Shown: positions 1-64,000 of the stretch, one piece after another
Layout of the letters: every line of letters begins with the position of its first letter
Numbering within the stretch: position 1 is the stretch's first letter
Assembly (NCBI GenBank): GCA_026707225.1
Contig: JAPOXG010000001.1
Coordinates: forward strand, 161,621 to 225,620
Reading direction: 5' to 3'
Origin: Chloroflexota bacterium
Lineage (GTDB): Bacteria; Chloroflexota; Anaerolineae; Aggregatilineales; Phototrophicaceae
DNA length: 64,000 nucleotides
Translations under genes and position numbers: made by a program
The notes under the pieces: generated by a model
What the model was told of the DNA's origin: nothing
What the model saw: the letters and a program-made list of their open reading frames with translations, nothing else
Database searches by the model: none

Positions 1-189
1 CAGATTCTGCAGGGCGAGCCCATCCCGCGCTTCATCGATTTCGTAGATACGATGCCCGAAGCCCGTCCCTTCACCGATGCCGAGGCTGAGGACTATTATC
101 GACCGAGATGGAGCGACGATGTGCACGGTCCGGTCACCATGCCGGATGAGAAACTGGCGGAGCTCGGCTTCCTGGTTGAAGAAGAGTAG
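1..189 (+). CDS. Sugar ABC transporter substrate-binding protein, C-terminal end (partial)
   Basis: The reading frame is open from the first base and stops with TAG at 187-189, leaving the last 62 residues. The fragment (QGEPIPRFIDF..., then YYRPRWSDD and a Glu-rich end) resembles the C-terminus of RbsB-type periplasmic sugar-binding proteins, in which a short 'dG..iP' stretch comes shortly before the end. The genes that follow encode the matching RbsA-type ATPase and RbsC-type permease, the usual order in these operons. The fragment is too short to show the ligand or to exclude another lipoprotein family, so the call rests mainly on position. Confidence 0.55.
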   Translation, partial: QILQGEPIPRFIDFVDTMPEARPFTDAEAEDYYRPRWSDDVHGPVTMPDEKLAELGFLVEEE

Positions 190-193
190 GGGC

Positions 194-243
194 TAGCAAC
201 CCCACCCCCCGACCCCCTCCCCGAAGAATCAGGGAGGGGGAGC
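194..243. repeat. G/C-rich palindromic repeat (copy A)
   Basis: A perfect 9-bp inverted repeat (CCCCCTCCC at 213-221, GGGAGGGGG at 232-240) encloses a 10-nt loop. The flanks carry further C/G runs. It lies between the binding-protein gene and the ATPase gene, where a stem-loop could lower downstream expression relative to the binding protein; that role is inferred. There is no T-run, so it is not a standard terminator. The reverse complement closely matches the element at 18766-18802. Confidence 0.6.
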
Positions 244-346
244 CTAGGCCATCGGAACTCGCCAAAAGAGTACCCTTCCCTAAGTTAATTGTCTTTTGGA
301 CATAGATCTTCGGGAAGGGCTGGGGATGGGGGCGCGTCACAAGAGC

Positions 347-1858
347 ATGAGCGAATACATCCTGGAGATGCTCAATATATCCAAGTCGTTTGCCGGCGTG
401 CAAGCGCTGAAGGATGTCTCCATTCGCTGCCGGCCCGGTCGCGTATACGGGCTGGTGGGCGAGAATGGCGCTGGAAAGTCAACCCTGATGAAGATTCTGG
501 CCGGCGCCTACCAGGCTGACGTCGGTGAGATCATTTACAAGGGACAGCGGCGCGAAGGCGCGTCGGCTGGCGACGTCATCGACAGCGGGATCAGCATCAT
601 CTACCAGGAATTGGCGCTGGTCCCGCGGATGTCTGTGGCTGAGAACATCTTCCTCGGGCGTGAGCCGCAGCGCGCGTTTGGCCTACTGGATTTGAAGTCG
701 CTGCACGAACGCGCCGCCGAATTGACCGAGCGCCTCGGCATTGCTATGGACACGAGCCTGCCGGTCAGCGAGTTGACTGTCGCGCAGCGCCAACTGGTGG
801 AGATCGCCAAAGCGCTGTCGCAGAATGCCGATTTGATCGTCATGGATGAGCCGTCGGCGATCCTGGCTGGCAGCGAATTGGATCAATTGTTTAGCATCAT
901 CGAGTCGCTGGTGGAGCAGGGCGTTACGATCATCTATATCTCGCACCGGCTGGACGAGGTCTTTCGCATCGCCGACGAGGTGACGGTGCTCAAAGACGGC
1001 GAGCTGGTCGACACCCGATCCATCGATCAATTGGACCGTCAGACGCTAGTCAGGCTGATGGTCGGTCGCCCGCTGGATGAGATCTTCCCGCGGACGGATC
1101 ACGAGAAGGGCGAGTTGGTCTTGGTTGCCGAGGATGTGTCCACCGATACCATCCTCGAAGGCGCCAGCCTGGAGTTGTACAAGGGGGAGATTCTTGGCAT
1201 TGCCGGCATGGTCGGCTCGGGCCGGACGGAGCTGGCGCGCGCGCTCTTCGGCGCCGATCCCTTGACAAGCGGGACGATCACGCTAACCGGCGACAAAGGC
1301 GCGAGCTGGAGCAACCCGGCGCAGGCGATTGAATCGGGCTTGGTGCTGGTGCCGGAAGACCGCAAGTCGCACGGACTGTTCACTTCTTTGTCGGTGCGCG
1401 TCAACATCACGCTGCCGATTCTCTCGAGGATTACGCGATTCGGCGTCTTGCAGAGCCAGGCGGAGGATGAGGTAGTCGAGGAGGCGAAGCATCGCTTGTC
1501 AATTGTGATGGCTTCGGCTGACCAGGAAGCGCAATACCTCAGCGGCGGCAATCAACAGAAGGTGGTGCTGGCGAAGTGGCTGGAGACGCATCCGGCCATT
1601 GTCATCTTGGATGAGCCGACGCGCGGCGTTGATGTCGGCGCGAAGTTCGAGATTTACAAGCTGATGCGCCAGTTGAATGATCGCGGCATCGCCATTGTGA
1701 TGATCTCGTCGGAGCTGCCCGAAGTGATCGGCATGAGCGATCGCATTCTGGTCATGAACGATGGCCGCATCGTTGGCGAAGTCGCCCAGGAGGAAGCGAC
1801 CGAGGCCGGCATCATTGAGCTCGCCACGATGGCGGGCGCCAAGGCGAAAGTTTCATGA
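347..1858 (+). CDS. Sugar ABC transporter ATP-binding protein (RbsA/MglA type)
   Basis: A tandem ATPase of 503 residues that would power import of a monosaccharide through the permease encoded next. The first nucleotide-binding domain has Walker A GENGAGKS and Walker B VMDEPS, with a weak signature (LTVAQRQ). The second has a degenerate P-loop (GMVGSGRTE) and a canonical LSGGNQQ signature with ILDEPTRGVD. This asymmetry is typical of the family, as is the length of about 500. I chose ATG 347 because MSEYILEMLNISKSF aligns with family starts; ATG 326, which has a better ribosome site, and TTG 296 are alternatives that only extend the N-terminus. The stop overlaps the permease start by 4 nt, so translation is coupled. 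Confidence 0.93.
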   Translation: MSEYILEMLNISKSFAGVQALKDVSIRCRPGRVYGLVGENGAGKSTLMKILAGAYQADVGEIIYKGQRREGASAGDVIDSGISIIYQELALVPRMSVAENIFLGREPQRAFGLLDLKSLHERAAELTERLGIAMDTSLPVSELTVAQRQLVEIAKALSQNADLIVMDEPSAILAGSELDQLFSIIESLVEQGVTIIYISHRLDEVFRIADEVTVLKDGELVDTRSIDQLDRQTLVRLMVGRPLDEIFPRTDHEKGELVLVAEDVSTDTILEGASLELYKGEILGIAGMVGSGRTELARALFGADPLTSGTITLTGDKGASWSNPAQAIESGLVLVPEDRKSHGLFTSLSVRVNITLPILSRITRFGVLQSQAEDEVVEEAKHRLSIVMASADQEAQYLSGGNQQKVVLAKWLETHPAIVILDEPTRGVDVGAKFEIYKLMRQLNDRGIAIVMISSELPEVIGMSDRILVMNDGRIVGEVAQEEATEAGIIELATMAGAKAKVS

Positions 1859-2829
1859 AGGTTTCGACGCCGCTTTTTGCTGGCTTGACTGATTCCCAAC
1901 GGCTGTTTCTGCGCCGCTACGGTCCAATCTTCGCCGTCTACGGATTTATCGTTGTCTTGATCATCATTGGCGCTACGCAGTCAGAGCGTTTTCTGACCGT
2001 GCGCAACTTGACCAATGTCGCTCGCCAAGCGGCATTTTTAGGCATAGTCGCCTTGGGCCAGATGCTGGTCATCTTAACCGCCGGCATTGACCTCTCGGTC
2101 GGTTCGCTGGTGAAGCTGTCAATTCTGGTTTCGGCGATCGTGATGAATGGCGAAGTGGGCAATCAAGGCGCGGCGATCGCGGCGACGCTGGGGCTGGGAT
2201 TGTTAGTCGGTTTGATTCATGGCTTCCTGGTCAATGAGGTCAAGATCGCGCCCTTTATTGTGACCCTGGCTTCGCTGGGCATCTTGCGCGGCGTCAGCCT
2301 CAGCATTTCAACATCGCCTGTGGGCTCGGCGAGCCGGCCCTTCATCATGTTTTATGTGCAAAAGATCGGTCCCATTCCCGTGATTGCGCTCATGTTTGTC
2401 GCGCTGCTCATCTTGACGGCGCTGTTATTGCGATACACCGTCTTCGGCAAGTATCTTTATGCCATCGGCGGCAACGTGGAAGTGGCGCATCTCTCGGGCG
2501 TGCCGGTCAAACTGACGCGCTACGGCGTATACGTGATTTGCAGCATCAGCGCGTCGATTACCGGCCTGCTCTGGCTGTCGCGGATGGGCGTCGGCGATCC
2601 CGCCATCGGCGATGGCATCGAACTGCAGACGATCACGGCGGTCATCATCGGCGGCACCAGTTTGTTTGGCGGCCGCGGCACCGTGGTCGGGACGCTCGGC
2701 GGCGTCTTACTGCTCGGCATCACGGCCAATCTGCTGGTGATGCTGGGCGTCAATCAGTTCATTCAAGGTCTCATTCAAGGCATCATTATTGTGGCGGCGG
2801 TGGCGCTTTACAAACAGGAGGGAGATTAG
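1855..2829 (+). CDS. Sugar ABC transporter permease (RbsC type)
   Basis: An inner-membrane permease of 324 residues with about eight to ten hydrophobic segments. It carries the family-typical stretch AGIDLSVGS after the second segment and the GGTSLFGGRG motif near residue 265, the loop that contacts the ATPase in RbsC/XylH-type permeases. The start ATG overlaps the ATPase stop by 4 nt. Together with the upstream binding-protein fragment it forms a complete type II (CUT2) sugar importer. The substrate cannot be read from sequence; ribose, xylose and related sugars or polyols are all possible. Confidence 0.92.
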   Translation: MKVSTPLFAGLTDSQRLFLRRYGPIFAVYGFIVVLIIIGATQSERFLTVRNLTNVARQAAFLGIVALGQMLVILTAGIDLSVGSLVKLSILVSAIVMNGEVGNQGAAIAATLGLGLLVGLIHGFLVNEVKIAPFIVTLASLGILRGVSLSISTSPVGSASRPFIMFYVQKIGPIPVIALMFVALLILTALLLRYTVFGKYLYAIGGNVEVAHLSGVPVKLTRYGVYVICSISASITGLLWLSRMGVGDPAIGDGIELQTITAVIIGGTSLFGGRGTVVGTLGGVLLLGITANLLVMLGVNQFIQGLIQGIIIVAAVALYKQEGD

Positions 2830-2833
2830 CTAT

Positions 2834-3991
2834 ATGACGATTCGCGCCGGGCGTCCGGCTGTACGCGCGCTGCAGCCGAGCCTGATTCGCAAGCTGGCTA
2901 ACGCCGGCATCGGACGGACCGACATCATACCCCTCTGGTTTGGCGAGCCGGACAAACCAACGCCCGAATTCATTCGCCAAGCGGCCAAAGACGCCATTGA
3001 CGAAGGGCAGACATATTATCAGCCGAGCCGCGGCATCGTCGAATTGCGCAGCGCGCTGGCGGACTACACAAATCATCTGTACAAAGCCAGCTTCACGCCG
3101 GACAACATCGTCGTGACACCCTCTGGCATGACGGCGGTATCCCTTGCGCTGCAGTGCATCGTCGCGGATGGCGCGGCCGTGGTGATTCCTTCGCCTGTCT
3201 GGCCCAATTTGGCTGGCGCTTCCGAGATTCTTGGCGCCGAGGTCATTCGCGTATCCATTCGCCCGCACGATGGCCTGTGGTCGCTCGATCTTGACGAGCT
3301 CTTCGCCGCTTGCCCAGACCATACCGGCGCGCTAGCGGTCAACTCGCCGAATAACCCGACTGGCTGGATGCTGGAGGATGATGAGCAGCAACGGATCCTC
3401 GATTTCTGCCGCGAGCGCGATATCTGGCTGATCGCCGACGAGGTCTACAATCGCATCGTCTACGATCGCGATCATGCGCCGAGCTTCCTGGACAAGGTGA
3501 ACGAAGACGACAAATACATGATCGTCAACAGTTTCTCCAAGTCCTGGGCGATGACGGGCTGGCGCCTTGGCTGGCTGACGGCGCCCGCGCCGCTGATCGA
3601 GACCTTGGGAACGGTAAGCGAATTTAATTTCTCCTGCGTTTTCGCCCCGGTGCAGGTCGCCGGCATCGCCGCTTTGCAAGGTGGTGAAGCCTTCATCCGC
3701 GCGTCGGCGGCGCGCTACCAGGCGGCGCTGGAGGCGGTCAAGCGCGCTTTCGGCGAATTGCCGCGTGTGACCTTCCCCGTTCCGCAGGCGGCCTTCTATG
3801 CCTTCTTCGCCGTCGATGGCGTGTCCGACAGTTACGCCTTCGCCGAGCAGATTCTGCGGCAGTGCGGCGTCGGCTTGGCGCCGGGCGCGGCATTTGGCCC
3901 ACAGGGCGAAGGTTATCTGCGGCTTTGCTTCGCCTCCGAAGTGTCCTTGCTGGAGCGAGCGCTCGACCAGATGAGGCCGCTTCTGGTATAG
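2834..3991 (+). CDS. PLP-dependent aminotransferase, class I/II
   Basis: A fold-type I aminotransferase of 385 residues, related to aspartate/aromatic aminotransferases. Visible features are the substrate-side GEPD motif near residue 38, SPNNPTG near 171 with the PLP-ring Asn, ADEVY near 201 with the pyridine-N Asp, and the Schiff-base lysine K236 in SFSKSWAMTGWRLGW. The start is ATG 2834, ten bases after GGAG; an upstream in-frame start at 2789 would overlap the permease and add an atypical Arg/Trp-rich leader. It lies 4 nt after the permease, so it is probably co-transcribed with the sugar transporter, an unusual pairing that could hint at an amino-sugar or amino-acid ligand. Substrate is unknown. 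Confidence 0.88.
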   Translation: MTIRAGRPAVRALQPSLIRKLANAGIGRTDIIPLWFGEPDKPTPEFIRQAAKDAIDEGQTYYQPSRGIVELRSALADYTNHLYKASFTPDNIVVTPSGMTAVSLALQCIVADGAAVVIPSPVWPNLAGASEILGAEVIRVSIRPHDGLWSLDLDELFAACPDHTGALAVNSPNNPTGWMLEDDEQQRILDFCRERDIWLIADEVYNRIVYDRDHAPSFLDKVNEDDKYMIVNSFSKSWAMTGWRLGWLTAPAPLIETLGTVSEFNFSCVFAPVQVAGIAALQGGEAFIRASAARYQAALEAVKRAFGELPRVTFPVPQAAFYAFFAVDGVSDSYAFAEQILRQCGVGLAPGAAFGPQGEGYLRLCFASEVSLLERALDQMRPLLV

Positions 3992-4132
3992 CTGCGGGGC
4001 TTGCAATCTATCCACCATAGGGCGACTCGCGACGCACCGGCAGCTGCTCTGCGATCCTGAGACATTTTAAGACTGATGCGATAAAATGTGCCGAGCTTGC
4101 GGCGGAGACTTGATTCGGGGAGACCATTCATC

Positions 4133-4918
4133 ATGAGAAAAAGCAAGGTGCTGGCGAAGTGGCGGGCGGGCGAGTTCGCGCGCTTCTGTTCAATGGGACA
4201 TGTGCTGCCCTTCTACATTCGCTACGCGGCGCATTATCGCTATGACGGCATTTGGCTCGACCTGGAGCATCGCAACTTCGACATCCGCGAGGTGCAGCAT
4301 CTGCTGGCGCTCTGTCAACATTACGATATCGACTGTTTGGTCCGGCCGCCGACGACGCAGCGAACCCGGCTGTATCGCTACTTGGAAGATGGCGCGGCCG
4401 GTCTGATGGTCCCCTTCGTCTCGGACGCGAATACGGCTCGCGACATCGTGATGGCGGCCAAGTACCCGCCGGTGGGCAATCGCGGGCTGGATGGGGCAGG
4501 GCTCGACGCCGACTTTGGCTTGGAGAGCTGGCGGTCCGGCAGCACATACATCGCGGATGCGAATCGCGAGACCTTCATCGTCGCCCAGATCGAAACGCCG
4601 GAAGCGGTCGCCAATGCCGATGAGATCGCCGCGGTCGAAGGCATTGACGCGCTTTTTGTTGGTCCCGCCGATTTGGGGCTGCGCCTGACGACCTATCCCG
4701 AATTCGGCATGAGCGTGGATGATGCGGTCGCGCGGGTGGCGGCGGCGGCGAAGCTGCGCGGCAAAGTCTGGGCGCGGACCGCTTCCTCCATTGAAGAGGT
4801 CGACCGTTACCGGCGTCAAGGCGCGCTCATGGCGCCCCACGGGAGCGACTTTGCCTTGTGTGATGTGCTGCGGGAAGCCAGCGAAGAAATGGACAGAATG
4901 CTCGCCGGGACTTTGTAA
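4133..4918 (+). CDS. HpcH/HpaI-family aldolase
   Basis: A class II pyruvate-type aldolase of the HpcH/HpaI (2-keto-3-deoxy-acid aldolase) family, 261 residues, predicted cytosolic and metal-dependent. Family marks are GIWLDLEHR near residue 40, the VPFVSDANTA segment, GNRGLDG, the metal-site Glu in VAQIETPEA and the terminal-barrel motif LFVGPADLGLRL. It would cleave a 2-keto-3-deoxy acid to pyruvate and an aldehyde. Start ATG 4133 follows a GGGGAGA ribosome site; an earlier ATG at 4088 lacks one. It comes 141 nt after the aminotransferase, in the same direction, and may belong to the same sugar or sugar-acid catabolic set. Confidence 0.88.
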   Translation: MRKSKVLAKWRAGEFARFCSMGHVLPFYIRYAAHYRYDGIWLDLEHRNFDIREVQHLLALCQHYDIDCLVRPPTTQRTRLYRYLEDGAAGLMVPFVSDANTARDIVMAAKYPPVGNRGLDGAGLDADFGLESWRSGSTYIADANRETFIVAQIETPEAVANADEIAAVEGIDALFVGPADLGLRLTTYPEFGMSVDDAVARVAAAAKLRGKVWARTASSIEEVDRYRRQGALMAPHGSDFALCDVLREASEEMDRMLAGTL

Positions 4919-4931
4919 CAGAGCTAGCGGC

Positions 4932-6008
4932 TTAATCTCCCCACGCGGCGTAGAGCAGGCGCAGCCAGTTGCCGCGCATGATATTGGCGATGTCGTCTTC
5001 TGTATAGCCGCGCGCCGAGAGCTTGCCAGGCAATTGCTGCAAGTCGGCGATGGTATCGAGATCACTGGGAGATTGCTCGCGCCCGAATCCACCGTCGAGA
5101 TCGGAGCCGATAGCGGCGTGGCGGCTGTTCCCGGCTAACTGACACACGTGGTCGATGTGGTCAATCACCGTATCGATGAACAGGCCTTTGTTGCTGCCGC
5201 CGCGGAGGAAGCCGGGTTGCAGCATCCAGATGTCGAAGGCGGCGCCGATGACGCCATCGCGCTCGATGATGAGCTGCAGTTGCTCGTCGCTGAATTGCCG
5301 CTGGTGGGGCACGAGGGCGCGACAATTGCTGTGGCTGGCCAGCACCGGACCGTCGTAAATCTTGACGGCTTCCCAGAACGCTTCATCGCTGAGGTGCGTC
5401 AAATCAAGCAGCAAACCCAGGCGCGTCATTTCCCGCAAAAGCGGTTCGCCCAGATTGGTCAATCCAAGTTCGACGCCGGTGCCGCCGGCGTATCGTCCGG
5501 GACCGTAGTGCGCGGGACCGAGCAAGCGCAAGCCGGCCTGCTGCCAATCCGCCAGTTGCGCCGGATCACGGATGGGGTCGGCGCTTTCCATGCTGAGCAC
5601 AAAGCCCAGCGGGGGCGTTGCTGCTGGCTCGGCGCCAGCGGCTTCCCAGTTTTCCCACTCCTCGATATGCGCGCGCAAAGCTGAGCCATCTGCAAGAATG
5701 CGCGCCTGGCAATCCATTTCCAGCGCGCGATAATAAGCCAACTGCCCCATGGCGACGCCGTAGGCTTGCGCTTGCGAGCCGTAATCGAGGTATTCACGTT
5801 TATGTCCCGTTGAACGCGCCAGCATGGTGACGAAGCTGAGGGCGATGCGCCCGCGCCTCATGTCAGGCAGGGAGACCGTGTTCTGCGCCCATCCCTTGCC
5901 GGTGACGCCGACCTCGGTCGCGCGGATCGTATAGGCGGATTCCATGAGATTGCGATTCCACTGCAGGGCGGACCAGGCGAGGTCCAAGTGCGCGTCGATG
6001 ATGAGCAT
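4932..6008 (-). CDS. Membrane dipeptidase-type metallopeptidase (M19)
   Basis: A 358-residue member of the M19 renal-dipeptidase family, TIM-barrel zinc enzymes that cut dipeptides, commonly with a D-residue on the C-terminal side. All expected ligands are visible: H7 and D9 (DAHLD), the bridging E141 (SMESADP), H205 (DLTHLS), H226 (ASHSN) and the GSDLDGG motif at 301-307. No signal peptide, so it is cytosolic despite the family name. ATG 6008 follows AAGGA at good spacing. It is the last gene of a run with the PLP enzyme (33 nt gap) and pdxS, suggesting that D-amino acids released here are processed by the neighbour. A paralogue at 56040-57107 has lost most of these ligands. Confidence 0.92.
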   Translation of the reverse strand: MLIIDAHLDLAWSALQWNRNLMESAYTIRATEVGVTGKGWAQNTVSLPDMRRGRIALSFVTMLARSTGHKREYLDYGSQAQAYGVAMGQLAYYRALEMDCQARILADGSALRAHIEEWENWEAAGAEPAATPPLGFVLSMESADPIRDPAQLADWQQAGLRLLGPAHYGPGRYAGGTGVELGLTNLGEPLLREMTRLGLLLDLTHLSDEAFWEAVKIYDGPVLASHSNCRALVPHQRQFSDEQLQLIIERDGVIGAAFDIWMLQPGFLRGGSNKGLFIDTVIDHIDHVCQLAGNSRHAAIGSDLDGGFGREQSPSDLDTIADLQQLPGKLSARGYTEDDIANIMRGNWLRLLYAAWGD

Positions 6009-6041
6009 TGGAGCGTCCTTTTGTGCGCCAGGCCAGCGCGT

Positions 6042-7094
6042 TTACCAAACCATGCCGCGGGCCGCCACATCCCAGATTTCTTCTATCGCATCGCCGCGCA
6101 GGCCGTAAAGTTGATTGTGCAAGTTCGTGACCACGCAGGTATGCACCGGAACGACGTGCAGGGCGTCGCCGACTTGCGGCAGCGCATCGCAGTCGCTGAA
6201 ATCGACATAGCCGTGTTCTTCGTTGACCTTGTAGAGTTTCGCCGCCGGGTGCTCTTCGATGTAGCCATAATTGCTGTCAACCGTTTCTGAATGCAATGCT
6301 TTGCTGCCGCCATCGAGGATGACGCGCGTCGCTTCGTTGGCGCTGACCACCGTGGTGCGGACGCGCATGGCGCAATTGTCGAAGCTGGTGTAGCGGCTAT
6401 TGACGCTGCCCCAATCCCAAAAGAGAAAGGTGCCGACGCGCATTTCAGTCAATTCGGGTATGAGATGAGCTTCTCGGATGGCGCCGCTGCCGCCGCCGCT
6501 GACTGTTTTCACGTCGATGCGGGCATCGGCTAACAAAGCGAGCGTTTCTTGCAGTCGTGGCCGAATCGCCGCGTCAGAGGGATAGATCATCAGGCCGGCA
6601 AAGCGCAAATTTTCCGATGTTGCAATATGCCGCGCCAACTCCAGCGCCGCTTGCGATGTGGTACCGGTGCGATTGTTGAGGGAGACGAGCTCCACCAACA
6701 TGCCGATGGACGCGCCCGCTTCCTCAACGGCTTCGGCGATGCCATCGACCACCGCCTGACTGTCGACGGCGACGGTTATATCCGCGCGCTGCGCCAAAGC
6801 CGCCAGTCGTCTGGTCTTGCGTTCGCCTACGATATTGTATGGGATTTGAATATCGCGGAAGCCGGCGTCGACGAAGACTTCCGCTTCGCTGACCTTCTGG
6901 CAGGCGATGCCGACGGCGCCGGCCTCGATTTGGCGGCGGGCGATATCAGGAATTTTGTGCGTCTTAATATGCGGGCGGAAGTCGATGCCCAGCTCATCGC
7001 AGCGAGCCTGCATGGATGTGATATTGCGCTCCATCTTGTCCAGGTCGATGAGGACGCTCGGTGTTTCCAAGTCGCTGACGCGCGTAATCGCCAC
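6042..7094 (-). CDS. D-threonine aldolase / D-serine dehydratase-like PLP enzyme
   Basis: A fold-type III (alanine-racemase-like) PLP enzyme of 350 residues. The N-terminal barrel begins TPSVLIDLDKMERNI and carries the PLP lysine in RPHIKTHK (K44). The C-terminal domain has a His-x-Cys pair at H318/C320, the metal-binding arrangement I associate with D-serine dehydratases, while D-threonine aldolases more often have His-x-Asp. Either reaction (D-serine to pyruvate and ammonia, or D-threonine to glycine and acetaldehyde) is possible. The start is GTG 7094, ten bases after AAAGGG. It sits between pdxS (60 nt upstream), whose product is its cofactor, and an M19 dipeptidase, which fits a role in D-amino-acid breakdown. 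Confidence 0.85.
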   Translation of the reverse strand: MAITRVSDLETPSVLIDLDKMERNITSMQARCDELGIDFRPHIKTHKIPDIARRQIEAGAVGIACQKVSEAEVFVDAGFRDIQIPYNIVGERKTRRLAALAQRADITVAVDSQAVVDGIAEAVEEAGASIGMLVELVSLNNRTGTTSQAALELARHIATSENLRFAGLMIYPSDAAIRPRLQETLALLADARIDVKTVSGGGSGAIREAHLIPELTEMRVGTFLFWDWGSVNSRYTSFDNCAMRVRTTVVSANEATRVILDGGSKALHSETVDSNYGYIEEHPAAKLYKVNEEHGYVDFSDCDALPQVGDALHVVPVHTCVVTNLHNQLYGLRGDAIEEIWDVAARGMVW

Positions 7095-7154
7095 GATGTA
7101 TAGCCCTTTCGGTAAACGGGTTGCGGTTGTGTTGGGGCAAGAGGACGGCCTGCG

Positions 7155-8060
7155 CTACCAGCCGCGCTTGCCCAGGATGACCTCGTCCGGCGTCACATTG
7201 ATGCCGACCATCGCCTCGCCCAGGTTGCGGCTGACGTCAGCCAGAATATTTGCGTCGCTGAAGTGCGTCACCGCTTTGACGATAGCGCGGGCGCGTTTCT
7301 CTGGTTCCCCGCTCTTGAAAATGCCGCTGCCGACGAAGACGCCATCGACGCCGAGCTGCATCATTAAGGCAGCATCCGCCGGTGTGGCGACGCCGCCCGC
7401 GGCGAAGTTCACCACTGGCAGGCGCCCAAGCTCCGCCGTCTCCTTCACCAAGTGAAAAGGCGCGCGGATTTCCTTAGCGCAGGTATACATCTCGTCTTCG
7501 TCCATGCAGCTGATGCGGCGAATATCACCGTTGACGGAGCGCGCGTGGCGGACCGCTTCGACCACGTCGCCGGTGCCCGCTTCGCCTTTGGTGCGCATCA
7601 TGGCGGCGCCTTCGTTGATCCGCCGCAGCGCTTCGCCGAGATTGCGGCAGCCACAGACGAAGGGCACGGAGAACTTCCACTTGTTGATGTGGTGCTCTTC
7701 GTCAGCGGGCGTCAGGACTTCGCTTTCGTCGATATAGTCGACGCCCATCGCTTCGAGGATTTGCGCTTCGACGAAGTGGCCGATACGCGCTTTGGCCATC
7801 ACCGGGATGGATACGGCGTCGATGATGCCGTCGATCATATCGGGAGCACTCATACGGGCGACGCCGCCATGCGCGCGAATGTCTGCTGGCACGCGCTCGA
7901 GCGCCATAACGGCAACCGCGCCGGCATCTTCGGCGATCCGCGCCTGTTCCGGCGTGACCACATCCATAATCACGCCGCCCTTGAGCATTTGCGCCAAACC
8001 CCGTTTGACCACCTCGCTGCCTTTTTCATTTGAATTTTGCTGATGACCATTCGTCGCCAT
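7155..8060 (-). CDS. pdxS: Pyridoxal 5'-phosphate synthase lyase subunit PdxS
   Basis: A 301-residue PdxS/SNZ protein that forms PLP from ribose 5-phosphate, glyceraldehyde 3-phosphate and ammonia as a dodecamer with PdxT. Hallmarks are [19 protein letters not shown], the lysine of VMAKARIGH (K90) and the second catalytic lysine of [10 protein letters not shown] (K158), with [15 protein letters not shown] near the phosphate site. ATG 8060 follows GAGG. The glutaminase partner PdxT is usually next door but is not in this window; downstream lies a PLP-dependent D-amino-acid enzyme instead. The first ~13 residues are Asn/Gln-rich and variable. Confidence 0.96.
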
Positions 8061-8178
8061 GACGTGACCTCGTTTCTTGGTGAATTCTGCTGCCGCTTAT
8101 CCTAGAGCAAGCCGCGCAAATACTGTATGTCCAATGCAGTCCATTGATGCCGCCGGCTGCGCGTCCGCGCCAGAGTGG

Positions 8179-8208
8179 TTGACCGGCGATGGCCGCGGAC
8201 GATACACT
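8179..8208 (+). promoter_or_regulatory. Sigma70-type promoter for the GNAT gene
   Basis: TTGACC at 8179-8184 and TACACT at 8203-8208 are 18 bases apart, five and four matches to the consensus hexamers. The predicted transcription start near 8215 gives a leader of about 20 nt before ATG 8236. It lies in the divergent gap between pdxS and the acetyltransferase. Confidence 0.5.
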
Positions 8209-8235
8209 AGGGATGATAGTCGGGAGCGCCGGCTG

Positions 8236-8871
8236 ATGACCAGTGAAAACATCCGAATCGCGACGATTGAGCCGCGCTTTGCTCTTCCGCTGGAGCAGTT
8301 GCAGCGCGACTGTTTCCCCACATTGGGCGCCGACGAATTGATGCGCGAGGAGCACTTTCTCAATCATTGTCGGCTCTTTCCCGAGGGCAATTTCGTCGCG
8401 CTTTGCCGAGATCGCGTCATCGGCTTGGGCTCTGGATTCTTGATGGATTTCGATTTTGAGCAAGCCCAGCACAGCTTCCAGGAAATCATCAGCGGCGGCT
8501 TCTATCACAATCACGATCCGGCGGGCGCCTGGTATTACGGCGGGGATATCAGCGTGCACCCGGATTTCCGCTGGCGCGGCGTTGGTTCGCGGCTCTACGA
8601 TGCGCGCAAGGGCATCGTTAAAGACATGAATCGGCGCGGCATTGTCGCTGGCGGATTGATTCCCGGTTTCGCGGCTTACAAGGGCAGCATGTCTCCCCAT
8701 GAATATGTCAAGAATGTTGTCGCGGGCAAGATCCAAGACAGCACCTTGTCCTTTCAATTGGGTCGCGGATTCGAAGTGCGCGGCTTGCTGGAAAACTACA
8801 TAGAAGACGAAGCCGCTGATAACTGGGCGACTTTAATCGTTTGGGAAAATCCGTCGTTCAAGATGCAATGA
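8236..8871 (+). CDS. GNAT-family N-acetyltransferase
   Basis: A 211-residue GNAT protein, expected to transfer an acetyl group from acetyl-CoA to an amine. The acetyl-CoA pyrophosphate loop is visible as VHPDFRWRGVGSRLYDARK around residues 112-130. The flanking FPEGNFVAL and the ending LIVWENPSF match the GNAT subfamily that is fused to a nitrilase-type amidase in some Firmicutes and Actinobacteria. A longer paralogue lies at 17186-18256, with a parallel ending (LIVWENADYET). ATG 8236 has GGGAG nine bases upstream; an upstream in-frame ATG at 8077 would read through the promoter. Substrate unknown. The gene ends facing the secreted propeller gene. Confidence 0.82.
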   Translation: MTSENIRIATIEPRFALPLEQLQRDCFPTLGADELMREEHFLNHCRLFPEGNFVALCRDRVIGLGSGFLMDFDFEQAQHSFQEIISGGFYHNHDPAGAWYYGGDISVHPDFRWRGVGSRLYDARKGIVKDMNRRGIVAGGLIPGFAAYKGSMSPHEYVKNVVAGKIQDSTLSFQLGRGFEVRGLLENYIEDEAADNWATLIVWENPSFKMQ

Positions 8872-8889
8872 ATGGAGCGAGCAGCTGAA

Positions 8890-10608
8890 TCAAGCGCGCT
8901 CGATATAGTATTCGTCGCCGGCGCCGGCGGCGACCCAGCCCAGAGTGTGCCCAAGCTGTATGGGATACCATCGTTCGCCGCTCAAATCGCATTCCGGCCG
9001 GCCTGTGATCGTGAAGGCGTCGCCCGGCGAGGCGAGCGCAAGCGCGGCCGTATCCACGTTGCCTTTGCCATTGCGAACGCTCAGCGATCGCCCCCCGGCG
9101 ACAGTGGCGGTCATGGTGGCTGACAAGCGAATTGGCGGGCTGTTGGCGCAGTCGATGTTGTAGAGTAACCAATAATCGCCTGCTCCGCCTTCTGCAATCC
9201 AGCCGGCGATTTCTTCGTTGCGAGCGAAATACCAATGGTAGCCATCGGCGCAGATGGGACCCGCTTCGATGAGCGCGACATCACCGGCGTCCATGATCCC
9301 GGCGATATCGGCGTTCAGAGAGGCGGCAGTGCGAACACGACTGGAGATGCCGGGGCCAAGGATCGCTTGCTGTCCCGCGACCAAGAGCGGCGCCAGTGGG
9401 CAGCTGGGCGCAGCTGGTGGAAGCGCGGGCGCTGCTTGCGCGCCTTCCAGCGCGCCGGTGGTGATCCATTCTGTTGGCGCCCAGACGAGACCAAATGGCT
9501 GCGGGATCGGGAAAGCCCAACGGCTGGAGGTTTCCGCGACCGTGCGGCGGCTATTTCCCATGCCGATTTGCCAGGCGCTGACGCGCTCGCTGTCTTGCCA
9601 AGCCACGCGCGTGCCATCGGGGGACAGGCCGGGCCGATTATTGCGGTTGACGCGGTAGCTCTGGTAACCGGTGTCGTAGGTATTGGTCCCGTGGGTCGCG
9701 CTCCAATGGATATTCCAGCCACCGCTGTCATTGGCGACCGAGAGCGGGATGAGCTGCAAGCCGCCGGCGAGCCCTCGGTTTTGCAGGCGCGGGGGATCCG
9801 ACAGCCGGCTGCGCGTCCCGGCCTGCGGGTCTATCAGGTCCCAGTAGTCCTTGATCTGCAGCGCCATCAAGCTGCGCCCCAGATGATTGACCCAGATGAA
9901 GTCGCGAACGGTGTTATCGCGGCTTTCATTCAAGCCAAGGTCGTAGGCGGTCATGGCGCCGTTGGCTAGGTCAATGAATTGAATTTGCAGAAAGGGATTC
10001 GCGCCACCGCTGCGAAAATCAAAATGCAGGCGAGCGATCCCGCCCTCGCCCCAGCGGAGGCTTGGCATTCGGATGTCGTCGCCCTGGAAGCCTAGATCCA
10101 CGTGGTTGACGAGCGTGGACGTCAAGCCCGAAGCGAGATCGTGCAAATTCAAATGCGCTGCGTCTATTGATTGCAGGCCCGGGTCCAATTGGAGCCAAAC
10201 CAGTTGGCGGCTATCCGGCGACCAATTTGGCAGCGAGCGCAGGATGCCGGCATGGCTCGCGCCGGATTGATCGGCAATGAGCTGGAAGGATTCCGTTGCG
10301 ATATCCATCAGCCAGATATTCGCCGGCGCTGAGCCACCGGTTTGAGAGGCAGTACCGGCTTCGTATTGCGCCACGAAGTTGGAAGCTGTAGACAGGTAGA
10401 CGATCTTGCTGCCGTCCGGCGACAGAATGGGACCGCCATTGTATCCCCAATGGGTCAGTTGGGTGGCGGTCTGGGTCGCCAGGTCGTATTTCCATATGTC
10501 GCCGCCGCGATAGGCAAGTATCGGCTGATTGGCGTTTTGCGCCCAGACGCCGCTATAAGTCAGCGCAAACGCGGTAGCTAACAGCAATGCGAGGAGCAGG
10601 CGCTTCAT
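8890..10608 (-). CDS. Secreted PD40 beta-propeller protein with SH3-like repeats
   Basis: A 572-residue exported protein of unknown function. ATG 10608 begins an evident signal peptide (MKRLLLALLLATAFAL..., cleavage probably after VWA). The next ~390 residues contain TolB/PD40-type blades, seen as ILSPDGSKIVYLS, LPNWSPDSRQLVWL and LSPDGTRVAWQDS. The C-terminal third holds two SH3b-like modules, each with a run such as SSRVRTAASLNADIAGIM or SLSVRNGKG and an aromatic end (GWIAEGG, GWVAAGAGDEYYIE). This propeller-plus-SH3 layout suggests a role at the cell surface, binding wall polymer or reporting on envelope state. A start at 10632 is possible but would place residues ahead of the signal peptide. 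Confidence 0.75.
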   Translation of the reverse strand: MKRLLLALLLATAFALTYSGVWAQNANQPILAYRGGDIWKYDLATQTATQLTHWGYNGGPILSPDGSKIVYLSTASNFVAQYEAGTASQTGGSAPANIWLMDIATESFQLIADQSGASHAGILRSLPNWSPDSRQLVWLQLDPGLQSIDAAHLNLHDLASGLTSTLVNHVDLGFQGDDIRMPSLRWGEGGIARLHFDFRSGGANPFLQIQFIDLANGAMTAYDLGLNESRDNTVRDFIWVNHLGRSLMALQIKDYWDLIDPQAGTRSRLSDPPRLQNRGLAGGLQLIPLSVANDSGGWNIHWSATHGTNTYDTGYQSYRVNRNNRPGLSPDGTRVAWQDSERVSAWQIGMGNSRRTVAETSSRWAFPIPQPFGLVWAPTEWITTGALEGAQAAPALPPAAPSCPLAPLLVAGQQAILGPGISSRVRTAASLNADIAGIMDAGDVALIEAGPICADGYHWYFARNEEIAGWIAEGGAGDYWLLYNIDCANSPPIRLSATMTATVAGGRSLSVRNGKGNVDTAALALASPGDAFTITGRPECDLSGERWYPIQLGHTLGWVAAGAGDEYYIERA

Positions 10609-10745
10609 AATCTGGGATTCTCCCTTCAACATGGCGCCATCCTAGCATAGATGCCCGGAACGGGATAATTGGCCTCAGCTGGTTTTCAAGCGGGGCATTC
10701 GGTTCTGCGCGTCGAGAGTGATGACAAGACCGGGCGGCGGAGGCG

Positions 10746-11150
10746 TTATTTGTATCGCTGCCAAATGAGTCGCGCGGCGACGAGCGCGCCCGCGATATTG
10801 GCGATCAAGTCGATCAGTGAAGCGTGGCGATCGAGCGTCAAGGATTGCAGCGCCTCGGTGACGATGCCCAAGGAAATGGCGATGAGGACGGCGGCGAGCA
10901 GGCGCCGCCCGAGGGTGAGGGCGCTGTGAATGGTCCAGAACCAAATGAAACAAGTCAGGGCGAAAGCGAGCAGATGGAGCGCGCTGAAGAATAATTCGCG
11001 CTGAAGCGTGCTCTCGCCGCGCGGCAAGCCCAAGTCGATGAGTGGTTCTGCTTCCGGCTGCAGCAGGAACAGGGTCAGCAGCAGCGTCCAGCCGATCGCC
11101 AGCGTCCAGCGCGCTGGAGCCGGGTTCAACGCGTGACTATGATGTTTCAT
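10746..11150 (-). CDS. VanZ-like membrane protein
   Basis: A small integral membrane protein of 134 residues with four predicted helices: GWTLLLTLFLL, ALHLLAFALTCFIWFW, LLAAVLIAISLGIV and the last near LIDLIANIAGAL. The segment TEALQSL...RHASLIDLIANIAG is the VanZ-family signature; in vancomycin operons VanZ gives low-level teicoplanin resistance, but most family members are uncharacterised. ATG 11150 follows GGAGG at ten bases. It precedes the propeller gene on the same strand with a 137-nt gap. No resistance genes are nearby, so a resistance role is not implied. Confidence 0.85.
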   Translation of the reverse strand: MKHHSHALNPAPARWTLAIGWTLLLTLFLLQPEAEPLIDLGLPRGESTLQRELFFSALHLLAFALTCFIWFWTIHSALTLGRRLLAAVLIAISLGIVTEALQSLTLDRHASLIDLIANIAGALVAARLIWQRYK

Positions 11151-11243
11151 CGAAGATCTTCCTCCACTAGGATGTCGCTTCCGTCAGCTTAGCAGCGAGC
11201 GACAGAGGCGGTCAACTCGATTGGCGACTGCGTAGCGCAATCG

Positions 11244-11594
11244 TCAGTTTTGCTGGCGCGGCGCTAGGTCCAGCAGATACTCGAGCATGGACAGGAGATC
11301 CATATCGGCGGCAAATTCGCGGGCATCGAGAATGACGCGCGGGCAAATGCGGCTTTCGAGATCGGCGAATAGCTCGTCGGCTCGCATGAAGCTATCGGGG
11401 TCAATGTTGCCGCGAAGCAGGAGAAAGGCGAGGGTATCGGCGGCGATTTGGGTCTGACCCCATTCAATACAATACTCGGACAGGGCGATCATGGCGCGGT
11501 GAAGCTTGTGAGCGTCTTCAGGTCCGGGCGGAAAGTCGGTCTTGGTTTGAAGCAGAATCGAGCGCGCTGAATCTGAGACGTGATGCCGTTGCAT
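11244..11594 (-). CDS. Small hypothetical protein downstream of the dehalogenase-like gene
   Basis: A 116-residue protein that I do not recognise. It starts at ATG 11594, eleven bases after AAGG and 7 nt after the stop of the reductive-dehalogenase-like gene, so the two are probably co-translated; a longer frame from 11651 would overlap that gene by 50 nt. The sequence is charged and looks mostly helical (LHRAMIALSEYCIEWG, TLAFLLLRG, DELFADLESRI, LLSMLEYLLDL), with no signal peptide or membrane segment. It could be a partner or chaperone of the upstream iron-sulfur protein, but that is guesswork from position. Confidence 0.65.
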   Translation of the reverse strand: MQRHHVSDSARSILLQTKTDFPPGPEDAHKLHRAMIALSEYCIEWGQTQIAADTLAFLLLRGNIDPDSFMRADELFADLESRICPRVILDAREFAADMDLLSMLEYLLDLAPRQQN

Positions 11595-11601
11595 AGGCGG
11601 C

Positions 11602-12804
11602 TTAGCCTTTTGCGGCGCGCCGCCACCACCAGCCGGCGGTTTTGCGCTCACCGTATTTCAGCTTGGCATCCAGCCAAAGCGCTAGCCGCCGCCAGCGGTT
11701 GCTCAGCATCCAGCGCAAGAGACGATTGAAGCGCCGCGAGAAGTCCTTGTTATAGGGGCAGACGCGGATGCAGATGGAGCAATCAGTGCCTTGATTCACC
11801 CAGAATTTGAAGCACTGCTTGGCGTTGATTGTCCATTTCTTCACGCCTTTGAGATGCGAGACGCCGTCGTGAATCTCGAACTTCGGCGCGTCGTCCGGGA
11901 TGGCTTTGACCGGGCAGCCATCGCTGCAGCGGCGGCAGATTTGGCAAGTCTCTGTTACGCCGAAGTCGATCGGCTGGTCCGGGATCAGGGGCAGGTCGGT
12001 GAAGATTTTGGCGATGCGAACGCGCGGACCAAACTCAGGCGTGATCAGGAGGCCGTGACGTCCGTACTGCCCCAAGCCGGCTTGTATCGCCAGCGGGATC
12101 GAAAGCGCCGTGTCATTGAGGCTGGCGATGGCGCGATAACCCAGGTTGCGGATGTATTGCGTTACCGACAGCACGGCGATGATATCGCGGCTGTAGCCCT
12201 GCCCGGTGGCGGCGCCGCTGAGCGCCGAGGGCACCGTTTGAATCGTCCGATGATCCATCTCGTTGACGATCACGACGACGTGGGTCAAATCGCCGGGCAA
12301 GTCCATCGCCTTGGCGGCGAGCTGCTGGCGGCTGTAATTGTGGGTGTAGACCCAGCGCTCGTCGTACTCGCAGATGCCGACCGCGTCGGCGCCCAGAAAA
12401 GCGCCCGCCCGTTTGACATCGGCTGTATTCGCTTCGGCGGTCGCTTCTGTTTTGCGCGTCGCGCCTTCGCGGAACATGGTGTAGGAATCGAGGAAGCCTT
12501 CTTTGCGATCCTGCGACATTTCCAGCAGATCCGAGGTGAAGTCGGCAATATACCAGGCGGCGTTGCGCAGGGCGTAATCGCGGTGCTGAAAGCCCTCGAC
12601 TTTGCGGAACTGCGCCAGGTCGGTGAAGTAGGAGTCGAAGAATTTGCGCGACCGCTCCGAGCGGACTTCGTCATCCCAGACGGCGCGGTTGAACATGTCG
12701 TACTTCTGGTTGAAGCGAGCGAAGTCCTCCGTCACCTCGAAGCCGGTTATGGCGTCCAGGGGTTTCCTTGAGCTGCGGGCTTTGTCCGCTATCGGGGCGA
12801 TCAT
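11602..12804 (-). CDS. Cytosolic reductive-dehalogenase-like iron-sulfur/cobalamin protein
   Basis: A 400-residue protein with the C-terminal signature of corrinoid reductive dehalogenases and epoxyqueuosine reductases. Two 4Fe-4S clusters are visible: CQICRRCSDGCP and, after a gap, a Cys in KQCFKFW plus CSICIRVCP. The mid-section GYRAIASLND...IPLAIQAGLGQYGRHGLLITPEFGPRVRIAKIFTDLPL is typical of the RdhA cobalamin-binding core. It has no twin-arginine signal, so it is not a respiratory periplasmic RdhA; no membrane-anchor gene (rdhB) follows. It is longer than QueG at the N-terminus and lacks the QueG C-terminal HEAT region. Start chosen at ATG 12804; TTG 12822 is an alternative. Function is probably a soluble reductive enzyme of unknown substrate. 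Confidence 0.78.
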   Translation of the reverse strand: MIAPIADKARSSRKPLDAITGFEVTEDFARFNQKYDMFNRAVWDDEVRSERSRKFFDSYFTDLAQFRKVEGFQHRDYALRNAAWYIADFTSDLLEMSQDRKEGFLDSYTMFREGATRKTEATAEANTADVKRAGAFLGADAVGICEYDERWVYTHNYSRQQLAAKAMDLPGDLTHVVVIVNEMDHRTIQTVPSALSGAATGQGYSRDIIAVLSVTQYIRNLGYRAIASLNDTALSIPLAIQAGLGQYGRHGLLITPEFGPRVRIAKIFTDLPLIPDQPIDFGVTETCQICRRCSDGCPVKAIPDDAPKFEIHDGVSHLKGVKKWTINAKQCFKFWVNQGTDCSICIRVCPYNKDFSRRFNRLLRWMLSNRWRRLALWLDAKLKYGERKTAGWWWRRAAKG

Positions 12805-12882
12805 GGGTTCTGTCCGATCCAAGTCGGTCGGAAACAGGATAATAGCATGAATTCGCGCGAACAGCGACTGAGAACGATATGC

Positions 12883-14019
12883 TTAGCGATCGAGGACGGT
12901 GGCGCTCGATGGCCGCCAAAAGATCTTGAACGGCTGACCAACGGCGATGGCGCTGTTGTCCCGCTCGCTGGTGTTCTGAACTCGCACGACCAAATCGCTC
13001 TCGTCTCCGATTCGAACGGTGTAGCGCGTGTCGGTGCCGATATATTGACTGTCGACCAGCAGCGCGTCAAGCAGCGTGATTTCGCCGGAATCGACGTCTG
13101 TTCCCAATGCCTCGGGTCGCTGTTGTAGGGTTGAGATGCCAATGCGCTCGGGGCGAATCGCCACGGTAACCGCGCCGCCAGCGCTTCGCAGCGTCTGCGA
13201 GAGTTGCGCCTTGATGACGCTTTCGTCCGCCAGACGCACGCGGCCGAACCCGTCGGCGTCCTGATCAAGCAGCGCCCCGGCGATGAAGTTGGTTTCGCCG
13301 ATGAAATCAGCCACGAAATGGGTGTCGGGGTGTTCGTAAATTTCTCTGGGACTGCCGATTTGCAGCATCTTTCCTTCATTCATCACGGCGATGCGGTCGG
13401 CCATCGTAATCGCCTCTTCCTGATCGTGGGTCACGTAGATGAAGGTGATGCCGACATCGCGCTGCAATGCCTTTAATTCGTATTGCATATTCACCCGCAG
13501 CTTGAGATCGAGCGCGCCCAGCGGCTCATCAAGCAGGAGGACGGCCGGTTTCTTGACCAGAGCGCGGGCGAGGGCGACGCGCTGCTGCTGCCCGCCGGAG
13601 AGTTGATGCGGCTTGCGCGCCCCAACATCGGGCAGGCGCACCATGTCGAGCGATTCACTCGCGCGTTTGCGCGCCTCTTTCTTGTTGACGCCCTCCATCT
13701 GCAGGCCGAACATGATGTTCTGCTCGACGGTCAAGTGGGGAAAGAGCGCGTAATCCTGAAAGACGGTGTTGACGGGCCGGTGGTATGCCGGGATGCCCTC
13801 CATCGCCAGGCCGCGAATGAGGACTTTGCCGGCGGTTGGCTGCTCGAAGCCGGCGATCAGGCGCAGCGTGGTCGTCTTGCCGCAGCCGCTTGGCCCCAGC
13901 AGGGCGAAGAACTCGCCATCGGCGATTTGCGCGCTGACATGATCGACGGCGCGGACGGGCTTGCCGCCGGATTCGAAGTCCTTGACGATGTCAATCAGCT
14001 CGACATCGTAGGTGGTCAT
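12883..14019 (-). CDS. potA: Spermidine/putrescine ABC transporter ATPase PotA
   Basis: The 378-residue ATPase of a polyamine importer. Walker A GPSGCGKT (42-49), the Q-loop VFQDYALFPHLTV, signature LSGGQQQRVALARAL and Walker B LLLDEPLGALD are all present, followed by the H-loop THDQEEA. The C-terminal ~130 residues form the regulatory TOBE region (GETNFIAGALL). ATG 14019 follows AAGGGG; the reading frame extends 12 codons further, without support. It is the last gene of potBCDA on this strand, 207 nt after potD with palindromic repeats in between. Substrate preference (putrescine, spermidine or another cationic amine) rests on PotD and on the polyamine genes on the opposite strand. Confidence 0.93.
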   Translation of the reverse strand: MTTYDVELIDIVKDFESGGKPVRAVDHVSAQIADGEFFALLGPSGCGKTTTLRLIAGFEQPTAGKVLIRGLAMEGIPAYHRPVNTVFQDYALFPHLTVEQNIMFGLQMEGVNKKEARKRASESLDMVRLPDVGARKPHQLSGGQQQRVALARALVKKPAVLLLDEPLGALDLKLRVNMQYELKALQRDVGITFIYVTHDQEEAITMADRIAVMNEGKMLQIGSPREIYEHPDTHFVADFIGETNFIAGALLDQDADGFGRVRLADESVIKAQLSQTLRSAGGAVTVAIRPERIGISTLQQRPEALGTDVDSGEITLLDALLVDSQYIGTDTRYTVRIGDESDLVVRVQNTSERDNSAIAVGQPFKIFWRPSSATVLDR

Positions 14020-14031
14020 GTGGGCTTGCCC

Positions 14032-14083
14032 CTTGGACCCGACCCCCGCTCGCACAAGGGGCGAAGGGGAGCAAAGTCGGACC
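14032..14083. repeat. G/C-rich repeat (copy C) upstream of potA
   Basis: A C/G-run element whose reverse complement reads CTCCCCTTCGCCCC, then GCGGGGGTCGGG. It shares the GGGGGTCGGG tail with copy A (194-243) and has the same general build. It lies in the potD-potA gap and overlaps the region just upstream of the potA ribosome site. Confidence 0.4.
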
Positions 14084-14101
14084 TAGATGGGAGGTGAATG
14101 T

Positions 14102-14122
14102 GGGCGAGCCACCGGCTCGCCC
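14102..14122. repeat. REP-like palindrome between potD and potA
   Basis: A perfect 9-bp inverted repeat (GGGCGAGCC / GGCTCGCCC) with a 3-nt loop (ACC). It resembles short extragenic palindromes dispersed in many bacterial genomes. The stem could protect potBCD message from 3' decay and reduce potA expression; a T-run (14137-14141 on the + strand) is too far from the stem for a standard terminator. Confidence 0.55.
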
Positions 14123-14226
14123 GTACACGCAACGCAGTTTTTCTGGCAAGAAGGGCAACCGATTGGGTCGTGTAGACACTGACCGTCAGTCGCCCCTGCG
14201 GAATCACGCGACAGCGAGCAATTCGC

Positions 14227-15312
14227 TTACTGCCCGAGGAAGATGAGCAGTTCATCCCAGGCGTTGTTGATCAACGCTTCGGCTTCGGCGCCGACGTCAA
14301 TGATGGCGAAAAGATTCGCCACTTGCTCGGGCGGCGGGAAGATCGCCGGATCGTTGAGGATCTCTTCATCGATGTAGCCGGAATCGATGGACGCCTGGTT
14401 GGGCGAGGCGTACCAGATGTAATTGGTCAAGTCAGCGCCGACTTTGGCATCGAGGATGTAATCGATGAAGACCATCGCCAGCTCGGGGTTGGGCGCGTCG
14501 ACCGGGATGGAGAGATTGTCGATCCAGACGTTGCTGCCTTCTTCCGGAATGGCGTAGGCGTAATCGTCGCATTCGCAATCCCAAGAGATCTGCAAGATGT
14601 CGCCGTTGTATTCGACCGCGATATCGACATCGCCGCGCTCCAGCAAGACCTGTCCATCGTCGGCGGCGACAGTCACGACATTGCCGCCTTTCTCAATCAG
14701 GTAGTCGCGGGCGGCGTTGATCTCATCAGGATCGGTCGTGTTGGGGTCATTGCCCAGGAAGAGATGGGCGATGCCGAGCATCGTCTGTCGATCGTCAAGC
14801 CAGGCGACGGGACCATCATGCTCCCAGACCTGGTCCCAGGAATGGATGCCATCGGGGAAGACCTCGGTGCTGTAGCCGACGCCGACCGTTCCCCACTGGT
14901 AAGGCAGCGAGTACTTGTTTTCCGGGTCATAGGCGGGGCCGAGCAAATCGGGAATGACGTTGGCGATATTGGGGATCATTTCCAGATCGAGCGGAATCAG
15001 CAGCATCTCTTCCGCCATGCGCTGCACGGCGCCGCCGCTGGGCACGATGATGTCGTAGCCTGGATTGCCTTGGCGGATGCGCGCCAGCATCGCTTCGTTG
15101 CTTTCGTAAATGTCATAGTTGACGGTGACGCCGCAAGCTTCTTCAAAGTTGGGCACCGTGTCTTCGGCGATATAAGTCGACCAATTGAAGATGCTCAGTG
15201 TCTGCCCTTCGTAGCCGTCGGGGCAGGTCCAGGGCTCATGCTCCATATCCTGGGCGATTGCGCCGGGCGCCAGCAGACAAAGAATGGTGATCAAGAGCAT
15301 CAGTTTCTTCAT
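14227..15312 (-). CDS. potD: Polyamine-binding periplasmic protein PotD
   Basis: A 361-residue extracellular solute-binding protein of the PotD/PotF family. The signal peptide is MKKLMLLITILCLLAPGAIA, cleaved at AIA-Q; there is no lipobox Cys. After it come LSIFNWSTYIAEDTVPNFEE, the family-typical 'NW..Y' opening, and YDIIVPSGG, with acidic and aromatic pocket residues. Start ATG 15312 follows GGAGG. It lies 27 nt after potC in a potB-potC-potD-potA run. Related binding proteins also take opines or spermidine-like compounds; the neighbouring carbamoylputrescine amidase and amine oxidase favour a polyamine. Confidence 0.92.
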   Translation of the reverse strand: MKKLMLLITILCLLAPGAIAQDMEHEPWTCPDGYEGQTLSIFNWSTYIAEDTVPNFEEACGVTVNYDIYESNEAMLARIRQGNPGYDIIVPSGGAVQRMAEEMLLIPLDLEMIPNIANVIPDLLGPAYDPENKYSLPYQWGTVGVGYSTEVFPDGIHSWDQVWEHDGPVAWLDDRQTMLGIAHLFLGNDPNTTDPDEINAARDYLIEKGGNVVTVAADDGQVLLERGDVDIAVEYNGDILQISWDCECDDYAYAIPEEGSNVWIDNLSIPVDAPNPELAMVFIDYILDAKVGADLTNYIWYASPNQASIDSGYIDEEILNDPAIFPPPEQVANLFAIIDVGAEAEALINNAWDELLIFLGQ

Positions 15313-15339
15313 GATTTTTCCTCCAATTACGACGGCGAA

Positions 15340-16242
15340 CTATACGCGGGACGCGCTGCGGGCTTGCAACACTAGCGAAATGCCAATCAGTAGCGTACTC
15401 AATACCATCATGATTGTCGAGATGGCGTTTACTTCCGGCGTCACCGTCAGCTTGAGCAGGCCGTAGACAAAGACTGGCAGCGTCGAGGTGCCGACGCCGG
15501 AGGTGAAGAAGGTGATGACAAAATCATCGAGCGACAAAGTAAAGGCGAGCAGCGCGCCGGAAACGACGCCGGGCAGGACTAGCGGAAAGGTGATGCGCCA
15601 GAACGTCCGCCAGGGGTTGGCGCCGAGATCGTTGGCCGCTTCTTCCAGTTGCGGGTCCATATCAGCCAGGCGCGCGCGGACGACGATGGCGACGAATGAT
15701 ATGTTGAAGGTCACATGCGCCATGATGATGGTATGGAAGCCGGGGAAGATGCGCTCGCCGCTGATGGTGGCGATCCAATCGAATGCCACTTTGAAGAAGA
15801 TCGCCAGCGAGATTGCTTGGGTAATCTCGGGGATGACCACGGGCAGAAAGAGCAGGCCATCAATCAGCTTCTTGCCCGGGAAATTCCCCCGCGCCAGCGC
15901 CAGGGCAATCATGGCGCCTAGCGCGGTGGCGATGGCGGTGGCGACCGTGCCGACGAAGAGGCTGTTGCGAAAGGCGTTGAGCATAATTTCGGTGGAGAAG
16001 GCTCTCTCCGCGCCCATGACGTTGTTCAGAATGTTGTTGTACCACTTCAGCGTGAAGCCGGTGAATGAGGCGACTGACCTGCTATCGTTAAAGGAGAATA
16101 GCACGAGGATCACAATGGGCGCCCAGAGGAAGAAGTAGGCGAAGACTGGATTCAGCCAGAGGCCGATTTGGCCGAAGCGGCGGACGGCGCGGTTGCGGCG
16201 CATGGACCCTTCGTTGATGAGCAGCTCTGATGAGACGCTCAC
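15340..16242 (-). CDS. potC: Polyamine ABC transporter permease PotC
   Basis: A 300-residue inner-membrane permease with about six helices, beginning with WLNPVFAYFFLWAPIVILVLFSFNDS. The ATPase-contact EAA loop reads EEAANDLGANPWRTFWRITFPLVLPGV, typical of the PotC/PotI family. Its start overlaps the potB stop by 4 nt (ATGA), so it is translationally coupled. The N-terminus before residue 14 is variable; a start at the internal Met (MRRNRAV) is possible. Confidence 0.92.
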   Translation of the reverse strand: MSVSSELLINEGSMRRNRAVRRFGQIGLWLNPVFAYFFLWAPIVILVLFSFNDSRSVASFTGFTLKWYNNILNNVMGAERAFSTEIMLNAFRNSLFVGTVATAIATALGAMIALALARGNFPGKKLIDGLLFLPVVIPEITQAISLAIFFKVAFDWIATISGERIFPGFHTIIMAHVTFNISFVAIVVRARLADMDPQLEEAANDLGANPWRTFWRITFPLVLPGVVSGALLAFTLSLDDFVITFFTSGVGTSTLPVFVYGLLKLTVTPEVNAISTIMMVLSTLLIGISLVLQARSASRV

Positions 16243-17093
16243 GCTGCCGCCTCGCGCCGATTGGCGAAGACATAGACCAGCAGCGAGATCATCACCACCG
16301 CCATCATCACAATCGAGAGCGCGGAACCCAAAGGCATATTGCCCGAGCCGCCGAATTGCTTGTTGATCAAGTTGCCGATCATCAGTCCTTTTGTGCCGCC
16401 CAGCAGATCGGGGGTGACAAAGGCGCCGACCGACGGGATGAATACCAGCGCGCAGCCGGCGAGCACGCCCGGCAGGGTCAGCGGCAGGACAACGCGCAAA
16501 AAAGTGCGGACATCATTGGCGCCCAGATCATGCGCCGCGTCGACATAACGAAAGTTGAAGCGCTCGACCGAGGCGTAAATGGGCAGGGCCATAAAGGGCA
16601 GGAAGCCATATACCAACCCGATCAGCACGGCGAGCTGCGTATTCAAAAGCGGCAGCGCTTCGCTGATTAAGCCCAGGCTCAGCAAGACGCCGTTAATCGT
16701 GCCTTCCTCGCCCAGCAGGATCCGCCAGGCGTAGGTGCGGATGAGGAAATTAGTCCAAAAGGGCAGTATCACCAGGAAGAGCGTGATTTGCCGCACGATG
16801 CGCCGGCGCCGCGTGCTGATGAAGAAGGCGAGCGGATAGCCGACAATGAGGCAGACGATGGTGGTCAGCGCCGCCAAGCCAATTGAGCGCTGCAGGATAA
16901 TGAAGAAGACGCCGAAAGCGCGCTGGTAATGTTCCAGCGTGAAGGGCATGATGGCGACGCCGCCGCGCCCGCGCGACATGAAGCTGAAAACCAATACGAC
17001 TGCCAGCGGCAGGACAAAAAAGATGACCAGCCAAAGGATGGTCGGCAGTGCGAGGAAGACGCCGTTGCGCCGCATCTGTCTCCAACGATTCAT
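16239..17093 (-). CDS. potB: Polyamine ABC transporter permease PotB
   Basis: A 284-residue permease, first gene of the potBCDA run. Hydrophobic segments include VFLALPTILWLVIFFVLPLAVVL at the N-terminus and the family segment LPFWTNFLIRTYAW (residues ~120-135), which is characteristic of PotB/PotH. The EAA loop reads AAHDLGANDVRTFLRVVLPLTLPGV. It is transcribed away from the GNAT gene at 17186; a palindromic AGTATACT between them may give -10 elements on both strands. No strong ribosome site precedes the start. Confidence 0.92.
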   Translation of the reverse strand: MNRWRQMRRNGVFLALPTILWLVIFFVLPLAVVLVFSFMSRGRGGVAIMPFTLEHYQRAFGVFFIILQRSIGLAALTTIVCLIVGYPLAFFISTRRRRIVRQITLFLVILPFWTNFLIRTYAWRILLGEEGTINGVLLSLGLISEALPLLNTQLAVLIGLVYGFLPFMALPIYASVERFNFRYVDAAHDLGANDVRTFLRVVLPLTLPGVLAGCALVFIPSVGAFVTPDLLGGTKGLMIGNLINKQFGGSGNMPLGSALSIVMMAVVMISLLVYVFANRREAAA

Positions 17094-17135
17094 CTGTGCC
17101 AGCTTGAACTCTCTATCAATTGGGCAAAGCTTGCG

Positions 17136-17143
17136 AGTATACT
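17136..17143. promoter_or_regulatory. Palindromic -10 element in the potB / GNAT divergent gap
   Basis: AGTATACT is its own reverse complement, so TATACT can be read as a -10 hexamer on both strands. It would start transcripts toward the GNAT gene (leader about 36 nt) and toward potB (leader about 35 nt). I see no matching -35 hexamer at 16-18 bases on either side, so a regulator may be needed if it is used. Confidence 0.3.
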
Positions 17144-17185
17144 AACCTAAGCGAGTGGCAAACGCGAAAATCAAGGACGAGTAAA

Positions 17186-18256
17186 TTGAGCGACGAACCC
17201 AGAAATCCGGATCTTGAAGACTCGATTGAGAAGATAGACAGAGCGATCGGCGGCGACCATAGCGAAGCCAACATCGACGCCTTGAAGCAGGCGGTGAATT
17301 TTAGCTGGCCCGAGATTCAGAAGCATCTCATTGAGGAAGCGGCCCGTGAACATGGCGATGTCGCCGATCCTTACGAACCCTATTGGACGACCAACAGCGA
17401 CGGCACGAGGACGCTTCACGCCAGCGCCGATGCCTGGTGGCTGAAAGATTTCAAGCGCGAAGATGTGCTGATGGCGCTGCCGGGCGTCGTTATCATGAAC
17501 ACCAAGCTCTGGCATGTTCGCAGCGTCTGCATTTCATATCGGAGAGCTTACGGCATCAATGAAGACGAAGATTGCGAAGATTGCTTTGATAAGCAAGATA
17601 TTGAAGCGCACATCGAGCGCTTCCCAGAAGGGCAGTTCGCCGCACAACTCATCAGCGGACCCAATGCGGGCCATTGCGCGGGTATGGCGACGACCATGCG
17701 CGCATCGCGTCCGCCGACAGACCCCATTTTGCCCTGGCTGGAGGCGATAGGCGGCATGCGGCTCGGCAAGCATGAGGCGGACGGCGACTGGCTCTACGGC
17801 GTCGAGATGGCCGTGCACCCGGGTTATCGAGGGCAGGGCATCGGCGCAGCGCTTTACGAGGCGCGCTTCGCTTTGGTCAAACATCTAAATCTGCGCGGCA
17901 TGTATGCGGTGGGCATGTTGATGGGCTATCGAAATGTCGCGGTTGACGCCCTCAAGTGGCGGCAAAAGCGAGCTGTGAAGAAACTCCTCGCGAAAAAAGC
18001 CGACCGCTACTCGACGCCTGACGACAGGTACAAAGCCAATACCGAGCTCGAGGACTTTCCAAAATACGCCGACTTGATGGATGTGCGCGAATATGGCGAA
18101 AAGGTCATCGCGCGCGCGATCAAAGATCCGACAGTGACCATGCAGCTGAATCGCGGCTTCCGCGCGGCAGGCGTCGTAACCGAATACGTTGATGAGCCAG
18201 CGGCCGGGGACGCCGGCGTTCTAATCGTTTGGGAGAATGCTGACTATGAAACTTAG
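17186..18256 (+). CDS. GNAT-family N-acetyltransferase with long N-terminal extension
   Basis: A 356-residue protein with a GNAT domain in its second half: the acetyl-CoA loop is VHPGYRGQGIGAALYEAR, preceded by FPEGQFAAQ and GDWLYGVEM. The ending (TMQLNRGF...LIVWENADYET) matches the shorter paralogue at 8236-8871. The first ~130 residues are acidic/aromatic and unrecognised. The start is TTG 17186, eight bases after AAGGA; the frame extends to TTG 17120 without a ribosome site. This GNAT subfamily is often fused to a nitrilase-type amidase; here a separate amidase lies two genes downstream. A polyamine N-acetyltransferase role is plausible from context but not shown. Confidence 0.78.
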   Translation: MSDEPRNPDLEDSIEKIDRAIGGDHSEANIDALKQAVNFSWPEIQKHLIEEAAREHGDVADPYEPYWTTNSDGTRTLHASADAWWLKDFKREDVLMALPGVVIMNTKLWHVRSVCISYRRAYGINEDEDCEDCFDKQDIEAHIERFPEGQFAAQLISGPNAGHCAGMATTMRASRPPTDPILPWLEAIGGMRLGKHEADGDWLYGVEMAVHPGYRGQGIGAALYEARFALVKHLNLRGMYAVGMLMGYRNVAVDALKWRQKRAVKKLLAKKADRYSTPDDRYKANTELEDFPKYADLMDVREYGEKVIARAIKDPTVTMQLNRGFRAAGVVTEYVDEPAAGDAGVLIVWENADYET

Positions 18257-18265
18257 GGCAGACGG

Positions 18266-19555
18266 ATGAAAGTCATCGTCATTGGCGCGGGCATCGCCGG
18301 GCTTTCGGCTGCCTATCATTTGAAGGGCGCCGGCATTGAGGCGACCGTGCTGGAGGCGCGCGATCGCATCGGCGGGCGCGTCTGGACCAATCGCGACTTC
18401 GCTGATATTCCGGTCGAATTCGGCGCTGAATTGATTCATGGGCGCTCGCCTGCGGTCAATACCTGGGCTTGGATCGACAAGCTGGGTTTGCGGACCTGGC
18501 ATTGGAACAAGCGAGACGACTCGATGATCCGCACGGAAGACGGCGACTGGCTGACGATGGGCGAGGCGCGCGCGGAAGATGCCGAGCTGGAGGTAACGCG
18601 GACCTGGGAATTGGACGACGCGCCCGAGCCGCGAGATGACGAAGACCTGGGCAGCTACTTGCGGCGAATTGGCTTCAGCGATAGGCAATTGCGCTATGTC
18701 CAGCGCTCCTTCGCCAACGCCGAGGGAGAGCGCATGGAGTGGCTCAATGCGGCCGCCCATCTTCAGCCTCCCCCTGATACTTCGGGGGGACCGAGGGGGG
18801 TGGACAGCGATGGCGCGGATGAATACAGCGACTTTCGGATTCTGGATGGCTATGACTCGTATTATGAGCGGCTGGCGGATGGGCTGGATATCCGCCTAAA
18901 TTGCGATGTACGAGCGATCGACTGGACCGACGACGTGCAGGTAATCGTGGATAGTGGGAAGTCCTACGCGGCGGACGCAGCGGTGATTACCTTGCCGCTC
19001 GGTGTGCTGCAATCGGATCGCGTGCGATTCACTCCGCCCTTGCCACGTCAGAAGCGAGAGGCGCTTGCCGGGCTCAAGATGGGACCGGTGATAAAGCTGG
19101 TTTATCTGTTCGATGAGCCGCTGCTTGAGCCGTCGATCGGCGCGATTTACGCCAAGGGCAATCCGCCGATGTGGTGGTCGCCTTCCTTGGGCCGCGCAAG
19201 CTGTGCGACCGTTTGGACCGGATACGTCACCGGCGATTACGCGCGCGAGATGCTTGCGCTGGGTGAAGACGCCGCTTTGAAAAAGGGGCTGGAGACGCTG
19301 CGCGCGGAGCTTGGGGAGCTGACCTTGCAGTTCGCCAAAGCGCGCTGGGTCAATTGGCCCGCTGATCCCTACGCCTTGGGCGGCTACAGCGTCTGCCGGC
19401 CAGGGCATTATGACGCGCGGGAAAAGCTGACGCAGGCGACGCCGCCACTCTTTTGGGCGGGCGAAGCGAGCGCCCCGCATCACTTGACGGCGATGGTGCA
19501 CGGCGCCTATTTCACGGGCCAGCGCGCCGCGCGGGAGATTATGGGGGACGCTTAA
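18266..19555 (+). CDS. FAD-dependent amine oxidase
   Basis: A 429-residue flavin amine oxidase. The N-terminal dinucleotide motif is VIGAGIAGLSAAYHL followed by the Glu and the GG motif (LEARDRIGGRVWT). The C-terminal FAD site reads FWAGEASAPHHLTAMVHGAYFTGQRAA. These are the marks of the monoamine/polyamine oxidase family, which oxidises amines to imines with release of H2O2. It lies between a GNAT and a carbamoylputrescine amidase, opposite potBCDA, so a polyamine substrate is likely. Residues 167-179 (QPPPDTSGGPRGV) are encoded by a palindromic repeat (18766-18802) inserted without breaking the frame. The start is 9 nt after the GNAT stop. Confidence 0.87.
   Translation: MKVIVIGAGIAGLSAAYHLKGAGIEATVLEARDRIGGRVWTNRDFADIPVEFGAELIHGRSPAVNTWAWIDKLGLRTWHWNKRDDSMIRTEDGDWLTMGEARAEDAELEVTRTWELDDAPEPRDDEDLGSYLRRIGFSDRQLRYVQRSFANAEGERMEWLNAAAHLQPPPDTSGGPRGVDSDGADEYSDFRILDGYDSYYERLADGLDIRLNCDVRAIDWTDDVQVIVDSGKSYAADAAVITLPLGVLQSDRVRFTPPLPRQKREALAGLKMGPVIKLVYLFDEPLLEPSIGAIYAKGNPPMWWSPSLGRASCATVWTGYVTGDYAREMLALGEDAALKKGLETLRAELGELTLQFAKARWVNWPADPYALGGYSVCRPGHYDAREKLTQATPPLFWAGEASAPHHLTAMVHGAYFTGQRAAREIMGDA
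18766..18802. repeat. Palindromic repeat (copy B) inside the amine oxidase frame
   Basis: CCTCCCCCTGAT-A-CTTCGGGGGG followed by a GAGGGGGG tract matches the reverse complement of copy A (CCTCCCTGATTCTTCGGGG, then GTCGGGGGG). It is the only G/C-run element of this kind that I see within a gene. It is translated as Pro/Gly-rich residues at about positions 167-179 of the oxidase. Confidence 0.6.
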
Positions 19556-19559
19556 CACA

Positions 19560-20462
19560 ATGAGAGACATTCATATCGCTCTGGCGCAGGGGCATTGGGC
19601 GGGCGAGCAAGAATCGACCAAGGCGCTTTACCGAGAGCTGGTGGCTGAAGCGGCGGCGACCGGGGCGGACCTGGTCTGCCTGCCGGAGTTTACGATCTTG
19701 CCATATTTTCCGGGTTTGCGCGACCCGGCCGGCTTTGCCTGGGCGGAGTCGCTGCCGGGCGGCCCCTCGGACGAGTTCTTTGCCGAGCTCGCCCGCGCGC
19801 ATCGCGTCACACTCATCGGCAGCTTGTTCGAGCGTGACGACGGTGGCAACTATTGGGACACGGCGACCATTCATGACGCTGACGGGCAGCTGCGCCATTT
19901 CACGCGCAAAGTGCATATTCCCTCGGGCGAGGGTTATCATGAGACCGATTATTTCGCTGGCGCCGATCAATTCCCGGTGCATGACATCGCCGATGTGAAG
20001 CTGGCGGCGCCGACTTGTTACGACCAATGGTTTCCTGAGCTGGCGCGGATTTACGCCCTCGAAGGCGCCGAGCTCATATATTATCCGACAGCAATCGGCT
20101 CCGAGCCGACTGCGGCGGACTTCGACTCGGCTGATGCCTGGCGCACGGTGATGCGCGGTCATGCTGTGGCCAATGGCCTCTTCATCGCCGCTTGCAACCG
20201 GATTGGTCGCGAGAACGCGGTTACGTTTTACGGCAGCAGCTTCATCTGCGATCCCTTGGGGCGCGTCTTGGCGCAGGCGAGCCGCGATCGGGACGAAGTG
20301 GTTCAGGCGCTGCTTCGAGCGGCGGTCCGCGAGCAGTATCTCGAGCTTTTTCCGCTGCTGCATCAGAGGCGCCCGCAGCATTACGGCCGCTTGTTGCAGG
20401 GCGTCAGGCAAGAGCCGTCATCGCGTTGGCAAGACCCGTTTAGGCAAGAGGCAGGCAATTGA
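19560..20462 (+). CDS. aguB: N-carbamoylputrescine amidase (nitrilase superfamily)
   Basis: A 300-residue carbon-nitrogen hydrolase that probably converts N-carbamoylputrescine to putrescine, CO2 and ammonia, the last step of the agmatine route. The catalytic triad is visible: E43 (LPEF), K116 (FTRKVHIPSGEGY) and C152 (TCYDQWFPELARI). The 'C-x-DQWFPE-AR' context and the following YPTAIGSEP are specific to the AguB branch rather than to beta-ureidopropionase or nitrilase. No agmatine deiminase (aguA) is seen in the window. It starts 4 nt after the oxidase and ends 1 nt before the PhzF-like gene, so an operon is clear. The C-terminal ~25 residues are Gln/Arg-rich and atypical. Confidence 0.88.
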   Translation: MRDIHIALAQGHWAGEQESTKALYRELVAEAAATGADLVCLPEFTILPYFPGLRDPAGFAWAESLPGGPSDEFFAELARAHRVTLIGSLFERDDGGNYWDTATIHDADGQLRHFTRKVHIPSGEGYHETDYFAGADQFPVHDIADVKLAAPTCYDQWFPELARIYALEGAELIYYPTAIGSEPTAADFDSADAWRTVMRGHAVANGLFIAACNRIGRENAVTFYGSSFICDPLGRVLAQASRDRDEVVQALLRAAVREQYLELFPLLHQRRPQHYGRLLQGVRQEPSSRWQDPFRQEAGN

Positions 20463-20463
20463 C

Positions 20464-21345
20464 ATGTCGCGTATGGAATTCTTTATCGTGGATGTTTTCA
20501 CTGTCGGTCGGAAGTACACCGGCAATCAACTGGCGGTCTACCTGGGCAATCCGCCGGCAGCGCTGATGCAGCAGTTGGCGAAGGAGATCAATTTTTCCGA
20601 AACGACATTCGTCACCTCGGATGTGCCCGAAAACGGCGGCTACAAGGCGCGCATCTTCATGCCCGAGGTCGAAGTGGGTTTCGCCGGTCATCCGGTGCTG
20701 GGCACAGCCTACGTGATTCAGCGGGAACTGATCGGTCATCCGGTTGAGACCCTTACGTTGAACCTGCCGGTGGGTCCGATTCCGGTGACCTTCTCCGATG
20801 ACGGTTTGCTCTGGATGCGGCAGAATCGGCCGACTTTTGGACATCGGTTCACGGCGGCTGATTTGGCGCAGATTCTCAACGTTGAGGAAGCGGACATTGA
20901 TACGCGTTTCCCGCTGCAAGAGGTTTCGACCGGGATGGCTTTTGTGCTGGCGCCGCTGGTGTCGCTGGAGGCGGTCAAGCGCGCGCGCGTCAATCTGGAT
21001 CGGCTGCGGGCGATTCTGGGGGCGCATGACGCGATCGCGCCGGCGATTTTCTGCGCCGAAACGCTGGACGCCGAAAATGATATCCATGTGCGCGTGCTGG
21101 ACGACATCTATGGCGCGCCGGAAGACCCGGCGACGGGCAGCGCCAATGGCTGCATCGCCGGTTATATGGTGGAGCATGGATACTTCGGCGCCGACAAAAT
21201 CGCGATACGCTCCGAGCAAGGCTATCAGATCGGCCGGCCTTCGCTGCTCCATCTCGAGGCGGAGCGCGTTGGAAACGAGATTGACATTCGAGTCGGCGGC
21301 CGCGTCGAGATGGTCGCGCAAGGGACCATGGCCGCCGATGAGTGA
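20464..21345 (+). CDS. PhzF-family isomerase/epimerase-like protein
   Basis: A 294-residue protein of the PhzF fold, two pseudo-symmetric halves related to diaminopimelate epimerase. The catalytic Glu is E46 in INFSETTFV; further marks are VGFAGHPVLGTAYVI near residue 75 and DPATGSANGCIAGYM near 220. PhzF itself isomerises a phenazine precursor, but no other phenazine gene is here and most family members have unknown substrates. The start ATG 20464 lies just after the amidase stop with a purine-rich GAGGCAGG upstream. Its place in the polyamine run suggests a related amine or acid substrate, without proof. Confidence 0.88.
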   Translation: MSRMEFFIVDVFTVGRKYTGNQLAVYLGNPPAALMQQLAKEINFSETTFVTSDVPENGGYKARIFMPEVEVGFAGHPVLGTAYVIQRELIGHPVETLTLNLPVGPIPVTFSDDGLLWMRQNRPTFGHRFTAADLAQILNVEEADIDTRFPLQEVSTGMAFVLAPLVSLEAVKRARVNLDRLRAILGAHDAIAPAIFCAETLDAENDIHVRVLDDIYGAPEDPATGSANGCIAGYMVEHGYFGADKIAIRSEQGYQIGRPSLLHLEAERVGNEIDIRVGGRVEMVAQGTMAADE

Positions 21346-21389
21346 GCGGTTTTGGATGGATTCTCAGGTATAAATGAAAGGAACGTAAA

Positions 21390-22364
21390 GTGGATTATCG
21401 GATTCTGGGACGCACAGGTGTGAAGGTGTCGTCGCTCTGCTTCGGCACGATGTCCTTCGGCGATATCGCTGACGAGGCCGAGTCGGCGCGGATGTTTCAT
21501 CGCTGTCGCCAGGTCGGGATCAACTTCTTCGATTGCGCCAATGTGTACGCCGGCGGCCGCTCGGAGGAGATCTTGGGCGAGCTGATCGCCGATTGCCGCG
21601 ATGAGATTGTGCTGACGACCAAGGTTGTCTCCCGCACCGGCGATGATGTCAACCAGGGCGGCGCGTCCCGGCGGCATATACAGATCACGGTGGAAGAGAG
21701 CTTGAAGCGACTGAACACCGACCGCATTGATGTTTATTTCTTGCATCATTATGACGCGGAGACGCCAGTTGAGGAGATGCTGCGCGCGCTGGACGATCTC
21801 GTGCGGCAGGGCAAGATTCTCTATCCGGCGGTCAGCAACTGGGCGGCTTGGCAGGTGATGAAGGCGCAAGGCATCGCGGCGCGCGGCGGGCTGGCGCGAA
21901 TCGAATGCCTGCAGCCGATGTACAACCTGGTCAAGCGGCAGGCGGAAGTGGAAATCTTGCCTATGGCGAGGAATGAAGAAATCGGCGTCATTCCTTACAG
22001 CCCGCTCGGCGGGGGCTTGCTAACCGGCAAATACGCGGCGGACGGCAGAGCGGATGCGGGACGTCTCATCGAGAATCAGATGTACAGCAGGCGATATGGC
22101 GTCGCCGACTATTATCAGTCGGCGGCTGATTTCGCCGTCCACGCGCGGGAGCGGGACACCCAGCCGGCGACGCTGGCGGTGGCTTGGGTGATGGCGCATC
22201 CGGCGGTGACGGCGCCGATCATCGGGGCGCGCAACTTGCAGCAGTTGGAGTCGTCGCTGGCCGCGCTGGATGTGGCGATGACGCCCGAGTGGTATGATGA
22301 GATTGCGGCGCTTTCGCCGAGTCCGCCGCCGGCGCATGATCGGCTGGAGGAGCGAGCCAACTGA
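21390..22364 (+). CDS. Aldo/keto reductase
   Basis: A 324-residue NAD(P)H-dependent oxidoreductase with the AKR TIM barrel. The catalytic tetrad is D48 and Y53 (FFDCANVYAGG), K78 (LTTKVV) and H119 (FLHHYDAE). PYSPLGGGLLTGKY near residue 205 and IIGARNLQQLESSL near 280 are family motifs; the latter binds the cofactor phosphate region. The start is GTG 21390 after GAAAGGAA. It follows the PhzF-like gene by 44 nt and may share its transcript. An amino-aldehyde made by the amine oxidase would be a reasonable substrate, but the sequence does not show specificity. Confidence 0.9.
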   Translation: MDYRILGRTGVKVSSLCFGTMSFGDIADEAESARMFHRCRQVGINFFDCANVYAGGRSEEILGELIADCRDEIVLTTKVVSRTGDDVNQGGASRRHIQITVEESLKRLNTDRIDVYFLHHYDAETPVEEMLRALDDLVRQGKILYPAVSNWAAWQVMKAQGIAARGGLARIECLQPMYNLVKRQAEVEILPMARNEEIGVIPYSPLGGGLLTGKYAADGRADAGRLIENQMYSRRYGVADYYQSAADFAVHARERDTQPATLAVAWVMAHPAVTAPIIGARNLQQLESSLAALDVAMTPEWYDEIAALSPSPPPAHDRLEERAN

Positions 22365-22481
22365 GGCAGGTTGTTCGCGCTATAATTTGCGCAAGGATAA
22401 TGCCCGGAGAAGAATTATACGCATCCATCAAGCCAGTCGACTGCTGTTTGCCGGCGCCCTGCGCGTCATTCATATCACGCT

Positions 22482-22739
22482 TTGGCTTTCGACCTGTGGA
22501 TCATGGGCTACAAGTTTCAGGCGGTTGGTCGCTTTGCGCGCGGTGATAGGGAGCTGCCGCCGGTCCGGTTCAGCGCCATCAACGGGGGTTGCGGCTTTGC
22601 CTGGTCCAGCCTTAGGTATTGGCTGCCTTTCATGGTGCTGCTGCTCTGTGGCAATCTCGTCGGCGCGATATGCCGTTCACCGAGATCGCTCGCTGATGTA
22701 TCGCCGGCGGGAGAATGCAAGCCCGTTAAGGTGTGCTAG
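22482..22739 (+). pseudogene. Possible remnant of a DUF4013-type membrane protein gene
   Basis: This piece of the 409-nt gap (22365-22773) translates to about 85 residues with LWIMGYKFQAVGRFARGD, LPPVRF and RYWLPFMVLLLCGNLVGAI. The order 'GY...R.GD..LP...F...L.YW' followed by a hydrophobic helix parallels the intact DUF4013 protein just downstream (SGYSIEVIRSVMREDEWMP...LAYWVMFFVL). There is no convincing start or ribosome site, and the frame ends in a Cys-rich unrelated tail. It looks like a decayed paralogue. The rest of the gap (22365-22481 and 22740-22773) shows nothing I can name. Confidence 0.35.
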
Positions 22740-22773
22740 AATAGAAACCAAATCGAAACGAAAGAGGGCAAAT

Positions 22774-23643
22774 ATGAACTTTTCCAGCGCGTTCAAATAT
22801 CCATTTCACAATTTCGCCAAAGTCATGAGCATTGTATTGGCTTTGACAATTGCCTTCGCTATCTTCATCGCGATGATCCTGAACTCGCATGATTGGTCGC
22901 CGCTGCTGGCGGAGCTTTATGGCAATGATGTTTCGTACACTTCCGCCGACCATTTTCAGCCCTTAGGCGGCACGACCATTATTGGCATCATCGGGCTGGT
23001 CGTGGTGGCGATCGCCTCCGGCTTCTGGCTCTCTGGTTACAGCATTGAGGTCATCCGCAGTGTGATGCGCGAAGACGAGTGGATGCCGGGGGCCGACTTC
23101 GGCCGGAACGTCAAGGATGGCGCCTGCCTCTTCGCTTCGAGCCTTGCCTATTGGGTTATGTTCTTTGTGCTCATATTTGTCTTGGCGGTCGTTTATGGTG
23201 TGCTTGGACAAGTCGGCGTACTGGGCGGTCTAATAGGAATCGGCTCCATCGCTTTCACAATTGGCGCGGCTTTTGTGATGGGCTGGGGTTATTTCGTGGG
23301 CATGGCCCGTTTCGCGGCCGAAGGCGATTACAAAGCCTCCTGGCAGATAAAGACCAATATGCGCATCGCGCGGCAAAACTGGCAGAAGGGCGTGACGCTC
23401 CTTCTGTATATGATCGCGTTCTCTTTCATTTATGGCGCCGCGCAACAGATCGTGAGCGGCGTCTTCGGCGGGCTCATGGGCGCGAACCTGCTGACCGGGA
23501 TTACGCTGTCGATCATCCTCTATTACCTATTCAATTTGATGCAGCACTTTTCCACGCAGGTCTTGATCGCGCAGTACGCCACTGAGATAGGGATTCGCAG
23601 CGACAACTACAACCCGGACAAGGACAAGGTCGGCGACATTTAG
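22774..23643 (+). CDS. DUF4013-family membrane protein
   Basis: A 289-residue integral membrane protein with about six helices. It opens FKYPFHNFAKVMSIVLALTIAFAIFIAM and contains the DUF4013 core SGYSIEVIRSVMREDEWMPGADFGRNVKDG, an amphipathic loop followed by two helices (AYWVMFFVLIFVLAVVYG and IGIGSIAFTIGAAFVMG). The family occurs widely in archaea, Chloroflexota and Firmicutes, with no known function. ATG 22774 follows AGAGGG. The gene is isolated, convergent with the SRPBCC gene, and stands behind a probable remnant of a related gene. A longer frame from 22294 is an overlap artefact. Confidence 0.8.
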   Translation: MNFSSAFKYPFHNFAKVMSIVLALTIAFAIFIAMILNSHDWSPLLAELYGNDVSYTSADHFQPLGGTTIIGIIGLVVVAIASGFWLSGYSIEVIRSVMREDEWMPGADFGRNVKDGACLFASSLAYWVMFFVLIFVLAVVYGVLGQVGVLGGLIGIGSIAFTIGAAFVMGWGYFVGMARFAAEGDYKASWQIKTNMRIARQNWQKGVTLLLYMIAFSFIYGAAQQIVSGVFGGLMGANLLTGITLSIILYYLFNLMQHFSTQVLIAQYATEIGIRSDNYNPDKDKVGDI

Positions 23644-23666
23644 GGGGCGGTTGGCACAAAGCGGCC

Positions 23667-24134
23667 CTACTTAGGTATCGGCTGGGGCGTGACCGACTGT
23701 CGATCGCCGTGCCCGTCCATGATCTGCTTGAGCTTGTTCCACTCGCGCTGAAGAACGCCCTTCAGCGTTAAGTTGAAGAAAATCCCAAACCAGAAGAACC
23801 AACGCGTGCGGATATCGAGGGTTTCGCGCACGTTGGTCTGTTGGCCGCGGTGCTCGAAGTTGATTGTGCTGACGAAGGGAAAGCCCCAATAGGAGCCTTT
23901 GAGCTCGATTTTCTTGTTGCGTTCAAAGTCGGTGACATCGCTGTTGACGAAACCGCGGCGCCCCATGATGCGGCGCGTCATCGCCACCATGGTGCCGGCG
24001 CGGATCGGGTCGCCACTGGTGATGCCAACGCCCTGAACGTTGCGCCAGTGCACATCGTTGTTGAAGTCGCCGACATATCGGAAGACGTGAAAAACCGGGC
24101 GGTTGATCAGCACCTGTGTTTCGAATTTCGGCAT
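23667..24134 (-). CDS. SRPBCC-family ligand-binding protein
   Basis: A 155-residue protein of the START/polyketide-cyclase (SRPBCC) fold, a helix-grip cavity for hydrophobic ligands. The opening FETQVLINRPVFHVFRYVGDFNNDVHW and the middle TDFERNKKIELKGSY...FVSTINFEHRGQQTNVRETLDI follow the family pattern; the last helix is FNLTLKGVLQREWNKLKQIMD. No catalytic residues can be assigned, and the ligand is unknown. There is no good ribosome site before ATG 24134. It is convergent with the DUF4013 gene and 111 nt downstream of cdsA on the same strand. Confidence 0.78.
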   Translation of the reverse strand: MPKFETQVLINRPVFHVFRYVGDFNNDVHWRNVQGVGITSGDPIRAGTMVAMTRRIMGRRGFVNSDVTDFERNKKIELKGSYWGFPFVSTINFEHRGQQTNVRETLDIRTRWFFWFGIFFNLTLKGVLQREWNKLKQIMDGHGDRQSVTPQPIPK

Positions 24135-24245
24135 TAAGCACCAACTTTCGCTGCAAGATGGGCGAAGACGCGAGACAGCTTAACCCGCAACATTATAGCT
24201 TATTCTTCGGAAGGCTTCAAAGATGCTTGAGTCGGACGGCAGGCG

Positions 24246-25097
24246 CTACAAGCTCCCGACCGCGTAGAGGTAGAGGAAGACCCAGCTCGCGACCCAGACC
24301 AAGGCGTCAATGCGATCGAGCACGCCACCGTGGCCGGGGAAGACATTGAAGCCGGCGACAAAGCTGTCCTTGACGCGGAAGAACCGTTTTAGAGCCGACT
24401 CGAACAAGTCGCCGCTGACCGCGAGAAACGGTCCGGCCACGATCATCGGAATGAGATTCGGCTGGAAGGCGCCGGAAAACAGAAGGATGCAGAAGGCGGG
24501 GATCCAAGCGCCGAGGATGCCGCCGATCGCGCCTTCAACGGTCTTGTTGGGCGAGATTAGCGGCGCCAATTTTGTTCGGCCGAAGGTTTTGCCGAATACA
24601 TAGCCAAAAGTATCCGTCCCCCAGGTGATCGCGTAAACGACGAATAGCCAAATCAAGCCATTCTGCGGCGCGTTGCGCAGGCTGATGAGAAAGGCGGCGG
24701 GAAAAGCGATGTAGAAAACGCCGCATAAGGTGGTGCCGACCTGCTTCAAGGCGCGGTCGGGCTGTTGGGGCTGGCGCGACCATTCCAGAACGAGAGTGAG
24801 AGCAATGCCCAAGATCAATGCCAGCTGCCACAACCAGTCCAAATTGAGGAAGAAGCCAAGCACGACAGCGATGCCGGTGGAGATGCCGGTCAGCGAACTG
24901 CCCTGCATCGCGGTGTCTTTTTCCATCACATAGAATTCGAGCATGCCGATGCACATGACCGGCAGCGCCAGCAATACAAAGAGCCAGCCGCCGGCGAGAG
25001 AGGCCAAGATCGCGATCGGCAGCAGCAGGCTCGCTGTGATGAGCCGATCGCGTAAATCTGTCGCGGTCGCGGAGTTTTTGGCGAGACTGTCCCGCAT
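24246..25097 (-). CDS. cdsA: Phosphatidate cytidylyltransferase CdsA
   Basis: A 283-residue membrane enzyme that makes CDP-diacylglycerol from phosphatidic acid and CTP, the branch point of phospholipid synthesis. Seven or eight helices are apparent. The CDP-alcohol signature SALKRFFRVKDSF...PGHGGVLDRID lies near residues 232-263 with the key Lys/Asp and final Asp. SPNKTVEGAIGG is a second conserved block. ATG 25097 follows GGAGG. In many bacteria cdsA directly follows frr-uppS; here those genes are 3 kb away on the other strand with a kinase gene between. Confidence 0.95.
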   Translation of the reverse strand: MRDSLAKNSATATDLRDRLITASLLLPIAILASLAGGWLFVLLALPVMCIGMLEFYVMEKDTAMQGSSLTGISTGIAVVLGFFLNLDWLWQLALILGIALTLVLEWSRQPQQPDRALKQVGTTLCGVFYIAFPAAFLISLRNAPQNGLIWLFVVYAITWGTDTFGYVFGKTFGRTKLAPLISPNKTVEGAIGGILGAWIPAFCILLFSGAFQPNLIPMIVAGPFLAVSGDLFESALKRFFRVKDSFVAGFNVFPGHGGVLDRIDALVWVASWVFLYLYAVGSL

Positions 25098-25137
25098 GAG
25101 GTCTGCCTCCGCCGGCAGAGTCGACTTGTATCACCCT

Positions 25138-25166
25138 ATTTTCGATTCAGAGCTGAATTCTGTCAA
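25138..25166 (-). promoter_or_regulatory. Promoter for cdsA
   Basis: On the minus strand a perfect TTGACA (25166-25161) is followed after 17 bases by GAAAAT (25143-25138, four matches to TATAAT). The start of transcription would lie near 25131, about 34 nt before ATG 25097. Confidence 0.5.
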
Positions 25167-25261
25167 GTTTGGCGGGCGCGAGCCAAGCAGGCCGTAACGC
25201 ACAAGCACTTGAGGCTCTCAGCGGCAGGTATTGGGTGTTCTAGCGTTTATCTGGCATGGCA

Positions 25262-25267
25262 TATAAT
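25262..25267 (+). promoter_or_regulatory. -10 element for the Ser/Thr kinase gene
   Basis: A perfect TATAAT, about 100 nt before the kinase start. The -35 region (TTCTAG at 18 bases) is poor, so the promoter may be weak or activator-dependent. Confidence 0.4.
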
Positions 25268-25367
25268 CCTAGGCGGCGGGATGTCTTTCCGGCGGCATTC
25301 CCGGAGGAGCGATGACCAAGGCAGGAGCGTTCCAGCGCCCTGCATATCTAAGCTGACACTGGCAGGC

Positions 25368-27605
25368 ATGATGTCGGCAGATCTCATTGGCAAGACGATA
25401 AACGGCTACGAAATCTTGAGCCAGGTCGGGCAGGGTGGCATGGCGACGGTCTACCTTGCGCGGCAGCGCTCGATGAACCGCCAGGTAGCGCTGAAGTTTT
25501 TGCCCAGCGTATTCATCAATGACGAGGCTTATCTGCAGCGATTCGAACGCGAGGTGAATATCGTCTCACAGCTGGAGCATCGCAATATCGTTCCGGTTTA
25601 CGACTTTGGCAAATATGAGAATCAGCCTTATATCGCGATGCGATACATGCCGGCCGGGTCCGTTGAGGAGCTCCTGGCACAGGGGCGGATCCCCTTGCCG
25701 CGAGTGGCCAGCATCGTGGAGCAAGTGGCTTCGGCGCTTGATTACGCCCATCAGAAGGGCATCCTGCATCGCGATCTCAAACCCAGCAACATTCTGCTTG
25801 ACGACGGCGGCGGCGTATTCATCACCGATTTTGGCATCGCTCGCATATTAGGCGAAGGCAGTGGCGCGATTACCACGCAGGGCGTAGTCGGCACGCCGAG
25901 CTATATGTCGCCGGAGCAGGCGCGCGCCGAGCCCTTGGATGGACGCAGCGATGTTTATTCGCTGGGTGTCATGCTGTTCGAGTTAGTGACTGGCCGGCGC
26001 CCTTTCGAGAGCGATACGCCATATAGCATCGCCATTATGCATGTGACCATGCCGCCGCCACCACCGCGGCAGTTTGAGCCAGACATCAGCCCGAGGCTGG
26101 AAAAAGTCATCATACGCGCCTTGCGAAAAGCCAGGGAGGAGCGCTTCGGCAGCGCCGGCGAATTGGCGGAGGCTTTGCGCCTGTCATTGGATGGAAGCGA
26201 GTCGCTTGATGATGGCGCCGCGCCGGAAGCGGAAGCGATTTCCGCGAGCCGGCCAGCGGAGCCCGTCGGGGCGACCACTTCAGCACCGGGTCTCGCGCCT
26301 GCGCCAGCCGCTGCGGCGACGAGCGATACCTCACCGGCGGCGGGAGCGCTTCTCCGCGCCCAAAGCGCAACAGGAAGACGGCGCCGGATCATCTGGATTG
26401 GCGCCGCGGCCGGCAGCGCTCTGGGCTGCGCCTTGCTAGCGGGTTTAGTGATGCTAGGGGCGACAGTGTACGGCGCGCTTTCCCGCGATGAGGGTGTAGC
26501 GCCCTCGGTGACAGCGCTTGAGATTGTGAGCGAAATGACCCCGGCGACAGCGGTTGCGAGCGTCGCAAAGTTGGCGACAACGACCCCTATTCGCGAAGCA
26601 GCGATTGGTCCGCTTCAGCTGACGCGGGCCGCCTTCAACGCGGCTGCCGACGGGACCTATACGGTCGAGGCGATCACCGCCGATGCGCGGCCGACGGCGC
26701 CGGCGCCGGAAATTCAGCCGGTGGGAGTCCGCGAGAGACCGACGCTGATCCCGCAATTGGCCTCTGTCGAAGGCGAGTTGGTTTATTTTGCCAAGCGCGC
26801 AACGGATGACGCGGAAGAACCGGTGTTTGAGATAGTCGTCCTGGATTTGACAACGCGGGAGACGCGCCGCTTTAGCGCCGGCGAAGGCAGCAGCACCTAT
26901 CCGAGGCCATCGCCGGACGGGCGCTGGATCGCCTTTCAATCGAATCGAGATGGCGATTTCGAAATATACGTGACGAATCGATACGGCGGACAGCTACAGC
27001 GCTTAACGGAGAATACGGTTTGGGATCGGCTGCCGGCTTGGTCGCCTGACGGGGACTGGATCATCTATTCTTCCGATACGCGCCGTGATCAAACGCTCGA
27101 CCTGTACCGAACGAGACTGTCAAACGGCGAGAAGCAGCTAGTCTATAGCGACCAGTGGCGCAACAGCCACGCGCGTTACAGCCCGGACGGCAAGCATATC
27201 GTCTTCACTGCGGGTCCTTCCGTGCGCGACGCGGGCACCTGGGAGATTCGGCTGATTGAGCCTGAAACCGGCGCTTCGAAATTGCTGACCGATAACGCCG
27301 TTCGCGATGCGTCGCCGGCTTTCAGCCCCGATGGCCAGCGCATCGTCTACGTCACGACTGTTGGCGGCGCGCGCGCGCTGGCGAGCATGGATCTTGCGGG
27401 GGGCGATCGACGCATTTTATACACCGGACCAGGCAGCGTCTGGTCAGCCAATTACAGTCCCGACGGCCGGTTCATTGCCGTCACCGCCACCGTTCTCGGA
27501 GAAGATCAGCTTTATCTGATGGATGCCCAAGGCTTGAATGCGCAGCGGATTACGTCCTCCGGGGGCGCATTCGCATCCTGGATCCCGCCCATCGCCGGGC
27601 AGTAG
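25368..27605 (+). CDS. Transmembrane Ser/Thr protein kinase with extracellular PD40 propeller
   Basis: A 745-residue eukaryotic-type (PknB-like) kinase. The cytosolic kinase domain (about 14-275) has the Gly loop QVGQGGMATVY, ATP lysine K43 (VALKFL), HRDLKPSN with catalytic D136, DFG at 154-156 and the activation-segment GTPSYMSPEQAR. A Pro/Ala-rich linker leads to one helix at 341-365. The outside part ends in about five PD40 blades (RPSPDGRWIAFQS, AWSPDGDWIIYSS, RYSPDGKHIVF, AFSPDGQRIVYV, NYSPDGRFIAV), probably a sensor or scaffold. Start ATG 25368 or 25371; a longer frame from 25209 crosses the promoter. The PD40 part resembles that of the secreted protein at 8890-10608. Confidence 0.93.
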   Translation: MMSADLIGKTINGYEILSQVGQGGMATVYLARQRSMNRQVALKFLPSVFINDEAYLQRFEREVNIVSQLEHRNIVPVYDFGKYENQPYIAMRYMPAGSVEELLAQGRIPLPRVASIVEQVASALDYAHQKGILHRDLKPSNILLDDGGGVFITDFGIARILGEGSGAITTQGVVGTPSYMSPEQARAEPLDGRSDVYSLGVMLFELVTGRRPFESDTPYSIAIMHVTMPPPPPRQFEPDISPRLEKVIIRALRKAREERFGSAGELAEALRLSLDGSESLDDGAAPEAEAISASRPAEPVGATTSAPGLAPAPAAAATSDTSPAAGALLRAQSATGRRRRIIWIGAAAGSALGCALLAGLVMLGATVYGALSRDEGVAPSVTALEIVSEMTPATAVASVAKLATTTPIREAAIGPLQLTRAAFNAAADGTYTVEAITADARPTAPAPEIQPVGVRERPTLIPQLASVEGELVYFAKRATDDAEEPVFEIVVLDLTTRETRRFSAGEGSSTYPRPSPDGRWIAFQSNRDGDFEIYVTNRYGGQLQRLTENTVWDRLPAWSPDGDWIIYSSDTRRDQTLDLYRTRLSNGEKQLVYSDQWRNSHARYSPDGKHIVFTAGPSVRDAGTWEIRLIEPETGASKLLTDNAVRDASPAFSPDGQRIVYVTTVGGARALASMDLAGGDRRILYTGPGSVWSANYSPDGRFIAVTATVLGEDQLYLMDAQGLNAQRITSSGGAFASWIPPIAGQ

Positions 27606-27972
27606 CGGGAAATTCGCGGCAGCCTCCGTCCCGCTGCGCCGTTCCCGGCGGTGAGCCGCGCGCGAATCAAGCCAGCCCGCAATTTTAAAGCCACGCGAAT
27701 CGGCAGCCATTGGTTGCGAGAGGCAATGCAGCAGCGGGTCATGCCCCGCCACGACTAGCAAAGCCATCATTTCGCTTACGCTGACGGAGAAATGGCGATA
27801 TAATGGGGGCAATCGGCGGCATAGGCAACATCCATCCGGCGCGTGTCGGACGCACTATAAATGCCCCAATCTGCTGCCAGAACAAAACGCAATCCCTTGG
27901 AAGACCCCGGTTCTTGCGGTTACGCGACGGCGAGGCGGGCGCCAGCGGGTGTTGAAGTTAAGGAGGGGCAAG
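27606..27972. other. 367-nt intergenic region before frr
   Basis: It holds G/C-rich sequence downstream of the kinase, then a perfect TATAAT (27799-27804) followed by a leader of about 160 nt before frr. I see no convincing ORF, tRNA or intrinsic terminator. The open frame on the minus strand has no ribosome site and no recognisable product. Confidence 0.5.
27799..27804 (+). promoter_or_regulatory. -10 element for frr-uppS
   Basis: A perfect TATAAT hexamer; the 17-base upstream position reads TTACGC, a weak -35. Transcription from here would leave a leader of about 160 nt before frr, longer than at the other promoters in the window. Confidence 0.4.
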
Positions 27973-28530
27973 ATGATTGAGGACATATTGGAAGAAGCGA
28001 CTGGCAAAATGGAATCGACGCTGGCCGTTTTCCGCGATGAGCTTAGCCGAATGCGCAGCGGACGGGCGAGCACGGCGCTGGTCGACCGTATGATGATCGA
28101 CTACTACGGTCAGGACACGGAGTTGCGCCAGATTGCCAATATCTCCACGCCGGAAGCGATGCTGATTCTCATTCGTCCTTATGACAAGGCTGCGGTGCGG
28201 AACATCGAAAAGGCGATTCAAATGTCGGACATCGGCGTGAACCCCAACATTGATGGCGAGAATATCCGCTTGAACATGCCGGCATTGACCCGCGAACGCC
28301 GGCTGGAATTAGTGAAGTTTCTCAATCGGCGTATGGAGGATACGCGGGTCGCCATTCGCCATATCCGCCGCTCGGCCAACAGCGACCTGCAAGAATTCGA
28401 GAAAGAAAAGCTCATCTCGGAGGATGACCGCAAGCGGGGCGAGGACGAAGTGCAGAAACTGACGGACAAGTTCATCGCTCAAATCGGCGAGCTCGGCGCT
28501 GATAAAGAGACTGACATCATGGACGTTTAG
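27973..28530 (+). CDS. frr: Ribosome recycling factor
   Basis: A 185-residue RRF, the usual length, which splits post-termination ribosomes together with EF-G. The L-shaped fold is shown by the helix with DELSRMRSGRASTALVDRMMIDYYG, the beta domain around ISTPEAMLILIRPYDKAAVRNIEKAI, and the C-terminal helix KLISEDDRKRGEDEVQKLTDKFI. ATG 27973 follows a perfect AGGAGG five bases upstream. It is followed by uppS (130 nt gap), a conserved pairing. The customary upstream pyrH/tsf are not present here. Confidence 0.97.
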   Translation: MIEDILEEATGKMESTLAVFRDELSRMRSGRASTALVDRMMIDYYGQDTELRQIANISTPEAMLILIRPYDKAAVRNIEKAIQMSDIGVNPNIDGENIRLNMPALTRERRLELVKFLNRRMEDTRVAIRHIRRSANSDLQEFEKEKLISEDDRKRGEDEVQKLTDKFIAQIGELGADKETDIMDV

Positions 28531-28660
28531 CATTCCGCGTTCGTTGTGGTCGCATCGTCGACCGCCGGTCCGCGTCAATGAGGAGTTCGTCGCGGGTCAG
28601 TGTAAAGAGCAGTTGATAAGACTTCCTGGAGAATCAGCTTAGCCAAAACGGGAAACGTTA

Positions 28661-29458
28661 ATGACGTTCATCACAACAGAGCTCCGCCGGGACCGGTTCA
28701 CATTGCCGCCTTTGGAAAAAGTGCCGGAACACGTCGCCATCATCATGGATGGCAATGGACGCTGGGCGAGGCAGCGCGGTTTGCCGCGTTCGGCCGGCCA
28801 CCGCCAAGGCACGGAGAATCTGCGCCGCATCATCCGCGCCGCCGCCGAATTTGGCGTGCGGATCATGACGATTTACGCCTTCTCGACCGAAAATTGGGCG
28901 CGGCCCCGGCGCGAAGTGATGCTGTTGATGCGGATTCTGGAAATGGTCATCGACCGTGAATTGCAAGAGCTAGATGAAGAAGGCGTGCAGATTCGTCACA
29001 TCGGAGAGCTGGACGGCATTGAGGAGCGGCTGGCGCGCAAGGTGGTTGAAGCCTGCGAATTCACGCGCGACAACCAGCGCCTGATCCTTAATGTCGCCTT
29101 CAATTATGGCGGGCGCGATGAAATCGTCCAAGCGGTGCAGAACATCGTGCGGGCAGGAATCGCTGCCGAAGCCATCTCCGAAGCCACGATCAACAACTAC
29201 ATGTATACCAGCGATCTGCCCGATCCGGACCTGATCATCCGCACCAGCGGCGAGTTCCGCCTGAGCAATTTCCTAATTTGGCAGGGCGCCTACAGCGAGA
29301 TCTACACGACCGAGACTTATTGGCCCGATTTCGGACGCAGCGCATTTTACGAGGCGCTGGCCGAGTATGGCAATCGAAGGCGGCGTTTTGGCAAAACCGA
29401 CGACCAAATCAATGGCGAGCAAATGAAGGCAAGCCGCGTCAAGGAGCGAACCATATAA
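28661..29458 (+). CDS. uppS: Isoprenyl (undecaprenyl) diphosphate synthase
   Basis: A 265-residue cis-prenyltransferase that makes the polyprenyl carrier lipid for cell-wall synthesis. The catalytic Asp is D30 in IIMDGNGRWARQRG; other family motifs are GHRQGTENLRRI, YAFSTENWARP, LNVAFNYGGRDEI and the substrate-binding DLIIRTSGEFRLSNFLIWQGAYSE. The C-terminal ~25 residues are basic and variable. Its stop overlaps the following reductase start by one base (TAATG), so the two are coupled. Confidence 0.96.
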   Translation: MTFITTELRRDRFTLPPLEKVPEHVAIIMDGNGRWARQRGLPRSAGHRQGTENLRRIIRAAAEFGVRIMTIYAFSTENWARPRREVMLLMRILEMVIDRELQELDEEGVQIRHIGELDGIEERLARKVVEACEFTRDNQRLILNVAFNYGGRDEIVQAVQNIVRAGIAAEAISEATINNYMYTSDLPDPDLIIRTSGEFRLSNFLIWQGAYSEIYTTETYWPDFGRSAFYEALAEYGNRRRRFGKTDDQINGEQMKASRVKERTI

Positions 29459-30426
29459 TGCGAACCAAGCGGCTGGGGCGTACTGAATTGCAAGTGCCCA
29501 TTGTCGGAATTGGTACGGCCTTCGTCGGCGTGCCGACGCAGAACGACGCGGTCGTCGAGGTGGATGTCGAAGGGCGGCGGCTTGACATGGAATTGGGTGT
29601 GCAAACACTGGTGCGGGCGATCGATGCCGGCTGCACGTTCATCGATACCGCTGTTCTTTATGGCCGGGGCATGAGCGAAACGATGATAGGAGAAGCGCTG
29701 CGCCGGCGGCCAGCAGCCAAAGACCGGGTCATCATCACCACCAAAGCCGGACGGAGCCACCGTGGCTATGATTTCAGCTATGACGGGATTTTGCGCAGCG
29801 TTGAGGGCAGCCTCGAGCGGATGGGCTTGGACCGCCTAAGAATCGTCTACATACATGACGCGATGGGGCAGCCGATTGATGAAGTGCTTTCGGATCAAGG
29901 CGCGCTAGGCGCTTTGCGGCGCTTGCAGCGCCAAGGCGTCATAGAGCATATTGGCGCCGCATGCAACAATCCGCCGACCAATCTGAAATATATCCGGACG
30001 GGCGAGTTTGACGCCGCTGTCATCGCCGACTGCTGGAGCCTGATAAATCATATCGCCGAACGGGAGATATTCGCCGAGGCGGCCAAGCATGATGTGGGCT
30101 TGGTCGGGGCGACGCCGCTCGAGCGCAGCCTGCTAGCTACGGGACCGCAAGCCGACACCATGTATCTCAACCGCATATTTCCGCCGGAATGTCTCGATCA
30201 CGTCAGCGAAATACAGCGGCTTTGCCTTAGCTATGATGTGCCGATGGTGGCTGTTGCCCTGCAATGGTGTACGCGTCATCCGCAAGTCGCGTCTGTCATT
30301 CCCGGCGCCCGCGTGCCGGAAGAGGCGGAGTCGAGCATGCAAGCGGGCGAGGTGGCAATACCGGATGAACTTTGGGACGATTTGAATCCGCTGCTGAGAC
30401 ACTTTGACACGGCGGTCGATGTCTAA
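29458..30426 (+). CDS. Aldo/keto reductase, translationally coupled to uppS
   Basis: A 322-residue aldo/keto reductase, probably of the galactose/D-threo-aldose dehydrogenase branch. The tetrad is D63 and Y68 (FIDTAVLYGRG), K96 (ITTKAG) and H133 (VYIHDAMG). The end VASVIPGARVPEEAESSM is the cofactor-binding segment. ATG 29458 shares a base with the uppS stop; the open frame from 29278 lies inside uppS and is not used. It overlaps the end of the convergent membrane-protein gene by 4 nt. It is only distantly similar to the paralogue at 21390-22364. Confidence 0.88.
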   Translation: MRTKRLGRTELQVPIVGIGTAFVGVPTQNDAVVEVDVEGRRLDMELGVQTLVRAIDAGCTFIDTAVLYGRGMSETMIGEALRRRPAAKDRVIITTKAGRSHRGYDFSYDGILRSVEGSLERMGLDRLRIVYIHDAMGQPIDEVLSDQGALGALRRLQRQGVIEHIGAACNNPPTNLKYIRTGEFDAAVIADCWSLINHIAEREIFAEAAKHDVGLVGATPLERSLLATGPQADTMYLNRIFPPECLDHVSEIQRLCLSYDVPMVAVALQWCTRHPQVASVIPGARVPEEAESSMQAGEVAIPDELWDDLNPLLRHFDTAVDV

Positions 30427-31448
30427 CTGGCTTCAGACGGCGCAGACTCCACGCTTTTGGTCGTATTCGCCCGGCTGACATCAGCCCATCCCATGCCTTG
30501 TTTAAGCAGAATGAAGAAGCCGGTCACCGTGGTCGGCAGCCAGATGGTGACGTGCGCAACGACGGCGCAGGCGGTGGCGAGCGGGATTGCGATGCCCAAG
30601 GCGGCCAATATGTTGATGACGACGAACTCATAGACGCCGATCTGACCAGGCGAAGCAGGAATCAGCCCGGCCAGATTGACCGCCCCCACCAGCAGCAGAG
30701 CGACCGTATAACTTAACTGCAGGTCAAAGGCGCGCATCACAATATAGTAGGCGCCCGCTTCAATACCCCAAGTGATGTAGGAACAAATGACGGCGCCCAG
30801 GAGATGAGACGGTCTGCGCAAGCCTTCGAATCCGGCGAGCAACTCCTCGGAAGAGCTGGCGACGACGGCGCCAATGCGCCGGGGCAGCAAATCCAGCGCC
30901 AGGGCGACGACGCGCCTGAGCAGATTTGGCTTGGTCGCCAGCGATAACGCAATCAGCAGCGCCAGGGCGAATAGCGGCGCCGAAACGCTGACGATGGTCT
31001 TTACTTCGTCCGATTCAATATCGATCAGCAAGAGGCTGAACAAGACGAAGCTCAGCATGACACAGCCGTCAAACAGGCGTTCAATCGCGACGATGGTTGT
31101 GGAGCGCAAGAGCGGCAAGCCATGATTGCGGCGAAGGAGAAGGATTCGCAGCGCCTCGCCGGCGCGCAACGGGTAGACGTTATTGCCCATGTAGCCGATC
31201 AATACCAGCTGTGTGAGCGCCGCCAGCGGGACGAATTTCAGGGCGCGAAGCAAGAATTGCCAGCGCGCGGCGATGACGATCACCGCAGCGCCATAGACCG
31301 CCATCGCCGCCAGCAGCAAGGGCAGGCTGACATCAGCGAGACTGTCCCAGAACTGTTCCATCTGCAAACCGTGAAAAGCCAGCGCCAGGGAGACAGCGCT
31401 GATCGTCATGCCAAATGCTAAGGTCAGGCGTTTCCTTCGAGGTTGCAC
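30423..31448 (-). CDS. LPG-synthase/YbhN-type flippase-domain membrane protein (UPF0104)
   Basis: A 341-residue polytopic membrane protein of the UPF0104/lysylphosphatidylglycerol-flippase family. Conserved blocks are IGYMGNNVYPLRAGEALRILLLRR near residue 85, STTIVAIERLFDG near 115 and GLIPASPGQIGVYEFVVI near 265. About eight helices are seen. Members have been linked to lipid or lipid-carrier movement across the membrane; no aminoacyl-transferase domain is attached here. The start is GTG 31448. An internal Met (MTISAVS) is an alternative start. The C-terminus overlaps the convergent reductase gene by 4 nt. Confidence 0.85.
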   Translation of the reverse strand: MQPRRKRLTLAFGMTISAVSLALAFHGLQMEQFWDSLADVSLPLLLAAMAVYGAAVIVIAARWQFLLRALKFVPLAALTQLVLIGYMGNNVYPLRAGEALRILLLRRNHGLPLLRSTTIVAIERLFDGCVMLSFVLFSLLLIDIESDEVKTIVSVSAPLFALALLIALSLATKPNLLRRVVALALDLLPRRIGAVVASSSEELLAGFEGLRRPSHLLGAVICSYITWGIEAGAYYIVMRAFDLQLSYTVALLLVGAVNLAGLIPASPGQIGVYEFVVINILAALGIAIPLATACAVVAHVTIWLPTTVTGFFILLKQGMGWADVSRANTTKSVESAPSEAS

Positions 31449-31580
31449 TGCTGCCCAGTCGTCGACTCAAACACGGTAAGTTATCCCACTAATGTAGCAG
31501 AGTTGGGCTTTCGCAAGAAGTCGAGACCGCCGCAGCTGGCGCCGGCAAATTGATCGCGGTTCAGCCCCTGGGTATTGGCG

Positions 31581-32726
31581 TCAGAGTGGCAGCAAAGCGT
31601 CAGCGGTCAGGCAGTTCAGCGCCAGCTCCGCTTCCACGTACTCGAGCCCAAACGTCTCGGCGACGGCGGGATGCGTGCAGCGCCCGGCAAAGGTGTTGAG
31701 GCCTCGCAGCAGGGCGGCGTCAGCCATGAGGGCGCCGGCGACGCCGCTGCTGGCGAGCTGGAAGGCGTAAGGCAGGGTCGCATTGGCCAGCGCCAGGCTC
31801 GATGTTCGCGGAACCGCGCCGGGCATATTCGTCACGCCGTAATGCAGGACGCCATCAATGACAAAGGTAGGTTCGCTGTGGTTGGTTGGGCGCGTCGTTT
31901 CCACGCAGCCGCCCTGATCAACGGCGACATCAACGATGATGCTGCCATTGGGCATTGAGGGCAGCATCTCGCGCGTGACCAACATCGGCGCGCGCGCGCC
32001 CGCAATCAGCACGGAGCCAATCAGCGCATCGGCGGTCACGATCGATCTGGCGATGTTGATGTGATTCGAATACAGGGTATTGAGGCTGCCATCGAGGGTG
32101 TCGTCGAGATAGCGCAAGCGGTCCAAGTCGATATCGAGCAGCGTAACGCGCGCGCCCATGCCCAAGGCGATCTTGGCGGCGTTCGCGCCGACCGTGCCCG
32201 CGCCGAGGATAACCACGTGGGCCGCGGTAACGCCGGGCACGCCGCCCAGCAAGACGCCGCGCCCACCCTGCCTTCTTTCGAGATAGTGCGAAACGACCTG
32301 CGCCGCCATTCGCCCAGCGACTTCGCTCATCGGCTCCAACAGGGGGAGCCTTCCCTGCGCGTCCTCCACAGTCTCGTAGGCGATGCCGGCCACGCCGCTT
32401 TCCAGCATGGCGAGGGTCAATGCTTCTTCGGCGGCCAGGTGGAGATAGGTGAAGAGAATCAGGTTGGGGCGCAAGAAGCGGTATTCGCTCGCTTGCGGCT
32501 CTTTAACCTTGATGATCATGTCCGATGCTGACCAAAGCGCATCGGCCGAATCCATGATGACAGCGCCGGCGCTGATGTATTCTTCGTCGGTGAAGCCACT
32601 GCTCAAGCCCGCATCGCTTTCGACAAAGACGGTATGGCCGCGTTTGACGAATTCGCGCGCGCCGGAGGGCGGGCTCGACACGCGATGCTCTTCGACCTTG
32701 ACTTCCTTGGGGATGCCAATGTTCAT
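31581..32726 (-). CDS. ald: Alanine dehydrogenase
   Basis: A 381-residue NAD-dependent L-alanine dehydrogenase, interconverting alanine with pyruvate and ammonia. Substrate residues R15, K75 (IKVKEP) and H96 (TYLHLAA) are in place. The NAD fold shows VVILGAGTVGANAAKIALGMGARVTLLDID. VAVDQGGCVETTRPTNHSEPTF and the NMPGAVPRTSSLALANATLPY segment are family-specific. The usual 'ALTPAG' after R15 is SSPPSG here. Start ATG 32726, supported by family alignment; GGAG lies 13 bases upstream. The gene has its own promoter at 32764-32792. With arginase next door it fits nitrogen catabolism. Confidence 0.95.
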   Translation of the reverse strand: MNIGIPKEVKVEEHRVSSPPSGAREFVKRGHTVFVESDAGLSSGFTDEEYISAGAVIMDSADALWSASDMIIKVKEPQASEYRFLRPNLILFTYLHLAAEEALTLAMLESGVAGIAYETVEDAQGRLPLLEPMSEVAGRMAAQVVSHYLERRQGGRGVLLGGVPGVTAAHVVILGAGTVGANAAKIALGMGARVTLLDIDLDRLRYLDDTLDGSLNTLYSNHINIARSIVTADALIGSVLIAGARAPMLVTREMLPSMPNGSIIVDVAVDQGGCVETTRPTNHSEPTFVIDGVLHYGVTNMPGAVPRTSSLALANATLPYAFQLASSGVAGALMADAALLRGLNTFAGRCTHPAVAETFGLEYVEAELALNCLTADALLPL

Positions 32727-32763
32727 GTTTATGTTTTCGCTCCTGCGTCGTAGCTCCACCTTC

Positions 32764-32792
32764 ATTGTAAATGATTTAGGCAAACTGTCTAA
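32764..32792 (-). promoter_or_regulatory. Promoter for ald
   Basis: On the minus strand TTAGAC (32792-32787) and TACAAT (32769-32764) are spaced by 17 bases, four and five matches to consensus. The transcript would start near 32757, about 31 nt before the ald ATG. Confidence 0.5.
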
Positions 32793-32861
32793 TGATTTCG
32801 TATAATCTGACTAACTGAGTGGGCAAGCGCTATTTTGAGAGCAGCGCGCGGGGCTGGCGCG

Positions 32862-33770
32862 TTACAAGAATTTGTCGCCCAGCATACTCATAATCAGATC
32901 GACAGCCAGTATGCCGGTGCGGTTGTGATCGTCCAGGATGGGATTACATTCGACAACGTCCATCGAGCGGACCTGGCCCGTGTCCGAAATCAGTTTCATC
33001 AGCAGGTGCGCTTCCCGGTAGCTCAAGCCGCCTGAAACTGGCGTACCGACGCCCACGGCGAATTGCGGGTCGCAGGAGTCCATATCGAGGCTGACATGGA
33101 TGGCGTCCATGGCGGCGAATTGCTGCCGGATCTCGTTCGCCAGTTGCGGGATGCCGCGCTCGTCAACATCGCGCATCGTGTAGACGCGAATGCCGCTTTG
33201 CCTTACGCGTATCCGTTCCTCGCGGTCGATGTCGTGCGCGCCGATGACGATGATCTGTTCAGGAGCAAGCTTGGCGCCATCAAAGCCGATATTCACCAGT
33301 TCCGCTGGCCCATCCCCCAGCAGACAGGCCAGCGCCATGCCGTGGATATTGCCCGAAGGCGAGCTGGCGGGCGTATTCATATCAGTATGCGCGTCAACCC
33401 AAAGGACGCCCAGCTTGCCGCGCTGCGCCGCCGCCGATACCGTGCCAACGCTGAGGCTATGGTCGCCACCCAGGAACAAGCCGAATTCGCCGCTTCGCCA
33501 GGTGGCGTGGATGGCATCATAAGTTGCCTGGCAGATGCTCGCCACCTGCGGCAAGAAGTGGGCGTTGGGATTGGCGCGCATTAAAGCGGGCGTCTGCTCG
33601 GCTTGGGCGACATGAATATTGCCTTCGTCCGTAGTGTGGTAGCCAAGCGCGCGCAGCTTCTCGTGCAGTTGCGCGTAGCGAATCGCGCTCGGACCCATGT
33701 CCACGCCGCGTCGACTTTGCCCCAAGTCCATGGGGATGCCAAATATCCGTACCTGTTTCGCGTCCATCAT
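32862..33770 (-). CDS. rocF: Arginase
   Basis: A 302-residue Mn-dependent ureohydrolase converting arginine to ornithine and urea. Manganese ligands are visible at H104 (GGDHS), D126/H128/D130 (VDAHTD) and D229/D231 (SLDMD). SPSGNIHGM and the VGVGTPVSGGLSYRE segment are arginase rather than agmatinase features; SLDMDSCDP replaces the commoner SLDVDALDP without losing the ligands. The start has two consecutive Met codons at 33770 and 33767. A TTATACT at 33802-33808 on the minus strand may be its -10. Ornithine would feed putrescine synthesis, which links to the polyamine island, though the genes are 11 kb apart. Confidence 0.94.
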   Translation of the reverse strand: MMDAKQVRIFGIPMDLGQSRRGVDMGPSAIRYAQLHEKLRALGYHTTDEGNIHVAQAEQTPALMRANPNAHFLPQVASICQATYDAIHATWRSGEFGLFLGGDHSLSVGTVSAAAQRGKLGVLWVDAHTDMNTPASSPSGNIHGMALACLLGDGPAELVNIGFDGAKLAPEQIIVIGAHDIDREERIRVRQSGIRVYTMRDVDERGIPQLANEIRQQFAAMDAIHVSLDMDSCDPQFAVGVGTPVSGGLSYREAHLLMKLISDTGQVRSMDVVECNPILDDHNRTGILAVDLIMSMLGDKFL

Positions 33771-33842
33771 GCGCCTACCGCCCTCATATTTCCCTAACTA
33801 CAGTATAAGGGCAGTTTCACGCTTGAGGAGCGGGCGCAGCGC

Positions 33843-34934
33843 TCAAATGGTGAAATGTTCGTATTCGTTGTCTGCGGGAATGCCCCAGACGGGCCAGAAG
33901 TCGCCCGTAGACGGGCTCATGATGGCGGCGCCGCAGCTTTCGACGTGTGTCGGCGGTTGTGGCCGGGTGCAGATGGCCACTTCATCGCGCGTCAGCGCCA
34001 TCAAGTCGTCAATGGTGATGCCGTCTTGCGCCAGGAGTTCGTTCGCGCGGCGCAGTCGGTTCTCCGAGCTGTTCTGCGACGACGGCGGGCGGTCGCGCGC
34101 CACATCGAGATTCTTCTGAATCAGGCAGTGATTGGTGTGGCTGATCGTCTCGTCGGCGAGTTCGCGCACGTGATGGCTGGTGGACATAGCCTCGACTTCA
34201 TAACCGCGTCCGGATTTGTCCATCAGCATATAGTTGTGCGCGCCCGCCAGTTTGGCGCCGGTCAGGCACTTTAGCGCCGCGTCGAGATCGTCTTGCTGTA
34301 GAATCTTGCGCACGACGAAGGGCCAGGTAACGCCGATCTGGCCATCGGTAGCCATCAGATTGTTGACGCCGATGGCGATGCCGGCGCTGTTCATGCCGAT
34401 CATGCCGACGCAGCCGGTCACAGTGAAAGTCAGGAAGCGCGGCGCATCGTCCGGCTCGCCCTGAATCAAGATGACGTATGGCGTGGCGGAGGCGTGCATG
34501 TCCCAGGTCTGGCCGAAGAAGGCGGCGCCGTTCGCGCTGCGGCTTTTCGGCACCATGAAGGCGGTGCAGTTGTCAGCAGCCAGCGGCGCCGCGACGGCGG
34601 GAACGCTGATATCGCCCAGGCGGTAAATCGTATCGATGAAGTCGGTGAAGCCATTGTTGATGACCAGCTCAGCCAGCGTGAGATCGGTGGCGTCGGCGAT
34701 GCCCTGCAGCTCCTCCATGAGATCGGGGGCGTAGGCTTGATGCTCGGCGACGCAGGCTTCGGCCAGGGCGATGACGGCAGCGCGCGACAGTTGGCGCCCG
34801 GTCCAATCAATCGAACTGCATAGGCGGACGCGTTCTTCGGTGAAGAGGCGAATTTCGTCGCGGAAGCGCAGCCCGTGCGCGTAGCCCATGTCGTAGGGCG
34901 AGCCACTTAATTTGACGACGCGGATTTGGTTCAC
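33843..34934 (-). CDS. C45-family Ntn hydrolase (acyl-CoA:6-APA acyltransferase-like)
   Basis: A 363-residue protein of the C45 peptidase/acyltransferase family, N-terminal-nucleophile enzymes that mature by self-cleavage before a cysteine. The likely nucleophile is C123 in AADNCTAFMV; other family blocks are GSPYDMGYAHG at the start, FFGQTWDMHAS, GCVGMIGMNSAGIAIGVN and SHTNHCL. Substrate is unknown; fungal relatives make penicillins, and bacterial ones are mostly amidases. I chose GTG 34934 (AAGAG eight bases upstream) because the upstream TTG 34964 overlaps the apparent -10 element. It is upstream of arginase on the same strand. Confidence 0.83.
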   Translation of the reverse strand: MNQIRVVKLSGSPYDMGYAHGLRFRDEIRLFTEERVRLCSSIDWTGRQLSRAAVIALAEACVAEHQAYAPDLMEELQGIADATDLTLAELVINNGFTDFIDTIYRLGDISVPAVAAPLAADNCTAFMVPKSRSANGAAFFGQTWDMHASATPYVILIQGEPDDAPRFLTFTVTGCVGMIGMNSAGIAIGVNNLMATDGQIGVTWPFVVRKILQQDDLDAALKCLTGAKLAGAHNYMLMDKSGRGYEVEAMSTSHHVRELADETISHTNHCLIQKNLDVARDRPPSSQNSSENRLRRANELLAQDGITIDDLMALTRDEVAICTRPQPPTHVESCGAAIMSPSTGDFWPVWGIPADNEYEHFTI

Positions 34935-34963
34935 AAACGCACTCTTTAAGCTACTTTGGTTCA

Positions 34964-34993
34964 ATTGTATCGGCCTTTGACAAGGCTTGCGAA
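34964..34993 (-). promoter_or_regulatory. Promoter for the C45-family gene
   Basis: On the minus strand TTCGCA (34993-34988) and TACAAT (34969-34964) are 18 bases apart. The start site near 34957 would exclude TTG 34964 as the start codon and supports GTG 34934. Confidence 0.4.
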
Positions 34994-35083
34994 AAGTGCA
35001 GCCGAGAAATTCGAATCAAGTACATTATTGGATATACTAACTATTTGTTTTGGATAGTCATTGTGCATAATATACGAAACGAG

Positions 35084-35112
35084 TTGACATACCAAGTATT
35101 CTTGCGAAGATA
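35084..35112 (+). promoter_or_regulatory. Candidate promoter for the secreted-protein island
   Basis: A perfect TTGACA at 35084-35089 is followed 17 bases later by AAGATA, a poor -10. The whole 34965-35160 stretch is rich in A and T and contains other -10-like words (TATACT at 35033, CATAAT at 35066), so the exact promoter is unclear. Confidence 0.35.
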
Positions 35113-35199
35113 AGGATGAAAACATATGTGGTTAGAAAGGAGGACATTGAAGTAGAGTTCTTTTGTCCATGAAGATTGAGGCTGGCAGGAGGAACGATC

Positions 35200-35427
35200 A
35201 TGAAACACATTACTTTGTTGATCACTTTCGTGGCGTTGCTGATCCCAACAGTTGCAATCAGAGCGGACACGGCGACTGTTGATCTTTCAGCCGACCCTTC
35301 CACTCGTGCCCAACAAGCAATTGCGCTAGCAGTCGCTCAAGGGCAGAATGTTCAGACAACTGCTTCAAAGTTGGCGGCTTTTATCAATGGACTGGAGAAT
35401 CCGAGCTTTGTTCACTCCGAGGCGTAA
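35200..35427 (+). CDS. Small secreted protein, N-terminal part before an in-frame TAA
   Basis: A 75-residue product of unknown function starting at ATG 35200, five bases after AGGAGGAA. A clear signal peptide (MKHITLLITFVALLIPTVAI-RADT) is followed by a helical, Ala/Gln-rich stretch (STRAQQAIALAVAQGQNVQ...KLAAFINGLENPSF). The stop TAA at 35425-35427 is followed in the same frame by 108 more sense codons, so this is probably the first part of a longer protein. Base use is markedly richer in A and T than in the flanking genes, which suggests transfer or relaxed selection. As written, the 75-residue peptide may still be made and exported. Confidence 0.6.
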   Translation: MKHITLLITFVALLIPTVAIRADTATVDLSADPSTRAQQAIALAVAQGQNVQTTASKLAAFINGLENPSFVHSEA

Positions 35428-35754
35428 TCATACACGACGAGCGCGCAAAGCGTAAAGCAATATAAGTGTAGAGCGTCTACGAGCGGAGCGTTCACGGGTC
35501 TAACCGTTAATTGGTGGGCGTATGCGAGGGTGGTTGATGGCCGCATTCAAGGCGATCCGTACCGTGAAGGCTTTAACCACTCCTATTACGGTGTACCGGG
35601 ATCTTACGCGGTTGTAACTGGCAGCGTAACCGCTTACACCAATAATGGGGGACGCAGGATAAGGCTCGACATGAATGGAACAGCGTCCATTTGGTTTCTC
35701 AGCATTCCTGTCGGTACAACGTCGCTTAACCTCACATGTTCCAAGAATGCGTAA
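35428..35754 (+). pseudogene. In-frame continuation of the secreted-protein gene after TAA
   Basis: After the TAA the same frame continues for 108 codons to TAA 35752-35754, with no good start codon and ribosome site of its own (a GTG lies at 35530). The translation is rich in Gly, Tyr, Asn, Ser and Thr, with NWWAYARV, SYAVVTGSVTAYTNN and IRLDMNG, like an extracellular beta-sandwich. Two cysteines (YKC... near the beginning and TCSKNA at the end) could form a disulfide in an exported product. The pattern fits one nonsense change in a gene of about 184 codons, or stop readthrough; an assembly or base-calling error cannot be excluded. Confidence 0.55.
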
Positions 35755-35764
35755 GGAGTGTCCA

Positions 35765-35857
35765 ATGCCTCAGTCGCTTTACACTGCTGAAATAGTGATA
35801 CTTGCGATAATTGCGATCTTCGTTGCAGTCTTTTGGCTGATAACTAGACGGCGATAG
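35765..35857 (+). CDS. 30-residue single-helix membrane peptide
   Basis: A very short frame beginning MPQSLYTAEIV, running through a strongly hydrophobic stretch (ILAIIAIFVAVFWLI) and ending TRRR. ATG 35765 follows a near-perfect AAGGAG at six bases, and the ribosome site overlaps the stop of the secreted-protein frame, so the two are arranged as an operon. The Arg-rich tail after the helix predicts an N-out, C-in single-pass peptide. I know of no family. Its size and charge would fit a small regulator, a toxin-like peptide or a partner of the secreted protein. Confidence 0.5.
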   Translation: MPQSLYTAEIVILAIIAIFVAVFWLITRRR

Positions 35858-35927
35858 TCGCGTTATGATCAGGCAACAACTGCACTGTCAGGTCACGTAG
35901 ACGCTAAACGCTGGTCATCGAACATTA

Positions 35928-36047
35928 TCACTGCAAAGCAAAATGGCGCGAGGGATTCCACCTTCGCGCCATATCCTCTTGATACAGGAGATGCGCAATC
36001 CGAGTGAATCTCTCAGTCAGTCTGTACTTCACAACGACCGCTTTCAT
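35928..36047 (-). CDS. Possible 39-residue small protein downstream of the chelatase locus
   Basis: A short minus-strand frame, MKAVVVKYRLTERFTRIAHLL... ending RHFALQ, basic and without a signal peptide. ATG 36047 has a very strong ribosome site (GGGAGG, seven bases away), the best argument that it is translated. It begins 48 nt after the VWA stop. Its second half is encoded by the stem-loop at 35943-35972, which could equally be a terminator of the chelatase transcript, so the frame may be fortuitous. No family recognised. Confidence 0.35.
   Translation of the reverse strand: MKAVVVKYRLTERFTRIAHLLYQEDMARRWNPSRHFALQ
35943..35972 (-). terminator. Stem-loop, probable terminator of the chelatase transcript
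   Basis: A 12-bp stem (one G-T pair) with a 6-nt loop. Read on the minus strand it is followed by TTTTGCTTTGC, a T-rich tract. It lies about 120 nt after the VWA stop. Read on the plus strand no T-run follows, so it would terminate mainly the chelatase side. Confidence 0.5.
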
Positions 36048-36095
36048 CAAATTTCCTCCCAGGAAGTATCAAGTCCATTGCGCACTGTCTTCGGT

Positions 36096-37070
36096 CTATA
36101 TCTTGTCCATCTCGGCGCGGACGGTATCGAGCAGGCTGTCGGCGCGGATTTGCGCCAGCGTATAGCAGGGACCGCCCAGCTGATCGGCCAGGCGCTGCGC
36201 CAAGCCCTGATCGAAAGCGACGTGCTCCATATTGATAGTCACGGTGCGGATATCGGCTTCCTGTATTTTGCGCGCGATCGAGTGCGCTTCGTCTTGCGGC
36301 GAGACCGAGTCGCTGATTGAGACGTTGCCGGCGCCATCGGTCAGCAAGATCATCATCGGCATCACATCGGGATTCAGATTCTTCTCGCGCATGACCGCTT
36401 CGTAAGTCAGCAGCAGCCCGGCCGAGAGTGGCGTTTTGCCGCCGACCGGGATATCAGCCATCGCCTCTTTTGCCAGGACCACCGAGTTTGTCGGGGGTAG
36501 GACCAGGGAGGCGCGGTCTTTTTGAAAGACGACCAAGCCCACTCGATCACGCCGCTGGTAGGCGTCGGTTAGCAGCGACATGATGGCGCCTTTGGTCGCC
36601 TGCATGCGCTCGGAGACGGCCATGCTCCAGGAAGCGTCCACCGTGAACATGATCAGGTTGGCGGCTTTGCGCACGCGGACCTTCTCCTGCAAGTCGGTTT
36701 TGCGCAGGGCGTAGGCCATGCCGGTTTCCTGCTTCTGTTCGCCGCGCACCATCTGGAAGGGGGCGGCGGCGCGCAGGGTGGCGTCAAAGGCGATATCGCG
36801 CGGCTTTTCGCCCGCTTGCCGCGCGCGCACGTAACGCCCCCGTTTGCGATCGGTGCGGGTGGTGGAGCGCCGCCCGGATTGACGGCGGGTCATGCGGTCG
36901 AGTTGGGTATTGAGCTTGCGCGTTTCGAATTCGGCTTGCGATTGGATTTGCTGGCCGCCTTCCCACCAGCGCGCGTCAGAGGTGGGAAAGACATCTTGCG
37001 GGGCGGCTTCGGTTTGCCCGAGTTCTTGATCTTGCGGCTCGCCTTCGCCGCTTACAGACTCACTTTTTTT
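36096..37070 (-). CDS. Von Willebrand (VWA) domain of a Mg/Co-chelatase medium subunit, probably reached by -1 frameshift
   Basis: The frame is open from 37070 and encodes an acidic Gln/Glu linker, a conserved-looking WWEGGQQIQSQ...RKLNTQLDRM segment, a basic stretch (RRQSGRRSTT) and a VWA domain. The MIDAS motif is VDASWS with the TPLSAG Thr and the LTDGAGN Asp. This matches the C-terminal half of ChlD/BchD/CobT-type chelatase subunits. The only start codon in frame is ATG 36893, with no ribosome site, and it would drop the linker. The AAA+ frame (37052-38173) ends inside this linker just after an A9 run; a -1 slip there would give a 692-residue AAA+-linker-VWA protein. Ends 36096. Confidence 0.8.
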   Translation of the reverse strand, partial: KKSESVSGEGEPQDQELGQTEAAPQDVFPTSDARWWEGGQQIQSQAEFETRKLNTQLDRMTRRQSGRRSTTRTDRKRGRYVRARQAGEKPRDIAFDATLRAAAPFQMVRGEQKQETGMAYALRKTDLQEKVRVRKAANLIMFTVDASWSMAVSERMQATKGAIMSLLTDAYQRRDRVGLVVFQKDRASLVLPPTNSVVLAKEAMADIPVGGKTPLSAGLLLTYEAVMREKNLNPDVMPMMILLTDGAGNVSISDSVSPQDEAHSIARKIQEADIRTVTINMEHVAFDQGLAQRLADQLGGPCYTLAQIRADSLLDTVRAEMDKI

Positions 37071-37072
37071 TT
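37034..37072 (-). promoter_or_regulatory. Putative -1 ribosomal frameshift site (A9 run and hairpin)
   Basis: On the minus strand the AAA+ frame reads ACT AAA AAA AAA GTG AGT CTG TAA, so nine A residues (37072-37064) precede its stop. The VWA frame is exactly -1 to it and opens at this run. A 5-bp hairpin (GCGGC/GCCGC, 37051-37034) begins just after the stop, about 12 nt beyond the run, and could stimulate slippage. Programmed -1 frameshifting in chlD genes, giving small and medium chelatase subunits, has been reported for other prokaryotes. Confidence 0.65.
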
Positions 37073-38173
37073 AGTCTGCGTCGCCTGCTCGTCGCTGTCT
37101 TCGGTGAATTCGCCAGCTTCTTCGCCCTCACCAATTTCCTGCCGCTTCTCATCGACGGCCGATTCGACCGCGTTGAGATCGGCTTGGGCGTCGTTAAAGG
37201 GACCGCGCTTCAGGCGATGTGGAATGGTCAAGCGGATAGCGATGGTGATGTCTCGGTCGTTGATGGCGGCGCGCCCTTCGTAGGCGGCATGGGCGCGCGC
37301 CGCTTTCAGGATGACCAGGTCGGCGCGATGCCCGTCAATTTGCAGATCGCTGGTGATGCTGGCGATGACGCGCAAATCTTGTGTCTTGTGGGTGACGTCA
37401 TCGATGATATCACTGGCGGCGGCGATACGCTGGGACAGCTGTTCATCGACCGGGTCCCAATCGTCTTTAAAGCGGAGCGGACTGTTTTCGTAGGCAATAT
37501 GGCGCTCCAGGATTTCGATGCGTTCGGCCGCGTCTTTGATGCTGGTGACATCGACGGAGAGGGCGAAGCGGTCCAGCAGCTGCGGGCGCAGGTCGCCTTC
37601 TTCCGGATTCATCGTGCCGACTAAAATGAAGCGGGCTGGGTGGCTGAAGCTGATGCCTTCGCGCTCGACGATATTGACGCCCATCGCCGCGCTATCGAGC
37701 AGGAGATCGACGATATGGTCGTCGAGCAGATTGATTTCGTCCACATAAAGGATGCCGCGGTTTGCATTGGCCAGAACGCCGGTGTCGAAGTGGCGCTCGC
37801 CAAATTGAATCGCTTTTTCGATGTCAAGCGTGCCGACGACGCGATCTTCGGTGGCGCTGACCGGCAGGTCGACGAAGCTGATGCGCCGGCGCGCCGTCGG
37901 TATCTCCTCCCTGTCTTCGTATTTGCTGCGCGCGAAATCTGACCAGGATTCGCGGCGGAAAGGATCGTCATTGAAGGGCGAATCGGAAATCACATCAATC
38001 TCGGGCAAGAGCGCGGCCAGGGCGCGCGCGGCGGTGGATTTTCCGGTGCCGCGTTCGCCACGAATCAGCACGCCGCCGATCCTCATGTCGATGGCGTTGA
38101 GGATCAAAGCGAGTTTCATCAGGTCCTGGCCGACGATGGCAGTAAATGGATAGACGGGTGGTCGTTTGCTCAT
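37052..38173 (-). CDS. AAA+ ATPase subunit of a Mg/Co-chelatase (ChlI/CobS-like)
   Basis: A 373-residue AAA+ protein, the motor for metal insertion into a tetrapyrrole. Walker A is GERGTGKS (39-46), Walker B ILYVDEINLLDD (D145/E146), and GTMNPEEGDLRPQLLDRFALSVDV holds sensor 1 and the Arg finger typical of the chelatase family. VGTLDIEKAIQFGERHFDTGVLANANRG is the characteristic insertion. After about residue 335 comes an acidic tail (EKRQEIGEGEEAGEFTEDSDE) that looks like the start of a ChlD linker, then KKKVSL and stop. It thus looks like the front half of a ChlD-type gene cut short by its own frame. No ChlH/CobN-type subunit is in the window. Confidence 0.9.
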   Translation of the reverse strand: MSKRPPVYPFTAIVGQDLMKLALILNAIDMRIGGVLIRGERGTGKSTAARALAALLPEIDVISDSPFNDDPFRRESWSDFARSKYEDREEIPTARRRISFVDLPVSATEDRVVGTLDIEKAIQFGERHFDTGVLANANRGILYVDEINLLDDHIVDLLLDSAAMGVNIVEREGISFSHPARFILVGTMNPEEGDLRPQLLDRFALSVDVTSIKDAAERIEILERHIAYENSPLRFKDDWDPVDEQLSQRIAAASDIIDDVTHKTQDLRVIASITSDLQIDGHRADLVILKAARAHAAYEGRAAINDRDITIAIRLTIPHRLKRGPFNDAQADLNAVESAVDEKRQEIGEGEEAGEFTEDSDEQATQTKKKVSL

Positions 38174-38216
38174 TTAACTGAAAGATTCCTTGAGGCTCGC
38201 TCCAACTGAATGCGCC

Positions 38217-38245
38217 ATTATAGTCCGGCGAGATATGCCTGACAA
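38217..38245 (-). promoter_or_regulatory. Strong promoter for the chelatase locus
   Basis: On the minus strand TTGTCA (38245-38240) and a perfect TATAAT (38222-38217) are 17 bases apart. Transcription would start near 38210, leaving a leader of about 37 nt. Confidence 0.65.
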
Positions 38246-38350
38246 TTGCGAGGTTAGGGAAACGGCTAGAATGCGAAACGATTTCCTTGAGCGAAGAACT
38301 AGCAGTTTTCAATTTGGAGGGCGCAGGTTAGTCCGAGTTGTGGTTAAGCG

Positions 38351-40321
38351 CTATGAATCGGAGACGGTGGATGAAGGCCTTATGGACAGATCCGGCGCCG
38401 ATAAAGCGGTGGCGGTCGCGATTGCCGTCCCGGCTCGCGTGGGTCGGAGCGCAAGCGTCGCTGTCGGCAAAGGAGGCATATCGCTGACCACCGTCAGGTT
38501 CGCCGGTTCAAATCCATGACAGCGGAAGTTGGTATGAAAGCCCCAGCCACGGTCTCCGTTGGCCAATTCCACATGCAGCCAATCGGCCGCCGCGGTGACG
38601 CCTTTTGCCAATACGGGCACATTTTGCACGGCATAGTTGGCGCGCTCAAAGCGGGAATCCGGTCCGGCGTAGAGCTGCGTATCGCCAATCGGCGTACATT
38701 CCGGATCTCGGACCGCAATTGGTATCGCGCGCGTCGTCCTGCCGCCGATTTCGTCTTCCGCCGTGAGGATGATTTCGAAGTTGTCGGCTGGCGCGCCGGC
38801 GATGACGATCTCGCCTTCGTCGCCGGCGACCTGCCTTTGGACAGTCTCGAAACCGGCCGGCAGGGCGATATCCAAAGCGACCGCGCCTTCAACGCGCCAG
38901 TAGATGGTCAGGTCGCTTTGAATATCGCGCAGCAGACTTGACTTGGCCGCGGCAAATCTTCGGACGATCACGGGTTGGTAAACGTTGAGGCGCTGGTACT
39001 CCTTATCAGTCGCGTCGCCGTTTAAGGCGATCAGAGCGATGTCAATCGGGTCAATATAACCCCGAGTTTCAAGCGTGTAGCGTGAAGCGTGCGCGGGCAA
39101 CTCAGCGATTGGCAGGCCATTAACCTCGATCACGTAGCGCAGCGCTTCGGCGGCCGCCCAGCTTAATTCGGCCGGTTCGCCCTGCGCCACCGTTTCTTCG
39201 GACAGAGTGAATGAAGTGATCGCCGGTTGGGGCGGCTGATACAGCAAAGTGGCAAGCGCCAGAGCCAGAATCACGATCGAGATCGCGGCCGCGGCAAGCG
39301 CGCGGTAGTCGAGAATTGGTTTGACCGTGACGGTCGCGGGCAGGGCGACAGTATAATCGCCGGGCGCGCGCGCCTCCGCCAGAAGCGCAAAGGTATAGTC
39401 AACCGGCTTGCCCAGCAATGGTTGGTGGCGCGGTTCGACGATGGCGCTGATGACCGCGCGTTCATGCGCCTTAAGCCGAAGCGCGTCTTGCGCCAGCCTG
39501 ACGCGAAGCTGCTGGCTGGGATCGTGAAAGCCCAATTGGAGCGTCAGCTCTTCGTTGCCCAGATTTAGCAAAGCCAGGTTGAAGCGATCGCGCGCTCGGA
39601 CGCGAGGCGGCTCAACCGCGGCGCTCAAGCCACCGACGCCGCCGACCTCAATCAGCAGCGCAAGTTGAACCGATTCGTCCCCGCCGTCGAGTTGACGGAC
39701 AGTAATGATGAGCGGATATTCGCCCGGCGCGCAGTCGTGATTTCGAGTCGGCTTGAACCGCAAGAGCAAGTCGACGGCGTCGTTGGCGGCGACAGAGAAA
39801 GTAAGGTCATTGGGACTCATCCATTCACTTGGCAGCCCAGCAGTCTCTAGGCGAAATAGTCCGTCGCTTTCGCTGAGGTTGGTGACGCTGAGGCTGGTCG
39901 AAGCGGCCGAGAATCGCCAGACTTTGACTGTGCCTGTTTCGAGCCGGGCGCGGAAATGGGCGGCCGTCGGCTGCGTCGCGTCGCTGATCGCGGCCATCGC
40001 CACGGTTGGCTCCTCGCTGCTCTGATAGAATATGATGCGCAATAAGCCCGCTCGGATATGGCAGATTTCTCGCAGCCGCCGCGGTTCGTTGAGGGGCGCG
40101 GGCTCGCCATCATCAGTTGTCAAGTGGAGGGCGTCCAGATTGGTCAGGTAAACACTGTCGCCCGCGCGGCTGAAGCGGAGGTGGCGCGCCGCGAGGCTGG
40201 CATCGGACACCCGAATGGAATTGCCGGCCGCGCTGCCAATGGTGATCGCGTCTTGATCCAGAACATAGGATGCGCTGCGTCCATCTGGATACCGAATGTC
40301 TAGGCGGCTCTGAAAAGTCAT
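38351..40321 (-). CDS. FHA-domain transmembrane protein with SH3-like C-terminus
   Basis: A 656-residue protein in which a cytosolic phosphothreonine-binding FHA domain opens the chain (ITIGSAAGNSIRVSD...ARHLRF, about 1-100). Two Ig/NPCBM-like beta domains follow (to ~335), then one helix at 341-360 and a C-terminal part with a further Ig-like domain and an SH3-like module (DTQLYAGPDSRFERANYAV...GWGFHTNF, ~570-620) and a Thr/Ala-rich tail. There is no signal peptide, so the orientation (FHA inside, SH3 outside) is inferred from the single helix. FHA proteins read Thr phosphorylation by PknB-type kinases such as that at 25368-27605. Function unknown. Confidence 0.78.
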   Translation of the reverse strand: MTFQSRLDIRYPDGRSASYVLDQDAITIGSAAGNSIRVSDASLAARHLRFSRAGDSVYLTNLDALHLTTDDGEPAPLNEPRRLREICHIRAGLLRIIFYQSSEEPTVAMAAISDATQPTAAHFRARLETGTVKVWRFSAASTSLSVTNLSESDGLFRLETAGLPSEWMSPNDLTFSVAANDAVDLLLRFKPTRNHDCAPGEYPLIITVRQLDGGDESVQLALLIEVGGVGGLSAAVEPPRVRARDRFNLALLNLGNEELTLQLGFHDPSQQLRVRLAQDALRLKAHERAVISAIVEPRHQPLLGKPVDYTFALLAEARAPGDYTVALPATVTVKPILDYRALAAAAISIVILALALATLLYQPPQPAITSFTLSEETVAQGEPAELSWAAAEALRYVIEVNGLPIAELPAHASRYTLETRGYIDPIDIALIALNGDATDKEYQRLNVYQPVIVRRFAAAKSSLLRDIQSDLTIYWRVEGAVALDIALPAGFETVQRQVAGDEGEIVIAGAPADNFEIILTAEDEIGGRTTRAIPIAVRDPECTPIGDTQLYAGPDSRFERANYAVQNVPVLAKGVTAAADWLHVELANGDRGWGFHTNFRCHGFEPANLTVVSDMPPLPTATLALRPTRAGTAIATATALSAPDLSIRPSSTVSDS

Positions 40322-40492
40322 CGCGTCCGTCGTGTTTGGCGCGTCAGGTTGCTTAAGGTCATTCTAGCTTGGAGAATGAATCAGGACTAGACGCAGGCGC
40401 AGAGCCAGCGGCGGCGGCGGCAAAGCGTCGCCTTGATGAGACTGGGCGCCTGTAGTAAGTTTCGAAGGGCAAGATCGCGCCAGGACATTGGG

Positions 40493-41440
40493 ATGAAGCG
40501 AGAGACAATCATCTGTGTGACGCCCAATGCCGCGTTGGACCGGACGATGGTCGTCCCGGATTTCGCCATTGGACATATTTCGCGGATTGACCGGGCGATT
40601 GCCGTGCCGGGCGGCAAAGGATTGAATGTGGCGCGCGCGGTTAAGATTTTAGGCGGGGCGCCCGTGGCGATGGGGCTGCTCGGCGGTCACACCGGGCGCA
40701 TGATCGCCGCGATGTGGGCCGAAGACGGCTTTGAGGCTGAATGGACAGAATTTGATGGCGAGACTCGGACATGCACGATTATTGCGAATCAAGAGGGCGT
40801 TTCGACGGTGATCAACGAGTCTGGTCTCATCGCTCCCGCGGACTGGAAGGCGCTGGCCGCTGACATTTGCCGCGCGGCGGAGCGAGACCATGTGAGCGCG
40901 ATCTGCCTCTGCGGCAGCATACCGCTGGGCGCGCCAACTGACGCCCCGAGCGAATTGATCGCGCGATTGAAGGGCATCGGCGCGCGCGTCTGGGTGGACA
41001 GCAGCAAGGCGGCTTTGAGGAATGCTATACAAGCGAAACCATTCGCGATCAAGGTCAACCGGGATGAGATCGCGGCGGCGCTCGGGATTGAGCCGCGCCG
41101 GATCCGCGACATCATATCGGCTGCGAAAAACTTGGTCGATGCAGGAACGCGCGTCGTGGTCATTTCCTTGGGCGCGGAGGGCGCTCTGCTGGTGACGGAG
41201 AATCGGATCGTCAGAGGAAGGCCGCCGGCGATTCAGCCGGTCGATCCGATCGCCAGCGGCGATTGCCTGCACGCCGGCATCGTCACCGCCTTGGCCGCGG
41301 GGAAGGATATCGCCGAGGCGCTTCGCTGCGGCGTCGCCGCCGGTACAGCCAACGCCTTGTACGCCGGTGGCGCGCAGTTTCCTTATAATGACTATCGAGG
41401 CGTCTTGCGGCAAACGCGTATCGAAGTTGAGCCGCTTTGA
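40493..41440 (+). CDS. PfkB-family sugar kinase (1-phosphofructokinase/tagatose-6-phosphate kinase type)
   Basis: A 315-residue ribokinase-fold kinase. The hexose-phosphate-kinase opening is TPNAALDRTM, with PGGKGLNVARAVKILGG as signature 1. The anion-hole/catalytic region near residue 258 reads PIASGDCLHAGIVTALAAG, with 'ASGD' in place of the commoner 'GAGD'; the catalytic Asp is kept. This arrangement suits 1-phosphofructokinase or tagatose-6-phosphate kinase more than ribokinase. Start ATG 40493 after AGGA; the frame extends to TTG 40433 without support. It stands alone, with no phosphotransferase genes nearby, so the sugar phosphate is uncertain. Confidence 0.85.
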   Translation: MKRETIICVTPNAALDRTMVVPDFAIGHISRIDRAIAVPGGKGLNVARAVKILGGAPVAMGLLGGHTGRMIAAMWAEDGFEAEWTEFDGETRTCTIIANQEGVSTVINESGLIAPADWKALAADICRAAERDHVSAICLCGSIPLGAPTDAPSELIARLKGIGARVWVDSSKAALRNAIQAKPFAIKVNRDEIAAALGIEPRRIRDIISAAKNLVDAGTRVVVISLGAEGALLVTENRIVRGRPPAIQPVDPIASGDCLHAGIVTALAAGKDIAEALRCGVAAGTANALYAGGAQFPYNDYRGVLRQTRIEVEPL

Positions 41441-41451
41441 ATCGGCGAGAA

Positions 41452-41481
41452 TTTACACTTTGTTTAAAGATTTAATATAGA
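41452..41481 (+). promoter_or_regulatory. Promoter for the Gld-like ABC operon
   Basis: TTTACA (41452-41457) and TATAGA (41476-41481) are 18 bases apart in an A/T-rich stretch directly after the kinase gene. It gives a leader of about 85 nt before GTG 41573. Confidence 0.4.
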
Positions 41482-41572
41482 TTTTTCGCGCCAGATTTCT
41501 ATCATGGCGGTCGATTCTGCCGAGAATGCCAGGCGGGCGCTTGTACGACGACGAGAAGAAAGGCTTTGGCTT

Positions 41573-42487
41573 GTGATTTCTGTGCGTAACATTGCCAAGA
41601 GCTACGGCAGCATTCGCGCGCTCCACGGCGTCAGCTTTGAAATTCAGCCGGGCGAGATCGTTGGCTTGCTGGGTCCAAATGGCGCGGGCAAATCAACCGC
41701 GATCAAAATCATCACCGGTTTTCTGCATCCGGATGAGGGCTCGGTCGAGATCGACGGCAAGCGCGTCTTGACCGAATTGCATGCGGTGCAAGCAAAGCTC
41801 GGCTATCTATCGGAGAATACGCCGCTTTATCCTGAGCTTTCAGTGCAGGCTTATCTCGCCATGATGGCCGAACTGCGCGGCGTAGAGACCACTGATTTCA
41901 TTCCATTGCTGTCGGACGCGGTCTATGGCGCGGGCTTGGAGGGTTATCTGACGCGGCCGATCGCATCATTGAGCAAGGGGCTGCGGCAGCGGGTTGGCTT
42001 GGCGCAGGCGATCTTGCACAAGCCGCCCTTTCTCATCCTGGACGAACCGACGGTGGGATTGGATCCGACGCAGATTGTCGAAATCCGCGCCTTGATCAAG
42101 TCGCTGGCGCGGGATAGCACCATCCTCTTTTCGTCGCATATCCTGTCAGAGGTGGAGGCGATTTGTGACCGCGTCATCATCATCATCAACGGTGAAGTGA
42201 AAGCCGATCAGAGTCTGCGCGAATTGAGCATGAGCCACGACGCCACGCTGGTGCTCGAGCAAGATAACGAAGAAGTCGCTGGGGCGCTGGCTTTGCTGGA
42301 GGGCATTTCACGGGTTCAGCCGGTGCGCTCGAGCGACGATTATCCGGCTTATCGAATCACCGGCTCCGCTGATATCACGCCGAGCGTCTACACGATGGCG
42401 CGCGACCGAAACTGGCGCTTGCGCGAGCTGCGCCGCGACACGGTCACGCTCGAAACCTTCTTCAATCAACTGGCGACCACGGCTTAG
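41573..42487 (+). CDS. ABC transporter ATP-binding protein (GldA/ABC-2 type)
   Basis: A 304-residue ATPase of an ABC-2-type exporter. Walker A GPNGAGKS, the signature SLSKGLRQRVGLAQAI, Walker B LILDEPTVGLDP and switch histidine SSHIL are present. The C-terminal ~80 residues are the short extension common to this class. Start GTG 41573 (MISVRNIAKSYG) follows AAAGG and fits the family; the frame reaches ATG 41504 but without a ribosome site and with an Arg-rich leader. The next gene, 9 nt on, encodes the permease fused to a GldG-like domain, and then DUF4340, a set also found in gliding-type ABC systems. Confidence 0.9.
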   Translation: MISVRNIAKSYGSIRALHGVSFEIQPGEIVGLLGPNGAGKSTAIKIITGFLHPDEGSVEIDGKRVLTELHAVQAKLGYLSENTPLYPELSVQAYLAMMAELRGVETTDFIPLLSDAVYGAGLEGYLTRPIASLSKGLRQRVGLAQAILHKPPFLILDEPTVGLDPTQIVEIRALIKSLARDSTILFSSHILSEVEAICDRVIIIINGEVKADQSLRELSMSHDATLVLEQDNEEVAGALALLEGISRVQPVRSSDDYPAYRITGSADITPSVYTMARDRNWRLRELRRDTVTLETFFNQLATTA

Positions 42488-42496
42488 GAGACGGCG

Positions 42497-45433
42497 ATGA
42501 AGAAGATACTTTCGATCGCGGGCAAGGAGCTGAAACTCTATTTCGGCTCGCCAATGGCATTGATCTTCGTCGGCGTGTTCCTGGTGCTGACGCTTTTCGT
42601 CTTTTTCTGGGTCGATTCATTCTTCGCGCGCGGCGTTGCCGATGCGCGGGCGCTGTTTGAGTGGATGCCGCTGCTGATGATCTTGCTGGTCTCGGCGCTG
42701 ACGATGCATCAGTGGAGCCGCGAGGAAGAGAGCGGCAATCTGCAGGTGCTGCTGACGATGCCGGTGCGCCTGAGCGAATTGGTCGCCGGCAAGTTCCTTT
42801 CCGCGCTTGCGCTGGTCGCGCTGTCGCTGGGCTTGACGCTTTTCCTGCCGCTGACGGTGCAGTCCCTGGGCAATCTGGATTGGGGACCGGTCATCGGCGG
42901 TTATCTGGCGGCGCTTTTGCTCGCCTCGAGTTATATCGCTATCGGGCTTTTTGTGTCTTCTCGCACCGACAATCAATTGGTCGCGCTGATCGGGGCGGCT
43001 TTCATTTGCGGGCTGCTGCAGGCGGTTGGCTCGCCCGTCATCACCAACCTGTTCGGCGCGGCCGCCGGCGATCTGCTGCGTCAATTCGGCACAGGCAGCC
43101 GCTTCGAGAGCATCGAGCGCGGCGTTATTGATTTGCGCGATCTGGTCTATTATGTATCGCTCGCCATCTTTTTCCTGGCTTGCAACATGCTTTCGCTGGA
43201 CGGCAAGCGCTGGAGCCGGGGCGCTCACCTGCGCGCGCATCGCCTGAACGGCGGCGTCGGTCTGGCGCTGATCGGGCTGAATCTGCTCATCTTCAACTTG
43301 TTGATCGCGCCGGCGAAAGCCGCTCGGCTCGACTTGACGCAGCATAGCGAATACAGCCTGTCTGATGTCACGAGAAATTTGCTGGCGGGTTTGCAGGAAC
43401 CGCTGCTGGTCCGCGGCTATTTCAGCGAAGAGAGCCATCCGCTGCTTTCGCCCTTGGTCCCGCGCATCCAGGACACGCTGCGCGAATATGAGCTGGCATC
43501 GAATGGCATGCTGAAGCTGGAATTCGTCGATCCGCTGACGGATCCGGACTTGGAGCGGGAGGCGAACCAGATCCATGGCATTCGCCCGACCCCCTTGCAG
43601 ATTAACGATCGCGGCGGATTGTCGCTGGTCAATGTGTACTTTGACGTGCTGATTGCTTATGGCGACCAGAGCGCCGCCCTCAATTTCTCCGAAGTCATCG
43701 AAGTGGTCGATACGCCCCTGGGCTTCGAGGTGCGCCTGCGCAATCTGGAATACGATTTGACGAGCAGTATCCAGCGCGTGGTTTATGGCTTCCAAAGCCT
43801 GGAAGCGGTGCTCGCCTCGCTTGATCAGCCGGCGAAGCTGACGCTGTACCTCTCGCCCGCGACTTTGCCGGGGGCGATGGAGGAGGTTGGCGCGACCATG
43901 CAAGAGGTGACGGCTGAGATCGCCGAAGCCAACCCGGAGGGCGTGGACCTGGTTGTGGTTGACATGTCCGCGCAGGATGTCGGCGTCAGCGCAGGCGAGC
44001 TCTTTGACCGCTATCAGATTCAGGCGGTGCCGACGAGCTTCTTTTCAACCGAGACCTTCTATCTGCATCTGGTTGTCGAGGCCGGCGGCGAGATTCAGGT
44101 GGTTTATCCCTCTGGCGATCTGAGCCGGGCGGAGATACGCAGCGCGATCGAAGCGGCGCTGAAACGGTCGTCTTCCGGTTTCCTGAAGGTGATTGGCTTG
44201 TGGACGCCGCCAGCGCAGACGACCGATCAATTCGGGCAGCAGACGCCAAGCCTGCAGCAGTACGGCATTCTCGAAGGAACGCTGCGCGAATCTTATGAGC
44301 TGCGGCGCGTGACGCTGGAAGACGGGCAGCTGTCAGCCGATGTGGACGCGCTCATTTTGATGTCGCCCCACAGCTTGAGTGATAGGCAGCGCTACGCCAT
44401 TGATCAATACGTCATGCGTGGCGGGTCGCTGGTGGTGGCGGCCGGGCACTATCGGCTGGGCGTTGATCCTTACGCCGGGACGCTGCTGCTCGACCCCAAC
44501 GAAAACGGCGTTGAAGATCTGCTCGAAAGCTACGGCATCATCATTGGCGACAGCTTGGTGATGGACCTCCAGAACGCGCCTTTCCCGATGCAGACGCAGC
44601 GCGATGTCGGCGACATGATTGTTACCGAGATACAGGCGCTGGATTATCCCTTCTTCATCGATGTGCGCCCGAATGGTTTGGATGCCGACAGTCCCGTGGT
44701 CAACAATTTGCCGCTGGCGACCATGAGCTGGGCATCGCCGGTGACAGTAGATGAATCGATCTTGACCGATGCCCGCGTGACGACCTTGATTCGCTCCAGC
44801 GACGCCTCCTGGAAGACGACTGCGGCCGACCCGCAGCCGAACCTGGAGTTATATCCCGAGATCGGCTTTGCCCTGAGCGACGAGCTATCGTCCTTTCCTC
44901 TGGCGGTGGCGGTTGAGGCTTCCTTCAGCAGCTTCTTCGTTGACAAACCATCGCCCTTCGAAAGCGCTGAGGCTGGTGCAGCGGCTGAGCCCGAAGCGGC
45001 CGAAACGGAGCCGATCGGTTTGATCGAACGCTCGCCCGAGGGCACGCGCATTGTCGTTCTCGGCAGTTCTGAATTCGTCAACGACACCGTTTATCAAATT
45101 TCGGCGAACTTCGCCGGCGATCGATTCCTCAGCAATCTGCAGTTGATTGCCAACGCGATTGACTGGTTCAGCGAAGATTTGTCGCTGGCGTCGATTCGCA
45201 GCCGCGGCAGCGTAGCGCGCATCTTGCCCGCCATCAGCCAGGAAGCGCAAGACCGCTGGGTGCTGATCAATTACGCGGTCGCCATCATCGGTCTGATCGC
45301 CATCGCCGTCGTCAGGCAGGTACAGCGCCGGGCGGAGCAGCCGATTGAGCTAGTTCCGCGGACTGGCAATCCCGTGCTGCCTGACGAAGCAAGCGCCGCC
45401 ACAGAGAATAGCCAGGGAGACGCATCATGTTGA
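42497..45433 (+). CDS. Fused ABC-2 permease and GldG-like auxiliary protein
   Basis: A 978-residue fusion. Residues 1-~240 form an ABC-2 permease of the GldF/NosY type with six helices (MKKILSIAGKELKLYFGSPMALIF at the start; WSREEESGNLQVLLTMPVRLSELVAGKF as the coupling loop). A helix near 255-275 leads into a large extracytoplasmic GldG-type domain (LTQHSEYSLSDVTRNLLAGLQEPLLVRGYFSEESHP, from ~280). A further alpha/beta region (DALILMSPHSLSDRQRYAIDQYVMRGGSLVV near 630) belongs to the same ABC-auxiliary family. One more helix, INYAVAIIGLIAIAVV, ends the chain. In Bacteroidota GldF and GldG are separate. The cargo is unknown; lipids or surface polymers are guesses. Confidence 0.85.
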   Translation: MKKILSIAGKELKLYFGSPMALIFVGVFLVLTLFVFFWVDSFFARGVADARALFEWMPLLMILLVSALTMHQWSREEESGNLQVLLTMPVRLSELVAGKFLSALALVALSLGLTLFLPLTVQSLGNLDWGPVIGGYLAALLLASSYIAIGLFVSSRTDNQLVALIGAAFICGLLQAVGSPVITNLFGAAAGDLLRQFGTGSRFESIERGVIDLRDLVYYVSLAIFFLACNMLSLDGKRWSRGAHLRAHRLNGGVGLALIGLNLLIFNLLIAPAKAARLDLTQHSEYSLSDVTRNLLAGLQEPLLVRGYFSEESHPLLSPLVPRIQDTLREYELASNGMLKLEFVDPLTDPDLEREANQIHGIRPTPLQINDRGGLSLVNVYFDVLIAYGDQSAALNFSEVIEVVDTPLGFEVRLRNLEYDLTSSIQRVVYGFQSLEAVLASLDQPAKLTLYLSPATLPGAMEEVGATMQEVTAEIAEANPEGVDLVVVDMSAQDVGVSAGELFDRYQIQAVPTSFFSTETFYLHLVVEAGGEIQVVYPSGDLSRAEIRSAIEAALKRSSSGFLKVIGLWTPPAQTTDQFGQQTPSLQQYGILEGTLRESYELRRVTLEDGQLSADVDALILMSPHSLSDRQRYAIDQYVMRGGSLVVAAGHYRLGVDPYAGTLLLDPNENGVEDLLESYGIIIGDSLVMDLQNAPFPMQTQRDVGDMIVTEIQALDYPFFIDVRPNGLDADSPVVNNLPLATMSWASPVTVDESILTDARVTTLIRSSDASWKTTAADPQPNLELYPEIGFALSDELSSFPLAVAVEASFSSFFVDKPSPFESAEAGAAAEPEAAETEPIGLIERSPEGTRIVVLGSSEFVNDTVYQISANFAGDRFLSNLQLIANAIDWFSEDLSLASIRSRGSVARILPAISQEAQDRWVLINYAVAIIGLIAIAVVRQVQRRAEQPIELVPRTGNPVLPDEASAATENSQGDASC

Positions 45434-46518
45434 GTCGTGGCAATGTTCTGCTGCTCGTCGTTTTGCTTGTTCAGCTTGTTCTGCTGGCGATCTCGGTAGC
45501 GACTTCTTCCGGCGGGCAAGCGCGCCTGGTCCAGCCGATCCTTATCGGCATGAGCGCCGCTGAGATTGACCGACTCGGTTTCAGCGATGACTTGGGAAAC
45601 GAAGTGACGGTCGCGCGAAGCGAAGTTGGCTGGGCGCTTCCTGACGCCGATGATTTCCCGGTCGACAGCGACAAGGTGGAGGGGCTGCTCGAGAAGATCG
45701 CGAGCTTGGATACGCGCAGGCTGGTGGCGACGAATCCGGCGAATTTCACTCGTCTTGAGGTCGACGATGAAGAATTCCGCCGGAAGATACGTCTCGAAAG
45801 TGAAAATGCGAGCGCCGAGCTCATACTTGGCGGCAGCGGCGGCGCCGACGCCGTCTACGTTCGGCGAGCCGGCGAAGACAATGTGTACCTGGGCGTCGGA
45901 CTCAACTCCTGGGAATTCTCCACGCAGATATCGACCTGGGTAGACGCCAGCTACGTCAACGTGGCGCAAGACGATGTGCTGGAGATCAGGGTAGAGAATG
46001 ACGAGGGCCAGTTCACTTTCGTTCGCGATGGCGCTAGTTTGACCTATGCCGGCTTGAGTGAAGACGAGGTCCTGGAAGATACGAAGCTGCCCATCATATT
46101 GCGCAATGCGGCGTCGATCCGTTTGCTGGAGCCGCTTGGGCTCGCCGCGCTGGACGAATATGAACTGGCGCAACCGCGGGTCAGGGTACAGGTGCGTTAC
46201 CGCAAACGCGTCGAAGTGGACGTGCTCGCCGAAGCGGAAGACGCGGGCGAGACGACTGAAAGCGCTGAATCATCGCCCGAGGAAGCAACCGATGGCGCCG
46301 AGCCGGAGTACGCGGAAGAAGCCTATGCCTTGAGCTTCGGCGCGGAATTGGAAGATGGCGTCGTGCTCAAATCTTCTGACGCCGAATACTACGTTCTGGT
46401 GCGCGACACGGTCTTCAAGGCATTTAACGACATCAAGCGGGCTGACCTGGTCAAGGCGCCCGAGGCCGCCGGCGAGGCGGACATGGGCTCTACCCCGGTC
46501 GCCACCCCGATGAACTAG
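45427..46518 (+). CDS. DUF4340-domain exported protein
   Basis: A 363-residue protein anchored by an N-terminal helix (NVLLLVVLLVQLVLLAISVAT) with the rest outside. A DUF4340 repeat pattern follows: GWALPDADDFPVDSDKVEGLLEKIASLDTRRLVATNPANFTRLEVDDEEF, then ILGGSGGADAVYVRRAGEDNVYL. This domain regularly accompanies GldG-like ABC systems. The ATG overlaps the preceding stop by 7 nt. An acidic, Glu/Ala-rich stretch near 275-300 separates the last part (YALSFGAELEDGVVLKSSDAEYYVLV). It completes the three-gene exporter set; the function is unknown. Confidence 0.83.
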   Translation: MLSRGNVLLLVVLLVQLVLLAISVATSSGGQARLVQPILIGMSAAEIDRLGFSDDLGNEVTVARSEVGWALPDADDFPVDSDKVEGLLEKIASLDTRRLVATNPANFTRLEVDDEEFRRKIRLESENASAELILGGSGGADAVYVRRAGEDNVYLGVGLNSWEFSTQISTWVDASYVNVAQDDVLEIRVENDEGQFTFVRDGASLTYAGLSEDEVLEDTKLPIILRNAASIRLLEPLGLAALDEYELAQPRVRVQVRYRKRVEVDVLAEAEDAGETTESAESSPEEATDGAEPEYAEEAYALSFGAELEDGVVLKSSDAEYYVLVRDTVFKAFNDIKRADLVKAPEAAGEADMGSTPVATPMN

Positions 46519-46566
46519 GGGGATCGTCTAAGGCGGCCAAGTGTATAGAGCCACCGGCCAAAGCCC

Positions 46567-46595
46567 TCGTCAATTGACGCGCTCGCTCTTATAAT
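46567..46595 (+). promoter_or_regulatory. Promoter for glyS
   Basis: A perfect TATAAT (46590-46595) with TCGTCA 17 bases upstream. A leader of about 35 nt would precede ATG 46637. The leader is too short for a T-box. Confidence 0.5.
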
Positions 46596-46636
46596 GCAGG
46601 CGAAAATATCCACAGAATCGACAGTCAGGAAGTGGA

Positions 46637-49636
46637 ATGCGAACCCCTCTGACCTTCCAGCAGGTCATCTTAAAGCTGCACGAGTATTGGGCGGCGCAGG
46701 ACTGTTTGATATGGGAGCCCTATAATGTGCAGGTCGGGGCGGGTACGGGCAATCCGGCGACGACCCTGCGCGTGCTGGGACCGGAACCCTGGCGCGTCGC
46801 CTATGTCGAGCCGTCGGTGCGTCCCGATGACGGCCGCTTTGGCGAAAACCCGAACCGCATGCAGAAATATTACCAGTATCAAGTGATTCTGAAGCCGGAT
46901 CCGGGCAATCCGCAGGAGCTTTATCTGGCTTCGCTGGAAGCATTGGGCATCAATCCGCGCGAGCACGACATCCGCTTCGTCGAGGACAACTGGGAGTCGC
47001 CCGCTTTGGGCGCCTGGGGGCTGGGCTGGGAGGTCTGGCTGGACGGGCAGGAGATCACGCAATTCACTTATTTCCAGCAGGCCGGCGGCATGAACCTTGA
47101 TCCCGTCAGCGTGGAGATCACTTACGGCATCGAGCGGATCGTGCTGGCGTTGCAGGGGAAGGAATCGGCTTGGGAAATCGATTGGCTCGACGGCGTCAGT
47201 TATGGCGATGTGATGTTCAGCGACGAAGTCGAGCATTGTCGCTATTACTTTGATGTCGCCGATGTCGATGCCTTGAAGGCGGTCTTCGACACTTACGAGC
47301 GCGAGTGCGCCGGTGCGCTGGAAGGCGATGCGCTGATCGCCGCTTATGATTATGTGCTCAAGTGCAGCCACCTGTTCAACGTGCTGGATACGCGCGGCGC
47401 GATTGGGGTCACCGAGCGGGCGAATTACTTCCGGCGCATGCGCGAGACGACGCGAACAATCGCGCAAGAGTATGTCGCGGGGCGGGAAGCGCTGGGCCAT
47501 CCGCTGATGAAGATGAGCGATAGATGGCGCGGCGCGGCGGCGCAGGTGGCCGGGGAGATGCCCGAACCGCCGACTGAAGCGGCTGATGTGCTGATCGAAA
47601 TCGGCGTCGAGGAGATGCCGGCTGACGATGTGGCGGTTGCGATGGCGATGGCCCAAGCGTCTGCGCCCGACTTGTTCAGTGAATTGCGTTTGGATCATGA
47701 CGGGCTTGAGTTGTTCACAACGCCTCGCCGTATCGTCATAAGGGCGCGTCAGGTTTTACCTTGGCAGGCGGATGAAGAATTCATCGCCAAGGGACCGCCG
47801 GCCGACCGCGCTTTTGACGCCGACGGCAATCCCACGCGGGCGGCGCAGGGATTCGCTCGCGGCAAGGGCGTCGCCGTCGCAGACCTGCGGATTCAAGATA
47901 TGGATGGCGGCCGCTATGTTGCGGCAGTCGTGCGAAAGGTTGGCCGGCCAGCGACCGAAGCGCTGTCGGAAGCGCTACCAGATTTCTTAGCCGGCTTAAA
48001 GTTCGGCAAGTCGATGCGCTGGAACGAGAGCGGCGTCGCCTTTTCGCGTCCGATCCGCTGGATTGTGGCGCTATTTGGCGAGACAGTCATTCCTTTTGAG
48101 TACGCCGGCATCGCGAGCGGGAATGTGACGCGTGGCTTGCGGCCGCGTGGATCGCCAGCGTTCGCCTTGCGTGACGCGGCTCACTTTGCCGCAGTATGTG
48201 AAGAGCAGGGGATCGCGCTGGATGTCAAGCAGCGGCAGGCCGACATTCTGCGTCAGGTCCGTGCTTTGTCTTCCGAAGTTGACGGAAACCCGCTGGCTGA
48301 TGATAATTTGCTGGCTGAAGCGGCCAATCTCGTCGAAGCGCCGATCGCTTTTCGCGGGCAATTTGACCAAAGCTTTCTTGCCTTGCCGCGTGATGTGCTG
48401 GTCACGGTCATGCGCAAGCATCAACGATACTTCGCGCTGGAAGACAAACAGGGGCGACTGATGAATTATTTCATCGGCGTCCGCAACGGCGACAGCCAAC
48501 ATCTTGATCAGGTGATTCGCGGCAACCAGCAGGTCATTCGAGCGCGCTTTTCCGATGCGCGGTTCTTCTATGGGGGAGATGTCATAAAGCCGCTGAAAGA
48601 TTATCTGCCGCGCCTGGACACGTTGACCTTTCAGGCGGAGCTGGGCTCAATGCGCGAGAAGAACGACCGCGTGGCGAAATCCGTCGCCGGATTGGGCGCG
48701 CTGCTGGGATATGACGAAGCGGTCATTGATATTGCCGAATGCGCAGCCGCCATCGCCAAAGCCGATTTGGCGACCAGTATGGTGGTGGAGATGACATCGC
48801 TGCAGGGCGTGATGGGGCGCGAGTACGCGCTGCGAGAAGGCGCTGACGCCGCCGTCGCCCAGGCGATATTCGAGCATTGGCTGCCGCGCGGCGCCGGCGA
48901 CATTCTGCCGGCGAGCGATGCCGGGCGTCTATTGGCGATTGCCGACAAGCTGGACAGCTTGGTGGGTTTGTTCGCGGTGGGCTTGGCGCCGAAGTCCACC
49001 TCCGACCCATACGGTCTGCGGCGCAATGCACTGGGCATCATTCAGATTCTGTTAGACCAGTCCATTTCGGTTGACCTGCGCAAGCTGATCGCGCGCGTTG
49101 CTGAGGGGCAGCCGCTGGCCGTGGACGGGCAAGTCAAGAGGCAACTCGTCGACTTCCTGCGCGGTCGCCTCGATAATCTCTTGAGCGAAACTTCCGCGTT
49201 TCGCCGCGATGTCATCAAGGCGGTCTTGTGCGAGCAGGCGCATGACCCGGCCCGCGCAAAGCAAGGCGTCCGCGAATTGGCTGCCTGGGTCAAGCGCGAG
49301 GATTGGGAAGCGCTGCTAGACTCCTTGGCCCGCTGCGCGCGCATCACGCGAGGCGAGGATGCGCAGGAGTTTGCGCCTGATTTGTTGCGAGAGGAACAGG
49401 AGAAATCGCTGTTCGCGAGTTATCAAGCAGCGTCATCCGGTCTATGCGCGGACGCCAACATCGATCGTTTCCTCAGCGCTTTCGCAACCATGGTCCCGGC
49501 GGTAACCGCTTTTTTCGACAACGTGCTGGTCCATGCGGACGATATCGCGCTGCGCAACAACCGAATTGCGCTCCTGCAGCGAATCGCGGGCTTGCAGAAA
49601 GGCAGAGCCGACTTGAGCCAGCTGGAGAATTTCTAA
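46637..49636 (+). CDS. glyS: Glycyl-tRNA synthetase, alpha and beta subunits fused
   Basis: A 999-residue protein joining both subunits of the bacterial alpha2beta2 enzyme. Residues 1-~290 are the catalytic alpha part: [69 protein letters not shown] and [24 protein letters not shown]. After a short linker (~300-315) the beta part begins with [15 protein letters not shown] and runs through [22 protein letters not shown] and the C-terminal DALR-type anticodon-binding region. Separate glyQ and glyS genes are the norm; fused forms occur in chlamydiae and a few other groups. Start ATG 46637 follows AGGAAG. Confidence 0.95.
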
Positions 49637-49791
49637 CTGGGCTCAGATCCGCGGCCGGTTTCCGTAAACGCGAAGATCTTGACGCCGAATTGCCGGCAAA
49701 TTCATCCAAGGTTGTAGTCAACTTTTGCGGGTCGCTTGGCTACACATCTTTCAATGCGACCCAGTTTATGGCGCAAGCGCCTTGTCGTCTC

Positions 49792-49797
49792 TATAAT
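49792..49797 (+). promoter_or_regulatory. -10 element for dnaG-rpoD
   Basis: A perfect TATAAT, 30 nt before the dnaG ATG. I see no good -35 at the right distance (TTATGG is at 20 bases). Confidence 0.4.
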
Positions 49798-49827
49798 TGA
49801 TGCTCAATCTCATCGGGGAGCTCTGTC

Positions 49828-51897
49828 ATGTCCGTGACGGATGAGATCAAGTCTCGCATTGACCTGGTCAGCTATGTGCAGCGGCAGGTGCCCGGCTTAA
49901 AAAAGGCGGGGCGCAATCACAAGGCTTGCTGTCCTTTCCACAACGAGAAGACCCCTTCTTTCATCGTCAATCCTGAGCGACAGACCTGGCACTGCTTCGG
50001 CGCTTGCTCGGAAGGCGGCGACCTCTTCACCTTTGCCCAGAAAATCCATGGCTGGGAGTTCAAGGAGGCGCTGCGCGAATTGGCGGCGGAAGCGGGAATT
50101 GCATTGCGGGCGCAGACGCCGGAACAAAAGAGCGCAAGCGATCGGCGCGACGCGCTGCGCGGCATGGTCAATGCGGCGGCGGATCTGTATCAAGATCGAC
50201 TGCAAGCCGGCGACGCATTGGCGGTGCGCCGATACCTAACTGAATCGCGCGGCTTAAACGATGAAACCGTTCGAATCTTTCAGTTGGGATACGCGCCCGA
50301 TAGCTGGGATTGGCTGCTTCTTTCGCTGCGCCGCCTCGGTTATAGCGATGAAGACATCGTTGAAGTCGGCTTGGCTGTGCGCAGCGACAAGGGGCGCGTC
50401 TATGATCGCTTCCGCAATCGCTTGATGATTCCGATCCGTGATGAGCGCGGGCGGGTTGTCGGTTTTGGCGGTCGCGCGCTTGGCCAAGACGAAAGCGCCA
50501 AGTACATCAATTCGCCGCAATCAGCGCTGTTCGACAAGAGCGGCCTGCTCTTCGGCCTGGATATGGGCAAAGGCGCCATTCGCGAAAGTGGAACGGCGGT
50601 GATTGTCGAAGGCTACCTGGATGTCATTCAAGCGCATCAGGCGGGCTATCTCAATGTAGTGGCGCAGATGGGCACGGCGATGACCGAGAGGCAAATTGGG
50701 CTTGTCGCGCCTCGCTTCGCCGGCAAGATTGTCATGGCGCTGGATGCGGATGAGGCGGGGCAAAACGCCGCTCGCCGCAGCCTCGAAGTGGCGCGCCAGG
50801 CATTATCCCGGGATTACGCGGGCCGGCTTTCGGTCGACTTGCGCATCTTGCAGGCGCCGGCGGGCAAGGATCCGGATGACTTTCTGCGCCAATCACCGGC
50901 GGCTTGGGATTCGTTGGTGGCCGGCGCGCAGGCTGTTGCCGACTATGTGATAGATGCCGAGACCGCCGCGCTGCCGGATGACTCGAGCATGCACGAGCGA
51001 GAGGCGGTGGCGCTGCGGGTATTGCCTATCTTGACGGCCTCCGAAAGCAATCTCTACCAACAGGAAAATGTGCAGAAGCTGTCGCGGCGTCTTCGCATCA
51101 GCGAACGTGATTTGCTGGCTTGGGCGCGGGACAAGCTTCCAGCCGAACATTCGGCGCCGCCGCCAATGGAAGACCTGCCGCCGGCATATTGGCAGGACAA
51201 CCAGATCCCGTACCCGGGGGAAGCGAGCGAATTGAGCGCGTTCGCCGGCAGCGCTGAGCCAGCCCCCGCTATCGGCTCAGGCCTGAAACGCGCGCTCGAG
51301 CCATATTGCCTGGGTCTGCTGCTCAGAGACCCAAATTTGCTCTATCTGGTCAATCGCAAACTGAGAGAGCTGGCTGGCGATGACGATGATCTCTTGCGGG
51401 GACCGCTCTGCGCGCTGGGCGTCGATGATTTCACCGAAAGCCAATATCGAATGCTGATGGCGCATTTGCAGGAATCCATGGCGCAAGACGAACGCGAGCC
51501 GCTGGAGCATCTCGAGTCTATGGTTGGCGCAGATCTCCAACTGGAATACCAGGCGCTGCTACTTGAGGCGCCAGAGGCGGTCGCTCGGTCGATCAGGCGA
51601 AACTTTCAGGTGGACTTGAACGATATCTTCAGAAGGCGCCCGTCTCGGACCGGTCCAAGATCCAGCGAGCGCGACGAGCTGATCAGCCGCGCCTTGCAGC
51701 TTCGACTGACGCGCCTGGAATACGAACGCGTGGAGTTGCAATATCTGCAGGAAGAAGCGCAATCCAGCGTCGAGGTCGATCAGCAGCAGACCGAGCAGTT
51801 GAATGCGAAGATCATGCTTTCGATGAAAGCAAAAGCGCGTATCAACCGAGCGGTCAGCCGATATTCACACTCATTGCAGCAGTCGTCAATTTCATAG
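49828..51897 (+). CDS. dnaG: DNA primase
   Basis: A 689-residue replicative primase making RNA primers on the lagging strand. The CHC2 zinc module holds C35/H38 (CPFHNEKTPSF) and C56/C60 (CFGACSEGGD), so the second Cys pair is CxxxC instead of the usual CxxC. The RNA-polymerase domain has GRVVGFGGRAL and the TOPRIM Glu/Asp sites in VIVEGYLDVI and VMALDADEAGQNAA. The C-terminal ~150 residues are the helicase-binding part, ending in a long helix rich in Glu and Gln. Start ATG 49828 after GGGGAG. rpoD follows after 15 nt, the classic macromolecular-synthesis operon without rpsU. Confidence 0.96.
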   Translation: MSVTDEIKSRIDLVSYVQRQVPGLKKAGRNHKACCPFHNEKTPSFIVNPERQTWHCFGACSEGGDLFTFAQKIHGWEFKEALRELAAEAGIALRAQTPEQKSASDRRDALRGMVNAAADLYQDRLQAGDALAVRRYLTESRGLNDETVRIFQLGYAPDSWDWLLLSLRRLGYSDEDIVEVGLAVRSDKGRVYDRFRNRLMIPIRDERGRVVGFGGRALGQDESAKYINSPQSALFDKSGLLFGLDMGKGAIRESGTAVIVEGYLDVIQAHQAGYLNVVAQMGTAMTERQIGLVAPRFAGKIVMALDADEAGQNAARRSLEVARQALSRDYAGRLSVDLRILQAPAGKDPDDFLRQSPAAWDSLVAGAQAVADYVIDAETAALPDDSSMHEREAVALRVLPILTASESNLYQQENVQKLSRRLRISERDLLAWARDKLPAEHSAPPPMEDLPPAYWQDNQIPYPGEASELSAFAGSAEPAPAIGSGLKRALEPYCLGLLLRDPNLLYLVNRKLRELAGDDDDLLRGPLCALGVDDFTESQYRMLMAHLQESMAQDEREPLEHLESMVGADLQLEYQALLLEAPEAVARSIRRNFQVDLNDIFRRRPSRTGPRSSERDELISRALQLRLTRLEYERVELQYLQEEAQSSVEVDQQQTEQLNAKIMLSMKAKARINRAVSRYSHSLQQSSIS

Positions 51898-51912
51898 GCG
51901 GGAGTCATCAAC

Positions 51913-53481
51913 ATGAACATGGATAGCGGAAAGCGAAGCGGCGCGTACGTTGACTATGATGATGAGGACGAAAACGAAGCGACCGGCGCTGATAGTGCGC
52001 GGCGCGGCCGCTATGAGTCCTCCGAATTTGACACCGGCGAGCTCGACAAAGATGATGCGTCGTCCGAAGTGATTGACAGCCTGCCCCTTTCTGACGATCC
52101 AGTAAAGATGTACTTGAAAGAGATTGGCCAGGTTCCTTTACTCGACAGCAATCGGGAAATGTGGCTAAGCACGCAGATTGCTTCTGAGCGCCATCTGGAA
52201 GCGCTGCGCGACGAGTTAATGAGTTTCGAAAATGGCTCCTCGGAGTCGCGCGAGCCAGACTTTCTTGATGTCGAGCGATTCGCCTATAGGCGGCTGCGCG
52301 AAGACTGGGCGAAGCTGCAAGCCAGCGCGGAAGAACGCGAAGTGGATGCGCCGGATTTATTCAAGGTGTTGGCCGAAGTGCAGGAGACGGTGAACGATTG
52401 GGATCGCGACGCGGACTCGTATATACGCAGCTATCTCAATCAGCGTAATTGGGGCCGTGACGACGATTGGACGACGCACGCGCAAGCCTTTTTCACCGTG
52501 ATTCACGCGCTGTTTCTCTTTCCGTTTGAGCACCATAAGCAGATGCAGCGGTATTACCGCCGCGCTCATGAGCTGCCTTCTTTGCAGGAATTCGATGGCT
52601 GGATCGAAGACACGATCGATCCCATTAGCCTGGCGAAGCAGCAGCAGGAGCAAGTTGAGCAGCACGCCGCCCAGGCATCGGAAGACCTGACGCGGGCGAA
52701 CTTACGGCTGGTCGTCAGCGTTGCCAAACGCTATATGGGGCGGGGCATCAGCTTCCTTGATCTGATACAGGAAGGCAACATCGGTTTGCTGCGGGCGGTC
52801 AACAAGTTTGATCACACCAAAGGTTACAAATTCAGCACTTATGCCACTTGGTGGATACGGCAGGCGATCAGCCGCGCCATCGCCGATCAAGCGCGCACCA
52901 TTCGTATTCCGGTTCACATGGTCGAGACGATCAACCGCATGATGCGCGTCCAGCGCGACCTGATTCAAAAGCTGGGCGCTGACCCAATCACCGAGCAGAT
53001 CGCCCTGGAAATGGACTTCCTGAATGATGAAGACCGCAATCGTATCAAGCAGCATCATAGCGACGGCACCACGTTGGAATCGGGCTTGAATCGAAAGCTG
53101 CGGCGCGCCTCGCAAAAGGTGCGCAAGATTATGCGCATCAGCCAGGAACCCATGAGCCTTGACATGCCGGTCGGTCAAGAGGACAGCAGCATGTTGGGCG
53201 ATTTCATACCGGACGATAACATACTGGGGCCGGTCGACGCGGCCGGGCGGCAACTGCTCAAAGATCAGATCCGCTCGGCTTTGGGTGTGCTGAGCGAGCG
53301 CGAGCGCCAGGTGTTGGAGATGCGCTTCGGCCTTGTGGACGGGCACGATAACACGCTGGAGGAAGTCGGGCAATTCTTCGGGGTGACGCGCGAGCGCATT
53401 CGTCAGATCGAATCGAAGGCTTTGCGCAAATTGCGCCATCCCACGCGTTCTCGCGAACTGCGCGATTATCTGGGCGTGTAG
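51913..53481 (+). CDS. rpoD: Primary RNA polymerase sigma factor (sigma70)
   Basis: A 522-residue group 1 sigma factor. A short acidic N-terminus replaces a full region 1.1. Region 1.2 starts at [18 protein letters not shown] nonconserved insert of about 150 residues lies before region 2, which reads [61 protein letters not shown], including the -10 recognition helix. Region 4 ends the protein with [29 protein letters not shown], the -35 helix-turn-helix. The match of regions 2.4 and 4.2 to the standard type fits the TTGACA/TATAAT promoters seen in the window. ATG 51913, with GGGAG upstream. Confidence 0.96.
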
Positions 53482-53511
53482 CCGCTCGCCCAGCCCCTAT
53501 TATAGCAGCGG

Positions 53512-54171
53512 ATGAAGATTGACGATCTGCACGATTGGAATCTCAGTCCTAAAGCGGCGGTCGCGCTGCAGCGGGAATTGGCGCCGCAACTAATCAGCGA
53601 TGCCCCGATTGCCATTGACCGCCTCACCAGCGTCGCCGGCGTGGATGTCAGCGTCCGCCGAAAGCGATCGCGCGCGGCAGTCGTCGTCATGAGCTATCCC
53701 GAGCTTGGCACGATGGAGATCGCGCGGGCGGAGCGAGAAACAAGCTTCCCCTACATTCCGGGATTGCTGGCTTTTCGCGAGGGTCCGGTGATTCTGGATG
53801 CCCTGCGCCAGCTGCGTTGCCAGCCGGACGCTTTTATATTTGACGGCATGGGTCAGATACATCCGCGCAAGCTGGGCATCGCCGCGCACTTGGGTTTATG
53901 GCTTCAGCGCCCGACGGTCGGCTGCGGCAAGACGCATTTCCTCGGCGACTTTGTGGAACCGGCGGCGGAGAAGGGCAGCAGCAGCGCCTTGATATATCGA
54001 CAAGAGCAAATTGGAGCGGTATTGCGCACGCGAGCAAAGGTGAAACCAGTCTATGTTTCAGTGGGGCACCTGGCTGATCTTGCGAGCGCCGTGAAGTTGA
54101 TCTTATCGGCGACTACGCGATTCCGCCTGCCGGATCCGGTGCGCGCGGCGCACCACGCAGCCCGCTTATAG
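53512..54171 (+). CDS. nfi: Endonuclease V (deoxyinosine 3'-endonuclease)
   Basis: A 219-residue DNA repair nuclease that nicks near deoxyinosine. Catalytic metal residues are D45 (VAGVDVS), E90 (LLAFREGP) and D111 (FIFDGMGQIHPRKLGIAAHLG); the wedge-like YIPG lies before E90. FVEPAAEKGSSSALIYRQEQIGAVLRTR follows the family. Position 31 nt after rpoD suggests co-transcription, though TATTATAG just upstream could be a weak -10. The gene has no clear ribosome site. Confidence 0.93.
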   Translation: MKIDDLHDWNLSPKAAVALQRELAPQLISDAPIAIDRLTSVAGVDVSVRRKRSRAAVVVMSYPELGTMEIARAERETSFPYIPGLLAFREGPVILDALRQLRCQPDAFIFDGMGQIHPRKLGIAAHLGLWLQRPTVGCGKTHFLGDFVEPAAEKGSSSALIYRQEQIGAVLRTRAKVKPVYVSVGHLADLASAVKLILSATTRFRLPDPVRAAHHAARL

Positions 54172-54298
54172 CTCGAATCCCGCTGGCCGATCTTCTGCCG
54201 CTTGCAGTTGAACTGTATCCAAAGGCGCAGCGTCCATCTGCGAATCGTCGGCGGTAAACGCAAGGCCGCTGAGCGCCTCGTCCGGATGCGTTCGCGCC

Positions 54299-55453
54299 CT
54301 AAGGTGATTCGCCTTCGAGCAAAGCCTTGTAGAGGGACAGCGTTTCGTTGACGACCTGGCGCAGGGTAAAGCCTTCAAGAACGATTCGTCGGCCCGCCGC
54401 CCCCATTTTCATGCGTTTGGCGGGATTGTCGATCAGATGCTGTACGGCTTGCGTCAGCGCGGCAATGTCATGGGTTGGCACGAGCAGACCGTTGACCCCG
54501 TCACGCACGATTTCGCGGCAGCCTGGCGTATCGGTGGTGACGCATGCGCGGGCGCAAGACGCCGCTTCGATTAAGACTTTCGGCACGCCCTCGCCATAAG
54601 TTGATGGCAGACAGACGATATTGCATTCGGCGTAAACCGGGGGCATGTCGTCGCGCGCCCCCAGCCACTCGATCAAGCCTTCCGCTTCCCAGCCTTGCAG
54701 CTGGGCGGCCGAGACATTGAGCGGGCTGCTGCTTTCTTCGTAGCCAGCGACTCTGAAGCGCGCTTTGCCGCGCAGCCGGCGCGCCATCTCCACAAAGTCC
54801 CCGATGCCTTTTTGCATCAAGAGGCGCCCGGCGAATAGCACCACCGGCAGGTCATCCTGATTTTCATCACGGGGGCGGAAGACATCTTCGTCAACGCCCG
54901 AACCGCGTATCACCAGCGTCTTGTCGTGAGCCGCCAATCCGCGCTCGACAAAACGCTGGCGGTCGTCCGGATTTTGAAAGATGGTTCGGGTCTGCTCGCC
55001 AGCCAGCGCCAGCTTGAAGGCGGGCTCGCATAGCTTGTTCAGAAGCTTCGCTTTGGGGCTTTGATCGACGAAGACGTATCCCAGCCCGCTCATCGCCTGG
55101 ACTACCTTGTCGCAGCCGCTTAGCCTGGCGGCGATGCCACCGTAGATGACTGGCTTGATGCTGACGTGGTGCAGCAAATCTGGCTGTATCTCGCGATAGA
55201 GCGCCCGCAGCGCAAGCAGCGTCCGCAGCTCAAGCAGCGGATTCAGGCCATGTTGGCGCAACCGGATCGGGTGGCAAGGGAGACCATGTTCGGCGATGAT
55301 TTGCAGCGCGGCCGCGTCCGAATCCGCCGTTGCCACCTGTACGTCGAAGCCGGCCTGGCGCGCGGCCAGCGCCAAGGGAAGGCGATGCGACAGAAAAAAA
55401 CGTGGGATATTCACCACGTATAACAGTCTAGGCGCTTTGTCTCGCAACGACAT
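54299..55453 (-). CDS. Glycosyltransferase, GT4 family
   Basis: A 384-residue GT-B-fold glycosyltransferase, probably transferring a sugar to a lipid-linked or surface polymer. N-terminal acceptor domain: YVVNIPRFFLSHRLPLALAARQAGFDV. The C-terminal donor domain begins with PVVLFAGRLLMQKGIGDFVEMARRL and contains the E-x7-E-like motif YGEGVPKVLIEAASCARACVTTD with GCREIVRDGVNGLLVP. This resembles the N,N'-diacetylbacillosaminyl- and GalNAc-type transferases of polysaccharide loci, but no other polysaccharide gene is nearby. It lies 64 nt after the four-helix protein gene, same strand. Confidence 0.88.
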   Translation of the reverse strand: MSLRDKAPRLLYVVNIPRFFLSHRLPLALAARQAGFDVQVATADSDAAALQIIAEHGLPCHPIRLRQHGLNPLLELRTLLALRALYREIQPDLLHHVSIKPVIYGGIAARLSGCDKVVQAMSGLGYVFVDQSPKAKLLNKLCEPAFKLALAGEQTRTIFQNPDDRQRFVERGLAAHDKTLVIRGSGVDEDVFRPRDENQDDLPVVLFAGRLLMQKGIGDFVEMARRLRGKARFRVAGYEESSSPLNVSAAQLQGWEAEGLIEWLGARDDMPPVYAECNIVCLPSTYGEGVPKVLIEAASCARACVTTDTPGCREIVRDGVNGLLVPTHDIAALTQAVQHLIDNPAKRMKMGAAGRRIVLEGFTLRQVVNETLSLYKALLEGESP

Positions 55454-55517
55454 TCCTCTGGGTGAGCTCTGAAATGCAGCGGATCAGCGCTGCTGCCAAG
55501 TCCTTGGCCCGGTTCGT

Positions 55518-56033
55518 TTAAGGCGCGCCGTCCATCTCTGGCAGCTGGATCTCGCTGGTATCATCGACCCCGGCGATGCTGTGGCTTAGCGCTTCCACCG
55601 GCGCCAGCCTGGCAACGTTGGCGCCCGCCAATACATAAACCAGCACGCCCAAGGACGAGAGGCCGAAGCTGGCTAAGATGCCAATCATTTGCAGCTGACC
55701 GAAGTAGAGTTCGCTTGCGTCGTCGCGGATATGCGTGCCAAATCCCAAAATATCAGCCAAGCCGGCCAGTGAAGCGAATAGAATGCCGGTCAGCGCCAGC
55801 CGCGTGCCAATATTCTGGACCAGGGTTGCCGGTACACCCAGGAAGAAGGTGCACTTGAGATATGTCAAGGCGCCAAGGGTGAGCAGAGTGTACCCAAAGA
55901 GCACCATCACCACTTGAACGAGGCCGATGCCGACCGTCGGCACGGCGCCAGTCACGCCGGGGAACAAGCCCATAAAGCAGACAATGCCGCCCAAGGCGCC
56001 CAAGGCTATGCCAACTTGCGCGAATCGCCACAT
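55518..56033 (-). CDS. Four-helix membrane protein of unknown function
   Basis: A 171-residue protein I do not recognise. Four hydrophobic segments are seen: VGIALGALGGIVCFMGLFPG, VGIGLVQVVMVLFGYTLLTLGAL, LALTGILFASLAGLADILGFG and LQMIGILASFGLSSLGVLVYVLAGA. The C-terminal ~25 residues are acidic (DDTSEIQLPEMDG) and cytosolic or external. It starts 6 nt after the stop of the degenerate M19 gene, so the two are surely in one operon, with the glycosyltransferase gene next. Confidence 0.75.
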   Translation of the reverse strand: MWRFAQVGIALGALGGIVCFMGLFPGVTGAVPTVGIGLVQVVMVLFGYTLLTLGALTYLKCTFFLGVPATLVQNIGTRLALTGILFASLAGLADILGFGTHIRDDASELYFGQLQMIGILASFGLSSLGVLVYVLAGANVARLAPVEALSHSIAGVDDTSEIQLPEMDGAP

Positions 56034-56039
56034 CAGTTT

Positions 56040-57107
56040 CTATCCGTTTGGCAAGCACTCTTTCAATTTGCGCAGCATATTCCCGCCCAAAATCGCCGCG
56101 GTTTCCGTCTCGGAGAATCCGCGCTCAAGCAATGACCGGCGCAGCAGCCAAAGATCACAGGACGTGTCAAGCTCGCTCGGGAGCGCGCGATAGGGATAAC
56201 CTCCATCGATATCACTGCCCAAGCCGACATGGTCGACCGAGCCGGTCAACTGACAGACGTAGTCAACCGCATCAACCCAATGGGAGAGATTGACCCCTCG
56301 TTTTCGATCTCCCGGATGCCAGTCGTTCCTTAGAAAACGATTATACACCATGATGCCCATCACCCCATCGCGCTCGGCGAGCCGGCGGATGAGCGCATCG
56401 GGAAGGCAGCGCCGACTTTGGCAAAAGTAGCGCGGGTTGCTGTGGCTGGCGATGATGGCGCCTTCGTATCGTTCCAGAGCCGCCGCCGTCGCCTGCTCTG
56501 ACAGAGCCGAGACATCGAGCAAGACCTGGAACCCGGCCATGACCTCGAGCAATTCGTAGCCAAGCAGCGTCAAGCCGTCGGCGGATCCTGCGGAGCCCGC
56601 GTATCGCGTTTGCCGCCAGGCGGGCGCGACGATGCGCACACCGTATTCCAGCCACTCTTCGAGCTGCTTCGGCTCCGAGACCGGCTCGGCGCCTTTCATC
56701 TTCACAACCATGCCGTGCAGGCGTTGCCCGATGCTCTCCTCATCGCGCCAGGTTTCCAGGACTTCGTCAAGGTCTTCCCGCGTCAGGATCAGTCGGATGC
56801 CCTCATGGTCGTCGGCGAGGCGCCGGTAGGTGTCCATTTGCCAAAGCGCCAGTTGCCGCGCGTCGGCCGCGGTACGGTAGGTATAGCGCTGCCAGGCCTG
56901 CAAGCCCGGCGCAGACTCGGACAGGACTTGCAGGCTGCCGAAGACTATGCCGACGCGCCCCATCATATTGTCGCGCAAGCTGGCGACAGGCGGCGGAACG
57001 TCCGCTCTCGCTGCGTCGTGGCGCTGCTGCCAAGCCCAGCGCGTGTAATCCAGCCCCAGCTGCTGCGCGTTGAAGGCGATATTCTGCTGGGCATCGACGA
57101 TGACCAT
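56040..57107 (-). CDS. M19 dipeptidase-fold protein lacking most metal ligands
   Basis: A 355-residue protein clearly homologous to membrane dipeptidases along its whole length (same start, DAQQN aligned with DAHLD; GSDIDGGYPYRALPSELDT near the end). Compared with the intact paralogue at 4932-6008, metal ligands are changed: H7 to Q7, D9 to N9, bridging E141 to K138 and H205 to A201; only the ASHSN His (H222) and GSDIDGG remain. It is thus unlikely to bind the two zinc ions and is probably a pseudoenzyme with a binding or regulatory role. The frame is intact, without stops, so it is maintained. No signal peptide. First gene of a run with a four-helix protein and a glycosyltransferase. Confidence 0.85.
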   Translation of the reverse strand: MVIVDAQQNIAFNAQQLGLDYTRWAWQQRHDAARADVPPPVASLRDNMMGRVGIVFGSLQVLSESAPGLQAWQRYTYRTAADARQLALWQMDTYRRLADDHEGIRLILTREDLDEVLETWRDEESIGQRLHGMVVKMKGAEPVSEPKQLEEWLEYGVRIVAPAWRQTRYAGSAGSADGLTLLGYELLEVMAGFQVLLDVSALSEQATAAALERYEGAIIASHSNPRYFCQSRRCLPDALIRRLAERDGVMGIMVYNRFLRNDWHPGDRKRGVNLSHWVDAVDYVCQLTGSVDHVGLGSDIDGGYPYRALPSELDTSCDLWLLRRSLLERGFSETETAAILGGNMLRKLKECLPNG

Positions 57108-57280
57108 CGTGGAGGCGCTTTTCTTCGCGCGGTCCGCGCTGAATTGCGTATTCCCTTGCTTCCGATATTACACGAGTTTGAGCAGAAAGACGCAGGCAAT
57201 GCGCGGGGCATCCTTACGGAGCAACCTTGTGCTATGCTTTGCCGGGATTTGAACGGGGCAGCGCAGAAAGCCATTTGACG

Positions 57281-58936
57281 ATGCACATCGCGCAGGTCAA
57301 CAGCATTACGGTGGGCTACGGCGGCCGGGAAGTATTCCGCGATCTCTCCTGGGCGGTAGGTGATCGCGATCGCGTCGCCCTGGTGGGACCGAACGGCGCG
57401 GGCAAGTCGACGCTCTTCCGCGTTTTGTTGGGCGAGGTTGAGCCCGACCGCGGCCATGTCGCCCTGCAGCCGGGCCTTCGCATCGGTCACTTGCCGCAGG
57501 ATATGAATTTGCCAACCGGCAAGTCGCTCATTGAAACGGCGCTGATAAAGCCGCCGGAGCTGGAGCGGATCGAATTTCGTCTCAATGAAACCGAAGCGCG
57601 GCTGGCCGACCCGGCCGTCTACGGCGACGAGGCGCGGCTCGCCCAAATTTTGGAGCTGCATGACACGCTGCTTGCCGACTTCGAGCGCATGAACGGGGCG
57701 CGTCACGCCAGCCATGTGCGGGAGCTGCTGTCGATGCTCGGCTTTGTCGCTGATGACTATGACCGCCCCACCGAGACGCTTTCGGGCGGGCAGAAGAAAA
57801 TGGTGGCGCTGGTGCAACTGGCGGTCTCGGCGCCGGATATCCTGCTGCTTGACGAGCCGGACAACCATCTCGATATGGACGGAAAGAATCAGTTGGAACG
57901 CTTCATCAATCGCTACCGCGGCAGCGTCGTCATCATTTCGCATGACCGCTATCTGCTGGACGAGGTGGCGAAGCAGACGCTTGAATTGGAGCGCGGCCGA
58001 CTGACGACATATCATGGCAACTTCTCGTATTATCTCAATGAACGTCAGCTGCGCCGGCTGCGTCAACAGCAGCGGTATGTCACGCAGCAGAAAGAGATCG
58101 CCCGCATCGAAGCGATGATCGAGCGATTCGAAAGCTGGGCGAAGCAAGTTCTGAGCCGGAAGCACATGCTGGCGGCGCGTCAAAGGCGGCGTATGCTGGA
58201 GAAGATGGAGGAAGGCGGCGAAATCATTGATAGGGTCGTCGACCAGCGCCTGATGGATTTCAAAGTCGATGGATGGCGCGGCAGCAAAAAGGTCTTGGAG
58301 TTGAAGCGCGTTTCGATGGCTTTCGGTGAAGATCCGCTCTTTCTCGACGCCAGCGCGCTGCTGCGGCATGGGGAGCGCGTCGGCTTGATCGGCCCCAACG
58401 GCGCGGGCAAGACCGTGATCCTCAAACTGATCCTGGGCGAGCTGCAGCCGTCCGCCGGCGATATTGTCGTCGGTCCAAGCGTCCGCATCGGCTTTTATTC
58501 GCAGGAACATCAGACGCTGGAAGCTTGGCTTGAGCAGACGCCGCTTGATTTGGTGCGCAATCTGCAAAACAGCAGCGAGTCCAACGCGGTGAACTTCCTC
58601 TTGCGCATGGCTTTCAGCTACGAGCAGGCGCGCCAGCCGGTTCGAACGCTGTCCGGCGGCGAGCGCAGCCGCCTGCAATTGGCGCGCGTGATGCTGCAAC
58701 AGCCCAATCTGCTGCTGCTTGACGAGCCGACCAACAACCTCGATATCCCATCGGTAGAGGTGCTGGAAGACGCGCTGGACGAATTCAATGGAACCGTGCT
58801 CATCGTTTCGCACGATCGCTATTTTCTAGATCAGACGGTGGATCGTCTGATTGAGATTCGCGACGGCGAGCTGAATGAATTTGTCGGCGGCTACACGGCA
58901 TATCTGATGGCGACTGGCAAGCTCGCCGTCGATTAA
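57281..58936 (+). CDS. ABC-F family ATPase
   Basis: A 551-residue protein with two fused ABC domains and no membrane part, as in ribosome-associated ABC-F proteins (Uup/YdiF/EttA). The first domain has Walker A GPNGAGKS (36-43), LSGGQKKM and LLLDEPDNHLD; the second has GPNGAGKT, LSGGERSR and LLLDEPTNNLD. The linker between them, rich in Arg/Gln and helical (LRRLRQQQRYVTQQKEIARIEAMIERF), is the P-site tRNA-interaction motif. The C-terminal coiled coil of Uup is absent. Start ATG 57281 fits the family; an upstream in-frame start at 57227 has no support. Antibiotic-resistance function cannot be inferred. Confidence 0.92.
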   Translation: MHIAQVNSITVGYGGREVFRDLSWAVGDRDRVALVGPNGAGKSTLFRVLLGEVEPDRGHVALQPGLRIGHLPQDMNLPTGKSLIETALIKPPELERIEFRLNETEARLADPAVYGDEARLAQILELHDTLLADFERMNGARHASHVRELLSMLGFVADDYDRPTETLSGGQKKMVALVQLAVSAPDILLLDEPDNHLDMDGKNQLERFINRYRGSVVIISHDRYLLDEVAKQTLELERGRLTTYHGNFSYYLNERQLRRLRQQQRYVTQQKEIARIEAMIERFESWAKQVLSRKHMLAARQRRRMLEKMEEGGEIIDRVVDQRLMDFKVDGWRGSKKVLELKRVSMAFGEDPLFLDASALLRHGERVGLIGPNGAGKTVILKLILGELQPSAGDIVVGPSVRIGFYSQEHQTLEAWLEQTPLDLVRNLQNSSESNAVNFLLRMAFSYEQARQPVRTLSGGERSRLQLARVMLQQPNLLLLDEPTNNLDIPSVEVLEDALDEFNGTVLIVSHDRYFLDQTVDRLIEIRDGELNEFVGGYTAYLMATGKLAVD

Positions 58937-59730
58937 GGCGAAGCGGCTGTCGCGCGGATGACGGCGCCGGGGATGACGAAAGCGAAATCATCGCTTGTCG
59001 CGCGGGCGGGCGCCTGGAAGGCGGCGCGGATATCGTCCGACGCGCCATTGAAGAGCGCCTTGATCATGTCGGCATTCTGGCGCGGCGTGTTCATGCGGCG
59101 GGTCCAAGTAGCGAAATGCAGCGTCAAATCGAAGGTCATGATGACCTCGGAAGCGAAGCCGGCCGCCGCCAGCATCGCCCGCCATTCGGAGATTCTGTAG
59201 TCGCGCACGTGCGACGGATCGCGCAGGAGCTCGATAGTCTGCAAGAAGGTATCCAAGGCGTAGGCTTCGCGCGCCATGATATCGCTGATGAGCAGGGCGC
59301 CGTTGGGCTGCAGCAAGCGCGTAAACTCGGCCAGCGCCCGTTCAGGACGCAGCCAGTGATGGGCGCTGTAGCGGGTCGCGATCAAGTCAAAGTAGCGACT
59401 GGGGAAGGGAATGTTTTCCACATCGGCGAGCTGCGCGCGCACATTGGTCACTCCGAGTTCACAGGCCAGCGCCTCGACCTGCTGGAGCATGGCCGGCGTG
59501 AAGTCACAGGCGATGACTTGGTCGGCAATGGCGGCGAAAGCCATGGCCGTGTGGCCGGCGCCGCAACCCGCGTCAAGCACGCGCGCGCCCTCGCCGAGTG
59601 ATGTGGTCTCAATCATTCGATCAAGATCAGGACCGGCGGCGTGCACCTTGCTATCTCGGTAATTGGCGGCCACGTCCCGGAATTGCTTCTGGACCTGACT
59701 CTTGACATCTTGCGCTGGGCGTTCAAGCAT
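58933..59730 (-). CDS. SAM-dependent methyltransferase (class I, UbiE/Methyltransf_11 type)
   Basis: A 265-residue methyltransferase. Motif I is VLDAGCGAGHTAMAF, followed by VIACDFTPAMLQQV, the acidic-loop FDLIATRYSAHHWLRP and LQPNGALLISDIM. The opening VKSQVQKQFRDVAANYRDSKVHA fits small-molecule methylases of this class. The acceptor is unknown. I chose ATG 59730; ATG 59760 adds ten Arg-rich residues and has no ribosome site either. It overlaps the ABC-F stop by 4 nt in convergent orientation and is divergent from rpoB. Confidence 0.87.
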   Translation of the reverse strand: MLERPAQDVKSQVQKQFRDVAANYRDSKVHAAGPDLDRMIETTSLGEGARVLDAGCGAGHTAMAFAAIADQVIACDFTPAMLQQVEALACELGVTNVRAQLADVENIPFPSRYFDLIATRYSAHHWLRPERALAEFTRLLQPNGALLISDIMAREAYALDTFLQTIELLRDPSHVRDYRISEWRAMLAAAGFASEVIMTFDLTLHFATWTRRMNTPRQNADMIKALFNGASDDIRAAFQAPARATSDDFAFVIPGAVIRATAASP

Positions 59731-59839
59731 ATCGCGATTGGATTCCCGCCGGCATCTCATGAAAGTTCTTGCAATCCGCGCATGACATGATAGACTATCG
59801 ATACGCTACTCCGAATAACGGTCGAATCAAAGGTTTGTC

Positions 59840-59869
59840 TTGACAAGACCCTTGTTATTCCTTTATACT
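59840..59869 (+). promoter_or_regulatory. Strong sigma70-type promoter for rpoB
   Basis: A perfect TTGACA (59840-59845) and TATACT (59864-59869) are 18 bases apart. The start near 59876 leaves a leader of about 175 nt before the TTG start. The rest of the gap 59731-60051 shows no ORF or clear hairpin; rplJ/rplL, which usually precede rpoB, are not there. Confidence 0.7.
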
Positions 59870-60051
59870 GCAAGTTTGCTGTCCTCTTGCCGTCACAATT
59901 TATTGGGTGCATGAAAACTGGTCAAATGCACAGGTCGTGTTAGTCGCGTGTTGTCCTGCGCCTTCGGAAGCTCGCACATTCCGTGTAGCGGGTATCTCTT
60001 TGCCTTTTCACTCATTCAGCCCAGTCCGCTTATCATCCAAGGAGCCGCGCC

Positions 60052-63000
60052 TTGAAGCACTATTATAATGTCAAGAATTACGCTCGTACTCCTGAAATAC
60101 AGGAGTTGCCGTCCCTGATCGACATTCAGCTGCGATCATTTGAGGACTTCCTCAATGGCGGGAAACCCCTGGGATTTCCCAAGGAAAAAAACTTCATCAC
60201 CGAGGGCAAGATTCTGGAGCTCTTTGATGAGATAAACCCAATCGAGAGCTTCAACAGAAACTTGTCGCTTTACTTTCCCGGCAATCATCCGCAGGCGCAG
60301 GAATTCGGCTTGAGGCCCTATTTTGAAGAGCCGAAATACGATGAAGAAGAGTGCATCGAGCGGGATATGTCCTACGCGGCGCCGCTTTATGTGGAGGTTG
60401 CCCTGGTCAATCACGAGCAGGGCGACGAGATTATCCGCCAGGATATCTTCCTGGGCGAATTTCCGCTCATGACGGAGAAGGGCACCTTCATTATCAATGG
60501 CACCGAACGCGTGGTGGTCAGCCAGTTGATCCGATCGCCGGGCGTCTACTTTGACGCGGAGGAAGAACGCGCCACCGGACGGTTGCTATCCAACGCCAAG
60601 CTGATCCCGGACCGCGGCGCCTGGATGGAATTCGAGACGCGCAAAACAGATTACATCACGATCAAGTTCAATCGCAAGCGGACGATTCCGGTGACGGTCT
60701 TGCTGCGCGCTTTGGCCGCGGTGGCCGATGGCTTGCCGGCGAGTCGGTCTCCCGTTAAGACCGGCGAGGATGAAGAAATCCTGGAACTCTTCGCCGATGT
60801 TGACAACGACGAGACGCACGAATATATCAAAGCCTGCTTTAAGCAAGAGCCAGTCTGGGATGTCAAAAAGAAGCAGACGCTGGCGGAGGTCGCGTTGATC
60901 GAGTTTTACCGCCGCATGCGCCCGGGCGATCCACCGACGTTGGACAATGCCAGGGAGTACCTTGAGGGACAGCTCTTCGACCAGCGCCGTTATGATTTGG
61001 AGCGCGTGGGGCGCTACAAGCTGAATCAGCGTCTTGGGCATGGCGATGCGATCGATTTGTCCCACCGGACGATTACCAAGTCCGATATTGTCAAATTGGT
61101 CGAGCAGATGATCCTCATTAACAACGGACAGCGCACCCGCGATGATATCGATCATCTCGGCAACCGCCGCGTCAAGACCGTGGGCGAGCTGATCGGCAAC
61201 AAGCTGCGCATCGGCTTGCGGCGCATGGAGCGCGTGGTCAAAGAACGCATGTCAATCCGCGAGGCAGAGCAGTTGACGCCGGTTTCGCTGGTCAATATCC
61301 GTCCGATTGTGGCGGCTGTGCGCGAATTCTTCGGCTCGTCGCAGCTTTCGCAGTTCATGGAGCAAACCAATCCGCTCTCGGAATTGCGGCACAAACGCAC
61401 GCTGTCGGCTTTGGGTCCGGGTGGCCTGCGGCGGGAGCGCGCCGGCTTTGACGTGCGCGATGTGCATCACAGCCATTATGGCCGCATCTGCCCGATTGAG
61501 ACGCCGGAGGGACCCAATATCGGTCTGATCGGGCGCTTGGCGACTTACGCGCGCGTCAACGAGCTCGGCTTTATCGAGACGCCGTATCGCAAGGTTGTCA
61601 GCGCGATGGCGGTTGACGATCCCGAGTTGATCGGCCGCGTCATCCGCGATGACATCGAGAATTCGCGGGGTAAAGTCATCATCGAGGAAGATACCGTCAT
61701 CGACAAGAAACTGGTGACCAGGCTGAAGCGCACCAAGATCATGGAAGTTCCGGTGGTGCCCTTTGCCACGCATGACATTGAGTACCTGTCGGCGGATAAC
61801 GAGGACAAATTCATCATCGCCCAGGCGAACGCGCGTCTGGATGAGCTGGGCCAGTTTCTTTCCAATCGCGTGTCGGCGAGATTCGACCAGGGCTTTCTGT
61901 CGGCGCCGCCCCAGCGCATCGACTACATGGATATCGCCCCGCGCCAAATCGTCGGCATCAGCGCCGCGCTGATCCCCTTCTTGTCGCATGACGCCGCCAA
62001 CCGCGCTTTGATGGGTTCGAATATGCAGACGCAGGCGGTGCCGCTGATATCGCCGGATGTATCCGTCGTCAGCACCGGTATGGAAAGTCAGGCGGCTTTC
62101 AATAGCGGGCAGGTGCTGGTGTCGGATGTTGAGGCCGAGGTCACCAGCGTACAGGGGCATCGCGTCATCGTCCGCACGGGCGACGGCGAAGAGAAAACAT
62201 TTCAGCTGCGGAAGTATGAACGCTCGAATCAATCGACCTGCATTGATCAGCGTCCGCTGGTGCGCAAGGGCGACGCGATCAAACCGGGAGATGTCATCGC
62301 CGATAGCTCGTCCACCTACGATGGTCTGCTGGCTCTCGGTCATGATGTGTTGACTTGCTTCTTGTCCTGGGACGGCGGCAACTATGAAGACGCGCTGCTC
62401 GTCAGCGAGGATATGCTGCGGGCGGACAAATTCACCAGCATTCACATTGAGAAGCACGAGATTGAAGCGCGCGATACCAAGTTGGGTCCGGAAGAAATCA
62501 CTTACGACATCCCCAATGTCGGGGAAGACGCGCTCAAAGATCTGGACGAGCATGGCATTGTGCGCATTGGCGCCGAGGTGGGACCCAACGATATCTTGGT
62601 CGGCAAGATCACGCCCAAGGGCGAGAAAGAATTATCGCCGGAGGAAAAATTGCTGCGCGCGATCTTCGGCGAGCAGGCGCGCGAAGTAAAGGATTCGTCA
62701 TTGCGCCTGCCGCATGGCGATCGCGGCAAGGTCATTGATGTCAAGGTCTTCACCCGCGATGAGCACCCGGATCTGTCCGCCGGCGTGGAAAAGATGGTTC
62801 GCGTGAGCGTGGCGCAGCGCCGCAAGCTGACCGTTGGCGACAAGATGGCGGGGCGGCATGGCAACAAGGGCGTCATTTCGAAGATCGTGACTGTCGAAGA
62901 CATGCCTTATATCGACGGCGGCGTTCCTGTCGAGATCATTCTCAATCCGCTCGGCGTTCCCAGCCGCATGAATATCGGTCAAATCCTTGAGCTGCATCTG

Positions 63001-64000
63001 GGCTGGGCGGCCGACCGATTGGGCTTTCGCGCGATCACGCCGGTCTTTGATGGCGTCAAGGAACAGGAGATTCAAGCGGAGCTCGGACGCGCCTGGATGA
63101 TCGACTGGGCTTGGAAGCTGACGACTGAGCGCGCCTGGGAAGACCATGAGCGCTTGGCGACGAGCGCCGGCATCGCGCCGCAAGACTTTGATGACGACAT
63201 GCATGTCATCTGCGCTTATCTGGTTGATCGCGTGAGTGAATCGGGGCGCTACGACAATCAAGCGATCATCTTTGAGCGCGACGAGATTTACGTCAGGCGC
63301 GTCGCCGTCGCCGAGATGCTGCGCGAATTCGGCCATGACCCTGAGACGGTGATGGTATATGACAATAGCCCGCTCTCGATTGAAGAGCGGGACAAGCGCG
63401 ACGCCAGCGCCGTAGATGTCTCGATTCGCTTGTGGATACAGCAGCATACCGCGGATGAAATCGAGCTTTCAGCGGACCTGACCCGGCGCGAACTGTTTGA
63501 AATCGCCAACCGCGTCATGTTCGAAACCGGGATTCCGGTGCCGCATTATGGCAAGCAGACCTTGTATGACGGACGCACCGGCGAGCCCTTTGATCGCCAT
63601 GTCGCTGTCGGTTATGTCCATATGCTGAAGCTGGCGCATCTGGTCGAGGACAAAGCGCACGCCCGCTCGACCGGACCTTACAGTCTGGTCACTCAGCAGC
63701 CGCTCGGCGGCAAGGCGCAGTTCGGCGGTCAACGATTTGGCGAGATGGAAGTCTGGGCGCTGGAGGCTTATGGCGCCGCGCATATCTTGCAAGAGATGCT
63801 CACGGTGAAATCCGACGATGTGCAGGGGCGCGTCAAGACTTACGAGAGCATAGTCAAGGGTGAGCCGATTGAAGAGCCGGGCATCCCCACCAGCTTCCGC
63901 GTGCTGGTCAAGGAATTGCAGAGCTTGGGCTTGTCAGTGGAAGCGATCACCGGCTCCGGCGATGTGGTTCGCTTTGGCAAGTACGACGAGCAGACTCGCA
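60052..64000 (+). CDS. rpoB: RNA polymerase beta subunit (partial, runs off the window)
   Basis: The first 1316 codons of rpoB, starting at TTG 60052 with AAGGAG seven bases upstream. It opens with [33 protein letters not shown], the N-terminal lobe. The rifampicin-binding cluster is [20 protein letters not shown]...SALGPGG, followed by [26 protein letters not shown]. Later blocks are [25 protein letters not shown] (active-site region) and [42 protein letters not shown]. The end is near the expected C-terminus ([16 protein letters not shown]). In the cluster, E. coli D516 is Glu and R529 is Thr. rpoC would follow. Confidence 0.97.

Follow-up and report, generated by a model that had tools for sequence, protein, structure and literature searches.

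Candidate polymerase slippage on a conserved run of nine adenines, predicted to give a short and a long AAA+ protein from one chlD-type gene in Anaerolineae

How is a gene read whose AAA+ half stops a few codons after nine consecutive adenines, with its VWA half continuing in another frame, and what might its products act on? We addressed these questions in a 64,000-nucleotide stretch of a Chloroflexota genome, here called the window, and in homologous genes of related genomes. Genes split in this way are known as fs-chlD, a family reportedly associated with Antonov and co-workers (2020). That one chlD gene can supply two subunits is already known, and the layout analysed here is real and conserved. 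Published fs-chlD genes include some from Chloroflexi and Spirochaetes that lack CobN/ChlH and whose function is unknown, for example in Brevefilum fermentans (PMC9227772). With modest confidence, we favour a reading in which a single gene yields a short AAA+ ATPase and a long AAA+–linker–VWA protein through polymerase slippage on the run of nine As (A9), for a client that is unlikely to be a tetrapyrrole chelatase.

Two frames of one ChlD-type gene

Reading both frames of the minus strand bore out the predicted succession of an AAA+ frame, A9 and a −1 VWA frame: the first frame is ChlI-like, and the −1 frame encodes the ChlD-type remainder. The features are as follows.

37052–38173, minus strand: default-frame open reading frame (ORF) for a 373-aa ChlI-like AAA+ ATPase (the short subunit) and the start of an acidic linker (translation, profile matches)
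38036–38059, minus strand: Walker A motif GERGTGKS, residues 39–46 (translation)
37071–37073, minus strand: upstream TAA that closes the −1 frame and shares its As with the first two of the run (frame reading)
37064–37072, minus strand: A9 slippery run (sequence; A8–A10 in 120/120 loci)
37060–37062, minus strand: third-frame (+1) TGA, 1 nt past the run (stop scan)
37052–37054, minus strand: default-frame TAA, starting 9 nt past the run (sequence)
36096–37070, minus strand: −1 frame with the remaining linker and the VWA domain (translation, profile matches)
36891–36893, minus strand: ATG, first start codon of the VWA frame (translation)
36624–36638, minus strand: intact MIDAS motif DASWS (DxSxS) (translation)

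The AAA+ ORF starts at the ATG at 38173 on the minus strand and has the length expected for the small subunit. The −1 frame opens within the A run, is uninterrupted to 36096 and overlaps the AAA+ frame by 19 nt; GTGAGTCTGTAA lies directly downstream of A9 (37072–37064, minus strand). By our recount the predicted slipped product has 691 aa in total, rather than the 692 first given.

The gene falls in the sequence family TIGR02442/TIGR02030/TIGR02031. Its two halves cover positions 1–353 and 365–640 of the 641 in the TIGR02442 model (putative cobaltochelatase) and are one ChlD-type protein split at the linker. The closest solved structures are ChlI/BchI, the default-frame ORF matching ChlI 8osf in a PDB search with an E value of 1.9e-104, and the second half is matched by Pfam VWA_2/VWA. 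For comparison across relatives, 64 representatives were picked at <85% identity, and leaving out four with other frames gave 60 with the −1 layout. The Walker A motif has identical letters in 46/60 (the pattern used did not match the other 14), and DASWS is present in 59/60. AlphaFold returned a poor model of a natural fused relative (mean pLDDT 57, pTM 0.36), with low confidence at 350–459, the region holding the linker. An Rfam search gave no match at the gathering score. In some relatives, such as L069, a Cys-rich stretch (CPFSCDP...CSLCQ) follows the Walker A motif and is a possible metal site; the window protein has SPFNDDP instead (37936–37990, minus strand).

The ATG at 36893 had been taken as the sole start of the VWA frame; it is merely the first, with further in-frame Met codons in the translation. 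It could start a 265-aa VWA protein, and an internal start or stop–restart might then give two separate proteins, AAA+ alone and VWA alone. We regard this as highly improbable. Across the 60 representatives the first VWA-frame start lies anywhere from 6 to 405 nt past the run and falls within 30 nt of the default stop in 12, and separate proteins would leave the A run unexplained. An internal VWA start was rejected on this variable distance and on the presence of a Shine–Dalgarno-like site in only 2/60.

The A run among relatives and in the genome

The AAA+ gene occurs in 41/41 genomes of the order, the window's own genome included. Both halves are readable in 40; in G005 the gene breaks at a contig end, yet its A9 is present. 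The second half lies in the −1 frame in 37 of the 40 readable genes, in the +1 frame in two (L056 and L070) and fused in frame in one (L069), and 8–9 As stand at the same place in all of them. A second set comprised 80 named loci kept of 118 found, all titled Chloroflexi or its subgroups except L138 (Bacteroidetes); 79 have the −1 layout and one is fused with A10. The two sets overlap, and the pooled 120 loci reduce to 94 distinct sequences. Every one of the 120 loci carries a run of 8–10 As, and the distinct sequences divide into 88 with A9, four with A8 and two with A10. By frame of the second half, 90 are −1, two +1 and two fused (frame 0). Within the genus, each of the nine A columns is constant across 32 gap-free genes (33 distinct genes, L102 dropped), in which Lys is elsewhere encoded by 264 AAG and 358 AAA codons. 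The five codons downstream (GTA AGC GGC GAA GGC) also vary little, in part because of the default-frame stop.

The stops beyond the run are similarly regular. Among the 60 representatives the default-frame stop begins exactly 9 nt past the run in 57, the remaining three having it at 7, 10 and 13 nt; 58/60 have it within 9 nt, against a mean of 9.5 when synonymous codons of the −1 frame were resampled 300 times. A third-frame stop occurs within 35 nt in 59/60 (resampled mean 39.0, maximum 46) and within 16 nt in 49/60 (mean 32.7, maximum 41), compared with 32% and 17%, respectively, at control positions. Part of this third-frame count comes with the −1 peptide itself, as resampling already gives 39/60, and the lineages are not independent, since 25/60 share the same TGA at +1.

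A homopolymer is the type of site at which assemblies err, and the deviating frames, each found in a single genome (L056, L069, L070, L134 and L202), could be such errors. The suggestion that A9 itself is a mistake of sequencing or assembly, and the gene a chlD of the usual fused kind, has a next to negligible chance of being right and was rejected: the A9/−1 layout recurs in many separately named assemblies, with the run at the same place throughout and the default stop at its fixed distance.

Conservation of both the A run and the two-frame layout in close relatives, the comparison that had been proposed as a check, lends strong support to the prediction of a small and a medium subunit from one gene through slippage at A9. 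Judged from sequence comparison, two products are very likely. As in fs-chlD genes (PMC3711429, PMC9227772), the AAA+ and VWA halves lie in two frames at an A-rich slip site; here the ChlD-type protein is split over two frames at its linker, and the A-rich site in the overlap is conserved. One gene would likewise serve for small and medium subunits, and Chloroflexi without CobN/ChlH are already listed (PMC9227772).

A9 is rare in its surroundings. It occurs once in the window, where shuffles give 0.31 on expectation and 18/100 shuffles hold at least one, and only twice in the whole 4.34-Mb genome. Scaling the window shuffle rate (0.31 per 64 kb) predicts about 21, roughly tenfold more than observed; long A runs seem to be avoided in this genome. 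The gene's own A9 is the sole A9 of the genome in 7/41 (G004, G014, G023, G027, G034, G036 and G040), the call for G036 combining a genome count of one with the run seen in L059. G026 is without any A9, and its gene carries A8. The second A9 of the window's genome (C30:25099–25107, L190) lies in an ORF that looks HTH-like by eye.

Candidate machines and the mirror genes

As a candidate mechanism, polymerase slippage fits these observations better than ribosomal frameshifting does on its own. The enzyme, probably aided to some degree by the ribosome, would slip on the nine-A run. Translation of an mRNA that had gained one A would carry on directly into the VWA frame and yield the 691-aa form, whereas on unslipped or oppositely slipped mRNAs it would stop a few codons past the run, leaving the short form. 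The short and long proteins would then share an identical AAA+ domain.

We favour the polymerase for four reasons. First, the run stays near nine, which PMC5009743 gives as the length at which polymerase slippage is efficient, although a ribosome could make do with A_AAA_AAG. Second, both unwanted frames close at once. Third, no stimulator is conserved. Fourth, the +1 layouts of L056 and L070, each a single genome, could not be used by a −1 ribosome. Stops in the third frame are useless to a ribosome that slips only −1, so the closure of that frame also favours the polymerase. Both marks of transcriptional slippage, an uninterrupted A/T run of about nine and near stops in both non-productive frames, are found here. 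Thermus dnaX is described as slipping at T9 with both off-frames closed (PMC5009743), and the likeness to the Thermus thermophilus gene extends to the nine-base homopolymer, the near stops in both other frames and the predicted short and long proteins. dnaX is an unrelated, clamp-loader gene, and slippage in the window gene, unlike that of dnaX, is a prediction from sequence. The dnaX locus of the window's own genome, considered as a second slippage gene, holds no run of at least six.

The rival reading has both subunits arise from programmed −1 frameshifting by ribosomes on A_AAA_AAA, polymerase slippage being minor. Such frameshifting is how the family has been read in print, with reporter data (PMC9227772, PMC3711429). 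The heptamer A_AAA_AAA, on which ribosomes slip readily, is present in the run, and −1 clearly predominates among the frames. In E. coli, the values for chlD cassettes were 63% with 11 As, 40% with 9 and 10% with 7 (PMC3711429), and these fit either machine. Against the ribosome stand the absence of any stimulator conserved as such, a run held at nine, the two +1 layouts and the closed third frame. As the sole mechanism, the ribosomal −1 frameshifting originally proposed fits less well than polymerase slippage; it is a possible but on the whole unlikely source of both subunits.

Six genes of family f36 (L215, L216, L218, L219, L222 and L250), presumably Herpetosiphon-like, have only A7, with the default stop 3 nt on, and a PF02514 (CobN/ChlH) gene occurs in five of the six genomes, G110 not being among the matches. 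A run of seven suits a ribosome and is short for polymerase slippage, and these f36 genes may use the ribosome.

Stimulators of ribosomal slippage bear directly on this choice. Downstream folding gave mean z scores of −0.26 to −0.59 over the 60 genes, against −0.50 to +0.32 for coding controls, and so no clear stimulator. In windows starting 10 nt past the run, z was below −2 in 9/60 genes, against 2 to 6/60 at four control places (mononucleotide shuffles), and the window's own gene scored −1.8; these folded windows are a point for the ribosome, and downstream structure may exist in some lineages. The GC hairpin noticed after the run is present in the window. Its role as a conserved stimulator was rejected, one pair being broken in up to 7/19 relatives without a compensating change. 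RNAalifold proposes another, weak fold instead (6 pairs, −4.48 kcal/mol), with a compensating change at one pair in one sequence. A downstream stimulatory RNA structure, which fs-chlD genes "usually" have and which does not strictly define them (PMC9227772), was not found conserved among the relatives. Structure potential near chlD shift sites, its sequence not strongly conserved, is described in PMC5009743. Shine–Dalgarno-like stimulator motifs occur in 9/60 genes, close to the 10.6% at control positions, and an upstream stimulator of this kind was rejected.

To place the gene in the wider phylum, we used 151 genomes, own genome included, of which 66 hold a close homologue (E ≤ 1e-75). Both halves were readable in 66 genes; this figure equals the genome count by coincidence, as it is a selection of matches in which some genomes have two genes and from which L202, L208 and L257 are left out. 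The −1 layout with A7–A10 is found in 22/66 genes, with the default stop within 17 nt in 22/22 and a third-frame stop within 35 nt in 20/22. Another 35/66, from other families, are fused and have no run of at least six, a point against the favoured reading; a second AAA+ gene is adjacent in 15 and absent from the fetched stretch in 20. In L221 (G168), a relative of the same class, no A run reaches six and the VWA half lies in the +1 frame (1/66); a different recoding route, gene decay or an error could account for this.

The remaining 8/66 are mirror genes: they are fused in frame yet retain A9. A −1 stop follows the run at exactly 3 nt in 8/8, and a +1 stop lies within 17 nt in 7/8. Since they are fused and a −1 stop follows the run at once, the long form would be their default, as in dnaX, whereas the default of the window gene is the short form. 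They make up family f26, which we take to be Chloroflexus-like. In favour of this assignment, the passages of PMC3711429 on the protein of Chloroflexus aggregans describe it solely as a fusion. Two of the eight come from single-contig genomes (G158 and G174).

In a quick tree of 125 rows, with long branches flagged and L202 and L208 added by hand, the eight mirror genes group together (support 84). Their group is nested in a starred group of 16, in which the remaining eight members are all −1. Counting L069, L134 and L202, the fused-with-run state appears in four places, among eight state changes in total. At the protein level, 120 fused proteins were listed from 7994 database matches: the linker has at least three consecutive Lys in 91 and two in 17, and 12 were unreadable by this Lys pattern.

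The gene thus departs from fs-chlD as described in that the run is held at about nine with no conserved stimulator and a closed third frame, and in the existence of a mirror clade, fused and long by default, with the same A9. In searches on fs-chlD and on chelatase or Chloroflexus with transcriptional slippage, covering titles, abstract openings and selected passages, no listed paper proposes polymerase slippage or mirror genes for chlD. We put forward tentatively, as a proposal slightly likelier to fail than to hold, that polymerase slippage on a conserved A9, and not a ribosomal signal, sets the ratio of short to long AAA+ motor in Anaerolineae and kin, that the default flipped in evolution while the run stayed, and that the client lies outside tetrapyrrole chelation.

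Products and possible clients

The products had been called chelatase subunits, and their resemblance to Mg-chelatase ChlI/ChlD and Co-chelatase CobS/CobT covers sequence family, domain order, MIDAS and Walker A. That sequence family and the ChlI/BchI structures closest to it are what speaks for a chelatase. The gene differs from those systems in that no large subunit or CbiC was found here and in that its D-type and I-type products would have one and the same AAA+ domain. PF02514 has no match in the window's own genome and none in 40/41 genomes of the order, own included. In G025, the one exception, separate I- and D-like matches flank the PF02514 gene on one contig, and the slippage gene lies on a different contig. 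The corrin gene cbiC (CbiC/CobH) was not found in 41/41 order genomes. Both searches work, as the control genomes show, with CbiC found in 7/14 and PF02514 in 5/14. Because neither CobN/ChlH nor cbiC was found in this 95%-complete genome and its relatives, apart from PF02514 in G025, the gene is probably not a chelatase gene here, and we consider the chelatase reading of its products very unlikely. Across the phylum, PF02514 occurs in 27/151 genomes, including all eight with mirror genes; genes of this kind may therefore act for a chelatase in genomes that have a large subunit.

MoxR, RavA–ViaA and related pairs combine an AAA+ ring with a VWA partner and have no chelatase subunit. Our best guess is a MoxR- or RavA–ViaA-like role in remodelling or metal loading, although the gene here matches ChlI-type models. 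The short and long proteins would assemble like ChlI–ChlD or CobS–CobT rings, and the MIDAS of the VWA domain would grip a client.

The neighbourhood of 40 loci (ORFs of at least 90 aa, with the gene and overlapping ORFs set aside) offered no consistent neighbour that would name this client. The commonest cluster, an ABC-type ATPase by eye, is found at 13/40 loci at scattered distances, and the next at five or fewer. In the window, the gene upstream on the same strand (38351–40321, minus) encodes an FHA domain; among the loci printed, its cluster occurs only in the window and in one close relative (L041). On the plus strand at 35200–35754, an ORF with the look of a secreted protein runs for 75 codons to a TAA and its frame stays open for 108 codons beyond, as a broken gene or a read-through stop would leave it.

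The presence of fs-chlD in genomes without a chelatase is a published puzzle, and the locus turns it into a testable case: run length, closure of both frames and the mirror genes together predict slipped mRNAs that would be visible by sequencing. If polymerase slippage on the run is the mechanism, some plain-looking fused chlD genes in other Chloroflexota would also make two subunits, and an AAA+/VWA machine would be present across the order, whose 41 searched genomes all carry the gene.
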